From NCBI RefSeq assembly GCF_018417535.1, contig NZ_CP070977.1:3844001-3908000 (forward strand): a DNA stretch of 64,000 nt. Direction: 5' to 3'. Positions within the stretch are counted from its first letter, which is position 1. Every line of letters starts with the position of its first letter. This stretch comes from Burkholderia pyrrocinia (GTDB lineage Bacteria; Pseudomonadota; Gammaproteobacteria; Burkholderiales; Burkholderiaceae). The notes beneath the pieces were generated by a model, which worked only from the letters and a program-made list of their open reading frames with translations, had not been told where the DNA came from and did no database searches. The position numbers and the translations under genes are program-made. Shown here piece after piece: positions 1 through 64,000 of this stretch.

Positions 1-723
1 GAGGATCTGTGGTCGTTCAACGACGAAGCGCTGGCGCGCGCGATCGCGGCGAGCGAGCTGCCGGTCGTCAGCGGCGTCGGGCACGAAACCGATTTCACGA
101 TCGCGGACTTCGCGGCCGACGTGCGCGCGCCGACGCCGACCGGCGCGGCCGAACTCGCGAGCCCGCAGCGCGCGCTGCTGCTGCGCGAGGTCGGCGAGCG
201 CCAGCGTGCGCTCGCGCGCGGCATGGAGCGCCGGCTCGAACAGCGCGCGCAGCAGCTCGACTGGCTTGCGCGCCGGCTCGTGAGCCCCGCCGAGCGGCTG
301 CAGCGGCAGCGCACGCACGTCGAGCAGCTCGCGGTGCGGCTCGCGTCGGCGGCGTCGCGGCCGGTACGCGATGCACGCGCGCGTTTCGCGCTCGCGCAGT
401 TGCGCTGGCAGCGCGCGCGGCCCGATCCGTCACAAGCACGCCAGGTGCTCGCGGGGCTGTCGCAACGTCTTGCGGTTGCATTGCAGCGCCGTCACGAACG
501 CGACACGGCACGTGTGTCAGCCTGTGCGGCACGGCTCGAGGTGCTGAGCCCGCAGCGCACGCTCGAGCGCGGCTATGCGGCGCTCATCGATGCGCAGACG
601 GGCCGCGCGGTGCGCGCGCCGAACGCGCTGAAGCCGCAGCGTCGCCTGACCGTGCATCTTGCCGACGGCTCGGCCGACGTAACGCTTGCCGACGTGCAGC
701 CGCGCCTCACCGATACGATCTGA
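1..723 (+). CDS. xseA: Exodeoxyribonuclease VII large subunit, C-terminal part (cut by window edge)
   Basis: The first base is already inside the gene; the visible 240 residues end at a TGA. Exo VII large subunit binds and degrades single-stranded DNA with XseB in the cytoplasm. The visible part opens with the nuclease-domain block ([17 protein letters not shown], then [16 protein letters not shown] and [14 protein letters not shown]), which is characteristic of XseA. It continues into a long Arg/Gln/Ala-rich helical region that forms the family's coiled coil, and ends with LERGYAAL and a short beta-rich tail. The N-terminal OB-fold lies upstream of the window. Nothing looks broken. Identification is firm from the [10 protein letters not shown] motif. 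Confidence 0.95.
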
Positions 724-863
724 CGTTAACCGGCGCAAGCGAAGCGACGGGTCGAAACGAGTATCCTGCGGACGGGAACGGATGCTGCGCGTCGCCGGCT
801 CGTCCTGCCGGACGTTGCGCAAACATCGCTTTTCCGCATACCGCGGATAAATGGCCCGTGAGT

Positions 864-892
864 TTGCGGGGTTATTCGTCCTCGCCTACAAT
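864..892 (+). promoter_or_regulatory. Sigma70-type promoter of sodB
   Basis: A TTGCGG hexamer (864-869) and TACAAT (887-892) are separated by 17 bases, close to the housekeeping consensus. The predicted start would be near 899, leaving a leader of about 50 bases before the sodB ATG. Prediction from sequence only. Confidence 0.6.
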
Positions 893-949
893 CGGACGCT
901 CGGCAGCATTCAACACAAGCCCCCCTACATACTCAACGAAGGAATCGCC

Positions 950-1528
950 ATGGCTCATACGCTCCCGCCGCTCCCGTACGCTGAAGACGCACTCGCGCCG
1001 ACCATCTCGCTCGAGACGATCCAGTACCACTACGGCAAGCACCATCAGGCTTATGTGACGAACCTGAACAATCTGATCCCGGGCACGGAATTCGAAACCC
1101 TGTCGCTGGAAGAGATCGTGAAGAAGTCGTCGGGCGGCATCTTCAACAACGCCGCGCAAATCTGGAACCACACGTTCTTCTGGAACAGCCTGTCGCCGAA
1201 CGGTGGCGGCGCACCGACGGGCGCGCTGGGCGATGCGATCAACGCGAAGTGGGGTTCGTACGACGCATTCAAGGAAGCGTTCACGAAGGCTGCAGTCGGC
1301 ACGTTCGGTTCGGGCTGGGCATGGCTGGTGAAGAAGGCTGACGGTTCGCTCGACATCGTGTCGACGAGCAACGCAGCGACGCCGCTGACGACCGCCGACA
1401 AGGCACTGCTGACGATCGACGTGTGGGAACACGCGTACTACATCGACTACCGCAACGCACGTCCGAAGTTCGTCGAAGCGTTCTGGAACATCGTGAACTG
1501 GGACTTCGCAGCGAAGAACTTCGCGTAA
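950..1528 (+). CDS. sodB: Superoxide dismutase [Fe]
   Basis: Iron superoxide dismutase, 192 residues, which converts superoxide to peroxide and oxygen in the cytoplasm. Metal ligands are visible: His in HHQAYV, His in NHTFFWNSL, and Asp and His in [13 protein letters not shown]. Gln in [11 protein letters not shown] lies where Fe-type enzymes carry their active-site glutamine, so the iron form is favoured over manganese. The start is the ATG beginning [15 protein letters not shown], preceded by GAAGGA; a longer in-frame extension upstream would overlap the promoter and is rejected. The gene stands alone, with its own promoter and a strong terminator 40 bases after the stop. Confidence 0.97.
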
Positions 1529-1568
1529 GGTCCGGCGCCTGCGCGCCGCTATGGCGCGCGGTACCCAG

Positions 1569-1596
1569 AAAAAGCCCTCGAAACGAGGGCTTTTTT
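1569..1596 (+). terminator. Intrinsic terminator of sodB
   Basis: The stem AAAAGCCCTCG / CGAGGGCTTTT with a 3-base loop is followed by a T run. It also has an A run upstream, so it may serve the convergent chrA gene as well. Confidence 0.85.
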
Positions 1597-1632
1597 GCTT
1601 TTGTCCGGCAGGATCGTGCCGTTCTTGCCGGA

Positions 1633-2844
1633 TCAGGCGACCAGGCCGAGCACCCAGCCGAGCGCAGCGCTCGCGATCACGACGGCCCACGGCGGCACGC
1701 GCCAGAACACGAGCGCGACGAATGCGACGAGCGCGGCGGCCAGGTCGTGCGGCGCCACGATCGTGTCGGTCCAGACCGGGTGATAGAGCGCGGCGAGCAG
1801 CAGCCCGACGACGGCCGCGTTCACGCCCGCGAGCGCGGCCTGCATGCGCGTGCTGCGGCGCAGGTTCTCCCAGAATGGCGCGGTGCCGCCGACGAGCAGG
1901 AACGACGGCGCGAAGATCGAGACGAGCGCGATTGCGCCGCCGAGCCAGCCGTTCGGCGCATCGCGCAGCGAAGCGCCGAGGAATGCCGCGAACGTGAACA
2001 GCGGCCCCGGCACGGCCTGTGCGAGCCCGTACCCGGCGAGGAACGCCGAATCGCCGACCCAGCCGGGCGCGACCACGGCCGCCTGCAGCAGCGGCAGCAC
2101 CACGTGCCCGCCGCCGAACACGAGCGCGCCCGTGCGGAAGAACGCATCGACGACGGCGAGCGTATCGGAGCGGAGCGCGCGGGCCGCGAACGGCAGCGCG
2201 ACGAGCAGCGCCGCGAACAGCGCAAGCCACAGCACGCCCACGCGGCGCGATACGTGCAGCGGCAACGGCTCGTGGGCGTCGCGCGCCGGTTGCGGCAGTA
2301 GCACGAGGCCGGCTGCACCGGCCGCGACGATTACTGCAACCTGCGTCCACGCGGCCGGCGCGAGCAGCACGACGCACGCGGCCACGGCCATCAGCGTGAC
2401 GCGGCGCGCATCCGGGCACAGCGTACGTGCCATGCCCCAGACGGCTTGTGCAATCACCGCAACCGACACGATGCGCAGCCCGTGCAGCGCGCCGGCTCCG
2501 ATCGGCGTGCCCGTCGCGTGAACGCCGAGCGCGAACGACATCATCAGCAGCGCCGACGGCAGCGTGAAGCCGAGCCACGCGGCGAACATTCCCGCATAGC
2601 CGGCGCGCGCAAGGCCGATCGCCATCCCGACCTGGCTGCTCGCCGGCCCCGGCAGGAACTGGCACAGTCCGACGAGATCCGCATACGTGCGTTCGGTGAG
2701 CCAGCCGCGCCGCGTGACGAATTCGGCGCGAAAGTAGCCGAGATGTGCGACCGGGCCACCGAACGACGTGAGGCCGAGCCGCAGGAACGCGACGAACACC
2801 GGCCACGGATGACGGGAAGGGGCGGGGACGGTCGACGTGTTCAA
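1633..2844 (-). CDS. chrA: ChrA-type chromate transporter (two fused CHR domains)
   Basis: Inner-membrane transporter of the CHR superfamily, whose characterised members export chromate. The length of about 403 residues fits the fused long-chain type. The N-half carries FLRLGLTSFGGPVAHLGYF and FLPGPASSQ; the C-half repeats the pattern as FFRTGALVFGGGHVVLPLL and AVPGPLFTFAAFLG. About ten hydrophobic segments are visible. The start is uncertain: a TTG at 2844 (protein LNTSTVPAPSRHPW) gives a normal length, and GTG at 2799 is an alternative. In-frame sequence further upstream is Arg/Ala-rich and not believable. The gene lies 86 bases downstream of, and in the same direction as, a Crp-family regulator that may control it. 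Chromate specificity is inferred from the family only. Confidence 0.85.
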   Translation of the reverse strand: MNTSTVPAPSRHPWPVFVAFLRLGLTSFGGPVAHLGYFRAEFVTRRGWLTERTYADLVGLCQFLPGPASSQVGMAIGLARAGYAGMFAAWLGFTLPSALLMMSFALGVHATGTPIGAGALHGLRIVSVAVIAQAVWGMARTLCPDARRVTLMAVAACVVLLAPAAWTQVAVIVAAGAAGLVLLPQPARDAHEPLPLHVSRRVGVLWLALFAALLVALPFAARALRSDTLAVVDAFFRTGALVFGGGHVVLPLLQAAVVAPGWVGDSAFLAGYGLAQAVPGPLFTFAAFLGASLRDAPNGWLGGAIALVSIFAPSFLLVGGTAPFWENLRRSTRMQAALAGVNAAVVGLLLAALYHPVWTDTIVAPHDLAAALVAFVALVFWRVPPWAVVIASAALGWVLGLVA

Positions 2845-2930
2845 GACGGGGCGCGGGGCGGATGGACGAGCCGCCACGATAGCGCAACGCGGCGACGGCG
2901 GGGTGTCGCGTGGCGGCCGTTGCGCGGCGT

Positions 2931-3638
2931 TCAGTGCGTACCGTCGCCCAGCCCGCTCGCGCGGCGCAGCGCGTCGATGTCGACGAGTTCGATCTCGCCG
3001 ACATGCAGCCGCACGACGCCGTCGGCCTGCAGCGCCTTCAGCAACTGGTTGGTGGTCTGCCGCGTCAGCGACAGCATCGACGCGAGCGTTTCCTGCGACA
3101 GCCGCACGCGCGTGCGCCCGGCGCTGATACCGCCATAGCCTTCGGCGATCATCAGCAGGCGCGCGGCGAGTCGCTGCGCGGCCGGCATCACGCTCATCGC
3201 TTCGACGGTCAGGAAGCTCAGGCGCAGCTTTTGCGCCATCAGCAGCGCGAACTGCCGCCAGTATTGCGGCGTCGCGTCGAGCATGACGAGCAGCGCGGCC
3301 TGCGGGACGTGCAGCAGCAGCGCGTCGTCGAGCGCGATCGCGTCGTGCGTGCGCGGCTGGCCGTCGAACAGCGCGATTTCGCCGAACCATGTGACGGGCT
3401 CGGCGACCGTCAGCAGCGCTTCCTTGCCCTGCGGGTCGACCGCACCTATCGTGAGTGAACCGGCCAGTACCGCGTACAGCCCGCACGGCGGGTCGCCGCG
3501 CCGGAACAGCGCGTGGCCGGCCGGCAGGCGCCGCAGCACCGCACGGGCGAGCAGGTCCGCGCGCAACGCGAGCGGCAGCGCGGCGAACCACGGGTTCGCT
3601 TCGATCTGCGGCAGGTAGGGGGCGAGCGACGAGGGCAT
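2931..3638 (-). CDS. Crp/Fnr-family transcriptional regulator
   Basis: DNA-binding regulator, 235 residues. Residues about 20-120 form a cyclic-nucleotide-binding-like beta roll (ALFRRGDPPCGLYAVLAGS, then WFGEIALFDGQPRTHDA, which matches the phosphate-binding cassette). Residues about 150-225 form a Crp-type winged helix-turn-helix (RVRLSQETLASMLSLTRQT). No N-terminal cysteine cluster is present, so an oxygen-sensing Fnr role is unlikely. The start is the ATG giving MPSSLAPYLPQIEANPWF. It lies upstream of chrA in the same orientation with an 86-base gap, so they may form one unit. The effector is not known from sequence. Confidence 0.9.
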   Translation of the reverse strand: MPSSLAPYLPQIEANPWFAALPLALRADLLARAVLRRLPAGHALFRRGDPPCGLYAVLAGSLTIGAVDPQGKEALLTVAEPVTWFGEIALFDGQPRTHDAIALDDALLLHVPQAALLVMLDATPQYWRQFALLMAQKLRLSFLTVEAMSVMPAAQRLAARLLMIAEGYGGISAGRTRVRLSQETLASMLSLTRQTTNQLLKALQADGVVRLHVGEIELVDIDALRRASGLGDGTH

Positions 3639-3719
3639 GGGCACGCGATGTCGGGTAGCTGACAGAGGTTCTCGGGCGTGACGCGCATCATAGCGCTCGG
3701 CGACCGACCAGGAGACGCG

Positions 3720-4244
3720 ATGAAGACGCTCGAAGACCATCTTTCCCAGTATGCGGCCTACCATCGCGACGCGCGCAACATCGCGACGCATCTGGTCGGC
3801 ATCCCGATGATCGTGTTCGCGGTCGAGGTGCTGCTGTCGCGGCCGGCGATCGGGATGCTGGCCGGCATCGCGCTGTCGCCGGCGCTGCTGCTTGCGATCG
3901 CGTTCGCGGTGTTCTACCTGCGTCTCGACCTGCGGTTCGGGATCGTGATGACCGCGCTGTTCGCGCTCGGCCTGTGGGCCGCGCGGGCGCTCGCGTTGCT
4001 GCCGACCGCGCAATGGCTCGCGATCGGCATCGGCGCGTTCGTCGTCGGCTGGATCGTGCAGTTCGTCGGGCACTGGTTCGAAGGGCGCAAACCCGCGTTC
4101 GTCGACGATCTGGTCGGCCTGATGGTCGGACCGCTGTTCGTCGTCGCCGAAGTCGCGTTCTTCGCGGGGTTGCGCGGCGACGTGCGCCGCGAAGTCGAGC
4201 GGCGGGCCGGGCCCGTGCGTGGCGGCGCGCACTCGCATGTCTGA
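3720..4244 (+). CDS. Mpo1-like (DUF962) membrane protein
   Basis: A 174-residue membrane protein of the Mpo1/YGL010w (DUF962) family. The yeast member is an iron-dependent dioxygenase in alpha-oxidation of 2-hydroxy fatty acids; the bacterial role is not established. Family histidines are visible in YHRDARNIATHLVGIP near the N-terminus and in VGHWFEGRKPAFVDD near residue 120. About four hydrophobic helices lie between and after them. The ATG at 3720 has AGGAG 8 bases upstream and is preferred to the in-frame ATG at 3678. The last 8 bases overlap the next gene, indicating co-translation with the PanE-like reductase. Confidence 0.85.
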   Translation: MKTLEDHLSQYAAYHRDARNIATHLVGIPMIVFAVEVLLSRPAIGMLAGIALSPALLLAIAFAVFYLRLDLRFGIVMTALFALGLWAARALALLPTAQWLAIGIGAFVVGWIVQFVGHWFEGRKPAFVDDLVGLMVGPLFVVAEVAFFAGLRGDVRREVERRAGPVRGGAHSHV

Positions 4245-5283
4245 TGCGCCGGTCTGCGTGTTCGGCGCGGGCGCCGTCGGCTGCTATCTCGGCGGCCGGC
4301 TCGCGGCAGCCGGCGCGAACGTGACGCTGGTCGGCCGCGCGCGGATCGGCGACGCGATTCGTCTGCGCGGGCTCACGCTGACCGGCCAGCGCGGCTATCG
4401 TGCGACGCTCGCGCCGGCCGATGTCGCGTTCGCGACCGATCCGGCTGCGGCGGCCGCCGCGCGGCTCGTGCTCGTCGCGGTGAAGTCGGCCGCGACGCGT
4501 GACGCGGCCGCGCAGCTTGCCGGCGTGCTGCGGCCCGGCACGATCGTGATCAGCTTCCAGAACGGCCTGCACAATGCCGACGTGCTGCGCGACGCACTGC
4601 CGCAAGCGATCGTGCTGGCCGGGATGGTGCCGTTCAACGTGATCGAGCGCGGGCCCGGCGCGTTTCACCAGGGCTCGGCCGGCGCGCTCGCGGCCGATGC
4701 GTCGCCCGCGCTGCAGCCGTTCACCGGCGCATTCGCGCGCGCCGGGCTGCCGCTCGCGCTGCATCGCGACATGCCGGCCGTGCAGTGGGCGAAGTTGCTG
4801 CTCAACCTGAACAATGCGGTCAATGCGCTCGCGAACCTGCCGCTGCGCGACGAACTCGCGCAACGTGCGTACCGCCGCTGCGTCGCACTGGCCCAGCGCG
4901 AAGCGCTGCACTGGCTCGCGCGGGCCGCGATCCGCCCGGCGCGGCTGACGCCGTTGCCGGCCGCGTGGATTCCGGCCGTGCTCGATCTTCCCGACGCGGC
5001 TTTCCGCGTGCTCGGCGGCCGGATGCTTGCGATCGATCCGCTCGCGCGTTCGTCGATGTCCGACGATCTCGCGGCGAGCCGTGCGACGGAAGTCGAGTGG
5101 ATCAACGGCGAGATCGTGCGACTGGCCACGGGTTTTGGCGCGCAGGCGCCCGTCAACGCGCGACTGTGCGCGCTCGTCCATGACGCGGAAGGCGCCGCGG
5201 CCCGTCCGGCGTGGCGCGGCGACGCGCTGTGGGCCGAGCTGACCGCACCGGCGCCGCGCGCGGGCGCCGTGCGAGCCGCGTAG
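4237..5283 (+). CDS. 2-dehydropantoate 2-reductase family protein
   Basis: NADPH-dependent ketopantoate reductase family, 348 residues. ApbA/PanE reduces 2-dehydropantoate to pantoate for pantothenate and CoA synthesis. The N-terminal Rossmann motif is CVFGAGAVGCYLGGRLAAAG. VLVAVKSAAT carries the family lysine, and QWAKLLLNLNNAVNALANLP starts the helical C-terminal domain; the ANGE-like WINGEIVRL motif is near residue 290. The start ATG lies inside the end of the preceding Mpo1-like gene (8-base overlap). Burkholderia usually carry several PanE paralogues, so calling this one panE would be a guess. It could act on another 2-oxoacid. Confidence 0.88.
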   Translation: MSDAPVCVFGAGAVGCYLGGRLAAAGANVTLVGRARIGDAIRLRGLTLTGQRGYRATLAPADVAFATDPAAAAAARLVLVAVKSAATRDAAAQLAGVLRPGTIVISFQNGLHNADVLRDALPQAIVLAGMVPFNVIERGPGAFHQGSAGALAADASPALQPFTGAFARAGLPLALHRDMPAVQWAKLLLNLNNAVNALANLPLRDELAQRAYRRCVALAQREALHWLARAAIRPARLTPLPAAWIPAVLDLPDAAFRVLGGRMLAIDPLARSSMSDDLAASRATEVEWINGEIVRLATGFGAQAPVNARLCALVHDAEGAAARPAWRGDALWAELTAPAPRAGAVRAA

Positions 5284-5389
5284 GGGCGGGATTTACCCGC
5301 CGTCGCGCGGGCCGTGCGTGCGACGTCACGTCAGCCGCGCAACGGCTAAGATGGGGGACGTCTTACGACGCCTATGCGGAGCAATCGCC

Positions 5390-5995
5390 ATGGTGGATCG
5401 CCCGACTCTCGACGCCTACGATGCCCATGCCGCGCAATATGCGCAGGACTGGCTCGACCAGGCCGCGCCCGACGACATGTACGCGCTGCTCGAACAGCAT
5501 TTCTCGCCGGGGCCGACCGCCGACGTCGGCTGCGGAGCGGGGCGCGACACGGCCTGGCTCGCTTCGCGCGGCTTCGACGTGCGCGGCTACGACGCGAGCG
5601 CCGCGCTGCTCGACGAGGCGCGGCGGCGCCATCCCGACCTGAGCTTCGAACTGGCCGCGCTGCCGGCGCTGGCCGGCGTGCCGTCCGGCGCGTTTCGCAA
5701 CGTTCTGTGCGAGACGGTCGTCATGCACCTCGAACAGGCGGACGCGGCGGCCGCCGCCGCGCGGCTGGCCGATCTCCTGATGCCGGGCGGCACGTTGTAC
5801 CTGAGCTGGCGGGTGGCCGGAATCGGCGCGCTGCGCGACGAGCGCGGCCGCCTCTATACGCCGCTCGACTCGGCACGGATGCATGCGGCGCTCGGTGCCG
5901 GCACGCACGTGATCGACGAGCATGAAGTCGTCAGCGCGTCGTCCGGCAAGCGCGTGCACCGGCTGATCGTGCGCAAGGCGGCCGCTGCCGCGTGA
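5390..5995 (+). CDS. Class I SAM-dependent methyltransferase
   Basis: Small soluble methyltransferase, 201 residues. Motif I is TADVGCGAGRDTAWLASRGF, motif II the acidic YDASAALLDEAR, and LMPGGTLYLSW matches the post-motif III strand; the fold spans residues about 40-150. The start ATG (MVDRPTLDAYDAHAAQY) is preceded by GGAGCAA. The substrate cannot be read from the sequence; the nearest family is the UbiE/Tellurite-type group acting on small molecules. It is not obviously operonic: a 105-base gap upstream, and the next gene is convergent, 19 bases away. Confidence 0.85.
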   Translation: MVDRPTLDAYDAHAAQYAQDWLDQAAPDDMYALLEQHFSPGPTADVGCGAGRDTAWLASRGFDVRGYDASAALLDEARRRHPDLSFELAALPALAGVPSGAFRNVLCETVVMHLEQADAAAAAARLADLLMPGGTLYLSWRVAGIGALRDERGRLYTPLDSARMHAALGAGTHVIDEHEVVSASSGKRVHRLIVRKAAAAA

Positions 5996-6014
5996 AAGCA
6001 GCGCGCCGTCGCGT

Positions 6015-7289
6015 TCATTCGCGGTTGAGCGCCGCTTCCCAGTTGATGTCGACGCAGAGCACCTGCATGCCGGCCGCGACGGGTGCGGCGATCGACGCGG
6101 TCACGCACAGGTGTGCCTCGTTGATCGACAGGTACGGCGGCGTCAGATGCACGCGGCCCGGCGCGCGCATTGCGTCGATGAAGTACGGGCGGCGCTCCCA
6201 GCTCGCGCCTTCGGAATGCAGCAGCGGCCGGAAGCGCTTGGCGCGCTGCGACACGCTGCCGCGTGCGAGCACGTTGTCGCCGATCTGGCGCCCCGATGCG
6301 TCGAGCAGGAAGCAGCGCGCGGTCTCGGGCAGCCCGAGCACCGCGGCGGCCGCGTCGATGAGCGATTCGCCCGCGCCAAGCTTCCGGCTTGCCTTCTCCA
6401 GCGCGGCGACATACGGCGCGAGCCGTTCCGCCTGCTTGCGCTCGCGTTGCGCGACGCGCCGCCGCAACGCGGCCGACAGCGTGTCCATGCAGCCGGCGGC
6501 GGCCTGCGGCTGCACCGGGTCGACGCTCGGCCCCGCGAAATACTGGCCCTGCACGAAATCGACGTTGCACTCGAGCGCGATCATTGCGTCGCGCTCGGTC
6601 GCGAGGCCGCCCATCAGCACGAGCTGGCCGGATTCGTGCAGCAGCGACACGAGCCCCGGCAGCACGCGTTCGAGATGCGAGTGTTCGCTCGCCTGCGCGA
6701 GGATGCCGCGGTCGAGCGTGACGATGTCGGGATGCAGGTGCCACACGCGGTCGATGTTCGAATGCTTCGCGCCGAACCCGCCGAGCGCGATCAGGAAGCC
6801 GGCCTTGCGCAGCCCGTCGACGATCGCCGCGTAGCGCGGCGTCTCGCCGCCCGCCTGCTCGGGCACCTCGAGCACCACGCGGTGCGGTGGCAGCCCGAGC
6901 GCCTTCAGGTTCGCGAGCAGCGCGTCGCCGTAGATGGTGTCCATCAGCGCGGCCGGATGCAGGCTCAGGAAGAGCCATTCGTCGTGACTGTCGAACGCGT
7001 GGAAGTTGCCGAGATGCAGCGATTCGGCGAGCCGGCCGAGTTCGAGCAGGTCGCCGCGCCGTGCCGCCTGCGTGAACACCTCGTGCGACGCCACCTGGTG
7101 GCTTTCCTCGTCGTGCGCACGCAGCGAGGCGTGATAGCCGATCGCGCGGCGGTGCGACACCGAGAAAACGGGCTGGAACACGCTGAACACGGTGTAGCCG
7201 CCGTACAGCACGGTGCGCCGGTTCCCGTCGTCGCCGGCGACGGGGCGGGGCGGCTGAAAGCCGGGGGGATCGATTTCGATCATGCTCAT
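6015..7289 (-). CDS. Degenerate EAL-domain protein with C-terminal sensor-like domain
   Basis: A 424-residue protein with an EAL fold (residues about 35-245) and a C-terminal region of about 170 residues that resembles a PAS/PDC-like sensor (RCFLLDASGRQIGDNV). Active EAL domains hydrolyse cyclic di-GMP. Here the signature positions are mostly lost: the ExLxR motif reads GYHASLR, the metal Asn is replaced (LFLSLHP), the DDFG pair is GGFGAKHSN, the Lys strand reads IVTLDRG, and the catalytic EGVE is MGGLATE. Only the Glu of VVLEVPE and the Gln of FVQGQYFAGP remain. It is therefore very probably catalytically dead and may bind c-di-GMP or a partner. No membrane segment is visible. The start ATG pair at 7289 and 7283 cannot be separated. 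Confidence 0.9.
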   Translation of the reverse strand: MSMIEIDPPGFQPPRPVAGDDGNRRTVLYGGYTVFSVFQPVFSVSHRRAIGYHASLRAHDEESHQVASHEVFTQAARRGDLLELGRLAESLHLGNFHAFDSHDEWLFLSLHPAALMDTIYGDALLANLKALGLPPHRVVLEVPEQAGGETPRYAAIVDGLRKAGFLIALGGFGAKHSNIDRVWHLHPDIVTLDRGILAQASEHSHLERVLPGLVSLLHESGQLVLMGGLATERDAMIALECNVDFVQGQYFAGPSVDPVQPQAAAGCMDTLSAALRRRVAQRERKQAERLAPYVAALEKASRKLGAGESLIDAAAAVLGLPETARCFLLDASGRQIGDNVLARGSVSQRAKRFRPLLHSEGASWERRPYFIDAMRAPGRVHLTPPYLSINEAHLCVTASIAAPVAAGMQVLCVDINWEAALNRE

Positions 7290-7481
7290 GATGTCGGCCG
7301 AAGGAAGACTGCCAGTTTACCTAGAGAATAGGCGAGCAAGAAGCATGCACGGCGTCGCGTCACATGCGGCGGCCCGTCGCGGCGGGAGGACGGGGCATCG
7401 CAGCGCGCAGCGCAGGGGCGGGGTGCACCGTGATGGTGCGCGCGGTGGCGGTACGGCGCCCGAAACGGCGCGCGCCGCGCG

Positions 7482-8918
7482 TCATGCGCGCTCGGACGGG
7501 TCCGTCTTGCGCGCGCCGCCGCGGATCTCGGGCGCGAGCTGCGCGAAGATCCATGCGGATGCGGCCGTGATGATCCCGACGCAGATGAACGTCGCATGGA
7601 ACGCGGGCAGCGTGTTGCTCGGCGTCACGGTGCGCAGCATGCCCGTGAACGTCGCGAGCAGCGCGCCGGCGACCGTGACGCCGAGGCTCATCGACAGCAT
7701 CTGCACGAGCGAGAACAGGCTGTTGCCGCTGCTTGCGCCACCCGTGCCGAGGTCCTTCAGCGTCAGCGTGTTCATCGCGGTGAACTGCATCGAGTTGAAG
7801 CCGCCGAACAGCGCGAGGTGCACGACCTTCACCCACACGGGCACCGTGTCGCGCATCAGCGCGAAGCTCGCCATCATCACGCCGACCATGATCGTGTTCG
7901 CGAGCAGCACCTTGCGGTAGCCGTGCTGCGTGATCAGGCGCGTGATGATCCGCTTCGAGAACATCCCGGCCGCCGCCACCGGCAGCATCATCAGCCCGGC
8001 CTCGAACGCCGAATAGCCGAGGCTCACCTGCAGCAGCAGCGGGATCAGGTACGGCATCGCGCCGCTGCCGATCCGCGCGAACAGATTGCCGAGCAGCCCG
8101 ACGCTGAACGTGTGGATCCTGAACAGTTCGAGCGAGAAGATCGGTTGCGGCGCGCGCACCGCATACAGCCCGTACGCGACGAAGCACGCGAGGCTCAGGA
8201 TCAGCAGCACGAGCACGGCTGCGTGCTGCATGCCGAGATCGGCGAGCCCGTCGAGCGACAGCGAGATCGCGACCATGCCGATCGTCAGCAGCAGATAGCC
8301 CTTCAGGTCGAAGCGGCCGACGGCCGGGTTGCGCGAATCGGGCATCGAATAGAAGGTCGCGATGCAGCCGGCGACGCCGACCGGCACGTTGATCAGGAAG
8401 ATCCAGTGCCACGACGCGATCTTCACGAGCCAGCCGCCGAGCGTCGGCCCGATCAACGGGCCGATCAGGCCGGGAATCGCGACGAACGACAGCGCGGACA
8501 GGTAGCGTTCGGCCGGAAAGGTGCGCAGCACCGCGAGCCGCCCGACCGGCAGCAGCATCGCGCCGCCGACTCCCTGCACGACGCGGAACGCGACGAGCTG
8601 CGTCAGCGTATGCGCGTTCGCGCACAGCAGCGAGCCGAGCGAGAAGACCAGGATCGCGCTGAAGAACACGCGCCGGGTGCCGAACGTATCGGCGAGCCAG
8701 CCCGACACGGGGATCATCACCGCCATCGTCAGCGAGTACGCGATCACGACCGATTGCATCCGCAGCGGCGATTCGCCGAGGCTCGCGGCCATCGACGGCA
8801 GCGCCGTATTGACGATCGTCGAATCGAGCGTCTGCATGAAGAAGCCCGTCGCAACGAGCCAGAGCATCACGGTGAGGTTCTTTTCGCCGGGAGCGGCGGC
8901 GGGCGGGCGTTGGAACAT
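7482..8918 (-). CDS. mdtD: MdtD-like multidrug MFS transporter (DHA2 family)
   Basis: A 478-residue inner-membrane proton-driven exporter with about 14 hydrophobic segments. The N-terminus closely follows E. coli MdtD: GFFMQTLDSTIVNTALPSMA (motif D1 of drug/H+ antiporters), SLGESPLRMQ, SGWLADTFGTRRVFF (motif A) and VVQGVGGAMLLPVGRLAVL (motif B/C region), with SWHWIFLINVPVG after them. The start ATG gives MFQRPPAAAPGEKNLTVM. Open frame upstream of this Met is Arg-rich shadow. It is divergent from the DUF2917 gene across a 222-base intergenic region carrying a possible regulator site (9040-9108). Substrates are unknown. Confidence 0.9.
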   Translation of the reverse strand: MFQRPPAAAPGEKNLTVMLWLVATGFFMQTLDSTIVNTALPSMAASLGESPLRMQSVVIAYSLTMAVMIPVSGWLADTFGTRRVFFSAILVFSLGSLLCANAHTLTQLVAFRVVQGVGGAMLLPVGRLAVLRTFPAERYLSALSFVAIPGLIGPLIGPTLGGWLVKIASWHWIFLINVPVGVAGCIATFYSMPDSRNPAVGRFDLKGYLLLTIGMVAISLSLDGLADLGMQHAAVLVLLILSLACFVAYGLYAVRAPQPIFSLELFRIHTFSVGLLGNLFARIGSGAMPYLIPLLLQVSLGYSAFEAGLMMLPVAAAGMFSKRIITRLITQHGYRKVLLANTIMVGVMMASFALMRDTVPVWVKVVHLALFGGFNSMQFTAMNTLTLKDLGTGGASSGNSLFSLVQMLSMSLGVTVAGALLATFTGMLRTVTPSNTLPAFHATFICVGIITAASAWIFAQLAPEIRGGARKTDPSERA

Positions 8919-9039
8919 GAAGGCGGGGCGGTGGCGCGGGACAGCCGACATTGTAGGGAAAGCCGCCGCGCCGTGCAGTTTCGGTACGGGCGCAGCGCAG
9001 CGCGAAGTCCGGCCGCGGATCCCCGTCCCCGTCGGTTGC

Positions 9040-9108
9040 CCAGTACAGTTCAGCCAAAAGTGTCTGCAGGCGTATCTGTTCGTGTGCTGCCACTGTCCGA
9101 AATACTGG
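9040..9108. promoter_or_regulatory. Candidate regulator site between mdtD and DUF2917 gene
   Basis: CCAGTACAGTT (9040-9050) and TACTGG (9103-9108) are inverted half sites in the divergent intergenic region. From memory they resemble sequences bound by MocR-type GntR regulators, but no such gene is in the window. Weak evidence. Confidence 0.25.
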
Positions 9109-9140
9109 TGCCATCGAACCCGTGCGACCAGGAGGCTGCC

Positions 9141-9464
9141 ATGCGCGAACTGCGATTCTATGTGATGGACGGTGACGAGCCGGCCGGACGGTGGCGGATC
9201 GTCGATCGCACCGTACTCGAGGTCGCCGAAGGCGACGCGTGGGTGACCGTCGAGGGCCGGCCCGACGACCATTGGCTCGGTGCCGGCGATTCGCTGACGT
9301 TGATGCCCGGCATGCGCGTGTGGGTCAGCGCGGGGCTGCACGGCGCGACGTTCGCGTTCGGTCCGCTCGCGGCGCCGGCCGCACGCGCCGCGCAGGCGTG
9401 GTGGCGGCCGCTCGTCGCGTGGCGCAACGGCCGGCGTCACGCGGCCGCGTCGCTGCCGACGTAG
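9141..9464 (+). CDS. DUF2917 family protein
   Basis: A 107-residue protein of DUF2917, a small cupin-like family common in Burkholderia with no assigned function. Visible pattern: an opening strand MRELRFYVMDG, then GRWRIVDRTVLEV, DAWVTVEGRPDDHWLGAGDS and LMPGMRVWVSAG, the short alternating strands expected of a beta barrel. It ends in a basic tail. A perfect AGGAGG (9130-9135) precedes the ATG by 5 bases, so the start is secure. Its last 28 bases overlap the 3' end of the convergent citrate-synthase-like gene. Confidence 0.85.
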   Translation: MRELRFYVMDGDEPAGRWRIVDRTVLEVAEGDAWVTVEGRPDDHWLGAGDSLTLMPGMRVWVSAGLHGATFAFGPLAAPAARAAQAWWRPLVAWRNGRRHAAASLPT

Positions 9465-10669
9465 CGTGCCCGGGGCCGGATCAGCTTGCCGTCCGCGTAT
9501 TGTTCGAGCGCATGCGCGATCCAGCCGGCCGTGCGGCCGGCTGCGAACAGCGTGAACGCCGCGCCGTCCGGCAGCGCGAGCGTGCGCTCGAGCACCGCGA
9601 GCGCGAAATCGATCGCCGGACGCAGGCCCGTCGCCGCTTCGACACGCGCGGCGAGCGTGCGTGCCATGCGTAGCGCCGGGCGGTCGGGCACCGCCGCGTG
9701 CAGCGCATCGAGCAGCGCCAGCGCGCGCGGATCGCCGTCCGGATAGAGCGGGTGCGCGAAGCCGGACAGTTCCGTGCGGCCGCCGTCCGCGCGTTCGTCG
9801 TGCGCCAGCCGCAGCGCGAGGTAGCGATCGAGGTCGGCGGCGCGGGCCGCTTCGTCGAGCAACGTGCCCGCGCGGAACGTCTCGCCGCCGTGGCGCGGCC
9901 CCGACAGCGCCGCGAGCCCGCCCGCGATCGCACCGAACAGGTGGGTGCCGGTCGACGCGATGCAGCGCACCGCAAAGGTCGACGGATTCAGTTCGTGATC
10001 GGCGCACAGCACGAGCGCGCGGCGCAGCAGGTCGGCTTCGTCGCGCCGTCGCACGCGCCACGCGGCAGCGAGCTGCCGGTGCACGGGCGCGTCGCCCGCC
10101 GCGATGCCGGCGAGCGCCGCCGTCGCGACACGCAGCAGCAGCGTGGCCGAATCGAGTTGCGCGTCGCGCCCCTGCGCCCACAGGCGCGGCAGCGCCGCGG
10201 CCGCGGCCGGCAGCAGCACCAGCGTGCGTTCGAGCGGCGCGAGATGCGCCCAACGACGCGCCCAGTCGTCCCACTGCGCGGCGTCGAAACCGGTCGACGC
10301 GAGCGACGCGGCGGCAAGCCGTGCGGGCGGACAGTCCCAGAGCCTCGCGGCCGTTTGTTCCAGTGTCGCCTCGTCGGCAAGCGCGATCGCATCGGCGCCG
10401 CGGTAGCGCAGGCGGCCGTCGGCGATCTGGGTGATCCGCGATTCGAGCACCGGCACGCCCCAGTCGAGCGACCGCTCGGCGACGCCGCCCGCGCGTTTCG
10501 CGTCGGCGCGGCGGCGCGCGAGCAGGCGCACCTCGTCCGCGTCGTAGCGGCGGCGCTTGGTCGCGCCGTCGGGCAGCGAGCGCAGCAGGCCGCGGCTCAC
10601 ATACGCATAGAGGGTGCTCACGCTGACGCCGAGGGTGCCGGCGGCTTCCTGCGCGCTGAGGGATGTCAT
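9437..10669 (-). CDS. Citrate synthase family protein with N-terminal MerR-like HTH
   Basis: A 410-residue fusion. Residues about 5-55 form a MerR/excisionase-type winged HTH (AQEAAGTLGVSVSTLYAYVS, then KRRRYDADEVRLLARR). The rest is a citrate-synthase fold. The catalytic triad of citrate synthases appears kept: His in SGPRHGGETFRAG, His in LSGFAHPLYPDGDPRA and Asp in RPAIDFALAVL. The substrate arginines in AAGRTAGWIAHAL and IRPRARYVG are also present. So condensation of an acyl-CoA with a 2-oxoacid is plausible, combined with DNA binding. The gene faces away from a family III CoA-transferase (148-base gap), suggesting a shared pathway or autoregulated pair. The actual substrate is unknown; citrate or 2-methylcitrate synthesis is not shown. 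Confidence 0.88.
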   Translation of the reverse strand: MTSLSAQEAAGTLGVSVSTLYAYVSRGLLRSLPDGATKRRRYDADEVRLLARRRADAKRAGGVAERSLDWGVPVLESRITQIADGRLRYRGADAIALADEATLEQTAARLWDCPPARLAAASLASTGFDAAQWDDWARRWAHLAPLERTLVLLPAAAAALPRLWAQGRDAQLDSATLLLRVATAALAGIAAGDAPVHRQLAAAWRVRRRDEADLLRRALVLCADHELNPSTFAVRCIASTGTHLFGAIAGGLAALSGPRHGGETFRAGTLLDEAARAADLDRYLALRLAHDERADGGRTELSGFAHPLYPDGDPRALALLDALHAAVPDRPALRMARTLAARVEAATGLRPAIDFALAVLERTLALPDGAAFTLFAAGRTAGWIAHALEQYADGKLIRPRARYVGSDAAA

Positions 10670-10738
10670 GCCGGTCGCTCCTGTCGGGGCGCATGAAGCG
10701 CGGCCCCGCTACAACTATTCGTTATGTATTGATTCGCG

Positions 10739-10750
10739 CAATCAAGATTG
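10739..10750. promoter_or_regulatory. Candidate operator between the HTH-citrate synthase and CoA-transferase genes
   Basis: CAATC-AA-GATTG is a short inverted repeat in the 148-base divergent promoter region. It would suit binding of the HTH encoded next door, but it is short enough to be chance. Confidence 0.3.
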
Positions 10751-10817
10751 ATCGCGCCTGTCGCGAATTCTAGACTCGATTCCATCTCCCCTCCGACGCT
10801 GAGGCGCTCACTTCACC

Positions 10818-12209
10818 ATGACACCCGAACTCGCATTGACGCATCTGTGGCAACTCGCACACGGCGACCGCGGCGCGCTGGCCCGCGCGACCGTGACGGG
10901 GCAGGACCCGACGCTGCCGTCGACGCTCCATGTCGGCACGCTTGCCGCGGCAACGATCGCGGCCGCCGGGCTCGCGGCGGCCGAATGCCACCGGCTTCGC
11001 ACGGGCGTCGCGCAATCCGTCGACGTGTCGGTGCGCGACGCGCTCGTCGCGTTCCGCAGCGAACGCTACCTGCGCGTGGACGATGGCCCGCCGCCGGAGT
11101 TGCGTCATCCGGTGACGGGCTTCTTCGAGACGCGCGACGGGCGCTGGATCCAGTTGCACGCGAACTTCCCGCATCACCTGCACGGGATCCTCGACGTGCT
11201 CGGCTGCTGCGCGCAGCCGGCCGACGTCGCCGCGGCGATCCGCACGTGGGACGGTGTGGCACTCGATACCGCGCTGGCCGAGGCCGGCCTGTGCGCGGCA
11301 TTGATCAGAACACCTGATGAATGGGCGGCGCACGAGCAGGCGCGCGCGATCGCGTCGCTGCCGCTGTTCGAGATCGAGCGGATCGGCGACGCGCCGGTCG
11401 AGCCGATCGGCTGCGGCGAGGCCGGCCAGCCGCTCGCGGGCGTGCGCGTGCTCGATCTCACGCGCATCATCGCGGGGCCGGTCGCGGGCCGCACGCTGGC
11501 GTCGCACGGTGCGCAGACGCTGCTCGTCAACGGCCCGCACCTGCCGAACATCGAGCCGCTCGTGATCGACAACGGGCGCGGCAAGCGTTCGACGTGGATC
11601 GACCTGCGCGACGCGGCAGGCATCGATACGCTGCACGCACTCGCGCGCGACGCGGATGTGTTCCTGCAGTCGTACCGGCCCGGCGCGCTCGCGGCGCGCG
11701 GTTTCGCGCCGCAGGCGCTGGCGGAGCTGCGGCCCGGCATCGTCTGCGTTTCGGTGTCCGCATACGGGCATGCGGGACCGTGGGCGAAGCGGCGCGGTTT
11801 CGACAGCCTCGTGCAGTCGGCGAGCGGGATCGCATGGCAGGAGCAGCAGGCCGCGCACGCGGACGAGCCGCGCCATCTGCCGTGCCAGGCGCTCGATCAT
11901 GCGACGGGTTATCTCGCGGCGTTCGGCGCGATGATCGCGCTCGCGCGGCGGGCGCGCGAAGGGGGGAGCTGGCACGTGCGGCTGTCGCTCGCGCAGACGG
12001 GGCGCTGGCTGCAGTCGTTCGGCGCCGTGCCGGACGGCTTGCAGGCACCCGATCTCGCGGCTGCCGACGTGCGCGACCGGATCGACCGTATCGCGTCGCC
12101 GTTCGGCACGATCGACGCCGTGCGGCCGGCCGAGCGGTTGTCGGCGACACCGCCGTCGTTCGCGCGGCCGCCCGTGCCGCTCGGCACCGACGATGCGCGC
12201 TGGTCGTGA
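10818..12209 (+). CDS. Family III (CaiB/BaiF) CoA-transferase, halves in permuted order
   Basis: A 463-residue protein of the CaiB/BaiF family, which moves CoA between carboxylic acids through an aspartyl-CoA intermediate. The order is unusual. Residues about 45-200 (GLAAAECHRLRTGVAQSVDV, HPVTGFFETRDGRWIQLHA) match the second half of normal family members. The normal amino-terminal block starts only near residue 208 (LAGVRVLDLTRIIAGPVAGR) and runs through GKRSTWIDLRD and FLQSYRPGALAARGF to ALDHATGYLAAFG. Asp360 in that last motif aligns with the catalytic Asp169 of formyl-CoA transferase. The first half has no equivalent Asp. It is divergent from the HTH-citrate synthase gene; the CoA donor and acceptor are unknown. 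Confidence 0.88.
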   Translation: MTPELALTHLWQLAHGDRGALARATVTGQDPTLPSTLHVGTLAAATIAAAGLAAAECHRLRTGVAQSVDVSVRDALVAFRSERYLRVDDGPPPELRHPVTGFFETRDGRWIQLHANFPHHLHGILDVLGCCAQPADVAAAIRTWDGVALDTALAEAGLCAALIRTPDEWAAHEQARAIASLPLFEIERIGDAPVEPIGCGEAGQPLAGVRVLDLTRIIAGPVAGRTLASHGAQTLLVNGPHLPNIEPLVIDNGRGKRSTWIDLRDAAGIDTLHALARDADVFLQSYRPGALAARGFAPQALAELRPGIVCVSVSAYGHAGPWAKRRGFDSLVQSASGIAWQEQQAAHADEPRHLPCQALDHATGYLAAFGAMIALARRAREGGSWHVRLSLAQTGRWLQSFGAVPDGLQAPDLAAADVRDRIDRIASPFGTIDAVRPAERLSATPPSFARPPVPLGTDDARWS

Positions 12210-12230
12210 GTGCCGGCGGCGCGGCTCGCG

Positions 12231-12977
12231 TTACTTGCGCAGCTCGACGACGAAGTCGTAGTAGTCGTTGCGGCAGTAGGTATCGGTCAGCTCGATCGCG
12301 CGCTGGTCTGACGTATAGCCGATCCGCGTGATCAGCAGCAGCGCGTCATGCGGCGCGATGCCCATTTGTTCGGCGATCTCGTCGGTCGCGTTGACCGCGC
12401 GGAAATGTTGCAGCGCGCGCACGATCGGCGTGCCGCGCGCTTCGAGATAGCTGTACAGCGAACCGCCGATCGCCTGCGGATCGGGAATCAGCGTCGCGGG
12501 GAAGGTCGAGTTCTCGACGGCCATCACGATGCCGTCTGCGAGGCGCAGGCGCTTCAGGCGCGTGACCGACGCGGCCGGCGACAGCCCGAGCTGGATCACC
12601 TCGTCGCGGTTCGCGGGCTGGATCTCGCGTGCAAGCCATTGAGAACTCGGCTTGAAGCCGCGGCGCTCGAGCATTTCGCTGAAGCTCGACAGCCGCGACA
12701 GCGGATCCTCGTAGCGCGGCTGGATGAAGTTGCCCGCGCCTTGCGTGCGGCGGATCAAGCCCTGCTCGACGAGCAGCGCGATCGCCTTGCGTGCGGTGAT
12801 GCGCGACACGCCGAGCGCATCGGACAGCACGCGCTCGGACGGCAGTGCCTCGCCGGCCGTCCAGCGGTTGTCGTGGATCGCGTCGCCGAGCTTGCGGGCG
12901 AGTTGCAGGTAGAGCGGCGTGTCGTTGTCTGGGTCGGGGCGCAGGTCCTGCCAGCGGTCGTCCGTGGGTGACTTCAT
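12231..12977 (-). CDS. GntR-family regulator, HutC/UTRA subfamily
   Basis: A 248-residue repressor type. The N-terminal winged HTH (residues about 20-85) shows GEALPSERVLSDALGVSRIT and RKAIALLVEQGLIRR, typical of GntR. A UTRA ligand domain follows (residues about 105-245), with FSEMLERRGFKPSSQ and the closing IELTDTYCRNDYYDFVVEL. HutC-type proteins bind small molecules such as urocanate or amino-sugar phosphates; the ligand here cannot be told because no hut or nag gene adjoins. It is convergent with the CoA-transferase (21-base gap) and divergent from the aldo-keto reductase across 166 bases, so the reductase is one plausible target. Confidence 0.9.
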   Translation of the reverse strand: MKSPTDDRWQDLRPDPDNDTPLYLQLARKLGDAIHDNRWTAGEALPSERVLSDALGVSRITARKAIALLVEQGLIRRTQGAGNFIQPRYEDPLSRLSSFSEMLERRGFKPSSQWLAREIQPANRDEVIQLGLSPAASVTRLKRLRLADGIVMAVENSTFPATLIPDPQAIGGSLYSYLEARGTPIVRALQHFRAVNATDEIAEQMGIAPHDALLLITRIGYTSDQRAIELTDTYCRNDYYDFVVELRK

Positions 12978-13143
12978 GGAGTGGGTATCGATCAGGTTGC
13001 GGCCATTCTAAGTCATCATGCGGCGCCGTTATAGCCGGTTTTTGCCGTGCAATAGGCCGCCGGCGCGCCGATTGACTACACTGACGTGTCGTATTCGATG
13101 CTTCGGCCGCCGCGTGCGGCCCACCATCCGCAGCGAGGAGCGC

Positions 13144-13989
13144 ATGACAGACACGATCGCCACGGTCGTCCTGCCGGACGGCGAGACGATTCCGAAGCTC
13201 GGCCAGGGCACTTGGGAAATGGGCGAGCGGCCGGCCCGCCGCGCGGACGAGATCGCCGCGTTGCGCGAAGGTGTCGAACTCGGGATGACGCTGGTCGACA
13301 CCGCCGAGATGTACGGCGAAGGCGCGACCGAGGCGCTCGTCGGCGAGGCGCTCGCCGGGCTGCGCGACGACGTGTTCCTCGTCAGCAAGGTCTATCCGCA
13401 CCATGCGGGCCGGCGCGGCGTCGTCGCCGCGTGCGATGCGAGCCTCAAGCGCCTGCGTACCGATCGCCTCGACCTGTACCTGCTGCACTGGCGCGGCTCG
13501 GTGCCGCTCGAGGAGACGGTCGAGGGCTTCGAGGCGCTGCGGCGAGCGGGCAAGATCCGTCACTGGGGTGTGAGCAACTTCGATACGGCCGACATGGCCG
13601 AGCTCGTCGACGACGCAGGCGGCGGCGCGTGCGCGACCAACCAGATCCTCTACAACATCGCGCGGCGCGGCCCGGAATTCGACCTGCTGCCGTGGTTGGC
13701 CGAACAGCGGATGCCGGCGATGGCGTACAGCCCGGTCGATCACGGGCGGCTGCCGAAGCGCTCGCCGCTCGACGAGATCGCGCGGCAGCGCGGTGTGTCG
13801 GTGATGCACGTCGCGCTGGCATGGGTACTCGCGCAGCCGGGTGTATTCGCGATCCCGAAGGCGTCGCGGATCGAACATGTGCGCGACAACCGTGCCGCGC
13901 TCGATTTCGTGTTGAGCGATGACGAGCGCGCGCAGCTTGACGCGTACTTCCGTCCGCCGCGCAGCAAGCGCGCGCTCGAGATGCTCTGA
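13144..13989 (+). CDS. Aldo/keto reductase
   Basis: A 281-residue NADPH-dependent oxidoreductase with a TIM-barrel fold. The catalytic tetrad is visible: Asp and Tyr in LVDTAEMYGEG, Lys in FLVSKVYPHHA and His in LYLLHWRGSVP. The cofactor site appears as GVSNFDTADM and, near the C-terminus, IPKASRIEHVRDN (the usual IPKS motif reads IPKA). The start ATG (MTDTIATVVLPDGETIPKLG) has GAGGAG 3 bases upstream; an earlier in-frame ATG at 13018 lacks family similarity. It is probably a general carbonyl reductase. It may be controlled by the divergent GntR protein. Confidence 0.92.
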   Translation: MTDTIATVVLPDGETIPKLGQGTWEMGERPARRADEIAALREGVELGMTLVDTAEMYGEGATEALVGEALAGLRDDVFLVSKVYPHHAGRRGVVAACDASLKRLRTDRLDLYLLHWRGSVPLEETVEGFEALRRAGKIRHWGVSNFDTADMAELVDDAGGGACATNQILYNIARRGPEFDLLPWLAEQRMPAMAYSPVDHGRLPKRSPLDEIARQRGVSVMHVALAWVLAQPGVFAIPKASRIEHVRDNRAALDFVLSDDERAQLDAYFRPPRSKRALEML

Positions 13990-14016
13990 CGGCACCCGGC
14001 CGGGCAACGCTTCCGG

Positions 14017-15954
14017 TCAGTGGTTGCCTCCGGACGATCCGCCGTTGCCGTGACCGCCGCCGTTGCCGTTGCCAGTGCCGTTGCCATTGCCGTTGCCATT
14101 GCCGACCCCGTTGGCACCGCCATTGCCCGCGCCACCACTGCCGTTGCCATTGCCATTGCCGTTGCCGTTGCCGCCGCCATTGCCGTGGCCACCGTTGCCG
14201 CCGGCACCACTGCCGTTACCGCCACCGTTACCCGCGCCGCCATTGCCGTTGCCGCCGCCATTGCCGTGGCCACCGTTGCCGCCGGCACCACTGCCGCTAC
14301 CACCACCGTTGCCCGCGCCGCCAGTGCCGTTGCCACCACCATTGCCGTGGCCACCGTTGCCGCCGGCACCACTGCCGTTACCGCCACCGTTACCTGCGCC
14401 GCCAGTGCCGTTGCCGCCGCCATTGCCGTGGCCACCGTTGCCGCCAGCACCACTGCCGTTACCACCGCCGTTACCTGCGCCGCCATTGCCGTGGCCACCG
14501 TTGCCGCCGGCACCACTGCCGTTACCACCGCCGTTACCCGCGCCGCCAGCGCCGTTGCCACCGCCACTGCCGTGGCCACCGTTGCCGCCGGCACCACTGC
14601 CGCTACCGCCACCGTTACCCGCGCCGCCAGCGCCGTTGCCACCGCCACTGCCGTGGCCACCGTTGCCGCCAGCACCACTGCCGCTACCGCCACCGTTACC
14701 CGCGCCGCCAGCGCCGTTGCCACCGCCACTGCCGTGGCCACCGTTGCCGCCAGCACCACTGCCGCTACCGCCACCGCTACCCGCGCCGCCAGTGCCGTTG
14801 CCACCGCCATTGCCGTGACCACCGTTGCCGTGGCCACCGCCGTCACCGTCGCCATGACTGCCGCCACCGTTGCCGTGGCCACCGCCGTCACCGTCGCCAT
14901 GACTGCCGCCACCGTTGCCGTGGCCATTGCCATCACCGGCGCCGTTGCCGCCGCCATTGCCGTGGCCGCCACCGTCACCATCGCCATGGCCACCACCACC
15001 GTTGCCGTGACCACCGTCGTCACCACCGCCGTGACCGCCGCCGTCACCGCCGCCGTCACCGCCGCCGTCACCGCCGCCATGGCCACCATGTCCGCCATGG
15101 CCTCCGCTACCTGAGGTACCGCCACCCGAAGTGCCGCCACCCGAAGTGCCGCCACCCGAGGTACCGCCACCCGAGGTACCGCCACCCGAAGTGCCGCCAC
15201 CCGAGGTACCGCCACCCGAAGTGCCGCCACCCGAGGTACCGCCACCCGAGGTACCGCCACCCGAGGTGCCGCCACCCGAAGTGCCGCCACCCGAGGTGCC
15301 GCCACCTGAAGTACCGCCACCTGAAGTACCGCCACCTGAAGTACCGCCACCCGAGGTGCCGCCACCCGAGGTGCCGCCACCCGAAGTACCGCCACCCGAA
15401 GTGCCACCACCCGAAGTGCCACCACCCGAAGTGCCACCACCCGAAGTGCCGCCACCCGAGGTACCGCCACCCGAAGTGCCGCCACCCGAAGTGCCGCCAC
15501 CCGAAGTGCCGCCACCCGAAGTACCGCCACCCGAGGTGCTTCCACCCGAACCACCGTCGCCGGACGCATTTCCTCCGCGACCCGTACCGCTCGTACCGCC
15601 GGACGTTGCGCCTGTCGCTCCGCCGACACCAGCAGGTCCGACAGCGCCGTTCCCGTTATTTCCTCCGCTACCGCTACCGGGACTGCCGCCACTACCGCTC
15701 GCACCATGACCGCCACTTCCACCGCCGGCATAGACATGCGCCGCGCATGCAGCCGGATTGGCTGCACACGACGAAGCGTCCTCGACCAGCGTCATGACGG
15801 TGTCCGCGCTGGCAACCGCGTCGGGCGCGGAGTCAGGCGCGGTGTTCTGCGCGACTGCATACGAGCAGCAGCACGCAAACGCGGCTGCGGCGATCAAGGT
15901 CGCGCGATAGCACCGTCCCGCCGCGCGGAACGGCTGTTTCGTCTTAAGCATCAT
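14017..15954 (-). CDS. Secreted glycine-rich tandem-repeat protein
   Basis: A 645-residue protein read from a Met-Met start. The N-terminus is a signal peptide (basic MMLKTKQPFRAAGR, a hydrophobic AAAAFACCCSYAVA, then QNTAP) with a cysteine cluster. A short non-repetitive region holding CAANPAACAAHVYAGG follows. About 28 copies of a five-residue TSGGG unit come next (DNA 15121-15540), then Gly/His/Asp runs of the GGHGDGDGG type, then about eight 27-residue Gly/Asn/Ser units to the C-terminus. No catalytic domain, anchor or LPXTG-like signal is visible. Length and composition recall PE-PGRS-like or glycine-rich surface proteins, but no homologue is recognised. Function unknown; strand and frame are set by the signal peptide and the absence of stops. 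Confidence 0.8.
   Translation of the reverse strand: MMLKTKQPFRAAGRCYRATLIAAAAFACCCSYAVAQNTAPDSAPDAVASADTVMTLVEDASSCAANPAACAAHVYAGGGSGGHGASGSGGSPGSGSGGNNGNGAVGPAGVGGATGATSGGTSGTGRGGNASGDGGSGGSTSGGGTSGGGTSGGGTSGGGTSGGGTSGGGTSGGGTSGGGTSGGGTSGGGTSGGGTSGGGTSGGGTSGGGTSGGGTSGGGTSGGGTSGGGTSGGGTSGGGTSGGGTSGGGTSGGGTSGGGTSGGGTSGGGTSGGGTSGGGTSGSGGHGGHGGHGGGDGGGDGGGDGGGHGGGDDGGHGNGGGGHGDGDGGGHGNGGGNGAGDGNGHGNGGGSHGDGDGGGHGNGGGSHGDGDGGGHGNGGHGNGGGNGTGGAGSGGGSGSGAGGNGGHGSGGGNGAGGAGNGGGSGSGAGGNGGHGSGGGNGAGGAGNGGGSGSGAGGNGGHGSGGGNGAGGAGNGGGNGSGAGGNGGHGNGGAGNGGGNGSGAGGNGGHGNGGGNGTGGAGNGGGNGSGAGGNGGHGNGGGNGTGGAGNGGGSGSGAGGNGGHGNGGGNGNGGAGNGGGNGSGAGGNGGHGNGGGNGNGNGNGNGSGGAGNGGANGVGNGNGNGNGTGNGNGGGHGNGGSSGGNH
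14181..14818. repeat. 81-bp tandem repeats in the glycine-rich gene
   Basis: The marker TGCCGTG(G/A) recurs at 14181, 14262, 14343, 14424, 14487, 14568, 14649, 14730 and 14811. The period is 81 bases except one 63-base unit (14424-14487). Each 81-bp unit encodes 27 Gly/Asn/Ser-rich residues, so length changes preserve the frame. Confidence 0.9.
14823..14912. repeat. 45-bp repeat, two copies, in the glycine-rich gene
   Basis: Two nearly identical 45-base copies (beginning CGTTGCCGTGGCCACCGCC) encode 15 Gly/His/Asp/Ser residues each. They sit between the 81-bp and 15-bp tracts. Confidence 0.75.
15121..15540. repeat. 15-bp tandem repeats, 28 copies, in the glycine-rich gene
   Basis: The unit GCCACCCGAAGTGCC and close variants repeats exactly every 15 bases, four per 60, for 420 bases. 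On the coding strand each unit gives a TSGGG-type pentapeptide. Variation is almost all synonymous (GAA/GAG, GTG/GTA), so the peptide is more conserved than the DNA. Confidence 0.95.
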
Positions 15955-16240
15955 GGCCTCCCCATGCGCGCGATGCCTCGTTGCCGCGCGGCTATCTACG
16001 TGTGGTGCAGGGGGCCAGCAAAGATTCGTTGTCCTTTCGGCGGCCGATTACCTTCGTGCTGGCGCTTGAAGCCAGCCGCGAACGCGGATCGGCACGCGGG
16101 CCCGCCTTGCGAAGCCCTATCAGCGAGATTCGTGCCACCGGCCGCTTACGCCCGTGGCGCAAGGCGCGCGCATGCATGCGACGGCGCATGAGGCGTCGAT
16201 GCGGGCGTTTTGTTTCCGAAATGAAACGTCTGAGCGATGC

Positions 16241-17293
16241 TCAGCGCGCCGGTGCGTCGGCCGCGCGCTGCCAGCGGTGGAACAGGATCGATGCGATCCA
16301 GCAGACGAGGAACAGCGCGACGATGCCGTAGCCGATCGAGCCGAAGCGTTCGCCGAGCGCATCGAGCGCATCGAGCGCGTCGCGCACGGGGCCCGTCAGC
16401 GACAGCTTGTCGGCGAGCAGGCCGGCCGCCTCGATCCCGCCGATCGCAAGCGCGACGGCCGCCGACACGAACGTGATGCTCGCGTTGTAGAGCAGTTTGC
16501 GCTGCGGATCGTCCATCGCCCAGCCGTACGCATGAATCATCAGCACGTTGTCGGTCGAGTCGATCAGCGTCATGCCGGCCGTGAACAAGGCGGGAAACAG
16601 CATGACGGTATAGACCGGCAACCCCTGGCTCGCCTGCGCGGCGGCAATCGCGAGCAGGCCGATTTCGGTTGCAGTATCGAAACCTAGCCCGAACAGCACG
16701 CCGACCGGATACATGTGCCAGCTCTTCGACACGAACCGGAACAGCGGGCGCAGCAGCCGCGACACGAGTCCGGCCGGGCGGTGCACATGCGCGGCGCCGT
16801 GCGCATGCTCCGGCGCGCCGCGATAGCGCCGCCATACGTCACGCAGGATCATCAGGTTCACACATGCGAGTACGAGCAGGAAGGTCGCCGACACCGCCGT
16901 TCCGATCGTGCCGCCGATCTCGCGGAACGCATCGAACCGGTCGCGCAGCGCGAACGCGGTCAGCGCGATGCCGAGCGTCGCGGCGATCACGATCGTCGAA
17001 TGGCCGAGCGAGAAGAACAGCCCGACGCTTACCGGACGCTGGCCATCCTGCATCAGCTTGCGCGTCGCAACGTCGATTGCGGCGATGTGATCGGCGTCGA
17101 CCGCATGACGCAGCCCGAGCCCGTACGCGATCGCCGCGGTGCCAAGCAGCAGCGGATGGTCGTGCAATACCGCGAGCGCCCACAGCCAGACGGCGACGTT
17201 CGCGGCGATCAGGCCGGCATAGAGGACCAGCAGGCGGCGCAGGGCAGGGGTGGGCGGCATCGGTGCGGTTCCATCTGACGAATCGCGATGCAT
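16241..17293 (-). CDS. Nickel/cobalt permease, NiCoT (HoxN/NixA) family
   Basis: A 350-residue inner-membrane metal permease with about eight hydrophobic segments. The family signature HAVDADHIAAIDVATRK in helix II holds the HX4DH metal motif. LGHSTIVIA, GLGFDTATEI and ALFTAGMTLIDSTDNVLM are the other three NiCoT signatures, all intact. It imports Ni2+ or Co2+ for metalloenzymes; which one is not decidable here. A second possible start (MPPTPALRRLL, 17260) has a somewhat better upstream site than the first Met. It lies 128 bases downstream of fusA, behind the fusA terminator, so it is probably transcribed separately. Confidence 0.92.
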   Translation of the reverse strand: MHRDSSDGTAPMPPTPALRRLLVLYAGLIAANVAVWLWALAVLHDHPLLLGTAAIAYGLGLRHAVDADHIAAIDVATRKLMQDGQRPVSVGLFFSLGHSTIVIAATLGIALTAFALRDRFDAFREIGGTIGTAVSATFLLVLACVNLMILRDVWRRYRGAPEHAHGAAHVHRPAGLVSRLLRPLFRFVSKSWHMYPVGVLFGLGFDTATEIGLLAIAAAQASQGLPVYTVMLFPALFTAGMTLIDSTDNVLMIHAYGWAMDDPQRKLLYNASITFVSAAVALAIGGIEAAGLLADKLSLTGPVRDALDALDALGERFGSIGYGIVALFLVCWIASILFHRWQRAADAPAR

Positions 17294-17355
17294 TGTGGCA
17301 TGCGCAAAAAACGCGTGGCGTACCGATCAAAAAGCCGCGAGCCGTGCGCATCGGA

Positions 17356-17390
17356 CAAAAAAAGCCCGTCCGGACGAACCGGACGGGCCT
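17356..17390 (-). terminator. Intrinsic terminator of fusA
   Basis: Read on the minus strand, the stem GCCCGTCCG / CGGACGGGC is followed by a run of seven T. It lies 31 bases past the fusA stop. Confidence 0.85.
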
Positions 17391-17420
17391 TGCACGCGGC
17401 AGGGCGCAGTCGCCCGGCGC

Positions 17421-19532
17421 TTACTTCGTCTTCGCGCTGATCACGCCTTCCGATACGTTGGCCGGCGTTTCCGCGTAGTGCTTGAACTCCATCGTGTACG
17501 TCGCGCGGCCCTGCGTTGCCGAACGCAGCGACGTCGAATAGCCGAACATCTCCGCGAGCGGCACCTCGGCGCGCACGAGCTTGCCGCCGCCGCCCGCGAT
17601 GTCCTCCATCCCCTGCACGATGCCGCGCCGGCTCGACAGGTCGCCCATCACGTTGCCCATGAAGTCCTCGGGCGTTTCGACCTCGACCGCCATCATCGGC
17701 TCGAGCAGCACGGGCTTCGCACGGCGCATCGCTTCCTTGAACGCCATCGAGCCGGCCATCCGGAACGCGTTTTCGTTCGAGTCGACGTCGTGGTACGAAC
17801 CGAACGTCAGGTGCACCTTCACGTCGACGACCGGGTAGCCCGCGAGCACGCCGCTCTTCAGCGTTTCGGTGATGCCCTTGTCGACGGCCGGGATGAATTC
17901 GCGCGGAATCACGCCGCCCTTGATCTCGTCGAGGAACTCGTAGCCCTTGCCCGGGTTCGGCTCGAGCGTGATCACCGCATGGCCGTACTGGCCGCGGCCG
18001 CCCGACTGCTTGACGAACTTGCCCTCGACATCGGACGCCGTCGTGCGCACCGTCTCGCGATACGCGACCTGCGGCTTGCCGACCGTCGCTTCGACGCCGA
18101 ATTCGCGCTTCATCCGGTCGACCAGGATTTCGAGGTGCAGCTCGCCCATCCCCGAAATGATCGTCTGGCCGGACTCTTCGTCGGTCTGCACGCGGAACGA
18201 CGGGTCTTCCTGCGCGAGGCGGTTCAGCGCGAGGCCCATCTTTTCCTGGTCGGCCTTCGTCTTCGGCTCGACGGCCTGCGAGATCACCGGCTCCGGGAAT
18301 TCCATCTTCTCGAGGATGATCGGCTTGGTCGGGTCGCACAGCGTGTCGCCGGTGGTCGCTTCCTTCAGGCCGACGGCCGCCGCGATGTCGCCTGCGCGCA
18401 CTTCCTTGATTTCCTTGCGCTCGTTCGCATGCATCTGCAGGATCCGGCCGAGCCGTTCCTTCTTGTCCTTCGTCGCGTTGAGCACCGTGTCGCCGGATTC
18501 GACGACGCCCGAATACACACGGAAGAAGATCAACTGGCCGACGAACGGGTCGGTCATGATCTTGAACGCGAGCGCCGAGAACGGCTCGTCGTCGCTCGGA
18601 TGACGTTCCGCCGGCTTTTCCGGATCGGCGAAGTCGTGGCCGAGGATCGCCGGCACGTCGACCGGCGACGGCAGGTAGTCGATCACCGCGTCGAGCATCG
18701 CCTGCACGCCCTTGTTCTTGAATGCGCTGCCGCACAGCATCGGCACGATCTCGTTCGCGATCGTGCGCTTGCGCAGCGCGCCCTTGATCTCGTCCTCGGT
18801 CAGCGACTCATGGTCGTGCAGATACTTCTCGAGCAGTTCCTCGCTCGCTTCCGCCGCGGCCTCGATCATCTTCTCGCGCCATTCGTGCGCGAGCTCGACG
18901 AGATTCGCGGGGATCTCCTCGTACGTGAACTTCACGCCCTGGCTTTCGTCGTCCCAGACGATCGCCTTCATCTTCACGAGATCGACGACACCCTGGAAAT
19001 GATCTTCCGCGCCGACCGGAATCTGGATCGGCACGGCGATGCCCTTCAGGCGCTCGCCGATCTGCCGCTGCACGCGGAAGAAGTCGGCGCCGACGCGGTC
19101 CATCTTGTTGACGAACGCGATGCGCGGCACCTTGTACTTGTTCGCCTGGCGCCACACGGTTTCCGACTGCGGCTGCACGCCGCCGACCGAGTCGTAGACC
19201 ATGCACGCGCCGTCGAGCACGCGCATCGAACGCTCGACCTCGATCGTGAAGTCGACGTGCCCGGGCGTGTCGATGATGTTGATCCGGTGTTCCGGATAGT
19301 TGCCGGCCATGCCCTTCCAGAAGGCCGTGGTCGCCGCCGACGTGATCGTGATGCCGCGTTCCTGCTCCTGCTCCATCCAGTCCATCGTGGCCGCGCCGTC
19401 GTGCACTTCACCGATCTTGTGGCTCACGCCGGTGTAAAACAGGATGCGCTCGGTCGTCGTGGTTTTGCCGGCATCGATGTGAGCGCTGATCCCGATATTG
19501 CGATAGCGCTCGATGGGGGTTTTGCGGGGCAC
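17421..19532 (-). CDS. fusA: Translation elongation factor G, stand-alone copy
   Basis: A 703-residue GTPase that drives ribosome translocation. The G domain shows G1 [15 protein letters not shown], switch [17 protein letters not shown] and G4 [11 protein letters not shown]. Domains II-V follow at normal length with [20 protein letters not shown] (domain IV) and [18 protein letters not shown]. The start is GTG, preceded by AGGAGG with 5 bases between. It is not beside rpsL, rpsG or tuf, so it is a second copy outside the str operon (fusA2-like). All EF-G motifs are intact, so it should be functional. It stands alone between its terminator and a DUF192 gene on the same strand. Confidence 0.95.
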
Positions 19533-19682
19533 GTGAACCTCCTGGTGGTTCGGATCGTAAGCGGGGCGGCTGGGCCGGCCCGGGCTGGAACAAGACAGAC
19601 TTAAAGCATAGCGCTTGCGCGTGGCTTTTGCAGATGCGGCCGGCACCGGCGGAATCAAGGCGGGCGTCGCCGCCGGCAGGCG

Positions 19683-19717
19683 AAAAAAAAGCCGGCGCGC
19701 AACGGGCGGCCGGCTTC
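19683..19717 (-). terminator. Intrinsic terminator of the DUF192 gene
   Basis: On the minus strand AAGCCGGC pairs with GCCGGCTT and is followed by eight T. It is 36 bases beyond the stop codon. Confidence 0.8.
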
Positions 19718-19752
19718 GGTCGGTGCGCGGCGCAAGGCCGCGGCGCTCGCCG

Positions 19753-20253
19753 TTACTGGGCCTTCGGCAGGCCGTCGAGCTTCATGCCGGGCTTGATGCC
19801 CTTCGCCGCGAACCAGCCCTTGCTCATTTCGAGCGCATAGACGCCGTTGTTGCGCGGGCAGTGGTTGTCGGTCGTCTCTGCCTTCATCTCGTCGATGTCG
19901 GTGATCGTGCCGTCCGCGCGGATGAACGCGATCGACAGCGGGATCAGCGTGTTCTTCATCCAGAAGCAATGCACGGCATTCTCGTTGAAGACGAACAGCA
20001 TGCCTTCGTTCGGCGCGAGCTGCGAACGGTACATCAGCCCCTGTTCGCGGTCGGCGTCGTTCGCGGCGACAGCCGCGTCGATCACGTACATGCCGGCGCG
20101 CAGCTTCACGTGCGGGAACTCGCCCGGCTGCTTGGCGCCGGGCGGCATCTGCGCGCTGGCGGCCTGCATGCCGAGCGCGAGGACGGCGAGCGCGGCGGGA
20201 AACACGGCGGCGCGCGCAAGGCGGCCGAGCGACGAGCGCAGGGAGAATTGCAC
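19753..20253 (-). CDS. DUF192 family exported protein
   Basis: A 166-residue protein. The N-terminus is a signal peptide (basic [14 protein letters not shown], hydrophobic [13 protein letters not shown], cleavage after ASA). The mature part is a DUF192 domain with the family's [38 protein letters not shown] and a [14 protein letters not shown] ending. Its function is not established. The start chosen is GTG at 20253, which has TAGGAG 8 bases upstream; an in-frame ATG at 20313 would put an implausible stretch ahead of the signal peptide. It is followed by its own terminator and upstream of fusA on the same strand. Confidence 0.85.
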
Positions 20254-20320
20254 AGCAAGGCTCCTATCTGGAAAACGAGACCCGCATGGTACGCGATGCG
20301 CGCTGGCGGGCACAAAAAAG

Positions 20321-20355
20321 AAAAAGGCAGATCGCCTTGCGGTGACCTGCCTTTC
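20321..20355 (-). terminator. Intrinsic terminator of the Asr-like gene
   Basis: On the minus strand AAAGGCAG pairs with CTGCCTTT across a folded loop, ending in a T run. It lies about 60 bases after the stop at 20414. Confidence 0.75.
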
Positions 20356-20413
20356 AACGCCGTAAGAACGGCAGAACTGCGTGTTCTTGACTGCGTTATT
20401 ACAACTAGCTTGC

Positions 20414-20632
20414 TTAGTTCGAAGCAGCTGCCGGGGCTTCGGCTTCGCTCGCTGCCTTCTTAGCAGCGTGGTGCTTCTTGGCAGCGTGGTGCTTCTTGTG
20501 CGTTGCCTTCTTCGCCGGTGCCGAAGCAGCTTCTGCCGGAGCAGCAGCAGCCGGAGCGGCCGGAGCCGAAGCTTGTGCGAAAGCAGCCGTTGCGAAGAGA
20601 CCAGCGACCAGAGCGGCGATCAGTTTGTTCAT
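20414..20632 (-). CDS. Small secreted His/Lys/Ala-rich protein, Asr-like
   Basis: A 72-residue protein with a clear signal peptide (MNKLIAALVAGLFATAAFAQ). The mature part is low complexity: an Ala/Pro segment, then the basic repeat THKKHHAAKKHHAAKKAASE, then an acidic Ala-rich tail. The layout resembles the acid-shock periplasmic protein Asr of enterobacteria, where a basic repeat region buffers or protects the envelope; homology is not shown. GAGGAA precedes the ATG by 6 bases and a terminator follows, so it is a real, singly transcribed gene. Codon use is less GC-biased than its neighbours, as in highly expressed genes. Confidence 0.75.
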   Translation of the reverse strand: MNKLIAALVAGLFATAAFAQASAPAAPAAAAPAEAASAPAKKATHKKHHAAKKHHAAKKAASEAEAPAAASN

Positions 20633-20912
20633 GTTGTGTTCCTCAGCTTTAGTTAATTAACCAAATGACCCGGCATAGGAGTCATGACGTCTAACGGTGC
20701 CATCCACCTTTCGGTTGACAGACGCTCCGAGAAATTTCTCATTGCGCTGCGGGCGCCGAATCGTATTCGAAGAAAACGTCGCTTTCGTGACGCAAACACG
20801 GGTTCGGCTGCCAATGCCGGATAGCTCAGGGTGGCATCTGCGTGATTTAACGCGCGATCTTCGCAGGCGGTTGACGAAAAAGATGACGAAAAATTCGCGC
20901 GTCCCGAATCCG

Positions 20913-21491
20913 TCATCCGGCGGGCGCGAAACCGTCCCACGGCGCGCGTGGCGGTAGCGCGATTGTTTCGCCTGGCGCAATGCCGAGCGCGAATATGTCG
21001 AGCGCACCGATGCCGACGCGCACCAGACGCAACGTCGGGAAGCCGACGGCCGCCGTCATCCGGCGTACCTGCCGATTCTTGCCTTCGGTGATCGCGAGCT
21101 CGATCCACGTGGTCGGGATCGCTGCGCGGTAGCGGATCGGCGGATTGCGCGGCCACAGCGTGTCGGGCGGCTCGATGAACTCGGCGCGGCACGGGCGCGT
21201 CACGTAGTCGCCGAGATCGACGCCGCGTGCGAGCGCCTTCAGGTCGGCCGGGCCCGGCGCGCCCTCGACTTGCGCCCAGTAGCGCTTGACGAGCTTGTGG
21301 CGCGGCTCCGCGATGCGCGCCTGCAGCGCGCCGTCGTCGGTCAGCAGCAGCAGGCCCTCGCTGTCCGCGTCCAGCCGGCCGGCCGCATAGACACCGGGCG
21401 TTTTTACCCAGTCGCCGAGCGACGGTCGCGTCTCGTGCGCGGAAAACTGGCAAATCGTGCCGAACGGCTTGTTGAGGGCGATCAGGTTCAT
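20913..21491 (-). CDS. rluE: 23S rRNA pseudouridine synthase, RluE type
   Basis: A 192-residue member of the RsuA/RluE family without an S4 domain, the arrangement of E. coli RluE, which makes pseudouridine 2457 in 23S rRNA. The catalytic motif GVYAAGRLDADSEGLLLLT holds the nucleophilic Asp. Other family blocks are LNKPFGTICQFSAHE at the N-terminus, LWPRNPPIRYR, and EGKNRQVRRMTAAVGFPTLR. The start ATG gives MNLIALNKPFG. It is divergent from icd across a 276-base region that includes a 16-bp palindrome. Confidence 0.9.
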   Translation of the reverse strand: MNLIALNKPFGTICQFSAHETRPSLGDWVKTPGVYAAGRLDADSEGLLLLTDDGALQARIAEPRHKLVKRYWAQVEGAPGPADLKALARGVDLGDYVTRPCRAEFIEPPDTLWPRNPPIRYRAAIPTTWIELAITEGKNRQVRRMTAAVGFPTLRLVRVGIGALDIFALGIAPGETIALPPRAPWDGFAPAG

Positions 21492-21586
21492 GGCAGGGCG
21501 CCCGCCCGGCGTGCCGCGGGAAGCGGGGCGGGCGGTCTATGGCAAATGGCGGAATCTTAATGCATAATACGGAACGGCAAGTCCTC

Positions 21587-21602
21587 TGTCTTATATAAGA
21601 CA
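21587..21602. promoter_or_regulatory. Perfect 16-bp palindrome in the rluE-icd intergenic region
   Basis: TGTCTTATATAAGACA is a perfect palindrome, with a further GTCTTGAT half-site-like sequence 10 bases on. It sits 166 bases upstream of the icd ATG and 96 upstream of rluE. It is AT-rich against a GC-rich background and of the size bound by dimeric GntR-type repressors. The regulator is unknown. Confidence 0.55.
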
Positions 21603-21767
21603 TAAGTGAGGTCTTGATACGCAGTGCCGCGCTTCGTGCCGAAGTGCCCGGTTGGGGCGCTAGAATAGCGGCTCGCTGTTGCCGTCACGGGGTGGCCATG
21701 CCGCGCCCCCGCCGCGCGCGCAGCTTCGACCAGCATCACCTGCTCAGCCACGTCACTGGAGTCGATC

Positions 21768-23024
21768 ATGCCGTATCAGCACATCAAGGTTCCGGAAGGC
21801 GGTGACAAGATCACCGTCAACAAGGACTTCTCGCTCAACGTTTCCGATCAGCCGATCATTCCCTATATCGAAGGCGACGGTACGGGCTTCGATATCACGC
21901 CGGTCATGATCAAGGTCGTCGACGCGGCGGTCGCGCATGCCTACAAGGGCAAGCGCAAGATCCACTGGATGGAGATTTTCGCGGGCGAGAAGGCGACGAA
22001 GGTGTACGGTCCGGACGTGTGGCTCCCGGACGAAACGCTGCAGGTGTTGAAGGAATACGTGGTGTCGATCAAGGGGCCGCTCACGACCCCGGTCGGTGGC
22101 GGCATCCGTTCGCTGAACGTCGCGCTGCGCCAGGAACTCGACCTGTACGTGTGCCTGCGCCCGGTCCAGTACTTCAAGGGCGTGCCGTCGCCGGTGCGCG
22201 AGCCGCAAAAGATCGACATGGTGATCTTCCGCGAGAACTCGGAAGACATCTACGCGGGCATCGAATGGGCCGCGGGCTCCGAGCAGGCGAAGAAGGTGAT
22301 CAAGTTCCTGCAGGACGAGATGGGCGTGAAGAAGATCCGCTTCCCGGAAACCTCGGGGATCGGCGTCAAGCCCGTGTCGACCGAAGGCACCGAGCGTCTC
22401 GTGCGCAAGGCGATCCAGTACGCGATCGACAACGATCGCAAGTCGGTCACGCTGGTGCACAAGGGCAACATCATGAAGTTCACGGAAGGCCTGTTCCGTG
22501 ACGCCGGCTACGCGCTGGCCCAGAAGGAATTCGGCGGCGAGCTGATCGACGGCGGCCCGTGGATGCGCGTGAAGAACCCGAAGACGGGCAACGAGATCGT
22601 GATCAAGGATTCGATCGCCGACGCGTTCCTGCAGCAGATCCTGCTGCGCCCGGCCGAATACGACGTGATCGCGACGCTGAACCTGAACGGCGACTACATC
22701 TCCGACGCACTGGCCGCGCAGGTCGGCGGCATCGGGATCGCGCCGGGCGCGAACCTGTCGGATTCGGTCGCGATGTTCGAGGCGACGCACGGCACCGCGC
22801 CGAAGTACGCGGGCAAGGATTACGTGAACCCCGGTTCCGAGATCCTGTCGGCGGAAATGATGCTGCGCCATCTCGGCTGGACGGAAGCGGCCGACACGAT
22901 CATCGCCGCGATGGAGAAGTCGATCCTGCAGAAGCGCGTCACGTACGACTTCGCGCGTCTGATGGAAGGCGCGACGCAGGTGTCGTGCTCGGGCTTCGGC
23001 GAAGTGCTGATCGAGAATATGTAA
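21768..23024 (+). CDS. icd: NADP-dependent isocitrate dehydrogenase, homodimeric type
   Basis: A 418-residue TCA-cycle enzyme: isocitrate + NADP to 2-oxoglutarate + CO2 + NADPH. The substrate loop [18 protein letters not shown] contains the Ser that is phosphorylated in E. coli Icd. The remaining family blocks are [54 protein letters not shown] and the NADP-site [11 protein letters not shown]. No aceK is seen nearby. It is followed 281 bases later by a second, unrelated isocitrate dehydrogenase on the same strand, with a terminator-like hairpin between. Confidence 0.97.
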
Positions 23025-23058
23025 GACCCCTTGCGGGGTGGGCCGGAGCGTTTCCGGC

Positions 23059-23093
23059 CGCCCCGGCGCCACCTGCCGGCGCCGGGGCGTTTC
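23059..23093 (+). terminator. Possible terminator of icd
   Basis: A 12-bp stem CGCCCCGGCGCC / GGCGCCGGGGCG with a 7-base loop is followed by a weak TTTCG tail, 35 bases after the stop. Confidence 0.55.
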
Positions 23094-23212
23094 GTGGATG
23101 GCAGGTTTGGTTTGACAGGGCGGTCCGGCGTGCGGGCCGCGGCGCCGCGAAGCGGCCCGGAGGCCCTGCAAGGTAGAACATGACGGCCCTCGCAACACCA
23201 TCGCCCGGCTGA

Positions 23213-25534
<2,322 letters not shown>

Positions 25535-25610
25535 CGCCGGCCGCGCAATCGCGCGGGCCAATACGTGTGTCGGCGCGGCGGGTTCTACCGTCCGCCGCCC
25601 GATACAAAAG

Positions 25611-25640
25611 AAAAACGCCCCGGACGCCCGGGGCGTTTTT
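25611..25640. terminator. Bidirectional intrinsic terminator
   Basis: AAAAACGCCCCGG / CCGGGGCGTTTTT with T runs on both strands lies between the convergent monomeric IDH gene and the small gene at 25658. Confidence 0.9.
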
Positions 25641-25657
25641 CGTTGCAGGCTTGCCAT

Positions 25658-25882
25658 TCAGACGTGAACGATTTCCCACTCGGCGATTTCGTGCGGCACC
25701 TCGAGCGTCGCCGTGTCCATTTCGGACAGTTGCGGGCAGTCGCCGCGAGAGATGTGGTCGGCTGCCACTTCGGGGCACGAGAACGCGCCGAGCAGGGCGT
25801 TGCCGAACGTCGCTTCCCAGCCGCCGTTACCCGGCAGGATGTAGAACGACCCGAGCGCTGAACCAAAGCGAAATCCCTTCAT
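25658..25882 (-). CDS. Small conserved-looking hypothetical protein
   Basis: A 74-residue acidic protein, not recognised. It opens [20 protein letters not shown] and ends [11 protein letters not shown]; two cysteines are present (AFSCPEV and RGDCPQ). No signal peptide, membrane helix or known motif is visible. It is accepted as a gene because GGGAGAA sits 6 bases before the ATG, a terminator lies 18 bases past the stop, and codon use is normal for the genome. Longer in-frame extension upstream runs into the AT-rich island and is not believable. Confidence 0.65.
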
Positions 25883-26551
25883 TTCCGTTCTCCCTTTCTG
25901 ATCACAAGCGATTCTGTTGTGCCGTCTGCCGGCTCGGCCGGCTGTGGCCCGACTGGCTGCCTGCGCCGGGTTCCGTATCGAACGTCGTGGCGAAGCGTCA
26001 GTGCATGGAACAAAGTCTACGTCCGTGGCCCGGTCGGATGGTGCGCGTAGAACAGCTTCTCGAAACAAAAAAATATCTTTTAAAAACAATGATATATTTC
26101 TTGCGTTTTGTATTGCGGAACGTTTTTTGGCATCGCGAAACGGGAAATTTGTGCCCTGCACCACGAATTTTTACAACGCAGGGACTTGTTCCGTATCGTG
26201 AAATATTCATGGTTTCGCGGGGGGATGACGCGACGATCGCCAATGCGGGGACGAACGGCAGGCGCCAAGCGGTCGTCCGGAGGCCGTCATCGGAGCGGAT
26301 AAATGGCCGCGATCGTTGGCGAAGGGCAGCGCGTCACTGATCGGCGCTGCCGTCGACGCGTGTCGATTCCGGCGCGGTAGCGCCGCGCACTGCGGCGTAT
26401 CGCCGCCCGACCGGCGGCGGCGCGTTTCGACAGGGGCCTGCAGTTATGATGACGCGGGCATCAGGTTTCGCGTCGCGCATCGGCATTCCAGCCGGCCGAC
26501 GCGGGCGTCGCGGCTGCCGCGCGACGCAGCATGGATAACGAGGAACGATTG
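25883..26551. other. Gene-free region with an AT-rich island and nested inverted repeats
   Basis: There are 669 bases without a convincing gene. The part from about 26055 to 26215 is markedly AT-rich (long A and T runs around 26066-26100) in an otherwise GC-rich window. Inside it, CGCGAAAC (26134-26141) pairs with GTTTCGCG (26212-26219), enclosing CCCTGC (26154-26159) and GCAGGG (26178-26183). It could be the promoter region for both flanking genes, an untranslated RNA, or a relic of transferred DNA. No transposase remnant is visible. Confidence 0.5.
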
Positions 26552-28150
26552 ATGATACGGAGAACCTTCCTGTCGCGCGCTATCGGCTTCGCGGTCGCGT
26601 CGCTGTTCGCGCGCACCGCGTGGGCGCAGCATGCCGGTCATGTGGGCATGGCCGGCATGGATTCGATGGACGACATGCCCGGCATGTCGGGGATGTCGGG
26701 TCACGCGCAGCACGGCAAGCCCGCGCCGGCCGCGCTCGCGGCCGCCGACGCGTTGCCGGCCGGCGCACCGCTCGCGGCGTTGCGCACGCTCGCGAACGAA
26801 AGCCGCGAGCCCGGCACGTTCCGGGCCACGCTGGTGGCGCAGCCCGTTGCGCGGCCGATGCTGCACGGTGCGCGGCCGACCACCTTCTGGCAGTTTGGCG
26901 CGGGCACGCAAGGCCCCGTCGTCGGCCCGCTGATCGATGTGCGCGAGGGCGATACGGTCGAGATCAAGTTCGTGAACAGGCTGCCGCAGCCGTCGACGAT
27001 CCATTGGCACGGCCTGCCCGTGCCGCCCGACCAGGACGGCAATCCGTCCGATCCCGTCGCGCCCGGCGCGTCGCGCGTGTACCGCTTCACGCTGCCGAAG
27101 GGCAGCGCCGGCACCTACTGGTACCACCCGCATCCGCACATGATGACGGCCGAGCAGGTGTTTCGCGGGCTGGCCGGCCCGTTCGTCGTGCGCGCAGCGG
27201 ACGATCCGCTCGCCGGCTGGCCCGAGCGCAACCTGTTCGTGTCGGACCTGAAGCTTGCGCACGACGGCACGATTGCACCGAACGACATGATGGACTGGAT
27301 GAACGGCCGTGAAGGTCAGTTCGTGCTGGTCAACGGCGCACGCCGGCCGCGGATCGACGTCGCCGGCGACGAACGCTGGCGCGTATGGAATGCGTGCAGC
27401 GCGCGTTACCTGCGCGTCGCGTTCGACGACGGCCGCGCGTTCGAGCACGCGGGCACCGACGGCGGGCTGTTCGACGTGCCGCGCCGCGTGACGTCGCTGC
27501 TGATTGCGCCGGGCGAGCGCGCGGAGTTGCTGGTGCGCGCGGGCGATCGCGCGTCGCGCGCGGTGCTGCAGGCGGCCGAATACGACCGCCGCAAGATGGC
27601 GATGTCGCACGACGACGGCCACGGCAGCCTGCCGCCCGATCCGGCGCTGGCGCTGGCCGATGTCGCGTTTGCACCCGCCGAGGCGCGCGCGCTGCCCGCC
27701 ACGCTGCGCGCGGTACCGCCGCTGGGCGAACCGGTTGCGCACAAGACGGTCGCGTTCGGCGAGGAAATGGACATGGACGCGATGATGAAGGGTGCGGCGC
27801 ACGGCCGCCCGGCGGGCATGCGCTTCACGATCAACGGCGAGACCTACGCGCAGCACCGCGCGACGCTGACGAGCCGCCGCGGCGACGTCGAGCGTTGGGA
27901 GATCCGCAATGCCACCGACATGGATCACCCGTTCCACCTGCACGGTACGCAGTTCCAGGTGATCGAGCGCGCGTCGGGCGGCTCGCGCACGAGCGAACCG
28001 TTCCGCGCATGGCGCGATACCGTGAACGTGCGCAGTGGTGAAACCGTGACGATTCTCGTCACGCAAGACATGCCCGGCGAGCGCATGTTTCATTGTCACA
28101 TTCTCGAACACGAGGATCTCGGCATGATGGGCACGCTGAAGGTCGTGTAA
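26552..28150 (+). CDS. Tat-exported multicopper oxidase
   Basis: A 532-residue periplasmic oxidase of the CueO/CopA type, which oxidises Cu(I) or organic substrates while reducing oxygen to water. A twin-arginine signal starts the protein (MIRRTFLSRAIGFAVASLFA). A His/Met-rich segment follows (HAGHVGMAGMDSMDDMPGMS), likely an extra copper site. Three cupredoxin domains carry the ligands: STIHWHGLPV and TYWYHPHPHMM, then DHPFHLHGTQF and the C-terminal MFHCHILEHEDLGMM with the type 1 Cys-His-Met set. The start at 26552 has GAGGAA 6 bases upstream and puts the RR motif at the N-terminus; the ATG at 26531 would add seven residues. No efflux gene adjoins. Confidence 0.92.
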   Translation: MIRRTFLSRAIGFAVASLFARTAWAQHAGHVGMAGMDSMDDMPGMSGMSGHAQHGKPAPAALAAADALPAGAPLAALRTLANESREPGTFRATLVAQPVARPMLHGARPTTFWQFGAGTQGPVVGPLIDVREGDTVEIKFVNRLPQPSTIHWHGLPVPPDQDGNPSDPVAPGASRVYRFTLPKGSAGTYWYHPHPHMMTAEQVFRGLAGPFVVRAADDPLAGWPERNLFVSDLKLAHDGTIAPNDMMDWMNGREGQFVLVNGARRPRIDVAGDERWRVWNACSARYLRVAFDDGRAFEHAGTDGGLFDVPRRVTSLLIAPGERAELLVRAGDRASRAVLQAAEYDRRKMAMSHDDGHGSLPPDPALALADVAFAPAEARALPATLRAVPPLGEPVAHKTVAFGEEMDMDAMMKGAAHGRPAGMRFTINGETYAQHRATLTSRRGDVERWEIRNATDMDHPFHLHGTQFQVIERASGGSRTSEPFRAWRDTVNVRSGETVTILVTQDMPGERMFHCHILEHEDLGMMGTLKVV

Positions 28151-28243
28151 CGAAGTGGTGAATGTGTTTCACGTGCGGGATCGATATTCGATCTGCGTGC
28201 GTGACAAGACAATGCGTGTTCGATTAACGGGATTGAACGAAAA

Positions 28244-28274
28244 GGCCGGCCAATCGATTATCGATTGGCCGACC
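28244..28274 (-). terminator. Second terminator-like hairpin downstream of the cold-shock gene
   Basis: GGCCAATCGA-TTA-TCGATTGGCC (28248-28270) is a perfect 10-bp stem, extendable to about 14 bp. On the minus strand it is followed by TTTTCGTT. It lies behind the main hairpin at 28283-28310, as a tandem backup. Confidence 0.6.
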
Positions 28275-28282
28275 TGAAAAAA

Positions 28283-28310
28283 AGAAACCCGGCGCAATGC
28301 GCCGGGTTTC
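28283..28310. terminator. Bidirectional terminator between the oxidase and cold-shock genes
   Basis: GAAACCCGGCGC / GCGCCGGGTTTC with a short loop. An A run precedes it on the plus strand, giving a T run for the minus-strand cold-shock transcript. Confidence 0.8.
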
Positions 28311-28331
28311 TTCGTCCGATATCCGATGCCT

Positions 28332-28535
28332 TTATGCGGCCTGGATGTTCGACGCTTGCTTGCCCTTCGGTCCTTGAACGACGTCAAAGCTCACCTTCTG
28401 GCCTTCCTTCAGCGTCTTGAAGCCATTCATGGTGATAGCCGAGAAGTGCGCAAACAGATCCTCACCGCCCTCGTCGGGAGTGATGAAACCGAAGCCCTTC
28501 GCGTCGTTGAACCACTTAACGATACCAGTTGCCAT
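28332..28535 (-). CDS. Cold-shock protein, CspA family
   Basis: A 67-residue single-stranded nucleic-acid chaperone. It carries RNP1 ([11 protein letters not shown]) and RNP2 (DLFAHFSAI), with the CspA opening [15 protein letters not shown] and closing [11 protein letters not shown], a full five-strand OB-fold. The start ATG (MATGIVKWF) has GGGGAA just upstream; a longer frame to 28580 has no family similarity. The leader upstream is relatively AT-rich, as in genes with regulated 5' regions. Two terminators follow. Confidence 0.95.
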
Positions 28536-28945
28536 ACCTACTTCCCCTGTCACACAGTCGCTGCTACTTACCACGAGCACGCTCGAAAAGCTAAACGACC
28601 GGAAACTGCAGCCGTTCCCCCCTCACAAGCTCACCTCGGCCTCTTTCATTTCGCCAACCGGCAATTTGAAAAAAGTGCCAGCTTGATTGTTGGCGCTCTT
28701 TATTGGAGTGTCAAGAGGAATTTTTAGACGTATAGAGGGCCGTTGTAAAGAACCCATTTTCAGGGTTTTTCCGGCTTTGCTTGGCTGCATGCGGCCAAGC
28801 GCGGGGACTTGAAAAGCCGCATAATCGGCTCATATACCAGGCTCGAGTGACACGCGTTCGAGTCGTCCCGGCTTGTGGGATACTGGATGCGGATACGACG
28901 TTCCGGTGCGATTCCCCCTGACGGTTCGTGTTCCGCGCCACGCGT

Positions 28946-28971
28946 GAAAGCCGGCACCGCAGCCGGCTTTC
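28946..28971 (+). terminator. Terminator-like hairpin, possible end of a small RNA
   Basis: GAAAGCCGGC-ACCGCA-GCCGGCTTTC is a perfect 10-bp stem with a 6-base loop ending TTTCG. A possible promoter (TTCGAG 28857, GATACT 28879, 16 apart) lies about 60 bases upstream. Confidence 0.4.
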
Positions 28972-29045
28972 GTATGGCGCGAAGACGATCGCGTGTTCCG
29001 GGATACCGGGGAGGGCGCCGGCCGGTCGGTCGGGTAATGGCAGGA

Positions 29046-29073
29046 TTGCGGGCCTGTCCGAGTTGTTTAGAAT
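29046..29073 (+). promoter_or_regulatory. Sigma70-type promoter of clpS-clpA
   Basis: TTGCGG (29046-29051) and TAGAAT (29068-29073) are separated by 16 bases. The ATG of clpS begins only 6 bases after the -10 box, so the transcript would be leaderless or nearly so. This matches the lack of a good Shine-Dalgarno before clpS. Confidence 0.5.
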
Positions 29074-29079
29074 GGGTGT

Positions 29080-29394
29080 ATGGCGATTATCCCGGACAAG
29101 CAGGACAGCACCGTCCTGGAACGCAAGCAGCAGAAGCTCAAGCCGCCTTCGATGTACAAGGTGGTGCTGCTGAACGACGACTTCACGCCGATGGAATTCG
29201 TCGTGATGGTGGTCCAGGAGTATTTCAAGAAGGATCGCGAGACGGCCACGCAGATCATGCTGAAGGTCCATCGCGAAGGGCGAGGAGTTTGTGGGGTCTA
29301 TACGCGGGACATCGCGTCGACCAAGGTTGAGCAAGTCGTTACCCATGCGCGGCAGGCCGGGCATCCGCTGCAGTGCGTGATGGAGGAAGCATGA
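29080..29394 (+). CDS. clpS: ATP-dependent Clp protease adaptor ClpS
   Basis: A 104-residue adaptor that binds N-degron substrates and delivers them to ClpAP. The core is intact: [20 protein letters not shown] (N-end residue pocket with the DD pair), [18 protein letters not shown] and [19 protein letters not shown]. The N-terminal tail of about 25 residues is the flexible arm that engages ClpA. Its stop overlaps the clpA start as ATGA, the standard arrangement for coupled translation. Confidence 0.97.
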
Positions 29395-31691
29395 TTGCCC
29401 AGGAATTGGAAGTCAGCCTGCACATGGCGTTCATGGAAGCACGTCAGGCGCGCCATGAGTTCATTACGGTCGAGCATCTGCTGCTGGCCCTGCTGGATAA
29501 TCCGACCGCAGCCGAGGTGTTGCGCGCGTGCGCGGCAAACATCGAGGACCTGCGTCAGAACCTGCGCAATTTCATCCACGACAACACACCTACCGTCCCG
29601 GGCACCGACGATGTCGATACCCAGCCGACGCTCGGTTTCCAGCGCGTGATCCAGCGCGCGATCATGCACGTCCAGTCGACGTCGAACGGCAAGAAGGAAG
29701 TGACCGGCGCGAACGTGCTGGTTGCGATCTTCGGCGAGAAGGATTCGCACGCGGTGTACTACCTGCAGCAGCAGGGCGTCACGCGCCTCGACGTCGTGAA
29801 CTTCATTTCGCACGGCATCGCGAAGACGAACAACGGCGAGGCCGCCAAGTCGACCGACGCGAACGCGGAAAGCGAGGACGCGAATGCGCAGAAGGAAACG
29901 CCGCTCGCGCAGTTCACGCAGAACCTGAACCAGATGGCGAAGGACGGCCGCATCGATCCGCTGATCGGGCGCGAGCCCGAAGTCGAGCGCGTCGTGCAGG
30001 TGCTGTGCCGCCGCCGCAAGAACAATCCGCTGCTCGTCGGCGAAGCCGGTGTCGGCAAGACCGCGATCGCGGAAGGGCTCGCCTATCGCATCACGCGCGG
30101 CGAAGTGCCGGACATCCTCGCGAATGCGCAGGTCTATTCGCTCGACATGGGCGCGCTGCTCGCAGGCACCAAGTATCGCGGCGATTTCGAGCAGCGCCTG
30201 AAGACGGTGCTGAAGGAGCTCAAGGAGCGTCCGCACGCGATCCTGTTCATCGACGAAATCCACACGCTGATCGGCGCGGGCGCCGCGTCGGGCGGCACGC
30301 TCGATGCGTCGAACCTGCTGAAGCCGGCGCTGTCGTCGGGCACGCTCAAGTGCATCGGCGCGACCACGTTCACCGAATATCGCGGCATCTTCGAGAAGGA
30401 TGCGGCGCTGTCGCGGCGCTTCCAGAAGGTCGACGTGAGCGAGCCGACCGTCGAGCAGACGGTTGCGATCCTGCGCGGCCTGAAGTCGCGCTTCGAGGAG
30501 CATCACGGCGTCAAGTATTCGTCGGGTGCGCTGTCGGCCGCGGCCGAGCTGTCGGCGCGCTTCATCACCGACCGTCACCTGCCGGACAAGGCAATCGACG
30601 TGATCGACGAGGCGGGCGCAGCACAGCGCATCCTGCCGAAGTCGAAGCAGAAGAAGACGATCGGCAAGAGCGAGATCGAGGAAATCATCTCGAAGATCGC
30701 GCGCGTGCCGCCGCAAAGCGTGTCGCAGGACGACCGCAGCAAGCTGCAGACGCTCGACCGCGACCTGAAGAGCGTCGTGTTCGGCCAGGATCCGGCGATC
30801 GACGCGCTCGCGGCGTCGATCAAGATGGCGCGCGCGGGGCTCGGCAAGATGGACAAGCCGATCGGCGCGTTCCTGTTCTCCGGCCCGACGGGCGTCGGCA
30901 AGACCGAAGTGGCGCGCCAGCTTGCGTTCACGCTCGGCATCGAGCTGATCCGCTTCGACATGTCGGAATACATGGAGCGTCACGCGGTGAGCCGCCTGAT
31001 CGGCGCGCCGCCGGGCTACGTCGGGTTCGACCAGGGCGGGCTGCTGACCGAAGCCGTCACGAAGAAGCCGCATTGCGTGCTGTTGCTCGACGAAATCGAG
31101 AAGGCGCATCCGGACATCTACAACGTGCTGCTGCAGGTGATGGACCACGGCACGCTGACGGACAACAACGGCCGCAAGGCGGATTTCCGCAACGTCATCA
31201 TCATCATGACGACGAACGCGGGCGCCGAGTCGATGCAGAAGGCGACGATCGGCTTCACGACGCGCCGCGAAACGGGCGACGAGATGACCGACATCAAGCG
31301 CCTGTTCACGCCGGAGTTCCGCAACCGCCTGGATTCGATCATCAGCTTCCGCTCGCTCGATGAGGAAATCATCATGCGCGTGGTCGACAAGTTCCTGATC
31401 CAGCTCGAGGAACAGCTCCACGAGAAGAAGGTCGACGCGCTCTTTACCGACGCGTTGCGCAAGCATCTCGCGAAGCACGGCTTCGACCCGCTGATGGGCG
31501 CGCGGCCGATGCAGCGGCTGATCCAGGACACGATCCGTCGCGCGCTGGCCGACGAACTGCTGTTCGGCAAGCTCGTCAACGGTGGACACGTGACGGTCGA
31601 CGTCGACGAAAACGACAAGGTGCAGTTGTCGTTCGACAAGCTGGCGAATCCGCCGCACAAGCCGAACGAAGAGACGGTCGAAGTCGAGTAA
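29391..31691 (+). CDS. clpA: ATP-dependent Clp protease ATP-binding subunit ClpA
   Basis: A 766-residue AAA+ unfoldase that feeds proteins to ClpP. Order: Clp_N repeat domain (residues about 1-140, [20 protein letters not shown]), a charged linker, D1 with Walker [16 protein letters not shown] and Walker [16 protein letters not shown], then D2 with [17 protein letters not shown] and [16 protein letters not shown]. The ClpP-contact loop region near TIGFTTRRE and the C-terminal small domain ([11 protein letters not shown]) are present. The start ATG overlaps the clpS stop, with GGAGGAAG upstream. A full-length, normal ClpA. Confidence 0.97.
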
Positions 31692-31794
31692 GCGATAATT
31701 CGTTGTTCATGCGAACGGCGCGGGAAGGTCTCCGCGCCGTTTCGTTTTATCCGGCGCCGGCGGCGCAATGGTGGTGCAGGGGAGTGGTAACGCA

Positions 31795-33177
31795 GTGACA
31801 CAACAACAACAACGTTCGTTCGACAGCATCGTCGCGCGCGAACAAGGATTGCGCCACGCGCTGACGTCCGGGCAGATGGCGATGATCGCGATCGGCGGCG
31901 CGATCGGCACGGGGCTGTTCCTCGGCAGCGGGTTCGCGATCGGGCTCGCCGGCCCGAGCGTGCTGGTGTCGTATGCGATCGGCGCGTTGATCGCGCTGCT
32001 GCTGATGGGCGCGCTCGCGGAAATGACCGTCGCGCATCCGACGGCCGGCTCGTTCGGCGCGTATGCCGAACACTACGTCGGCCCGCTCGCGGGCTTTCTG
32101 GTGCGTTATGCGTACTGGTTCGCGGTCGTGTTCGCGATCGGCACCGAGATCAGCGCGATCGCCGTGTTCATGAAGTACTGGTTTCCGGGCGTGCCCGGCT
32201 GGTACTGGGTGATCGGCTTCTCCGCGCTGCTGATCGCCGTGAACCTCGCGAGCGTCACGCTGTACGGCTCGGTCGAATACGCGTTCTCGCTGCTGAAGAT
32301 CGCGGCGATCGTCGTGTTCATTTTGCTCGGTGCGTATTTCGTGTGGTCGGCGCCGGCCGCATCGGGCATCGGCTTCGCGAACTACACCGCGCACGGCGGC
32401 TTCATGCCGAAGGGGCCGTGGGGCACCTGGGTCGCGGTGATCGTCGCGATCTTCAGCTACATGAGCATCGAGGCCGTCGCGATCGCGGCCGGCGAAGCGC
32501 GCGATCCGCAGCACGCGGTCACGCGCGCGTTCCGCTCGACGGTGTTCCGGCTCGTGCTGTTCTACCTGCTGACGCTGTCGCTGATGCTCTCGATCGTGCC
32601 GTGGACGCAGGCCGGCACCAACGAAAGCCCGTTCGTGAAAGTGATGGCCGCGACGCACGTGCCGTACGCGGCGGGCGTGATCAACTTTGTGTTGCTGATC
32701 GCGGCGCTGTCGGCGATGAACAGCCAGCTCTACGTGACCACACGGATGATGTTCAGCCTGTCGCGCGCACGGCTCGCGCCCGCGGTATTCGGCCGGCTCG
32801 GCACGAACGGTGTGCCGCGCGCGGCGCTGTGGATCTCGACGAGCGGCGTCGCGGTGGCGGCCGTGCTGGTCGCGCTGGCACCCGACACGGCGTTCACCGT
32901 GATGATGGCGATCGCGATGTTCGGCGCGCTGTTCACGTGGCTGATGATCTTTGTCACGCACCTGCGCTTTCGTTCGCGGTATCGCGGCCCCGCGCTCGCG
33001 TTCCGGATGTGGGGTCACCCGTTCGGCAGCCTGCTCGGCGCGGGGCTCGTCGCGGCGATCCTGTTCACGACCGCGTTTACGCGCGAATTCCGGATGACGA
33101 TGGTGGTCGGTGTCGTGTTCGCCGTGCTGCTGACGCTCGCGTATGCGCTGCACTACCGGCACCGGCACGCACGCTGA
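31795..33177 (+). CDS. Amino-acid permease, APC superfamily (AAT group)
   Basis: Inner-membrane proton/amino-acid symporter of about 460 residues with 12 hydrophobic segments. Helix 1 has the family motif MIAIGGAIGTGLFLGSGFAI; GALAEMTVAHPTAGSFGAYA and SYMSIEAVAIAAGEARDP are AAT-type conserved loops. The start is unsettled: GTG at 31795 has GGGGAG 10 bases upstream, while ATG at 31768 has none, so the GTG is chosen. The substrate is unknown; relatives carry aromatic amino acids, proline, GABA or others. It stands alone, 100 bases after clpA. Confidence 0.88.
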   Translation: MTQQQQRSFDSIVAREQGLRHALTSGQMAMIAIGGAIGTGLFLGSGFAIGLAGPSVLVSYAIGALIALLLMGALAEMTVAHPTAGSFGAYAEHYVGPLAGFLVRYAYWFAVVFAIGTEISAIAVFMKYWFPGVPGWYWVIGFSALLIAVNLASVTLYGSVEYAFSLLKIAAIVVFILLGAYFVWSAPAASGIGFANYTAHGGFMPKGPWGTWVAVIVAIFSYMSIEAVAIAAGEARDPQHAVTRAFRSTVFRLVLFYLLTLSLMLSIVPWTQAGTNESPFVKVMAATHVPYAAGVINFVLLIAALSAMNSQLYVTTRMMFSLSRARLAPAVFGRLGTNGVPRAALWISTSGVAVAAVLVALAPDTAFTVMMAIAMFGALFTWLMIFVTHLRFRSRYRGPALAFRMWGHPFGSLLGAGLVAAILFTTAFTREFRMTMVVGVVFAVLLTLAYALHYRHRHAR

Positions 33178-33325
33178 CGCGGCCAACCACGGTCGCGCTC
33201 GCCGGCCATCCCGATCCTCACGTTCGCTAAGGTTCCGTTAAGCCTGCGGCGACTAACATTCGATCCTGCCTGCAATGCGGGCCGGCACGCGCCGGCTTGC
33301 CGCTTTCCTGTAAAAAGGGGTTCGA

Positions 33326-34096
33326 ATGAACAAACTTCCCGAAATCACGCTTGCGTTCTGGATCATGAAGATCTGCGCGACGACGCTCGGCGAAACCGGT
33401 GGCGACCTGCTGTCGATGACGCTGAACGTCGGCTACGCGGTGAGCTCGATCCTGCTGTTCGGTTTCTTCCTCGTGACGCTGGGCGCGCAGCTCAAGACGA
33501 CGCGTTATCGCCCCACGATCTACTGGGCCGTGATCGTCGCGACGAGCACGGCCGGCACGACGATGTCCGACTTCATGGACCGTACGCTCGGCCTCGGCTA
33601 TGCGGCCGGCTCGTCGATCCTCGTCGCGATCCTGCTGGCAATCTTCGCGGTCTGGCGACTCAGCGGCGAATCGCTGTCGGTCGACCTGATCCGCACGCGC
33701 AAGGTCGAGCTGCTGTACTGGATCGCGATCCTGTTCTCGAACACGCTCGGCACCGCGCTCGGCGACTTCCTCGCGGACAGTTCGGGGCTCGGCTTCGGCG
33801 GCGGCGCGCTGCTGATCGGCGGCCTGCTTGCGGTGATCGTGCTCGCGCACTATTTCACGCGGATTTCGGGCGTGTTCCTGTTCTGGGCCGCGTTCGTGCT
33901 CACGCGTCCGTTCGGCGCGACGGTCGGCGACCTGCTGACGAAGCCGGTTGCGAAGGGCGGGCTCGCGCTCGGTACGGTCGGCTCGTCGGCCGTGCTGCTC
34001 GGCGTGCTGGCCGCGCTGGTGATCTATGCAAGCATCGCGCAGGCCCGGCGACGCGAACTGGTGCCCGCGCGGATCGCGCAGCCGGTAAGCGAATGA
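33326..34096 (+). CDS. COG4705-family membrane protein with fourfold internal repeat
   Basis: A 256-residue integral membrane protein. Four repeated units can be aligned by eye: TTLGETGGDLLS (residues about 19-30), STAGTTMSDFMDRT (about 75-88), NTLGTALGDFLADS (about 139-152) and RPFGATVGDLLTKP (about 193-206). Each follows a [FY]W-containing helix and precedes a Gly-rich helix. The conserved T/G/D pattern suggests a metal- or proton-linked transport path, but no function is established for this family. GGGG lies 5 bases before the ATG, and a strong terminator follows. Confidence 0.85.
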   Translation: MNKLPEITLAFWIMKICATTLGETGGDLLSMTLNVGYAVSSILLFGFFLVTLGAQLKTTRYRPTIYWAVIVATSTAGTTMSDFMDRTLGLGYAAGSSILVAILLAIFAVWRLSGESLSVDLIRTRKVELLYWIAILFSNTLGTALGDFLADSSGLGFGGGALLIGGLLAVIVLAHYFTRISGVFLFWAAFVLTRPFGATVGDLLTKPVAKGGLALGTVGSSAVLLGVLAALVIYASIAQARRRELVPARIAQPVSE

Positions 34097-34114
34097 CGGC
34101 GAACGGAACAAGCA

Positions 34115-34138
34115 AAAGGGGCCGCGGCCCCTTTTTTT
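34115..34138. terminator. Bidirectional terminator
   Basis: AAAAGGGGCC-GC-GGCCCCTTTT with extra T on the plus strand separates the convergent COG4705 and dut genes. Confidence 0.85.
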
Positions 34139-34150
34139 ATGTTGCGTCGC

Positions 34151-34597
34151 TCAGTGGCGGCCGGTGCTGCCGAAGCCGCCTTCGCCGCGATCGCTTTCCG
34201 CGAAGTCGTCGACGATATTGAACTGCGCCTGCACGACCGGCACGATCACGAGTTGCGCGAGCCGTTCGAACGGGTTCAGCACGAACTCGGTCTGGCCGCG
34301 GTTCCACGTCGAGATCATCAACTGGCCCTGGTAGTCGGAGTCGATCAGGCCGACGAGGTTGCCGAGCACGATCCCGTGCTTGTGGCCGAGGCCCGAGCGC
34401 GGCAGGATCAGCGCCGCATAACCGGGATCGGCGACGTGGATCGCGAGGCCGGTCGGTACGAGCGTCGTTTCGCCCGGCTGCAGCGTGACCGGTGCGTCGA
34501 GGCATGCGCGCAGGTCGAGGCCGGCGCTGCCGGTGGTCGCGTAGGCGGGCAGGTAGTCGCGCATGCGCGCGTCGAGAATCTTCAGGTCGAGTTTCAT
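34151..34597 (-). CDS. dut: Deoxyuridine 5'-triphosphate nucleotidohydrolase
   Basis: A 148-residue homotrimeric dUTPase: dUTP to dUMP + PPi, keeping uracil out of DNA. All five motifs are present: [12 protein letters not shown] (I), [15 protein letters not shown] (II), [19 protein letters not shown] (III), [11 protein letters not shown] (IV) and the flexible C-terminal GEGGFGSTG (V). It is the last gene of the ribF-ileS-lspA-coaBC-dut run, 55 bases after coaBC. Confidence 0.97.
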
Positions 34598-34652
34598 GCG
34601 GTCGTCGAATCGGTCGGGAAGGGCGCGGCGGCGACAGCCGCCGCGCGGGAGA

Positions 34653-35864
34653 TCAGATCAGGCGGTTGTCGGGCAGGCGCTTCGCGATTTCCGCGACGAG
34701 CGCATGCGCGAGTTCGTCCTTCGGCGCGCGCGGCAGGCGTGTGAGGCCGGCGGCTTCGAACAGCACGACTTCGTTGTCGTCGCGACCGAACGTCAGCGGC
34801 CCGAGGTTGCCGACGAGCAGCGGCACGTTCTTGCGTTTGCGCTTCTCGTCGCCGTGCACGTCGAGGTCGCCGCTTTCGGCCGCGAACCCGACGCAGAACG
34901 GCGGATCGGGCAGCGCCGCGACCGACGCGAGGATGTCGGGGTTCTCGACGAATGCGAGCGCCGGCATCTTGCGGTCGGCCGTCTTCTTCATCTTGTGCTC
35001 GGCCGGCTGTGCGACGCGCCAGTCGGCGACCGCGGCCACCGCGATGAAGATGTCGGCATCGGCGACGGCATGCATCACCGCGTCGTACATCTGCTGCGCG
35101 GTTTGCACGTCCTGGCGGTAGACGCCCCACGGTGTGTCTAGCGCGACCGGCCCCGCGACGAGATGCACGTCGGCACCGGCCTGCTGCGCGGCGCGCGCGA
35201 GCGCGAAGCCCATCTTGCCGCTCGAGCGGTTCGTGAGGCCGCGCACGGGGTCGAGCGGTTCGAACGTCGGGCCGGCCGTGATCAGCACGCGCCGGTGCGC
35301 CAGCACCTTCGGCGCGAAGTGCGCGACGATCGCTTCATAGATCGCCTCGGGCTCGAGCATGCGGCCGTCGCCGACTTCGCCACACGCCTGCGCGCCCGAA
35401 TCGGGGCCGAGCACCGACACGCCGTCCGCGCGCAGTTGCGCGACGTTGCGCTGCGTCGCCGGGTTTTGCCACATCTGGCGGTTCATCGCGGGAACGACGA
35501 GCAACGGACAGTCGCGCGCGACGCACAGCGTCGACAGCAGATCGTCTGCGAACCCGTGCGCGAGCTTCGCGAGGAAATCCGTCGACGCGGGCGCGATCAT
35601 GATCGCGTCGGCTTCGCGCGACAGGTCGATGTGCGCCATGTTGTTGTCGATGCGCGCGTCCCACTGGCTCGTAAAGACGGGCCGGCCCGACAACGCCTGC
35701 ATCGTGACGGGCGTGATGAACTGCGTGGCGGCTTCGGTCATCGCGACCTGCACGGTCGCGCCGGCCTTCGTGAGCAGCCGCGTGAGCTCGGCGATCTTGT
35801 AGCAGGCGATGCCGCCCGTCAGGCCGAGAACGAGGTGTTTTCCTGCGAGTTCTGCGTGTGCCAA
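34653..35864 (-). CDS. coaBC: Bifunctional phosphopantothenoylcysteine decarboxylase / phosphopantothenate-cysteine ligase
   Basis: A 403-residue fusion for two consecutive steps of CoA synthesis. The CoaC half (residues about 1-190) is an FMN flavoprotein: [50 protein letters not shown] and [17 protein letters not shown] with the catalytic Cys. The CoaB half has [33 protein letters not shown] and the [11 protein letters not shown] lysine region. Both active sites look intact. It sits between lspA and dut on one strand. Confidence 0.96.
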
Positions 35865-35931
35865 CTCAGGCCTCCAAGGGTCAAACGGGACGGCCGGCGC
35901 GAGGCCGGCCGTCGACGCCGAGTATGCGCGC

Positions 35932-36432
35932 CTAGCGCGAGCCGCGCACGCGACGCAGTTCGTCGTAGATCAGCAGCACCGCGCCGACCGTGATCGCGGA
36001 ATCGGCGAGGTTGAACGCCGGGAAGTGCCAGGCGCCGAGGTGGAAATCGAGGAAGTCGATCACGTGGCCGTAGACGAGGCGGTCGATCACGTTGCCGAGC
36101 GCGCCGCCGAGGATCAGCGCGAGCGACACGCTGAACAGCCGCTGGTGGCCGTGGCGCTTCAGCAGGAAGCAGATCACGAGCGTCGCGCCGATGCCGAGCG
36201 CGGTGAACGCCCAGCGCTGCCAGCCGTTCGCGGTCGACAGGAAGCCGAACGCGGCGCCGCGGTTGTACACCAGCACGAGGTTGAAGAACGACGTCAGCGC
36301 ATGCTGCGCGCCATACGCGAACGTTTTCAGGATCGCGATCTTCGACAACTGGTCGAACAGGATCACGATCAGCGAAATGCCGAGCCAGGGCGCGAGCGCG
36401 CCGCTGGCCGGTTTCGACAGGGTTTTCGCCAT
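35932..36432 (-). CDS. lspA: Lipoprotein signal peptidase
   Basis: A 166-residue aspartic membrane protease that removes signal peptides from prolipoproteins. Four transmembrane helices are visible. The two catalytic aspartates lie in [15 protein letters not shown] and [23 protein letters not shown] is the usual periplasmic loop. It starts 2 bases after the ileS stop, so the two are translationally close, as in most proteobacteria. Confidence 0.97.
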
Positions 36433-36434
36433 AG

Positions 36435-39272
36435 TTAAGCAGCGCTCCGGATTTCGCCGTTTTCAAACAGGTTCGAGAAGCAGCGGCCGCACAGCGTCGG
36501 ATGATCGGCGTGCGCGCCGACATCCTCGCGGTAGTGCCAGCAGCGTTCGCACTTCTGGTACTTCGACGCGGCCACGTCGACGCTTTCCTGCGCTTCGTCG
36601 CCGACCTCGACGACCGTCGCGGCCGACGTGATCAGCACGAACTTCAGGTCTTCACCGAGGCTCGTGAGCGCGTCGTAACGCGCGCCGCTCGCGTGCACGG
36701 TCACTTCGGCCTGCAGCGACGAACCGATGCGGTTCGCGGTGCGCGCTTCCTCGAGCGCCTTCGTCACGTTGCCGCGGACGTCGCGCAGCAGCGCCCACTT
36801 GTCGATCAGCGCGGCCGAGCCGGCGACTTCCGGATACGCGTAGTAGGTTTCCGTGAAGATCGTTTCGCTGGCCGGCTGGAACACCTTCCACGCTTCTTCG
36901 GCCGTGAACGACAGGAACGGCGCGAGCACGCGCAGCAGGCCGTGCGTCAGGTGGTACAGCGCCGTCTGCGCGGAGCGGCGTGCGCGCGAATCGGCCGCGC
37001 TCGTGTACAGGCGATCCTTCAGCACGTCGAGATAGAAGCCGCCGAGATCTTCCGAGCAGTACGTCTGCAGCTTCGCGACGACCGGGTGGAATTCGTACTT
37101 CTCGTAGTGGCCGAGCAGTTCCGTCTGCAGTTGCTGCGAGAACGCGACCGCATAGCGGTCGATCTCGAGCCATTCGTCGACCGGCACCGCGTGCTGCGCG
37201 TAGTCGAAGTCCGACAGGTTCGCGAGCAGGAAGCGCAGCGTATTGCGGATGCGGCGATAGCCTTCGGTCACGCGCTTCAGGATTTCCTCGGAGATCGCGA
37301 GCTCGCCCGAATAGTCGGTCGACGCGATCCACAGGCGGATGATTTCCGCGCCGAGGCGGTTCGCGACTTCATGCGGGTCGATGCCGTTGCCGAGCGACTT
37401 GCTCATCTTGCGGCCTTCGCCGTCGACCGTGAAGCCGTGCGTGAGCAGGCCCTTGTACGGCGCGCGGCCGTCGATCATCGACGCGGTCAGCAGCGACGAG
37501 TGGAACCAGCCGCGATGCTGGTCCGAGCCTTCCAGATACAGGTCGGCCGGGAACTGCAGTTGATCCTTGTGCGAGCCGCGCAGCACGTGCCAGTGCGTCG
37601 TGCCCGAGTCGAACCACACGTCGAGCGTGTCGCGGTTCTTTTCGTACAGGTTCGCGTCGTCGCCGATCAGCTCGCGCGGGTCGAGCGTCTGCCATGCCTC
37701 GATGCCCGACTGCTCGACGCGCTTCGCGACTTCCTCGAGCAGTTCGAGCGTGCGCGGGTGCAATTCGCCGGTTTCCTTGTGCACGAAGAACGCCATCGGC
37801 ACGCCCCACTGGCGCTGGCGCGACAGCGTCCAGTCGGGACGGTTCGCGATCATGCTGAACAGGCGCTGCTTGCCCCACGACGGGTAGAACGCGGTCGCGT
37901 CGACGCCTTCGAGCGCCGTTTCGCGCAGCGTCTTGCTGCCGTCGCGCGGCGTCACGTCCATGCCGGCGAACCACTGCGACGTCGCGCGGTAGATGATCGG
38001 CGTCTTGTGGCGCCAGCAGTGCATGTAGCTGTGCGTGTACTTCTCGCTGCGCAGCAGCGAGCCGGCCGCGTTCAGCGCTTCGACGATCTTCGGGTTCGCA
38101 TCCCAGATCGACAGGCCGCCGAACAGCGGCAGCGATTCGATATAGCGGCCGTCGCCCATCACCGGGTTGATGAAGTCCGAGTCGGTCATCCCGTGCGCCT
38201 TGCAGGACATGAAGTCCTCGATACCGTACGCGGGCGACGAGTGCACGACGCCGGTACCGGTGTCGGTCGTCACGTAGTCGCCGAGGTAGACGGGCGCGGT
38301 GCGCTTGTAGCCGGGGTGGGCCGATGCGAGCGGGTGGTGGAAGCGCAGGTTCGCGAGCTTCACGCCCGGTGCGGTCGCGACGACGCGGCCTGTCAGCTTG
38401 AACTCTTCCATGCACGCGGCGACGCGCTCTTCGGCGATGATCAGCAGCCCGCGCTCGGTGTCGACCAGCGCGTAGACGATTTCCGGATGGAGGTTCAGCG
38501 CCTGGTTCGCCGGAATCGTCCACGGCGTGGTGGTCCAGATCACGATGCCGCCTTCGGCGCGCGGCAGTGCCGGCAGGCCGAACGCCTGCGCGGTCTTTTC
38601 CGGTTCCGCGAATGCGAACATCACGTCGATCGTCGGATCGGTGCGGTCCTTGTACTCGACTTCCGCTTCGGCGAGCGCCGAGCCGCAGTCGAAGCACCAG
38701 TTCACCGGCTTCAGCCCGCGATACACATAACCCTTCTCGATGATCTTGCCGAGCGCACGGAGCTCTTCCGCCTCGTTGACGAAGTTCATCGTCTTGTACG
38801 GATTGGCCCAGTCGCCGAGCACGCCGAGGCGCTTGAAGCCGACCTTCTGCTTCTCGATCTGTTCGGTCGCGTACGCGCGCGCCTTGCTCATCACTTCGGC
38901 CGCCGGCAGCGACTTGCCGAACTGCTTCTCGATCTGGATCTCGATCGGCATCCCGTGGCAATCCCAGCCCGGCACGTACGGCGCGTCGAAGCCGGCCATG
39001 TTGCGCGACTTGACGACGATGTCCTTCAGGATCTTGTTGACGGCGTGGCCGAGGTGGATGTCGCCGTTCGCATACGGCGGGCCGTCGTGCAGGATGAACT
39101 TCGGCCGGCCCTGGCTGGCCGCGCGGATCTTGTCGTAGAGGCCGCGCTCTTCCCATTCCTTGACCCACTGCGGCTCGCGCTTGGGCAGGTCGCCGCGCAT
39201 CGGGAACGGCGTGTCGAGCAGGTTGACCGGATACTTGGCCTGCGGTTTCGAATCGGCTTTCTTGTTGCTCAT
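36435..39272 (-). CDS. ileS: Isoleucyl-tRNA synthetase
   Basis: A 945-residue class I synthetase. The HIGH motif is in [16 protein letters not shown] (reads HLGH) and KMSKS in [15 protein letters not shown]. The CP1 editing insertion contains [18 protein letters not shown] and [11 protein letters not shown]. The C-terminal zinc finger [10 protein letters not shown]...CGRC is complete, as in bacterial type enzymes sensitive to mupirocin. Full length. It lies 101 bases downstream of ribF and directly upstream of lspA. Confidence 0.97.
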
Positions 39273-39373
39273 GATGGGATCGCTATCAAATCGGAGGACG
39301 CTCGTGCGTCGTGAATCGGGGATGCGCGCGCGTGTGCGACGCGTGGGTGCGGCGCGGGGCGCCGCCGTCCGGA

Positions 39374-40366
39374 TCAGCTAATTCGGTCGGTTGCCGACGT
39401 CGCGAAGCCCGTTGCGCGGCTACCCGGCGCACGGTCGCGCTCGATGAAGTACGCGCGCGCATTCGCGACGTCCAGCGCGATCGCGCGCGACAGTGCCTCG
39501 AGATCGTCGAATTTCGCCTCGTCGCGCAGCTTCTTCAGAAATTCGACGCGGATGAGCTTGCCGTACGCATCGCCGTGCCAGTCGAGCAGGTGGACTTCGA
39601 GCAGCACGCGGCCCGAATCGTCGACGGTCGGGCGCAGGCCGAGGCTCGCGACGCCCGGCAGCGGGTCGGGGCCGAGGCCGTGCACCTGCACGACGAAGAT
39701 GCCCGCGAGCGCCGGCCGCTTGTGCGCGATCGGCAGGTTCAGCGTCGGGAAGCCGAGGTCGCGGCCGAGCTTCAGCCCGTGCGCGACGTGGCCGCTGATC
39801 GCATAGCCGTGGCCGAGCGCCTGCGCGGCCGCGTCGAGATCGCCGGCCGCCAGCGCGGCGCGCACGCCCGAGCTCGAGATGCGCGTGCCGTCGCTGCCGG
39901 CCACCGTGCCCATCTGTTCGACCTCGAAGCCGTACTGCTCGCCGGCCGCCTTCAGCGTGTCGAACGTGCCAGCGCGCTTCGCGCCGTAGCAGAAATCGTC
40001 GCCGACCATCATCCAGCGCGTGTGCAGCCCGTTCACCAGCGTGCGCTCGACGAACGCTTGCGGCGTCTGGCTCGCGAACGTGTGGTTGAAGTGCTCGACG
40101 ACCACGCGGTCGACGCCGTGATCGCGCAGCGCCTCGAGCTTGTCGCGCAGCATCGCGATGCGCGGCGGCGCGCCGGCCGGGTTGAAGAATTCACGCGGGT
40201 GCGGCTCGAAAGTCATGACGCACACGGGCAGGCCGCGTGCGTCCGCTGCCGCGCGCACGCGCGCGAGCAAGGCCTGGTGGCCGCGATGGACACCGTCGAA
40301 GTTGCCGATCGTCAGCGCGCACGGGGCGCGGCTCTCGGCGTTGGGCAGGCCGCGGAAGACTTTCAC
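39374..40366 (-). CDS. ribF: Bifunctional riboflavin kinase / FAD synthetase
   Basis: A 330-residue enzyme making FMN then FAD. The N-terminal nucleotidyltransferase domain has [18 protein letters not shown] and the [15 protein letters not shown] signature. The C-terminal kinase barrel has [13 protein letters not shown] (PTAN-like) and [13 protein letters not shown], with [16 protein letters not shown] at the end. It is the first gene of the ribF-ileS-lspA-coaBC-dut series and divergent from purN over 122 bases. Confidence 0.96.
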
Positions 40367-40488
40367 GATAGCGGATGCAGCGTCGGGGAATGGGCGGTGG
40401 GATGCCGCAAAGCAGAAGATTATAAACGTTCGGGCGGGCCGGCGGCCGAGAAGGGGGGAAACGCGGGGGCGAATGGTAAAATTCGCGG

Positions 40489-41151
40489 ATGAAAAAACTC
40501 GTGATCCTGATTTCCGGTCGCGGCAGCAACATGGAGGCCATCGTCCGCGCGTGCGCGCAGGAACGCTGGCCGGCCGAGGTCGCTGCCGTGATCGCCAACC
40601 GGCCCGATGCGGCCGGCCTGGCTTTTGCCGCGTCGCACGGGGTAGCGACCGCGGTGGTCGACCACCGGTCGTTCGACGGCCGCGACAGCTTCGACGCGGC
40701 GCTCGCCGCCGAGATCGACCGTTTCGCCCCCGATCTCGTGGTCCTCGCGGGCTTCATGCGCATCCTCACGCCGGCATTCGTCAGACGATACGAAGGCCGG
40801 CTGCTGAACATCCACCCGTCGCTGCTGCCGAGCTTCAAGGGCATCCACACGCACCAGCAGGCGCTCGATGCGGGCGTCGCGCTGCATGGCGCGAGCGTGC
40901 ACTTCGTGATTCCCGAGCTCGACAGCGGCGCGATCGTCGCGCAGGGCGCGGTGCCCGTACGAGCGGGCGACGATGCGGCCGCGCTCGCGCAGCGCGTGCT
41001 GACGGTCGAGCATGTGCTGTATCCGCGCGCGGTGCGCTGGTTCGTCGAGGGGCGTTTGCGCCTCGAGGACGGCCGGGCAGTGGTGGCGCCGGAAGAGGCG
41101 CGCTGGATTTTCGCGGATCAACCGCATACCGAAACGAGTGAGGGCGTATGA
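40489..41151 (+). CDS. purN: Phosphoribosylglycinamide formyltransferase
   Basis: A 220-residue GAR transformylase, the third step of purine synthesis using 10-formyl-THF. Conserved: LVILISGRGSNMEAIVRAC (phosphate loop), LVVLAGFMRILTPAF, LNIHPSLLPSFKGIHTHQQA with the catalytic Asn and His, and HFVIPELDSGAIVAQ with the Asp. Its stop overlaps the next ATG as ATGA, so the RNA methyltransferase is co-translated. Confidence 0.97.
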   Translation: MKKLVILISGRGSNMEAIVRACAQERWPAEVAAVIANRPDAAGLAFAASHGVATAVVDHRSFDGRDSFDAALAAEIDRFAPDLVVLAGFMRILTPAFVRRYEGRLLNIHPSLLPSFKGIHTHQQALDAGVALHGASVHFVIPELDSGAIVAQGAVPVRAGDDAAALAQRVLTVEHVLYPRAVRWFVEGRLRLEDGRAVVAPEEARWIFADQPHTETSEGV

Positions 41152-42410
41152 AGCTGCACGGATTCCTGATCGGCCAGACCGAGACTTTGCTGGCCGAGGT
41201 GCTGAAGTTCGCCGGCCCCGCCGACGCGACGACGAGCCGGTTCTTCCGCGCGCACCCGAAGCTCGGGCATGCCGAGCGGGGCGTGATCGCCGAGGCCGTC
41301 TTCGCGGTGCTGCGCCGGAAGATGGAGTTTTCGCATCTGGCCGAGAGCGGCACGGGCACGCCCGCGCGGCGCCTCACGCTGCTCGGCCTGATGCAGACGG
41401 CCGGCCGCAACGCGCTGAGGCCGTTTTTGTCCGACACCGAGTCCGCGTGGCTCGAGCACGTGTCGAAGATCGATCCGGCGAGCCTGCCCGTGCGCGTACG
41501 CACGAACCTGCCCGACTGGATCCACCAGGCGCTGTCGGCCCGTTTCGATGCCGAGGAGCTCGCGCAGCTCGCCGCCGCGCTGAACTACCCGGCGCCGCTC
41601 GATCTGCGCGCCAACGCGCAGAAGGCAACCCGCGACCAGGTGATCGACGCGCTGCGCGCGAACGGCATCGATGCGGGCGCGATGCCGTTTGCGCCGTTCG
41701 GCGTGCGCGTGGTCGGCAAGCCGGCGCTGACGCGCCTGAAGCTGTTCGAGGAAGGCCAGATCGAGGTGCAGGACGAAGGCAGCCAGCTGCTGTGCTCGCT
41801 GGTCGCGCCGCGCCGCGGCGAGATGGTCGTCGATTTCTGCGCGGGCGCGGGCGGCAAGACGCTCGCGCTGGGCGCGATGATGCGCTCGACCGGGCGCCTC
41901 TATGCGTTCGACGTGTCGGAAAAGCGTCTCGCGAAGCTGAAGCCGCGCCTTGCGCGCAGCGGGCTGTCGAACGTGAACCCGGTGCTGATCGACAGCGAGC
42001 ACGACGCGAAGATCAAGCGGCTCGCCGGCAAGATCGACCGCGTGCTGGTCGACGCGCCGTGCAGCGGCCTCGGCACGCTGCGCCGCAACCCGGACCTGAA
42101 GTGGCGCCAGACGCGCACGGCGATCGACGAGCTGACGCCGAAGCAGGCGTCGATCCTCGCGAGCGCCGCGCGCCTCGTGAAGAAGGGCGGCCGGCTCGTC
42201 TACGCGACCTGCAGCGTGCTTGACGCCGAGAACGAGCGCATCGTCGAGCAGTTCCTGGCCGACCATCCCGAGTTCGTGCTGGTGCCCGCGCAGAAGGTGC
42301 TGGCCGACCAGCGCATCGAGCTCGAGACGGGCGACTACCTGTCGCTGTGGCCGCACCGTCACGCGACCGACGGCTTCTTCGCCGCGGTGCTCGAACGGCG
42401 CGCGCAGTAA
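41148..42410 (+). CDS. RsmB/NOP-family RNA (cytosine-5) methyltransferase
   Basis: A 420-residue SAM-dependent RNA methyltransferase. An N-terminal helical region of about 190 residues precedes the catalytic domain. EVQDEGSQLLCSLVAPRRGE and VVDFCAGAGGKTLALGAMM form the SAM motif I, DRVLVDAPCSGLGTLRRNPD carries motif IV with the Cys, and RLVYATCSVLDAENERIVE holds the second, catalytic Cys (motif VI). It resembles RsmB without its NusB-like domain match being clear, so the exact rRNA position is not assigned. It is coupled to purN by a 4-base overlap. Confidence 0.92.
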   Translation: MKLHGFLIGQTETLLAEVLKFAGPADATTSRFFRAHPKLGHAERGVIAEAVFAVLRRKMEFSHLAESGTGTPARRLTLLGLMQTAGRNALRPFLSDTESAWLEHVSKIDPASLPVRVRTNLPDWIHQALSARFDAEELAQLAAALNYPAPLDLRANAQKATRDQVIDALRANGIDAGAMPFAPFGVRVVGKPALTRLKLFEEGQIEVQDEGSQLLCSLVAPRRGEMVVDFCAGAGGKTLALGAMMRSTGRLYAFDVSEKRLAKLKPRLARSGLSNVNPVLIDSEHDAKIKRLAGKIDRVLVDAPCSGLGTLRRNPDLKWRQTRTAIDELTPKQASILASAARLVKKGGRLVYATCSVLDAENERIVEQFLADHPEFVLVPAQKVLADQRIELETGDYLSLWPHRHATDGFFAAVLERRAQ

Positions 42411-42428
42411 CGGCGGCCCGCACGGACG

Positions 42429-43808
42429 ATGGAGAATCTGCAGAGCCGCCTGCTGTCGCACCGACTGGCATCGGTGATTCGCGACTTTCACCAGCCGGTG
42501 ATGATCTGGCAGGCGGCGATCCTCGTTGGGGCGCTGTGCTTCGCGTGGGTGGCCGCGCGCTTCGTGCACGGCCGGATCGATGCGCGCCGTCGGGCGGCCG
42601 GACGCGCGCCCGGCGCGGGCGCGCAAAGCCTGAAGCGCGCGTTGTTCCCGTTGTTCGGCGGCATCTTCGTGGGAGTTGCGCAGCTCGCGTTCGACCCGTT
42701 CATGTCGACGTCGCTGCTGTCGCTCGCGCTCGTGCCGTTGTTCGGCATCGGGCTGATCTACGTGCTGTTCTTCTTCGCGCGGCGCGTGTTCGCGCGCGAC
42801 GGCCACACGCATGCGTGGCTGTCGATCGTCGAGAAGATCGTGTCGACCGCCGTGTGGGCCGCGATGGTGCTGACCGTGCTCGGCATCCAGCGCGACGTGC
42901 TCGGCTGGCTCGACAGCGTGCAGTTCCGTGTCGCCAATGCGCATCTCACGCTGCTGTCGCTGATCTCCGGCGCGCTGTGGGTCTGCGTGACGCTGATGGT
43001 CGCGATGTGGCTCGGCTCGGTGCTCGAGGAGCGCCTCACGCGCGCGAGCACGCTCGACGCGAACCTGAAGGTCGTGCTGTCGCGGGTCGGCCGCGCGCTG
43101 CTCGTGTTCGCGGCGATCCTGATCGGGCTGTCGCTGGTCGGCATCGACGTGACGGTGCTCGGCGTGTTCGGCGGCGCGGTCGGCGTCGGCCTCGGCTTCG
43201 GGCTGCAGAAGATCGCGAGCAACTACGTGTCGGGCTTCATCATCCTGCTCGACCGCTCGCTGCGGCTCGGCGACGCGATCAGTGTCGGCGGGCTGCAGGG
43301 CATCGTCACGCAGATCCGCACGCGCTACACGGTCGTGCGCGGCCTCGACGGCAACGAGACGCTGATCCCGAACGAGAAGCTGATCACCGACGTCGTGCAG
43401 AACCAGTCGTCGTACCTGACGCGCGGTTACGCGAAGGTCGCGGTGCAGGTCGCGTATACGAGCGATGTCGAGCACGCGCTCGCGTTGCTTGCCGATGCCG
43501 CGAAGGGCGTGCCGCGCGTGCTGGCGGAGCCTGCGCCGACCCCGTATCTGGTGAGCTTCGGTGCGGACGGGATCGACCTGGAACTCGGCTTCTGGATCGA
43601 GGATTCGGCGAAAGGCACGTCGGGCGTGCGTTCGACCGTGAACCGCAATATCTGGCGGCTGTTCAGCGAGCACGGGATTTCGATTCCGTTTCCGCAGCGC
43701 GAAGTGCGCGTCGTCGGGCTGCCGGACGGTTTTGCCGGCGCGGGCGCTGCGGCCAGCGATCCGGCGGCCGGCAACGGCACGGTGGACGGGCGTGCGCCGG
43801 CTGCGTAG
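42429..43808 (+). CDS. Mechanosensitive ion channel, MscS family
   Basis: A 459-residue inner-membrane channel. About five hydrophobic segments precede the conserved pore helix GVFGGAVGVGLGFGLQKIAS, which has the Gly/Ala packing of MscS TM3. NYVSGFIILLDRSLRLGDAI and NGTLIPNE-like NETLIPNEKLITDVVQN follow in the beta domain, and a C-terminal alpha/beta domain ends near IPFPQREVRVV. The tail of about 35 residues is Ala/Gly-rich and disordered. It protects cells against hypo-osmotic shock. It starts 18 bases after the methyltransferase gene and is probably cotranscribed. Confidence 0.92.
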   Translation: MENLQSRLLSHRLASVIRDFHQPVMIWQAAILVGALCFAWVAARFVHGRIDARRRAAGRAPGAGAQSLKRALFPLFGGIFVGVAQLAFDPFMSTSLLSLALVPLFGIGLIYVLFFFARRVFARDGHTHAWLSIVEKIVSTAVWAAMVLTVLGIQRDVLGWLDSVQFRVANAHLTLLSLISGALWVCVTLMVAMWLGSVLEERLTRASTLDANLKVVLSRVGRALLVFAAILIGLSLVGIDVTVLGVFGGAVGVGLGFGLQKIASNYVSGFIILLDRSLRLGDAISVGGLQGIVTQIRTRYTVVRGLDGNETLIPNEKLITDVVQNQSSYLTRGYAKVAVQVAYTSDVEHALALLADAAKGVPRVLAEPAPTPYLVSFGADGIDLELGFWIEDSAKGTSGVRSTVNRNIWRLFSEHGISIPFPQREVRVVGLPDGFAGAGAAASDPAAGNGTVDGRAPAA

Positions 43809-43924
43809 CGCGCCGGTCGTCTATCGTATAGACCCAGCGGTCGGAACCGGATCGCGGGCCTTTCCAGGTCCGCCCGTGGACTGTTCCGGTTGCGCCAGGG
43901 CAAGAAAATATTCATTTTTTACAA

Positions 43925-43957
43925 AGACTTGGAACGGTTGAAGTAAAATCCAAGTCT
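43925..43957. promoter_or_regulatory. Inverted repeat in the desaturase promoter region
   Basis: AGACTTGGA (43925-43933) and TCCAAGTCT (43949-43957) are a perfect 9-bp inverted repeat separated by 15 bases. The surrounding stretch (about 43905-43980) is AT-rich and ends 70 bases before the desaturase start. It is a good candidate operator for a fatty-acid regulator, though it does not match a site I recognise. Confidence 0.5.
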
Positions 43958-44026
43958 ATTCGCGGTATGCTTTCATTTTTCTGACGCCTGCGCGAGCCGG
44001 CGCCGCTCTCATCACAGGTAACTGCC

Positions 44027-45223
44027 TTGTTGAATTCCCTGCTCGATTTTCTTTCCCACGGGCTTCTGCATTTTTCGTGGTGGCAGGTCGCGCTGTTCGC
44101 GCTCGCCGTCACGCACGTCACGATCATCGGCGTGACGGTCTACCTGCATCGCTGCCAGGCGCACCGCGCACTGGAGCTGCATCCGATCGCGAGCCACTTC
44201 TTCCGCGTCTGGCTGTGGATGACGACCGGCATGCTGACTGGCCAGTGGGCCGCGATTCACCGCAAGCACCACGCGAAGTGCGAGACCGAGGAAGATCCGC
44301 ACAGCCCGCAGACGCGCGGCATCTGGAAGGTGTTCCTCGAGGGCGCCGAGCTGTATCGCGCGGAAGCGAAGAATGAAGAGACGATGCGCAAGTTCGGCCA
44401 CGGCACGCCGAACGACTGGATCGAACGCAATCTCTACTCGAAGTACCCGATTCTCGGCATCAGCCTGATGATGGTGATCGACGTCGCGTTGTTCGGCGTG
44501 CTCGGCCTGACCGTGTGGGCCGTGCAGATGGTCTGGATTCCGTTCTGGGCGGCGGGCGTCGTCAACGGCTTCGGCCACTTCTGGGGCTACCGCAACTTCA
44601 ACTCGGCCGACGCGAGCACGAACCTGTTCCCGTGGGGCATCGTGATCGGCGGCGAAGAACTGCACAACAACCACCACACGTTCGCGACGTCGGCGAAGCT
44701 GTCGAACAAGTGGTACGAGTTCGACATCGGCTGGATGTACATCCGCATCATGTCGGCGTTCGGTCTCGCGAAGGTGAAGAAGGTTGCACCGACGCCGCGC
44801 CTGAACAAGCCGAAGACGGTGCTCGACCAGGAAACGCTGCAGGCCGTGCTGTCGAACCGCTACGAAGTGATGGCGCGCTACGGCAAGGCCGTGAAGCGTG
44901 CATACCGCCAGGAGCTCGCGCACCTGAAGGAACTCGGTTCGAGCGAGAAGTACCAGTTGATGCGCGGCGCGCGCAAGTGGTTCCACAAGGACGCCGACGG
45001 CCTCGACGAGCCGCAGAAGAAGCTGCTTCCGGAAATCTTCGCGAACAGCCAGAAGCTGCACACGTACTTCCAGTTGCGCCAGGATCTTGCCGCGATCTGG
45101 GATCGTTCGACCGCGTCGCGCGAACAGCTGCTCGCACAATTGCAGGATTGGTGTCATCGCGCGGAACAAAGCGGCATCAAGGCGCTGCAGGAATTCGCGA
45201 CGCGCCTGCGTCGCTACGCCTGA
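44027..45223 (+). CDS. Membrane fatty-acid (acyl-CoA type) desaturase
   Basis: A 398-residue di-iron desaturase that introduces a double bond (delta-9 in relatives) into acyl chains for membrane fluidity. The three histidine boxes are intact: LHRCQAHRALEL, AIHRKHHAKCE and GEELHNNHHTF. A C-terminal extension of about 150 residues, helical and charged (from KVKKVAPTPRLNKPKT), follows the catalytic domain; it is common in betaproteobacterial members and its role is unknown. The start is one of two adjacent TTG codons; no ATG fits. The gene stands alone with an upstream inverted repeat and a terminator. Confidence 0.9.
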   Translation: MLNSLLDFLSHGLLHFSWWQVALFALAVTHVTIIGVTVYLHRCQAHRALELHPIASHFFRVWLWMTTGMLTGQWAAIHRKHHAKCETEEDPHSPQTRGIWKVFLEGAELYRAEAKNEETMRKFGHGTPNDWIERNLYSKYPILGISLMMVIDVALFGVLGLTVWAVQMVWIPFWAAGVVNGFGHFWGYRNFNSADASTNLFPWGIVIGGEELHNNHHTFATSAKLSNKWYEFDIGWMYIRIMSAFGLAKVKKVAPTPRLNKPKTVLDQETLQAVLSNRYEVMARYGKAVKRAYRQELAHLKELGSSEKYQLMRGARKWFHKDADGLDEPQKKLLPEIFANSQKLHTYFQLRQDLAAIWDRSTASREQLLAQLQDWCHRAEQSGIKALQEFATRLRRYA

Positions 45224-45254
45224 TTCGAAATCGATTAGAATCTCAGGACGTCAC

Positions 45255-45279
45255 AAACCCCGCGTTGGCGGGGTTTTTT
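45255..45279 (+). terminator. Intrinsic terminator of the desaturase gene
   Basis: AACCCCGC-GTTG-GCGGGGTT followed by T4, 31 bases after the stop. Confidence 0.85.
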
Positions 45280-45370
45280 CATTTGGGCCGCCGGTTTTTG
45301 ACGGACGCGATCGGCAGGGCCGGAATTTGTGTGAGGCTTGGGGCGGCGGCGCAACGGTGCCCCGGGGCGA

Positions 45371-45517
45371 GCGAAGAGGATGGGATCGGAGTAGTGTTGA
45401 AGCGCTGATTCTGGTGACCGCGAAGCATGGGACTGGAGTAAGTGCTAAGGCACTAACTCCGGTCGACCGCGAAGCATGGGACCGGAGTAAGCGCTAAAGC
45501 GCTAACTCTGGTCGACA
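45371..45517. repeat. Three tandem 49-bp repeats, each an RNA-like hairpin, upstream of nadA
   Basis: Copies at 45371, 45420 and 45469 have exactly 49-base spacing, each beginning GCGAAG. Each contains GGAGT-A-[AGNGN]-loop-[NCNCT]-A-ACTCC, a hairpin with an A.A mismatch. Between copies 2 and 3 the inner stem changes from AGTGC/GCACT to AGCGC/GCGCT, a compensatory pair change; copy 1 keeps pairing through G.U. The last hairpin ends 5 bases before the nadA Shine-Dalgarno. The 306-base gap between the desaturase and nadA holds this and a terminator only. Confidence 0.85.
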
Positions 45518-45529
45518 GGAGATATGGAG

Positions 45530-46666
45530 ATGCAATCGACGATCAAACCCGTCGAGTACGACCGGCCCGTCGCAGCAGGGACCGTGTGCGGCGTGGGACA
45601 GGCGTGGGCCAAGGTGCCCGATGCGCCGTCCCCCGAGGAACGCGCTGCGCTGAAGGCGCGCATCAAGGCGCTGCTCGTGCGTGAAAAGGCCGTGCTGGTC
45701 GCACACTACTACGTGGACGCGGAACTGCAGGAACTCGCCGACGAAACCGGCGGCTGCGTTGCCGATTCGCTTGAAATGGCCCGCTTCGGCCGCGATCACG
45801 ATGCGCAGACGCTGGTCGTCGCCGGCGTGCGCTTCATGGGCGAAACCGCGAAGATCCTGAGCCCGAACAAGCGGATCCTGATGCCCGATCTCGATGCGAC
45901 CTGCTCGCTCGACCTCGGCTGCCCGGTCGATGAATTCTCGGCGTTCTGCGATGCGCATCCCGACCGCACCGTCGTCGTCTACGCGAACACCAGCGCGGCC
46001 GTGAAGGCACGCGCGGACTGGATGGTCACATCGTCGATCGGCCTCGAGATCGTGGCCGACCTGCACGCGCGCGGCGAGAAGATCATCTGGGCACCCGATC
46101 GCCATCTCGGCAGCTATATCCAGAAGAAAACCGGCGCGGACATGCTGCTGTGGCAGGGTTCGTGCCTCGTCCATGACGAGTTCAAGGGTATCGAGCTCGA
46201 TCTGCTGCGCGCCGAATACCCGGACGCGAAGGTGCTCGTCCATCCCGAATCGCCGGAAAACGTCGTTGCGCAGGCCGATGTCGTCGGCTCGACCACGCAA
46301 CTGATCGACGCGGCCGTCAGGTTCGACGCGACGCGCTTCATCGTGGCGACCGATCTCGGCATCCTGCACAAGATGCAGCTCGCGGCGCCCGGCAAGACCT
46401 TCATTGCAGCGCCGACGGCCGGCAACAGTGCGACCTGCAAGAGCTGCGCGCACTGCCCGTGGATGGCGATGAACGGCCTTGCGAACCTCGCCGACGTGCT
46501 CGAACGCGGTCACAACGAGATCTTCGTTGATCCCGCGATCGGCGAGCGTGCGCGTTTGCCGATCGACCGGATGCTCGATTTCGCGGCCGCGCACAAGAAG
46601 CGCGTGCAGGCGAGCGGCGATCTGCAGCGCGACCAGCAATTGTTTGCGAACGTGGGGGCTGCATGA
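45530..46666 (+). CDS. nadA: Quinolinate synthase
   Basis: A 378-residue iron-sulfur enzyme that condenses iminoaspartate with dihydroxyacetone phosphate to quinolinate in NAD synthesis. Three cluster-binding cysteines can be placed in [26 protein letters not shown] and [34 protein letters not shown] opens the first of three quasi-repeated domains. Two ATGs are close together: 45524 is only 2 bases from the AGGAGA, while 45530 is 8 bases from it, so 45530 is chosen. Its stop overlaps nadC as ATGA. The leader carries the triple 49-bp repeat. Confidence 0.95.
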
Positions 46667-47631
46667 CGAACGGCCTCCATGCTCACGTTCGTTCGCTGCC
46701 CCCCGAGGGGGCGGCCGCCTTCCTTGGTGGCGGCCCGGCGGAACGCGGCACGACGAGTGCTGTCTCCCCGCTGTTCGACATCGTCCGCGAGCAATACGGC
46801 GCGGCATTCGACGACGCGATCGCGCGCAACGTTGCCGATGCGATCGCGGAAGACGTCGGCGCCGGCGACCAGACCGGGCGGCTCGTACCGGCCGGAGGGC
46901 GTCGCCGCGCGCGCATCATCGTGCGCGAGGAAGCCGTACTGTGCGGCGTGCCGTGGTTCGAGGCCGTGATCGGCCGGATCGATCCGGCGATCGCCGTGCA
47001 ATGGCACTACCGCGAAGGCGACCGGATGACGCCCGATTCGACTGTCTGCGAACTCGAAGGGCCGGCGCGTGCGCTGTTGACGGCGGAGCGCAACGGGCTG
47101 AACTTCCTGCAACTGCTGTCGGGTGTCGCGACCGCGACGCGCCGTTATGTCGATCGCGTCGAAGGCACGCGCGCGAAGATCCTCGATACGCGCAAGACGC
47201 TGCCAGGCCTGCGGCTCGCGCAGAAGTACGCGGTGCGCGTCGGCGGCGGCGAGAACCAGCGTCTCGCGCTGTACGACGGCATCCTGATCAAGGAGAACCA
47301 CATCGCAGCGGCGGGTGGTGTCGGCGAGGCGCTCGACGCGGCGTTCGCGCTCGATTCGGGCGTGCCCGTGCAGGTTGAGGTCGAGACGCTCGCGCAGCTC
47401 GACACGGCGCTCGCGCATCGCGCGCAGTCGGTGCTGCTCGACAACTTCACGCTCGACATGATGCGTGAAGCGGTGCGCGTGGCGGCCGGCAAGGCCGTGC
47501 TCGAAGTGTCGGGCGGCGTCAATTTCGATACGGTGCGCGCATTCGCGGAGACGGGCGTCGATCGCATCTCGATCGGTGCACTGACGAAGGACGTACGCGC
47601 GACGGACTATTCGATGCGGATCGTCGACTGA
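46663..47631 (+). CDS. nadC: Nicotinate-nucleotide pyrophosphorylase (quinolinate phosphoribosyltransferase)
   Basis: A 322-residue QPRTase turning quinolinate and PRPP into nicotinate mononucleotide + CO2. Core motifs: [74 protein letters not shown] and [10 protein letters not shown], with [10 protein letters not shown] at the phosphate site. About 30 extra residues precede the usual start region ([15 protein letters not shown]). They are encoded by a palindromic GC-rich element (46676-46746) that has been read in frame. The ATG overlapping the nadA stop is the only in-frame start nearby, so the extension is probably translated. Confidence 0.94.
46676..46746. repeat. Palindromic REP-like element inside the 5' end of nadC
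   Basis: Two adjacent hairpins: GCCCCC-CGA-GGGGGC (46698-46712) and GCCGCC-loop-GGCGGC (46714-46734). The look is that of short dispersed intergenic repeats of Burkholderia and Bordetella, recalled from memory; copy number cannot be counted here. It lies at the nadA-nadC junction, within the nadC reading frame. Confidence 0.6.
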
Positions 47632-47652
47632 CCGAGCGTCGTACGATCAGAC

Positions 47653-47690
47653 AAAAAAGCCGTTGGCGCACAAACGCCAACGGCTTTTTT
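47653..47690. terminator. Bidirectional terminator between nadC and nadB
   Basis: AAAAAAGCCGTTGGCG / CGCCAACGGCTTTTTT with a 6-base loop serves both convergent genes. Confidence 0.92.
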
Positions 47691-47723
47691 CCTGTGCGGC
47701 CGCGGCCGGGAAAGGCGCGTCGT

Positions 47724-49310
47724 TCAGCGACGCGCGCGCGGCGTGAGCACGCTCGGCAGCGCCTTCGGCAGCGTGTTCGGCCAGTCGCGGCTGTAGTGCA
47801 GCCCGCGGCTTTCGCGGCGCGACTGCGCGCTCTTGACGATCAGTGTCGCCACGTCGACGAGGTTGCGCAATTCGAGCAGGTCGCGCGTCACGCGGAAATT
47901 CGCGTAGTACTCGTGGATCTCGTCACGTAACAGCGACAGCCGGTGCTTCGCGCGTTCGAGGCGCTTGTCGGTGCGCACGATGCCGACGTAGTTCCACATC
48001 AGGCGGCGCAGCTCGTCCCAGTTGTGCGCGACGACGACTTCCTCGTCCGCATCCGACACGCGGCTTTCGTCCCACGCGGGCAGCGTGGCCGGCGTTTCCG
48101 AATCGAAGCCGGCCGCCTCGATCGCCTCGGCCGCCGCGCGCCCGATCACGAGACATTCGAGCAGCGAGTTGCTGGCGAGCCGGTTCGCGCCGTGCAGCCC
48201 CGTGTACGACGTTTCGCCGACCGCGTACAGGCCCGCGAGATCGGTGCGCCCGGCGAGATCGGTCACGACGCCGCCGCACGTGTAGTGCGCGGCCGGCACG
48301 ACGGGAATCGGCTCTTTCGCGATGTCGATGCCGAATTCGAGGCAGCGCGCATGGATCGTCGGGAAGTGTTCGCGCAGGAACGCTTCCGGCTGATGGCTGA
48401 TGTCGAGATACACGCAGTCGATCCCGCGCTTCTTGATCTCGAAGTCGATCGCGCGCGCGACGATGTCGCGCGGCGCGAGCTCGGCGCGCGGATCGTGCGC
48501 GGGCATGAAGCGCGTGCCGTCGGGCAGCTTCAGCAGGCCGCCTTCGCCGCGCACGGCCTCTGAAATCAGGAACGATTTCGCATACGGATGGAACAGGCAG
48601 GTCGGGTGGAACTGGATGAATTCCATGTTCGACACGCGGCAGCCCGCGCGCCACGCCATCGCGATGCCGTCGCCGGTCGCCGTATCGGGGTTCGTCGTGT
48701 ACAGGTAGACCTTGCCGGCGCCGCCCGTTGCGAGCACCGTATGCGGCGCCTCGATCGTGATCGTGCGGTCGTTGTCGACGTCGAGCGCATACAGGCCGTG
48801 ACAGCGGCGGCCGGGCAGGCCGAGCCGGTCCGACGTGATCAGGTCGATCGCATGGTGGTTTTCGAAGAACGTGATGTTCGGATGCTGGCGCGCGCGCTCC
48901 GACAGCGTCGCGAGCACCGCATGGCCGGTCGCGTCGGCCGCGTGGATGATCCGGCGGTGGCTGTGGCCGCCTTCGCGCGTCAGGTGGAAGCCGAGCTCGG
49001 CTGCGTCGTCCTTCGTGAAAGGCACGCCTTGCGAGATCAGCCATTCGATTGCTTCGCGGCCGTGCTCGACGATATAGCGCGTCGCGCCTTCGTCGCACAG
49101 GCCGCCACCGGCGACCAGCGTGTCGTCGACATGGTTCTCGATGCTGTCGGCCGAGTCGAGGACGGCCGCGATGCCGCCCTGCGCGTTATCGCTTGCCCCC
49201 TCCATCATCGAACGTTTCGCGATCAGCGCGACACGTCGCGTGCTGGCCAGATTGAGTGCGACCGACAGCCCTGCCAGGCCACTGCCGACGATCGCCACGT
49301 CGAATTTCAT
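47724..49310 (-). CDS. nadB: L-aspartate oxidase
   Basis: A 528-residue FAD enzyme making iminoaspartate, the substrate of NadA. FAD site: [20 protein letters not shown] near the N-terminus and [13 protein letters not shown]. The catalytic region shows [50 protein letters not shown] and [17 protein letters not shown]. The C-terminal helical domain is complete. The start ATG has GGAGATG upstream; sequence before it in frame is not family-like. It is convergent with nadAC, so the three de novo genes are neighbours but in two transcripts. Confidence 0.96.
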
Positions 49311-49412
49311 GCTGCATCTCCATCGTTGCGCTTTTGATCTTGTGCGTTCCGGCGGCCACGGCCGCGGAAAGGGGAGAGCATACCGCGTCGGGCCCGGGCG
49401 TGCGCGCAAAAC

Positions 49413-49440
49413 AAAAAGCCCCGCATGTGCGGGGCTTTTC
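49413..49440 (-). terminator. Intrinsic terminator of rpmBG
   Basis: On the minus strand AAAAGCCCCGC / GCGGGGCTTTT is followed by more T, 31 bases after the rpmG stop. Confidence 0.88.
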
Positions 49441-49470
49441 GGTCGCCGTCAGGCTGGCAGAAACCGGAGA

Positions 49471-49638
49471 TTACTTGATCTTGGTTTCTTTGTATTCCAC
49501 ATGCTTGCGGACGACGGGATCGAACTTCTTGATCGCCATCTTTTCCGGCATGTTGCGCTTGTTCTTCGTGGTCGTGTAGAAGTGACCCGTACCAGCGGTC
49601 GACTCCAGCTTGATCTTGTCGCGGGCGCCTTTTGCCAT
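49471..49638 (-). CDS. rpmG: 50S ribosomal protein L33
   Basis: A 55-residue ribosomal protein: [20 protein letters not shown], then [20 protein letters not shown] and [16 protein letters not shown]. No cysteine pairs are present, so it is the zinc-free form that does not depend on zinc supply. AAGGAGC lies upstream of the ATG. It follows rpmB by 17 bases, the standard rpmB-rpmG pair. Confidence 0.97.
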
Positions 49639-49655
49639 GATTGTGCTCCTTGGGC

Positions 49656-49889
49656 TTAGGCTTCGCCGCGTGCGCGCAGGTCAGCGAGCACGGAATCGAT
49701 GCCGTTCTTGTCGATCAGGCGCAGGCCGGCGTTCGAGACGCGCAGGCGCACCCAGCGGTTTTCGCTCTCTACCCAGAACCGGCGGTTTTGCAGGTTCGGC
49801 AGGAAGCGACGCTTGGTCTTGTTGTTGGCGTGGGAAACGTTGTTGCCGCTCATCGGCGCTTTCCCAGTTACTTGGCATACGCGTGCCAT
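49656..49889 (-). CDS. rpmB: 50S ribosomal protein L28
   Basis: A 77-residue ribosomal protein with the family opening [39 protein letters not shown] and [20 protein letters not shown]. It has only one Cys, so no zinc ribbon. First gene of the rpmB-rpmG pair; the 240-base space upstream towards radC should hold the promoter. Confidence 0.97.
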
Positions 49890-50128
49890 GAGAGCACTCC
49901 TAATACGCTAAATTCGGGGTTCGATCGCCGGTGAAGGTTCTCATCGCACCGCCACGTGATCCATGGCTGCACTCTCAGAACGCCGTAGCCCTTACAGACA
50001 AGGCCCTTCGATGGCTAGAACTGGTTGGAAAAAAGACAGACGACGATTCTAGCAGAAAAAGTTCAGGAAAATCAAACCTAATTTCGCTTCGTCGTTGCGG
50101 CGCCCTGGGCGGGCTGCCGCGCCACAGT

Positions 50129-50902
50129 CTACAGCCAACCGGCACGCGCGAACGAGAAAGTATCGCTGGTGCCGACGACAACGTGGTCGAGCAGCCGCAC
50201 GTCGACGAGTTCGAGCGCGTCGCGCAGCACGCGGGTCAGGCGGCGGTCTTCCGCGCTCGGCTGCACGGCGCCCGACGGATGGTTGTGCGCGACGATCAGC
50301 GCCGCGGCGTTGTGCGTCATCGCGCGGCGCACGATCTCGCGCGGGTAGACGGCCATGCGCGTCAGCGAGCCGCGTGTGATCTCCTCCATCTCGATCAGCC
50401 CGTGGCGGGCGTCGAGGTACACCGCGACGAACACTTCGTACGGGTGCTTGCCGATCGTCATCCGCAGATAATCCTCGACCGCGCCGGGCGAATCGATTTG
50501 CGTCCGCTCGTGTACTTTCTCCTTCAGCATGCGCCGCGCGATCTCGGTGACCGCGGCCAGCCGCGTGGAGCGCGCGGGGCCGATGCCGGGGTGCGCCTCG
50601 AAATCGTCGGTCGTCGCCTCGAGCAGCCCGCGCAACGTTCCGAACTTCTTGACCAATGCGCGGGCGCTGGCGAATACGTCGTGCCCGGGCTTGCCGGTGC
50701 CGAGCAGCAGCACGATCAGTTCGTCGTCGGTCAGCGCGGCCGGCCCGCGCTCCAGCAACCGCTCGCGCGGCCGCTCGGGCCGCCAGTCGCCCGGGCGGCG
50801 CTTGCGCCGGCGGATCGGGAGGACGCGGCCGGGCGGATCGGCAGGCGCATCGGCGGTGTCGCGGCATTCGACCGGCGGCGGGGCGAGGCAAAGTGAGGGC
50901 AT
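50129..50902 (-). CDS. radC: RadC-family JAB-domain protein
   Basis: A 257-residue protein. Residues about 45-120 form a UPF0758/HhH-like domain ([20 protein letters not shown], then [18 protein letters not shown]). The C-terminal MPN/JAB domain has the metal motif [19 protein letters not shown]. The name derives from an old radiation phenotype later assigned to recG, so its cellular role is unsettled; a metal-dependent isopeptidase-like or DNA-related activity is possible. It is divergent from fkpB. Confidence 0.92.
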
Positions 50903-51037
50903 GCTTGAAACTCCAATGGCGGCGGGCTGTCTGCGCGACGTCGTCGCACTTTCCGCCTTGCGCGCTCAGGTGACTTACAATATTGGCTTTGCGCCGGGCC
51001 TTTGGGCCGTATCGGGCGCCGACTGAACGAGTAATTC

Positions 51038-51493
51038 ATGAGCCTCATCGATCTATCCGAAGTGAAGCCCGGTTCCCACGTCACGTTGCATTACCGGCTG
51101 GCATTGGCCGACGGCGCCGACATCGTCAACACCTTCACCGACAAGCCCGCCACGCTGCTGCTCGGCGCGGGACAACTGGCGCCGTCGCTGGAACAGATTC
51201 TGCTCGGGCTCAGGGTGGGTGACCACTCGACTTTTCAGCTAACGCCCGAACAGGGGTTCGGTCCCCGGAATCCCGACATGCTCCAGCGCGTGACGCTGTC
51301 GACGCTGCGCGAGAACGGGATGGTCGGCGACGATTTCACGCCGGGCGAGCTGATCGAGTTCAACGCGCCGGACGGCGGCCGGTATGCAGGGGTGCTGAAG
51401 GAAGTCAGCGAAACCTCGGCGCTGTTCGACTTCAATCATCCGCTCGCGGGCCAGGCGCTCACGTTCGAAGTGAAAATCATCGGAATCCTGTAA
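51038..51493 (+). CDS. fkpB: FKBP-type peptidyl-prolyl isomerase, SlpA/FkpB type
   Basis: A 151-residue prolyl isomerase and chaperone of the SlyD/FkpB group. [19 protein letters not shown] begins the FKBP half, [20 protein letters not shown] and [18 protein letters not shown] the active-site flap, and an inserted IF domain (about residues 70-125) follows. No His-rich tail, which separates it from SlyD. It precedes ispH by 2 bases, the arrangement seen in many proteobacteria. Confidence 0.94.
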
Positions 51494-51495
51494 TC

Positions 51496-52476
51496 ATGAG
51501 CACCACCGATACGCTGTCCGGGCAGACCGTCGCCGCCGATGCCGAAATTCTGCTGGCCCAGCCGCGCGGCTTCTGCGCGGGCGTCGACCGCGCGATCGAG
51601 ATCGTCGAGCGTGCGATCGCGATGCACGGTGCACCGATCTACGTCCGTCACGAAATCGTCCACAACAAGTACGTGGTCGAGGATCTGAAAAAGAAAGGCG
51701 CGATCTTCGTCGAGGAGCTCGAGGAGGTGCCGGCCGGCAACACCGTGATCTTCAGCGCGCACGGCGTGTCGAAGGCCGTGCGCGACGAAGCCGACGTGCG
51801 CGGGCTGCGCATTTACGACGCAACCTGTCCGCTCGTCACGAAGGTGCACGTCGAGGTGGCGAAGATGCGCCAGGACGGCGTCGATATCGTGATGATCGGG
51901 CACAAGGGCCATCCGGAAGTCGAAGGCACGATGGGGCAGGTCGAGCGCGGCATGCATCTCGTCGAGAGCGTCGAGGACGTGCAGAAGCTCGAGCTCGCCG
52001 ATCCCGAGCGGATCGCGCTCGTCACGCAGACGACGCTGTCCGTCGACGACGCGGCAGAGATCATCGGGGCGCTGAAGGCAAAGTATCCGAAGATCCGCGA
52101 GCCGAAGAAGCAGGACATCTGCTACGCGACGCAGAACCGCCAGGATGCGGTGAAGTTCATGGCGCCGCAGTGTGACGTCGTGATCGTCGTCGGCAGCCCG
52201 AACAGCTCGAACTCGAGCCGCCTGCGCGAAGTGGCCGAGAAGCGCGGTGTGGACGCGTACATGGTCGATGCGCCCGACCAGATCGACCCCGCATGGGTCG
52301 CAGGCAAGCGCCGCATCGGCGTGACGGCCGGCGCGTCGGCCCCCGAAGTGCTCGCCCAGGCCGTGATCGCGCGGCTGCGCGAACTCGGCGTGCGCAACGT
52401 CCGCGCGCTCGACGGCATCGAGGAAAACGTGTCGTTTCCGCTGCCGCGCGGGTTGAACCTGCCGCCCGCCGCCTGA
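51496..52476 (+). CDS. ispH: 4-hydroxy-3-methylbut-2-enyl diphosphate reductase
   Basis: A 326-residue iron-sulfur enzyme, the last step of the MEP isoprenoid pathway giving IPP and DMAPP. Cluster cysteines: [30 protein letters not shown] and [29 protein letters not shown] and [15 protein letters not shown] hold substrate histidines, and [14 protein letters not shown] the Ser/Asn site. Tightly linked to fkpB, with a terminator 30 bases past the stop. Confidence 0.97.
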
Positions 52477-52504
52477 TTGCCGCATCGCACCCGCGGAACA
52501 CCGA

Positions 52505-52531
52505 AGCGCGCCTCCCGGCGCGCTTTTTTTT
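52505..52531 (+). terminator. Intrinsic terminator of fkpB-ispH
   Basis: AAGCGCGC / GCGCGCTT with a 6-base loop and eight T. Confidence 0.9.
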
Positions 52532-52550
52532 GCGTATAGAAATTGTAATT

Positions 52551-52623
52551 GCAACCATTATTCGCAATCATGGTGCAACCCGGTTGCTCTCCCTGTTTCC
52601 GACCGTCTCTCAAAATTGGTTGC
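52551..52623. promoter_or_regulatory. Cluster of GCAACC/GGTTGC half sites upstream of the liv region
   Basis: GCAACC at 52551 and 52575, and GGTTGC at 52582 and 52618. The middle two form the palindrome GCAACC-C-GGTTGC. It lies in a relatively AT-rich stretch 120-195 bases before the binding-protein remnant, as an operator or Lrp-like site might. The regulator is unknown. Confidence 0.4.
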
Positions 52624-52745
52624 AATGCAGGAAAACCCCATCGAATCAGGATTATTGGCGTTCTATAAATGGAGTTACAATGCGCCCGTTTTCAGGCCGG
52701 AATGGCTTTGAAATCGGGTTTTGGCAAGGCGCGGGAGACCATTCA

Positions 52746-53432
52746 ATGCATGTGAAGTTGGCTTACGCCGAGTCCGTCGCCGCACCGGTTGCAATGCTTG
52801 CCGGTTGCAGCAAAAAGAGCGACGACGGGGCGGGCAGGGAGGCTGCGGTGTGCGCGGCACCGCCGGCCAGCGGCGTGCGCGTCGCCGGAACCGGTCGTGC
52901 GGCACCATCGGCGTGCCGCATCGCGCAATTGGGCAAGGACAAGGGAAACGGGGCACGTTTGGCGATCGAGGAAATCAACGCGCTTGGCCTGGCGAACGGT
53001 CGGGCAGCGGGCATGCAGGTTGCATCGCAGCAAGCCGCCGGTCGCGGTGTGACGACGACCGTGCGCGCCGATCGACGGATGCCGGCTACGGCGCCGCATG
53101 CATGCGGCGATGCGGGCAGCGCGCAGATGTCACCGGCCCCCTTTCATTTCGATTCGACGAGACAGCGTGTCGCCGCGAGCGGTGGTGTCGTGGCGCACGG
53201 TCTGGTTCGTACGATGGATTCCGACGCAGTCCTGACGAATGTCGGGCGCGGCTTTCGCGATGCCTTGCCAGGCGTCGCGGCGCGGAATCCGATCTGCCCG
53301 GGCGCGGGGTTCGCCTCGCACCGGACGGGAAAAGGCACGGATGCCGGGCAACCGGACGATGGCCGTCTCGGCATGCTGCCCTACGACTTCAAGGAGGCCA
53401 CGAACACCGTCCTCGACGTCGTGACGATTTAG
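52746..53432 (+). pseudogene. Eroded branched-chain amino-acid binding protein (LivJ/K-like) remnant
   Basis: A 228-residue open frame that reads like a worn-down periplasmic binding protein. It keeps the lipoprotein-like AMLAGCSKKSDDG, then QLGKDKGNGARLAIEEINAL (the LivJ/K entry motif normally HLGKDNENGARLAIEEIN), a distorted middle, and the ending YDFKEATNTVLDVVTI, close to the family's NFKDGKKNVLDVV. Normal proteins are about 380 residues, and most of the two lobes is missing. Ligand-site motifs are gone. It lies directly upstream of livHMGF, with a terminator behind it (53447-53476), exactly where an intact gene would be. A functional binding protein must be encoded elsewhere. Still open, but most likely not functional. 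Confidence 0.75.
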
Positions 53433-53446
53433 CGACGGGACTCATG

Positions 53447-53476
53447 ACGGCACCGGAACAGTGCGGTGCCGTTTTT
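53447..53476 (+). terminator. Terminator after the binding-protein remnant
   Basis: ACGGCACCG / CGGTGCCGT with an 8-base loop, then T4. It is 14 bases after the remnant's stop codon. Confidence 0.75.
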
Positions 53477-53643
53477 GTATCCGTTCCGGCGGCAGGTCCG
53501 GCCGTACAGGCTGGGCGACGCGCGCCGGGACGATTCACCCTTACCGGTATCGACTAGTACCCGCAGTGTCGCCGAGAAGGCGCGATTCCTCGCTTACCCG
53601 CGGGGCGCATCGTCCTCCGGCAGCACGGGCCAAGGAGCTTTAA

Positions 53644-54594
53644 ATGGATATTTTCGTCCAGCAGGTTCTCAACGGGCTGGTGCTCGGCAGTGTGTACGCC
53701 ATCATCGCGTTGGGTTACACGATGGTGTACGGCATTCTCGGCATCATCAACTTCGCGCACGGCGACGTGCTGATGATCGGCGCGATGGTCGCCCTGTCGG
53801 CCATTACCGTGCTGCAGAACCATTTCCCCGGACTCGGCAATGCCGCGACGCTGACGATCGGCCTTGGCATCGCCGCGGTCGTCTGTGCATTCGTCGGCTT
53901 CACGATCGAGCGCGTCGCATACCGGCCGCTGCGCCGCGCGCCGCGCCTCGCGCCGCTGATCACCGCGATCGGCGTGTCGATCCTGCTGCAGACGGCCGCG
54001 ATGATCATCTGGTCGCGCAACCCGCTGCCGTTCCCGCAATTGCTGCCGACCGACCCGATCAACGTGATCAAGGCCACCGACACGACGCCCGGCGCCGTGA
54101 TCTCGGTGACCGAAATCGTGATCATCGCGGTGGCGTTCATCGTGATGGGCGGCCTGCTGCTGCTCGTGCACAAGACCAAGCTCGGCCGTGCGATGCGCGC
54201 GATCGCCGAAAGCCCGAACACCGCGAGCCTGATGGGCGTGAACCCGAACTTCGTGATTTCCGCGACGTTCATGATCGGCTCCGCGCTTGCCGCGCTGGCC
54301 GGCGTGATGATCGCGTCCGAATACGGCAACGTGCACTTCTACATGGGCTTCATCCCCGGCATGAAGGCGTTCACGGCAGCGGTGCTCGGCGGGATCGGCA
54401 ACCTCGGCGGTGCGATGGTCGGCGGCGTGCTGCTCGGCCTGATCGAGCAGCTCGGTGCCGGCTACATCGGCAACCTCACGGGCGGCGTATTCGGCAGTAA
54501 CTACCAGGACGTGTTCGCCTTCATCGTGCTGATCATCGTGCTGGTGTTCCGTCCGTCGGGCCTGCTGGGCGAACGTGTCGCGGATCGCGCGTAA
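53644..54594 (+). CDS. livH: Branched-chain amino-acid ABC transporter permease LivH
   Basis: A 316-residue inner-membrane permease with about eight helices. LNGLVLGSVYAIIALGYTMV and YGILGIINFAHGDVLMIGAM are the LivH opening; FMGFIPGMKAFTAAVLGGIG carries the cytoplasmic ABC-coupling loop. The ATG is preceded by AAGGAG. First gene of livHMGF (18, 23 and -1 base spacings), importing Leu/Ile/Val or related amides. Confidence 0.95.
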   Translation: MDIFVQQVLNGLVLGSVYAIIALGYTMVYGILGIINFAHGDVLMIGAMVALSAITVLQNHFPGLGNAATLTIGLGIAAVVCAFVGFTIERVAYRPLRRAPRLAPLITAIGVSILLQTAAMIIWSRNPLPFPQLLPTDPINVIKATDTTPGAVISVTEIVIIAVAFIVMGGLLLLVHKTKLGRAMRAIAESPNTASLMGVNPNFVISATFMIGSALAALAGVMIASEYGNVHFYMGFIPGMKAFTAAVLGGIGNLGGAMVGGVLLGLIEQLGAGYIGNLTGGVFGSNYQDVFAFIVLIIVLVFRPSGLLGERVADRA

Positions 54595-54612
54595 CGGAAG
54601 GGAGCAAACAAC

Positions 54613-55782
54613 ATGACATCCATTCAACCGATCGAATCCTCGACGTCGCTCGTCGAAGAGCGCAACACCGCCAAGACCGTCGTCATCGGCATCCTGACCG
54701 CTGCGTTCGTGATCGCCGCGCCGATCATCATCGGCGCGGCCGGCGGCAACTACTGGGTCCGCGTGCTCGACTTCGCGATGCTTTACGTGATGCTCGCGCT
54801 CGGCCTGAACGTGGTGGTCGGCTTCGCCGGCCTGCTCGACCTGGGCTATATCGCGTTCTACGCGGTGGGCGCGTACACGGCAGCGTTGTTGAGCTCGCCG
54901 CACCTGACCTCGCAGTTCGAGTGGATCGCGAACCTGGCACCCGGCGGATTGCACATCCCGTTCCTGATCATCGTGCCGATCGCGATGGCGCTCGCGGCCA
55001 CCTTCGGGATCCTGCTCGGCGCGCCGACGCTGCGCCTGCGCGGCGACTACCTGGCGATCGTCACGCTGGGCTTCGGCGAAATCGTCCGGATCTTCATGAA
55101 CAACCTCGACCGTCCGGTGAACATCACCAACGGCCCGAAGGGGATCACGGGGATCGATCCGGTGCATGTCGGCGGCTTCAACCTGTCGCAGACGCACTCG
55201 CTGTTCGGCCTCCAGCTGCCGTCGGTCTACATGTACTACTACCTGTTCGTGCTGTGCTCGCTGCTGGTGATCTGGACGTGTACGCGGCTGCAGCATTCGC
55301 GCATCGGCCGCGCATGGGCGGCAATCCGCGAGGACGAGATCGCGGCGAAGGCGATGGGCATCAACACCCGCAACGTGAAGCTGCTCGCGTTTGCGATGGG
55401 CGCGTCGTTCGGCGGCCTGTCGGGCGCGATGTTCGGTTCGTTCCAGGGCTTCGTGTCGCCGGAATCGTTCACGTTCTGGGAATCGATCGTGGTGCTGGCG
55501 TGCGTGGTGCTGGGCGGCATGGGCCACATCCCGGGCGTGATCCTCGGCGCGGTGCTGCTCGCGATCTTCCCGGAATTCCTGCGCTCGACGATGAGCCCGC
55601 TGCAGCATGCGCTGTTCGGTCATGACATCGTCGATACGGAAGTGATCCGTCAGGCGCTGTACGGCCTCGCGATGGTGATCATCATGCTGTACCGCTCGGA
55701 AGGCCTGTGGCCCGCGCCGAAGCATGAGGACAAGATCGCGAAACTGGCGAAGCGCGCCAGCAAGAAGCCGGTGCGCGCCTAA
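54613..55782 (+). CDS. livM: Branched-chain amino-acid ABC transporter permease LivM
   Basis: A 389-residue second permease with about ten helices. Family motifs are ALGLNVVVGFAGLLDLGYIA, PTLRLRGDYLAIVTLGFGEI and the coupling helix region VVLGGMGHIPGVILGAVLL. A charged N-terminal segment of about 25 residues precedes helix 1, and AWAAIREDEIAAKAMGINTR forms the loop seen in LivM. AAGGGAG lies upstream of the ATG. Confidence 0.95.
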   Translation: MTSIQPIESSTSLVEERNTAKTVVIGILTAAFVIAAPIIIGAAGGNYWVRVLDFAMLYVMLALGLNVVVGFAGLLDLGYIAFYAVGAYTAALLSSPHLTSQFEWIANLAPGGLHIPFLIIVPIAMALAATFGILLGAPTLRLRGDYLAIVTLGFGEIVRIFMNNLDRPVNITNGPKGITGIDPVHVGGFNLSQTHSLFGLQLPSVYMYYYLFVLCSLLVIWTCTRLQHSRIGRAWAAIREDEIAAKAMGINTRNVKLLAFAMGASFGGLSGAMFGSFQGFVSPESFTFWESIVVLACVVLGGMGHIPGVILGAVLLAIFPEFLRSTMSPLQHALFGHDIVDTEVIRQALYGLAMVIIMLYRSEGLWPAPKHEDKIAKLAKRASKKPVRA

Positions 55783-55805
55783 CCTACGGACAAGGGGATA
55801 AACAC

Positions 55806-56581
55806 ATGAGCGACAAGCAAATCCGACTGTCCGTGCAGGGCGTAAACAAACGCTTCGGCGGCCTGCAGGCACTGTCCGACGTCGGCCTGCAGATCAAGGA
55901 AGGCGAGATCTACGGTCTGATCGGCCCGAACGGCGCCGGCAAGACGACGTTCTTCAACGTGATCACGGGCCTCTACACGCCGGACTCCGGCGAGTTCAAG
56001 CTGGACGGCGCGGAATACAAGCCGACCGCGGTGCACCAGGTCGCGAAGACGGGCATTGCGCGCACGTTCCAGAATATCCGGCTGTTCGGCGGGATGACCG
56101 CGCTCGAGAACGTGATGGTGGGCCGCCATGTGCGCACCAAGCATGGTCTGCTCGGCGCGGTGTTCCAGACGCCGGCGGAACGCCAGGAAGAGCGCGAGAT
56201 CAAGGAACGCGCGATCGAGCTGCTCGAGTACGTCGGCGTGCTGCAGTACGCCGACTACACGTCACGCAACCTGTCGTACGGCCACCAGCGCCGGCTGGAG
56301 ATCGCGCGCGCGCTGGCGACCGACCCGAAGCTGCTCGCGCTCGACGAGCCGGCGGCCGGGATGAACGCGACCGAGAAGGTCGAACTCACGCGCCTGCTCG
56401 ACAAGATCCGTTCGGACGGCCGCACGATTCTGCTGATCGAGCACGACGTGAAGCTCGTGATGCACTTGTGCAACCGGATGACGGTGCTCGATTACGGCAA
56501 GGTGATCGCCGAGGGTCTGCCGCAGGACGTGCAGAAGAATCCGAAGGTGATTGAGGCATATCTCGGCGCAGGGGTGCACTG

Positions 56582-56582
<1 letters not shown>
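55806..56582 (+). CDS. livG: Branched-chain amino-acid ABC transporter ATPase LivG
   Basis: A 258-residue ATPase. Walker A LIGPNGAGKTTFFNVITG, signature RNLSYGHQRRLEIARALATD (the LSYG variant typical of LivG), Walker B LLALDEPAAGMN, and the switch His in ILLIEHDVKLVM. Stop and next start overlap by one base, so LivG and LivF should be made in equal amounts. Confidence 0.96.
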
Positions 56583-57298
<716 letters not shown>

Positions 57299-57378
57299 GC
57301 GGATGAATGAGCGGATGAATGAGCGGGCCCGGTGACGCGCGGCGGCAGATGCCGCGTGCGTCGTGCCAGGGCTTTCGA

Positions 57379-57413
57379 AAGGCTGTCACGGGATACCGTG
57401 ACAGCTTTTTTTT
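57379..57413 (+). terminator. Intrinsic terminator of livHMGF
   Basis: AAGGCTGTCACGG-GATA-CCGTGACAGCTTTT followed by four more T. Just upstream (57299-57325) a 12-bp unit GCGGATGAATGA repeats about two times. Confidence 0.92.
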
Positions 57414-57583
57414 CGTGTTGTGCGATTCGTGTCGAACTGTGCGCGCGGAGGCGACTCCATTCGACAGTTGCGCCGCGCACGCGGCGCGGGAAACGACAGG
57501 GTCGGTCGTCCGACGCTGGCAGCCCGCAAACCGACACACGGGCCACGTAGCATCATCGGCCCATCGGGACACGGAGAACACGC

Positions 57584-58255
57584 ATGAGTCTGGATTACGG
57601 TTTCGTGAAGGCGAAGGTGACATCGGTGGCGCAGCTGAAGGGCTCGCCGCACGGCAGCGAGATCCAGTATCACATCCACCTGACGCTGGCGCTGCCGGGA
57701 GGCAACTGGGATGTCGCGATCAACGTCGGCACCAGCGATGCGGACGACTTGCTGAACTACAAGCTCGTCTACGATTTCCACCATCCCGTCACGCAGACGC
57801 TCGCGGCCGCGGCGGAAGGCTACACCGACCTCACGGGGCAGGCCGCGCTGCCCGCGCTCGACTACCTGCGCAGCGACATCCTGAACGAGACGGGCGCGTG
57901 GCGCGCAAGCGCGGTGATGGACGGCACCGAGAACCCGGAGCCGATCCCGTCGCTGCTGCGGCTCGTCAATGCCGCGCAGTCGCAGGGCCTCGACGTCGTC
58001 GTGTTCGGCCGCACGTATGCGGAAGGCAACGGCATTCACGACACGCACATGAACCAGGGCTCGACGGGCCCGAACTACCTGCATCGCGCAGGCGACGACC
58101 ATAACGACCACAACGACGTCTGGCAGGACGGCGCGCTGATCGTGCGCGTGAGCGATACGCAGTGGGCCGCGTATTTCGCGGCGTTCGAACAGCAGGCCGT
58201 GCCGACCGACGCGCTCGGCAATCCGCTGCCGGGCGCGGGGCCGATCACGCGCTGA
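57584..58255 (+). CDS. DUF2278 (YukJ-like) family protein
   Basis: A 223-residue soluble protein of DUF2278, known from Bacillus YukJ; no activity is established. Features are YGFVKAKVTSVAQLKGSPHG at the N-terminus, VAINVGTSDADDLLNYKL, GIHDTHMNQG and a His/Asp cluster GDDHNDHNDVWQDGALIV that looks like a metal site near the C-terminus. GGAGAA lies upstream of the ATG. It is a single gene between the liv terminator and a convergent acetyltransferase. Confidence 0.85.
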   Translation: MSLDYGFVKAKVTSVAQLKGSPHGSEIQYHIHLTLALPGGNWDVAINVGTSDADDLLNYKLVYDFHHPVTQTLAAAAEGYTDLTGQAALPALDYLRSDILNETGAWRASAVMDGTENPEPIPSLLRLVNAAQSQGLDVVVFGRTYAEGNGIHDTHMNQGSTGPNYLHRAGDDHNDHNDVWQDGALIVRVSDTQWAAYFAAFEQQAVPTDALGNPLPGAGPITR

Positions 58256-58279
58256 TACGGGCCACCGCTGCCGGCTGCA

Positions 58280-58735
58280 TCACGCGGCCGGCAGCGTCTT
58301 GCCGAACGAGATGCGCTCCTCGACGCGATAGCCGAGTGCCGCATAGAAGCGGCACGCGTCGTCGTTGCCGGGCAGCACCTGCAGGTTGATCTTCAGGCAG
58401 CCGCGCGCGGCGAGCGCGCTTTCCGCGTGCGCGATCAGCGCGCGGCCGACGCCGAGCCGCCGCGCGTCGTTCGCGACGCCGAACGAGTAGAGCCAGCCGC
58501 GATGTCCGTCGAAACCCGCCATCAGCGTGCCGACGACGCGCGCGCCGCTGGTCGCGACGAAGAACAGTTCCGGCTGCGTCGCGAGCTTCAGCTCGATCGA
58601 TCGCAGCGGATCGCGGTGCAGCGGCGCATCGGCTTCTTCGTATTGCGGGAACGCGTCGCGCCATACCGCGAGTACGGCATCGGTGTCGGCGCGTTCGAAC
58701 GGGCGGATAGCGACAGCATCGGCGGCGGCATCCAT
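58280..58735 (-). CDS. GNAT-family N-acetyltransferase
   Basis: A 151-residue acetyltransferase. The acetyl-CoA site is NDARRLGVGRALIAHAE (motif A, R-x-x-G-V-G-R-A), preceded by GWLYSFGVAND and followed by KINLQVLPGNDDACRFYAAL (motif B), an arrangement like YpeA-type proteins. The substrate is unknown. Located 13 bases after the argD-like gene on the same strand, so likely cotranscribed with it. Confidence 0.88.
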   Translation of the reverse strand: MDAAADAVAIRPFERADTDAVLAVWRDAFPQYEEADAPLHRDPLRSIELKLATQPELFFVATSGARVVGTLMAGFDGHRGWLYSFGVANDARRLGVGRALIAHAESALAARGCLKINLQVLPGNDDACRFYAALGYRVEERISFGKTLPAA

Positions 58736-58748
58736 CGCGGCGGTCTCC

Positions 58749-59933
58749 TTAGAGCGTATCGAGGATCGACCGCAGCATCGCCATCATCTGGTCGATCTCT
58801 TCGGTCGTCACGTTCAGCGCGGGCATGAAGCGCAGCAGGTTCGGCCGCGCGGCGTTCAGCAGCAGGCCGTCGGGCTGCATGTCGCGTGCCTTCTCGACGA
58901 TCTGCGGGCCGATGTCCTTGCCGAGCAGCAGCGCGCGCAGCAGGCCTTCGCCGCGTTCGCCTTCGAAGCCGCGCTCTTCCGACAGCTCGAGCAGCTTGCG
59001 CTTCAGGTATTCGCCGCGTGCGCGCACGCCTTCGAGGAAGCCGGGCGCGACGAGCTGCGAGATCACCGAATAGCCGGCCGCCGTCATCAGCGGGTTGCCG
59101 TTGTACGTGCCGCCCTGGTCGCCGGCCTCGAACACCGCGACATCGGCCTTCGACAGCAGCGCCGCGAGCGGTACGCCGCTGCCGATGCCCTTGCCGAGCG
59201 TCATGATGTCCGGCTCGATGTCGGCGAGCTCGTACGCGAACAGCGTACCTGCACGGCCGCAGCCGCTCTGCACTTCGTCGACGATCAGCAGCAGGTTGTG
59301 CTGCTTCGTCAGTGCGCGCAGCTCGCGCATGAATTCGCGCGTCGCCGGAATCACGCCGCCTTCACCCTGGATCGGTTCGAGCATCACGGCGACGGTCTTG
59401 TCGGTGATCAGTTTCTCGACCGAGTTGATGTTGTTCAGCTCGGCCTTCGGGAAGCCCGGCACCTGCGGCGCGTAGATCGTGTCCCAGCCCGGCTTGCCGC
59501 TGGCCGACATCGTCGCGAGCGTGCGGCCGTGGAAGCTGTGGTCGAACGTGATGATCTCGTACGCGCCGTTGCGGAACTTGCGGCCCCACTTGCGCGCGAG
59601 CTTGATCGCACCTTCGTTCGCTTCGGCGCCGCTGTTCGTGAAGAACACCTTGTCGAACACGCTGTGCTGCGTGAGCAGGCCCGCGAGCTTCGCCATCGGC
59701 TCGTTGTAGAACGCCGGCGACGGGTTCAGCAGCGTTTCCGCCTGCTGCTTCAGCGCTTCGACGACACCGTCGTTGCAGTGGCCGAGGCTGTTGACGGCCC
59801 AGCCCTGGATGAAGTCCAGATAGCGCTTGCCCGTGTGATCGTAGAGCCACGAACCCTTGCCGTGCGTAAACACGATGTCGGGGCGGTTCGTGATGTACAT
59901 CAGCGAGTCGATCGGAAAATCGTTCAAGGGCAT
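58749..59933 (-). CDS. argD: Acetylornithine aminotransferase family protein
   Basis: A 394-residue class III PLP aminotransferase, most like ArgD, which makes N-acetylornithine in arginine synthesis. Motifs: [28 protein letters not shown] (cofactor phosphate), [35 protein letters not shown] (PLP Asp) and the Schiff-base Lys in [17 protein letters not shown]. The start ATG ([19 protein letters not shown]) has GGAG 10 bases upstream. An intrinsic terminator lies in its own 5' leader, only about 40 bases ahead of the start. Astc/GabT-type relatives are possible; argD is preferred from the overall pattern. Confidence 0.85.
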
Positions 59934-59974
59934 GGCAGCAGACTCCAGCGGACGTTGAAAGGGAAACGGGCAAT

Positions 59975-59999
59975 AAAAAAGCCACGGAAGGCCGTGGCT
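59975..59999 (-). terminator. Intrinsic terminator inside the argD-like leader (attenuator candidate)
   Basis: On the minus strand AGCCACGG-CCTT-CCGTGGCT followed by T5. It sits 42 bases before the argD-like ATG, with no room for a separate promoter behind it, so transcripts reaching the gene must read through it. Confidence 0.75.
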
Positions 60000-60019
60000 G
60001 GTGGGTTCGAACAGCTTGT

Positions 60020-60048
60020 GCGTAACCGGTGAAGCAGTGGGGTTACGC
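60020..60048 (-). promoter_or_regulatory. Hairpin over the leader-ORF stop codon
   Basis: GCGTAACC (60048-60041) pairs with GGTTACGC (60027-60020), a perfect 8-bp stem with a 13-base loop. The TAA of the leader ORF (60045-60043) lies inside it, 21 bases before the terminator stem, as expected for a ribosome-sensitive structure. Confidence 0.55.
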
Positions 60049-60126
60049 GCGAGTCCGTGACGAGCCTGCGGCATCCGGGAGGAGCGGCGAGCGGCGACGT
60101 CGGAGAGCGGACAGGAAGCGGTTCAT
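60043..60126 (-). CDS. Candidate Arg-rich leader peptide upstream of argD-like gene
   Basis: A 27-codon [19 protein letters not shown] then [11 protein letters not shown], with four Arg codons in a row (CGA CGT CGC CGC) and seven Arg overall. It begins 7 bases after a promoter's -10 box and ends inside a hairpin, with a terminator 44 bases on. The layout is that of amino-acid attenuator leaders. Caution: Arg-rich chance ORFs are frequent in GC-rich DNA, no Shine-Dalgarno is possible so close to the promoter, and no antiterminator pairing was found. Confidence 0.4.
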
Positions 60127-60133
60127 GTGCGCA

Positions 60134-60163
60134 AGCATAAGGCATCCCGCGCCCCACTGTAAA
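60134..60163 (-). promoter_or_regulatory. Sigma70-type promoter of the argD-like gene
   Basis: On the minus strand TTTACA (60163-60158) and TATGCT (60139-60134), 18 apart. The predicted start is at or near the ATG of the leader ORF, about 195 bases before the argD-like gene. Confidence 0.55.
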
Positions 60164-60217
60164 CCGCCGCGATGCCACGGATGTGACATCGCGGCGCGGG
60201 ACGCGGGCGCGTGGGTC

Positions 60218-61249
60218 TCAGACCGGATGCGCGAGATCGGCGGCGCTCGTGAACGAGTCCGCGTAGAACTCGTCGGCCGGCAGTGCGTGGTGCAGCGTGA
60301 AGTCGCGCTGCGCGGATTCGACCATCACCGGCGCGCCGCACGCGTACACCTGATGACCCGACAGGTCGGGCAGGTCCTCGATCACCGCGCGATGGACGAA
60401 GCCCGTGCGGCCCGTCCACTGGTCGGCGTCGTCGGGCTCGGAGAGCACCGGCACGTACTTGAAGTTCGGGATCTCGCGCGCCCACTGCTCGGCGAGCTCG
60501 CCGAGGTAGATGTCCTTCTTGCGGCGTGCGCCCCAGTAGAGCGTCATCGGGCGCGTGATGCCCCGGTGCTTCACGTGCTCGATGATCGCCTTGATCGGCG
60601 CGAAGCCCGTGCCCGATGCAAGCAGTACGATCGGCTTGTCGGAATCCTCGCGCAGGAAGAACGTGCCGAGCGGGCCTTCGAAGCGCAGGATGTCGCGCTC
60701 CTTCATCGCGCCGAACACGTGATCGGTGAACTTGCCGCCCGGCATGTGGCGGATGTGCAGCTCGACCGGGCCTTCCTCGTGCGGCGCGTTCGCCATCGAG
60801 TAGCTGCGGCGCGAGCCGTCCTTCAGGATGAACTCGACGTACTGGCCCGCGAGGTATTGCAGTCGTTCGTTGGCGGGGAGCTGCAGCTTCACGACCATCA
60901 CGTCGTCGGCCTTGCGCTCGAGCGCGGCGATCCGGCACGGCAGCTTCTTGACCTGCACGCCGTCGACGCCGGCGATTTCGCGCACGTCGATCTCGAGATC
61001 GCACTGCGCCTTCGAGCAGCACAGCAGCGCGAGGCCGCGCGTGCGCTCATCATTGGACAGTGCCGACGCGGCATGCGGGCCCTGCTCGATCTGGCCCGAC
61101 ACGATCTGGCCCTTGCAGGAGCCGCACGCGCCGTTCTTGCAGCCGTACGGCAGATGGACGTTCTGGCGCAGCGCGGCTGCCAGCACGGTTTCGTCCGACT
61201 CGACCTGGAATTGCCGGCCGCTTTGCTTGAGAGTGACGTTGAATGCCAT
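60218..61249 (-). CDS. 2Fe-2S/FAD oxidoreductase, CDP-6-deoxyglucoseen reductase type
   Basis: A 343-residue electron-transfer protein. The N-terminal plant-type ferredoxin domain has CKNGACGSCKGQIV and a distal CCSKAQC (2Fe-2S). FAD is bound by SRRSYSMANAPHEEG and the NAD(P)H domain by VLLASGTGFAPIKAIIEH and HQVYACGAPVMVES. This is the layout of AscD-like reductases, often annotated as CDP-6-deoxy-delta-3,4-glucoseen reductase in betaproteobacteria. No 3,6-dideoxysugar genes are near, so its partner is more likely another oxygenase or a general reductase role. It is divergent from the SDR gene. Confidence 0.88.
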   Translation of the reverse strand: MAFNVTLKQSGRQFQVESDETVLAAALRQNVHLPYGCKNGACGSCKGQIVSGQIEQGPHAASALSNDERTRGLALLCCSKAQCDLEIDVREIAGVDGVQVKKLPCRIAALERKADDVMVVKLQLPANERLQYLAGQYVEFILKDGSRRSYSMANAPHEEGPVELHIRHMPGGKFTDHVFGAMKERDILRFEGPLGTFFLREDSDKPIVLLASGTGFAPIKAIIEHVKHRGITRPMTLYWGARRKKDIYLGELAEQWAREIPNFKYVPVLSEPDDADQWTGRTGFVHRAVIEDLPDLSGHQVYACGAPVMVESAQRDFTLHHALPADEFYADSFTSAADLAHPV

Positions 61250-61314
61250 AGAACCAAACTAGAACAAAATGTGGGGACCGTGCATGTCGCGCACGGCAGC
61301 TACAATGCAAACCC

Positions 61315-61331
61315 GTTGCGCGTCGCGCAAC
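61315..61331. promoter_or_regulatory. Perfect 17-base palindrome at the SDR gene start
   Basis: GTTGCGCG-T-CGCGCAAC lies between a TACAAT box (61301-61306) and the first start codon, overlapping the likely transcription start. It could be an operator or a hairpin in the 5' leader. Confidence 0.4.
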
Positions 61332-61332
61332 G

Positions 61333-62394
61333 GTGGCTACTGATTTCGCAACCAACATGATCGCGACTCGAATCCTGCGCCGGCCGCGCGCACTGATCGT
61401 CGGCTGCGGCGACGTCGGCATGCGCTGCGTCGCGCAATGGCGCGACACGCGCCGCAACCTGCGGATCTTCGCGCTGACGAGCCACCCGGCCCGTCGCGAT
61501 GAACTGCGTGCCGCGGGCGCGACGCCGATCGTCGGCGACCTCGATCGCCCGGCGACGCTCGGCCGCCTCGCGGGTCTGGCCCGCACGATCCTGCATCTCG
61601 CGCCGCCGCAGTCCGACGGCCGCGACGACCGGCGCACGCGTGCGCTGATTGCCGCAACGACCGTACCTGCGCGACGGCCGACGGTGCCGCCGGCACCTGC
61701 GGTCGGCCGGCTCCGAACGCTGCGCGCCGCTGCCCGACAGGCCGGCGCGCCCGTTCGGGCAGCGGGTATTGTACCCGACGGTCTTCGCGCGCCGAGGCTC
61801 GTCTACGCAAGCACGACGGGTGTATACGGCGATTGCGGCGGGGCGCGCATCGACGAAACACACCCGCTGCGTCCTGCGAATCCGCGCGCGTTCCGACGCG
61901 TATCGGCCGAACGGCAACTGCGCGCGGCGACGGTGCGCGGCGTGCTGTCCGCGCGCATCGTGCGCATTCCCGGCATCTACGCGGCAAACCGTCTGCCGGT
62001 CGCGCGGCTCGAGCGCGGCACGCCGGCGCTCGAGCCGGCCGACGACGTCTACACGAACCACATCCACGCGGACGATCTCGCGGCGATCCTGCGCCGCGCG
62101 GCCGAGTGCGGCAGGCCGGCGCGCGCCGTGCACGCGTCGGACGACAGCGAACTGCGGATGGGGGAGTATTTCGACCGGGTCGCGCAGGTGCTCGGCCTGC
62201 CGCGGCCGCCGCGCGTCAGCCGCGCGGACGCCGAGCGCCAGCTCGAACCGACGCTGCTGTCGTTCATGCGTGAGTCGCGGCGCCTGTCCAACGCACGGCT
62301 CAAGGCCGAATTGTGCGTGACGTTGCGCTATCCGACCGTAGACGATTTCCTTCAAACGCTCGCGCCGGGCAGCGCGTCAGGTCAGCGCCGGTAA
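61333..62394 (+). CDS. NAD-dependent epimerase/dehydratase (SDR) with in-frame insertion
   Basis: About 353 residues from a GTG start (345 from the ATG at 61357; neither has a clear Shine-Dalgarno). Extended SDR fold: LIVGCGDVGMRCVAQW is the nucleotide site, RLVYASTTGVYGDCGGARID the active-site strand, and VYTNHIHADDLAAILRRAA and a C-terminal YPTVDDFLQTL close it. The region between RTRALIAA and RLVYAST is Pro/Arg/Ala-rich and about 46 residues long, longer than I expect for this family. It coincides with a palindrome-rich DNA segment (61675-61777). The canonical YxxxK lysine is not seen (SAERQLRAA). Function unknown. Confidence 0.75.
   Translation: MATDFATNMIATRILRRPRALIVGCGDVGMRCVAQWRDTRRNLRIFALTSHPARRDELRAAGATPIVGDLDRPATLGRLAGLARTILHLAPPQSDGRDDRRTRALIAATTVPARRPTVPPAPAVGRLRTLRAAARQAGAPVRAAGIVPDGLRAPRLVYASTTGVYGDCGGARIDETHPLRPANPRAFRRVSAERQLRAATVRGVLSARIVRIPGIYAANRLPVARLERGTPALEPADDVYTNHIHADDLAAILRRAAECGRPARAVHASDDSELRMGEYFDRVAQVLGLPRPPRVSRADAERQLEPTLLSFMRESRRLSNARLKAELCVTLRYPTVDDFLQTLAPGSASGQRR
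61675..61777. repeat. Palindrome-rich insertion inside the SDR gene
   Basis: Three hairpins in about 100 bases. First, CGGCCGAC (61675-61682) with GTCGGCCG (61702-61709), enclosing GGTGCC/GGCACC. Second, the 11-bp CCGCTGCCCGA (61727-61737) with TCGGGCAGCGG (61755-61765). Third, CGGGTA-TTG-TACCCG (61763-61777). The density is far above neighbouring coding DNA. It is likely a small palindromic repeat element inserted without breaking the frame. Confidence 0.6.
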
Positions 62395-62565
62395 CGCCTC
62401 GATCAGCAGGAAGCACAGCAGCGCGCCGATCAGCGCACCAATCAGGTTCGGATGATATTTGTGCTTCAGGTGCATCGCGGCCAACAGGCCGCCGATCACG
62501 ATGACACCGATGACCGCGAACGCGATCATCACGTACGACAGTTCAAAAGAATGGTTGATGTTCAT
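62377..62565 (-). CDS. Small membrane protein
   Basis: A 62-residue protein with two hydrophobic segments (YVMIAFAVIGVIVIGGLLAA and LIGALIGALLCFLLIEALP) joined by a basic loop HLKHKYHPN. Family not recognised. GGGGAGAC lies 4 bases before the ATG, so it is a genuine gene. Its 3' end overlaps that of the convergent SDR gene by 18 bases. Confidence 0.75.
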   Translation of the reverse strand: MNINHSFELSYVMIAFAVIGVIVIGGLLAAMHLKHKYHPNLIGALIGALLCFLLIEALPALT

Positions 62566-62670
62566 GATGTCTCCCCTGCATCGCTGCTCGTACAGCTTGT
62601 GATTCGAGTATAGCGGGGGATCGTGCGGCCGAGACGCGGCCGGGCATCGAACGGTCGTGCGGATTTTCCC

Positions 62671-63387
62671 TTACAGGGTTTTGACGGGATTGCGCAGTGC
62701 TGAAAGGTCGGCGTCATCGAGCCACCGCCACGCGCCGGGTTCGAGGTCGCCCGGCAGCGCGAAGCCGCCGATGCTTTCGCGGTGCAGCAACTCGACGCGG
62801 TTGCTCGCCGCCGCGACCATGCGTTTCACCTGGTGATACTTGCCTTCGAGGACGGTCAGCGCGAGCGCGTGCGTGTCGCGTGCGTCGGCGGCGACCGCCG
62901 CGATCGGCTTCGGCTCGCCGTGGAGCTGCACGCCGGTGCGCAGCGCGTGCAGTTGCGCATCGTCGAGCGGATGGCGCACGGTTGCCACGTAGGTCTTCGG
63001 CACCTTGCGCTTCGGCGACGTGTACGCGTGCACGAACTGGCCGTCGTCGGACAGCAGCAGCAGGCCCGTCGTGTCCTGGTCGAGACGGCCGACGCACTGC
63101 ACGCCGCGCGCGACGAGCGGCGCGGGCAGCAGGCTGAACACACTCGCGTGATGTTGCGGATCGCGCGAACACTCGTAACCGGCCGGCTTGTTGAGCGCGA
63201 GATACGCGTGCGCGTGAAACGGCCATGCCGTATCGTCGACCGAGAACACGAGGCCGTCGGTGTCGAACGTCGCGTCGGGGTCGGTCGCGCTGGCGCCCGC
63301 GACGGCGATGCGGCCCGCTTCGATCAGGCCGCGGCACTGGCGGCGCGAGCCGAAGCCCTGGGTGTAGAGAATGCTTTCGAGATCCAT
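62671..63387 (-). CDS. rsuA: 16S rRNA pseudouridine synthase, RsuA type
   Basis: A 238-residue enzyme; E. coli RsuA makes pseudouridine 516 in 16S rRNA. An N-terminal S4 RNA-binding domain (SILYTQGFGSRRQCRGLIEA) precedes the catalytic domain with LALNKPAGYECSRDPQHHA, CVGRLDQDTTGLLLLSDDG (nucleophilic Asp) and LEGKYHQVKRMVAAASNRV. Differs from rluE in this window by having S4. Assignment to rsuA rather than another family member is likely but not certain. Confidence 0.88.
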   Translation of the reverse strand: MDLESILYTQGFGSRRQCRGLIEAGRIAVAGASATDPDATFDTDGLVFSVDDTAWPFHAHAYLALNKPAGYECSRDPQHHASVFSLLPAPLVARGVQCVGRLDQDTTGLLLLSDDGQFVHAYTSPKRKVPKTYVATVRHPLDDAQLHALRTGVQLHGEPKPIAAVAADARDTHALALTVLEGKYHQVKRMVAAASNRVELLHRESIGGFALPGDLEPGAWRWLDDADLSALRNPVKTL

Positions 63388-63498
63388 AGCGGGCGCATTC
63401 TATCAAGCGGCGCGCGACCGGCATGAACACGCCTGCGCTGGTAAGCTGCCGGAACGCCGCGCAGCGCGTGGCGCTCGTTCATTCTTCACGGAAAGTCC

Positions 63499-63873
63499 AT
63501 GCATTTCGATTCGTTCCCGTTCGGCCGCAACGCTGCCGCCGTCATCCTTGCCGCGACCGTTTCGTCGGCCGCGTTCGCGCATGCGCATCTCGCGAAGAGC
63601 GATCCGGCAGCGGGCGCGGCGCTGGCCGCCGCACCGGCCGCCGTCGCGATCGACTTCACCGAGCCGCTGGAGCCGGCGTTCAGCTCGATCGTCGTCGTCG
63701 ACGGCGACGGCAAGCCGGTGTCGGACGGCAAGGCGCGCATCGATGCGTCGAACCGCAAGCGGATGACGGTGCCGCTCACGGCGGCCGGCACGGGCGCCTA
63801 TACGGTGAAATGGGTGGCCGTCGCGACCGACGGGCACCGCACGCAGGGGGCGTACGGCTTCAGCGTGAAGTGA
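63499..63873 (+). CDS. copC: CopC/YobA-type periplasmic copper-resistance protein
   Basis: A 124-residue periplasmic beta-sandwich. The signal peptide ends SSAAFAHAHL, leaving the copper-ligand His at or near the mature N-terminus (AHAHLAKSDPAAGA). FTEPLEPAFSSIVVVDGDG and VKWVAVATDGHRTQGAYGFSV give the remaining fold, with the second-site Asp and His in TDGHRT. No Met-rich loop is seen, so it binds Cu(II). A CopD partner is not the next gene, judging from its first residues. Confidence 0.92.
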   Translation: MHFDSFPFGRNAAAVILAATVSSAAFAHAHLAKSDPAAGAALAAAPAAVAIDFTEPLEPAFSSIVVVDGDGKPVSDGKARIDASNRKRMTVPLTAAGTGAYTVKWVAVATDGHRTQGAYGFSVK

Positions 63874-63939
63874 CGCAACGGTGGCGGCAGGCCCGTGCCA
63901 GGGCTGCCGGCGCCCTTATCCGACAGGGAGTTTCCCGCA

Positions 63940-64000
63940 TGAATCCGACGACGCTCGACGCACTCGCCGATTTCCCCCGTCTGCTCGAAGCCCATTTCGC
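63940..64000 (+). CDS. Start of a gene cut by the window edge
   Basis: GGGAG sits 8 bases before the ATG at 63940. The 20 visible residues (MNPTTLDALADFPRLLEAHF) lack a signal peptide or membrane helix. The opening recalls DinB/DUF1569-type helical proteins, but 20 residues are too few to assign it. Confidence 0.45.

Follow-up and report, generated by a model that had tools for sequence, protein, structure and literature searches.

A predicted leaderless, arginine-specific transcription attenuator ahead of argD in Burkholderia pyrrocinia and related Burkholderiaceae

The RNA leader of argD in Burkholderia pyrrocinia most probably controls the gene by ribosome-mediated transcription attenuation of the trp/his type, with a leaderless ORF and a specificity for arginine, a reading to which we assign a probability of roughly 85% on the basis of comparative sequence analysis and RNA folding. 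We studied a 64-kb stretch of the chromosome, referred to below as the window. The first-pass annotation of this DNA had proposed an attenuator-like leader ahead of an argD-type gene, and the proposal is now supported by conservation and by a predicted antiterminator. The leader belongs to Rfam family RF02884 (BcKCsr7), which it matches at positions 60140-59975 with 168.6 bits (E 1.9e-36; gathering score, 59 bits), and it is the sole Rfam match at gathering score in the window. A second RF02884 match in the same genome (L002, 30.4 bits, under the cut-off) is a terminator behind the apparent end of another gene; we consider it a chance match and removed it before all counts.

All elements of the locus lie on the minus strand. 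The sigma70-like promoter consists of TTTACA (-35, 60158..60163) and TATGCT (-10, 60134..60139) with an 18-nt spacer, and the leader ATG follows 7 nt downstream of the -10 element, at 60126. The ORF that begins there has 27 codons and a stop (60043..60126), carries the four tandem Arg codons CGA CGT CGC CGC (60091..60102), and ends in a TAA (60045-60043) which lies inside the 8-bp hairpin GCGTAACC/GGTTACGC (60020..60048; stems 60048-60041 with 60027-60020). The intrinsic terminator AGCCACGG/CCGTGGCT spans 59999-59980. Promoter, ORF, hairpin and terminator had all been recognized at first reading, with two details now revised: the T run is T6, extending to 59975, rather than T5, and the gap between terminator and argD, short as described, contains 41 bases rather than 42. 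Within this gap is the Shine-Dalgarno-like CTGGAG (59943..59948), followed by the argD start codon at 59933. The gene itself (58749..59933), earlier called acetylornithine aminotransferase-like, encodes a 394-aa acetylornithine transaminase that scores 815.7 bits against the NCBIfam equivalog model NF002985 (cut-off 568). It is followed, 13 bases on and in the same orientation, by a GNAT acetyltransferase gene (58280-58735; NF002959 over cut-off) that probably shares its transcript. The upstream neighbour is a ferredoxin/FAD reductase-like gene (60218..61249), for which all 25 NCBIfam matches shown score under their cut-offs. A copy of CCGTGGC, complementary to the 5′ arm of the terminator, is present at 60174-60180; as it is located upstream of the -35 element it would be carried only by readthrough RNA from the reductase gene, and bases at this site differ in the leaders printed from other genera.

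RF02884 matches were obtained in 65/65 genomes of the genus, 183/299 of the family and 9/25 genera, with scores over the cut-off in 134/299 family genomes, and the distribution of the leader extends past Burkholderia to other genera, Paraburkholderia xenovorans LB400 (L233) being one example. We fetched 140 Burkholderiaceae loci: 46 drawn from the 65 of the genus, and 94 drawn from the 142 others that match. By tblastn, argD is downstream (incomplete in L053 and L124) and the reductase gene upstream in all 140; because this synteny is conserved, the presence of argD downstream is by itself no proof of control in cis. An ATG is found 6–7 nt past the -10 element in 138/140 leaders, which predicts a leaderless ORF. 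The two without an ORF by our rule are L116, in which bases at the start are masked, and L124, a decayed copy. Among the 138, the -10 element is TAT[TGC]CT in 136 and TAAGCT in 2, a -35 element of the form TT[TG]AC lies 17–18 nt ahead of it in 126, and a pattern search detects an intrinsic terminator between ORF and argD in all except L118 and L120 (136/138). Damaged leaders occur in some genomes of ~3.8–4.2 Mb, possibly those of symbionts (L116, L124 and L166), where an Arg codon is changed, the frame is lost, or the ATG and Arg run are gone; the one that lacks ATG and Arg run sits beside an argD with a stop. Such damage would be expected if control by arginine had become dispensable there.

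These patterns bear on the simplest rival explanation, in which the hairpin and T run are a plain intrinsic terminator of the reductase gene and argD has a promoter further down. In its favour, the reductase gene is upstream in 140/140 loci and has a terminator behind it, but the promoter elements sit between the two, a short transcript has been reported at the locus in B. cenocepacia (PMC10987360), and a plain terminator requires no Arg codons. We regard it as extremely improbable.

Comparison of the leaders points to selection on the Arg run of the ORF. The run has four codons in 131/138 leaders, three in 6 and two in 1, within peptides of 14 to 32 codons. Mapped onto a tree of argD, changes in the four Arg codons were 15 synonymous and 3 nonsynonymous, compared with 47 and 94 for codons 2–8 of the same ORFs and 31 and 43 for codons 13–16 (Fisher p 6e-5 and 0.003, respectively, for counts of changes on a tree, which are not fully independent). 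This tree holds 134 of the 138 leaders and omits four with one Arg codon deleted (L067, L123, L136 and L137); scoring these as three losses gives 15 to 6, with p 0.001 against codons 2–8. Across 39 sequences, indels before or inside the Arg run alter the length by multiples of three. It had been feared that GC-rich DNA would yield Arg-rich ORFs by chance, a concern that the synonymous bias and the frame-keeping lengths together remove. Likewise, the leaderless start had been listed as a weak point, yet the spacing that predicts it is itself conserved. In the conservation check that had been set beforehand, the Arg run, start codon and leaderless spacing were retained from genus to genus, in contrast to the drifting remainder of the peptide. 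Codon choice within the run is also restricted. The first codon is CGA in 89/89 distinct RRRR ORFs, although CGA makes up 2.4% of the Arg codons of argD, and CGG, AGA and AGG account for 0/356 codons of RRRR runs versus about 12% in the comparison. CGA, CGU and CGC are all decoded by the inosine-bearing tRNA-Arg. Since the bases of the Arg codons also form a hairpin, constancy of the third base may partly reflect pairing.

The RNA is already catalogued. A review table lists RIT34, equated there with nc5U30 and Bc_KC_sr7, as spanning 147 nt in B. cenocepacia J2315 and as expressed in biofilms (PMC10987360). The nc5U names go back to Sass et al. 2017, which describes 82 short 5′UTR transcripts arising from processing or attenuation (PMC5688073). 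Counting from the A of the start codon through the final stem base of the terminator gives 147 nt in B. cenocepacia NCTC13227 (L019) and 146 in the window; the match at 147 nt fits a leaderless start, although a J2315 figure is here set against an NCTC13227 sequence with the convention for the 3′ end assumed. In the window the attenuated RNA, T run included, is predicted to cover 59975..60126 (152 nt), its 5′ end being that A. The excerpts of PMC10987360 that deal with RIT34/nc5U30 mention neither a leader ORF nor arginine control, and the open-access literature that we searched held no description of the leader as arginine-responsive. The earlier remark that no described arginine leader-peptide attenuator was known in Burkholderia stands within that literature, with the correction that the RNA itself was on record as RF02884/nc5U30.

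Rfam files RF02884 as 'Gene; sRNA', and the transcript might accordingly be a trans-acting small RNA whose targets exclude argD, the ORF being incidental. The reported short transcript, which goes down during Caenorhabditis elegans infection and up with organic peroxide (PMC10987360), would agree with this, and these changes are not obviously explained by arginine; moreover, attenuator RNAs can work in trans, as does rnTrpL of Sinorhizobium meliloti (PMC7298713). A small RNA of this type, however, has no need of Arg codons with a synonymous bias, of an ATG fixed 6–7 nt past the -10 element, or of argD downstream in 140/140 loci, and we judge this explanation unlikely. An additional role in trans may exist alongside attenuation.

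For attenuation by a translating ribosome, an alternative to the terminator has to be available, and the first-pass annotation had found no such pairing. Folding now identifies one: GCCGCaGGCU in the spacer with AGCCaCGGC of the terminator 5′ arm. In the window the predicted segments are as follows. Segment 1, the 5′ strand of a hairpin that includes the Arg codons (GACG..GCC), lies at 60093..60101 and is predicted to pair with segment 2 (GGC.CGTC, 60059..60066), which is indicated by both folding and alignment. The antiterminator strand GCCGCAGGCT (60063..60072), assigned by folding, overlaps segment 2. Segment 3 is the terminator 5′ arm AGCCACGG (59992..59999), in which GCCACGG is invariant in the alignment of 39 leaders, and segment 4, seen in the sequence and the alignment, is the 3′ arm CCGTGGCT with the T6 run (59975..59987). 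In most of the 18 leaders printed, free folding pairs the Arg codons with GGCu.CGUC as a hairpin. To model a ribosome stalled on the second Arg codon, we removed all RNA up to its front edge; GCCGCnGGCU is then predicted to bind the 5′ arm of the terminator, AGCCACGGC, a result that holds for 131/131 distinct leaders. Part of the same strand, GCCGCaGGCU, is the alternative complement of the Arg codons. The stop-codon hairpin GCGTAACC/GGTTACGC would be nested within the antiterminator when this forms.

We quantified the switch in 39 non-redundant leaders (under 90% identity) as sequestration, the mean pairing of seven 5′-arm bases in RNA ending just past the arm. With an Arg-stalled ribosome, sequestration averaged 0.94, and its minimum was 0.85 (39/39 leaders), compared with means of 0.42 without a ribosome and 0.44 with a ribosome at the stop codon. 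Single leaders reach 0.80–0.85 without a ribosome. Dinucleotide-shuffled spacers gave a mean of 0.63, and 74/1560 shuffles scored as high as the real spacer. Moving the front edge along the leader, sequestration was 0.43 at -30 from the first Arg codon, rose to 0.81 at +12, stayed at 0.92–0.94 over +15 to +27, and was 0.88 at +30 and 0.47 at +36; means of 0.88–0.94 were confined to +15 to +30, and other offsets scanned gave 0.36–0.81. Assuming ~15 nt between the A-site codon and the ribosome front edge, Arg codons 1–4 correspond to +15 to +24, so that the peak covers the positions where a ribosome starved of Arg-tRNA would be expected.

Two features of the switch qualify this picture. In full-length folds with the stalled ribosome, the terminator keeps a probability of at least 0.7 in 31/39 leaders (0.87 in the window); as the completed terminator is usually the more stable structure, the antiterminator must act kinetically, with timing deciding the outcome. 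The hoped-for covarying stems did not appear either: across 39 sequences the Arg-codon hairpin has 93.2% of cells paired and the antiterminator 85.5%, each with 0 two-sided changes. Because the strands are nearly invariant, this absence says nothing either way, and the pairings rest on conservation, position and folding energies. RNAalifold on the 39-leader alignment returned 14 pairs, one of which, in the terminator, has a two-sided change. Two other candidates were set aside. On paper, GUCACGGA could pair with the 3′ arm of the terminator; in the folds it is the 5′ arm that is captured. A CUCC-type anti-Shine-Dalgarno motif past the Arg run was, by eye, unconserved in the other genera printed; CU-rich double-hairpin sRNAs are described in PMC5688073.

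Based on these results, we propose the following sequence of events. Transcription would begin at the first base of the leader ATG, and a ribosome would initiate directly on this 5′ end, no Shine-Dalgarno being involved. When charged tRNA-Arg runs low, the ribosome would be held at the Arg codons, where it would occupy segment 1. The antiterminator strand, thereby released, would pair with the terminator 5′ arm ahead of synthesis of the 3′ arm, and the polymerase would continue into argD. If Arg-tRNA is plentiful, the ribosome would pass the Arg codons, the terminator would form, and the short RNA (BcKCsr7/nc5U30) would be the sole product. How the antiterminator is disarmed would depend on the length of the ORF. 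The stop codon is 3 to 9 nt ahead of the antiterminator strand in 63/131 leaders, and in these short-ORF relatives a ribosome at the stop would mask the strand. It lies 27 to 29 nt past the start of the strand in 53/131 leaders, the window included; in the 27-codon form of the window the ribosome would traverse the strand, leaving it masked or refolded onto the Arg codons, and for this class the logic of release is less direct.

The same ORF and switch would also be predicted if RRRR were a ribosome-arrest or slow-translation sensor of a signal other than tRNA-Arg, such as polyamines, antibiotics or general translation stress, and a polybasic run with a slow CGA codon could conceivably pause ribosomes unaided. 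Unlike those of an arrest peptide, however, the flanking residues drift, as the 94 nonsynonymous changes in codons 2–8 attest; the controlled gene, argD, makes an arginine precursor; and the repressor ArgR (PF01316) was found in 0/80 family genomes searched, our own genome also giving no match, in a search that was positive for 9/14 controls. A sensor of another signal therefore appears very unlikely, and the arginine attenuator would provide feedback control in a family without a detected ArgR. By eye, no Arg-run leader was seen upstream of argG in this genome or upstream of the better of its two argC matches (both under cut-off).

We also looked beyond the RF02884 matches. From 28 chosen genomes, mostly with a weak or absent match, 25 further Burkholderiaceae argD orthologues were obtained; 17/25 have a leaderless Arg-rich ORF ahead of argD and 8/25 do not, the latter including L144 (argD abuts the reductase gene), L166 (argD match with a stop) and L142 (contig end upstream). 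Other Burkholderiales families contributed 13 orthologues. One (L175) passes the strict rule; in 5 more an Arg-rich ORF is joined by a terminator detected with a crude finder, with the -10 element outside the rule; the remaining 7 do not show this layout. The finder overlooked the terminators of six loci (L146-L149, L151 and L153); L147, the one of these printed, has a terminator-like hairpin and T run. Paralogues, at most 43% identical, pass the strict rule in 0/18 cases, and 3/18 have a short Arg-rich ORF that lacks both -10 element and terminator. Dependence on ribosome position was weaker in several of 14 chosen leaders from other genera and families. The terminator arm of L182 and L187 differs in sequence and, by eye, the predicted antiterminator matches it, which hints that arm and antiterminator have changed together; in both leaders, sequestration of the arm is predicted already when the front edge is 27 nt ahead of the Arg codons. 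L180, L182 and L183, from other Burkholderiales families, have their ATG 6–7 nt past CACAAT, a different type of -10 element, and their ORFs again look leaderless, although the Arg run of L183 is just two codons long.

Taken as one joint statement, we think it rather likely that BcKCsr7 represents the RNA left by termination at a leaderless arginine attenuator which hears one tRNA-Arg isoacceptor through its invariant CGA-first run, replaces the missing ArgR in Burkholderiaceae, and has diverged, with re-matched terminator and antiterminator, in other Burkholderiales families. If true, this would explain how argD is controlled in a large family without a detected ArgR-type repressor, assign a role to what is listed as an sRNA without known function, and extend the range of classical attenuation to arginine. 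With its conserved leaderless start, the leader would also offer a natural system in which to study the timing of leaderless initiation relative to transcription.

In the attenuators of the trp/his operons, a leader ORF contains consecutive codons for the amino acid being made, two sets of base pairs exclude each other, and an intrinsic terminator stands before a biosynthetic gene. The argD leader has the leader ORF, predicted exclusive pairings and intrinsic terminator in common with them, and differs in its predicted arginine specificity and leaderless ORF and in argD as its target. Of the features that define the class, a short ORF with an Arg run (RRRR in 131/138) ahead of a gene of the arginine pathway is present in the sequence, and folding predicts an antiterminator incompatible with the terminator and released when a ribosome sits on the Arg codons. 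The trp case is described in PMC7298713, which also supplies a leaderless precedent: the S. meliloti trpL transcript starts at the ATG of the leader ORF, and its terminated RNA, rnTrpL, acts as an sRNA. That system uses tryptophan codons and belongs to the alphaproteobacteria, and we claim no homology with it. Arginine is sensed by leader ORFs elsewhere. In Salmonella, orf34 of the speF leader does so through two consecutive Arg codons ahead of an ornithine decarboxylase gene, using Rho and RNase G where the argD leader has an intrinsic terminator (PMC6386406). In Staphylococcus aureus, the Arg-codon leader ORF rbfL senses arginine restriction and, in contrast to the argD leader, blocks translation of a biofilm regulator (PMC13009471). 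The carA gene of Pseudomonas aeruginosa is also said to make a leader peptide (PMC4997734). RF02884 (BcKCsr7/nc5U30/RIT34) is the same RNA as the argD leader, although filed as an sRNA. The best reading is that arginine represents a new specificity within a known class of attenuators.
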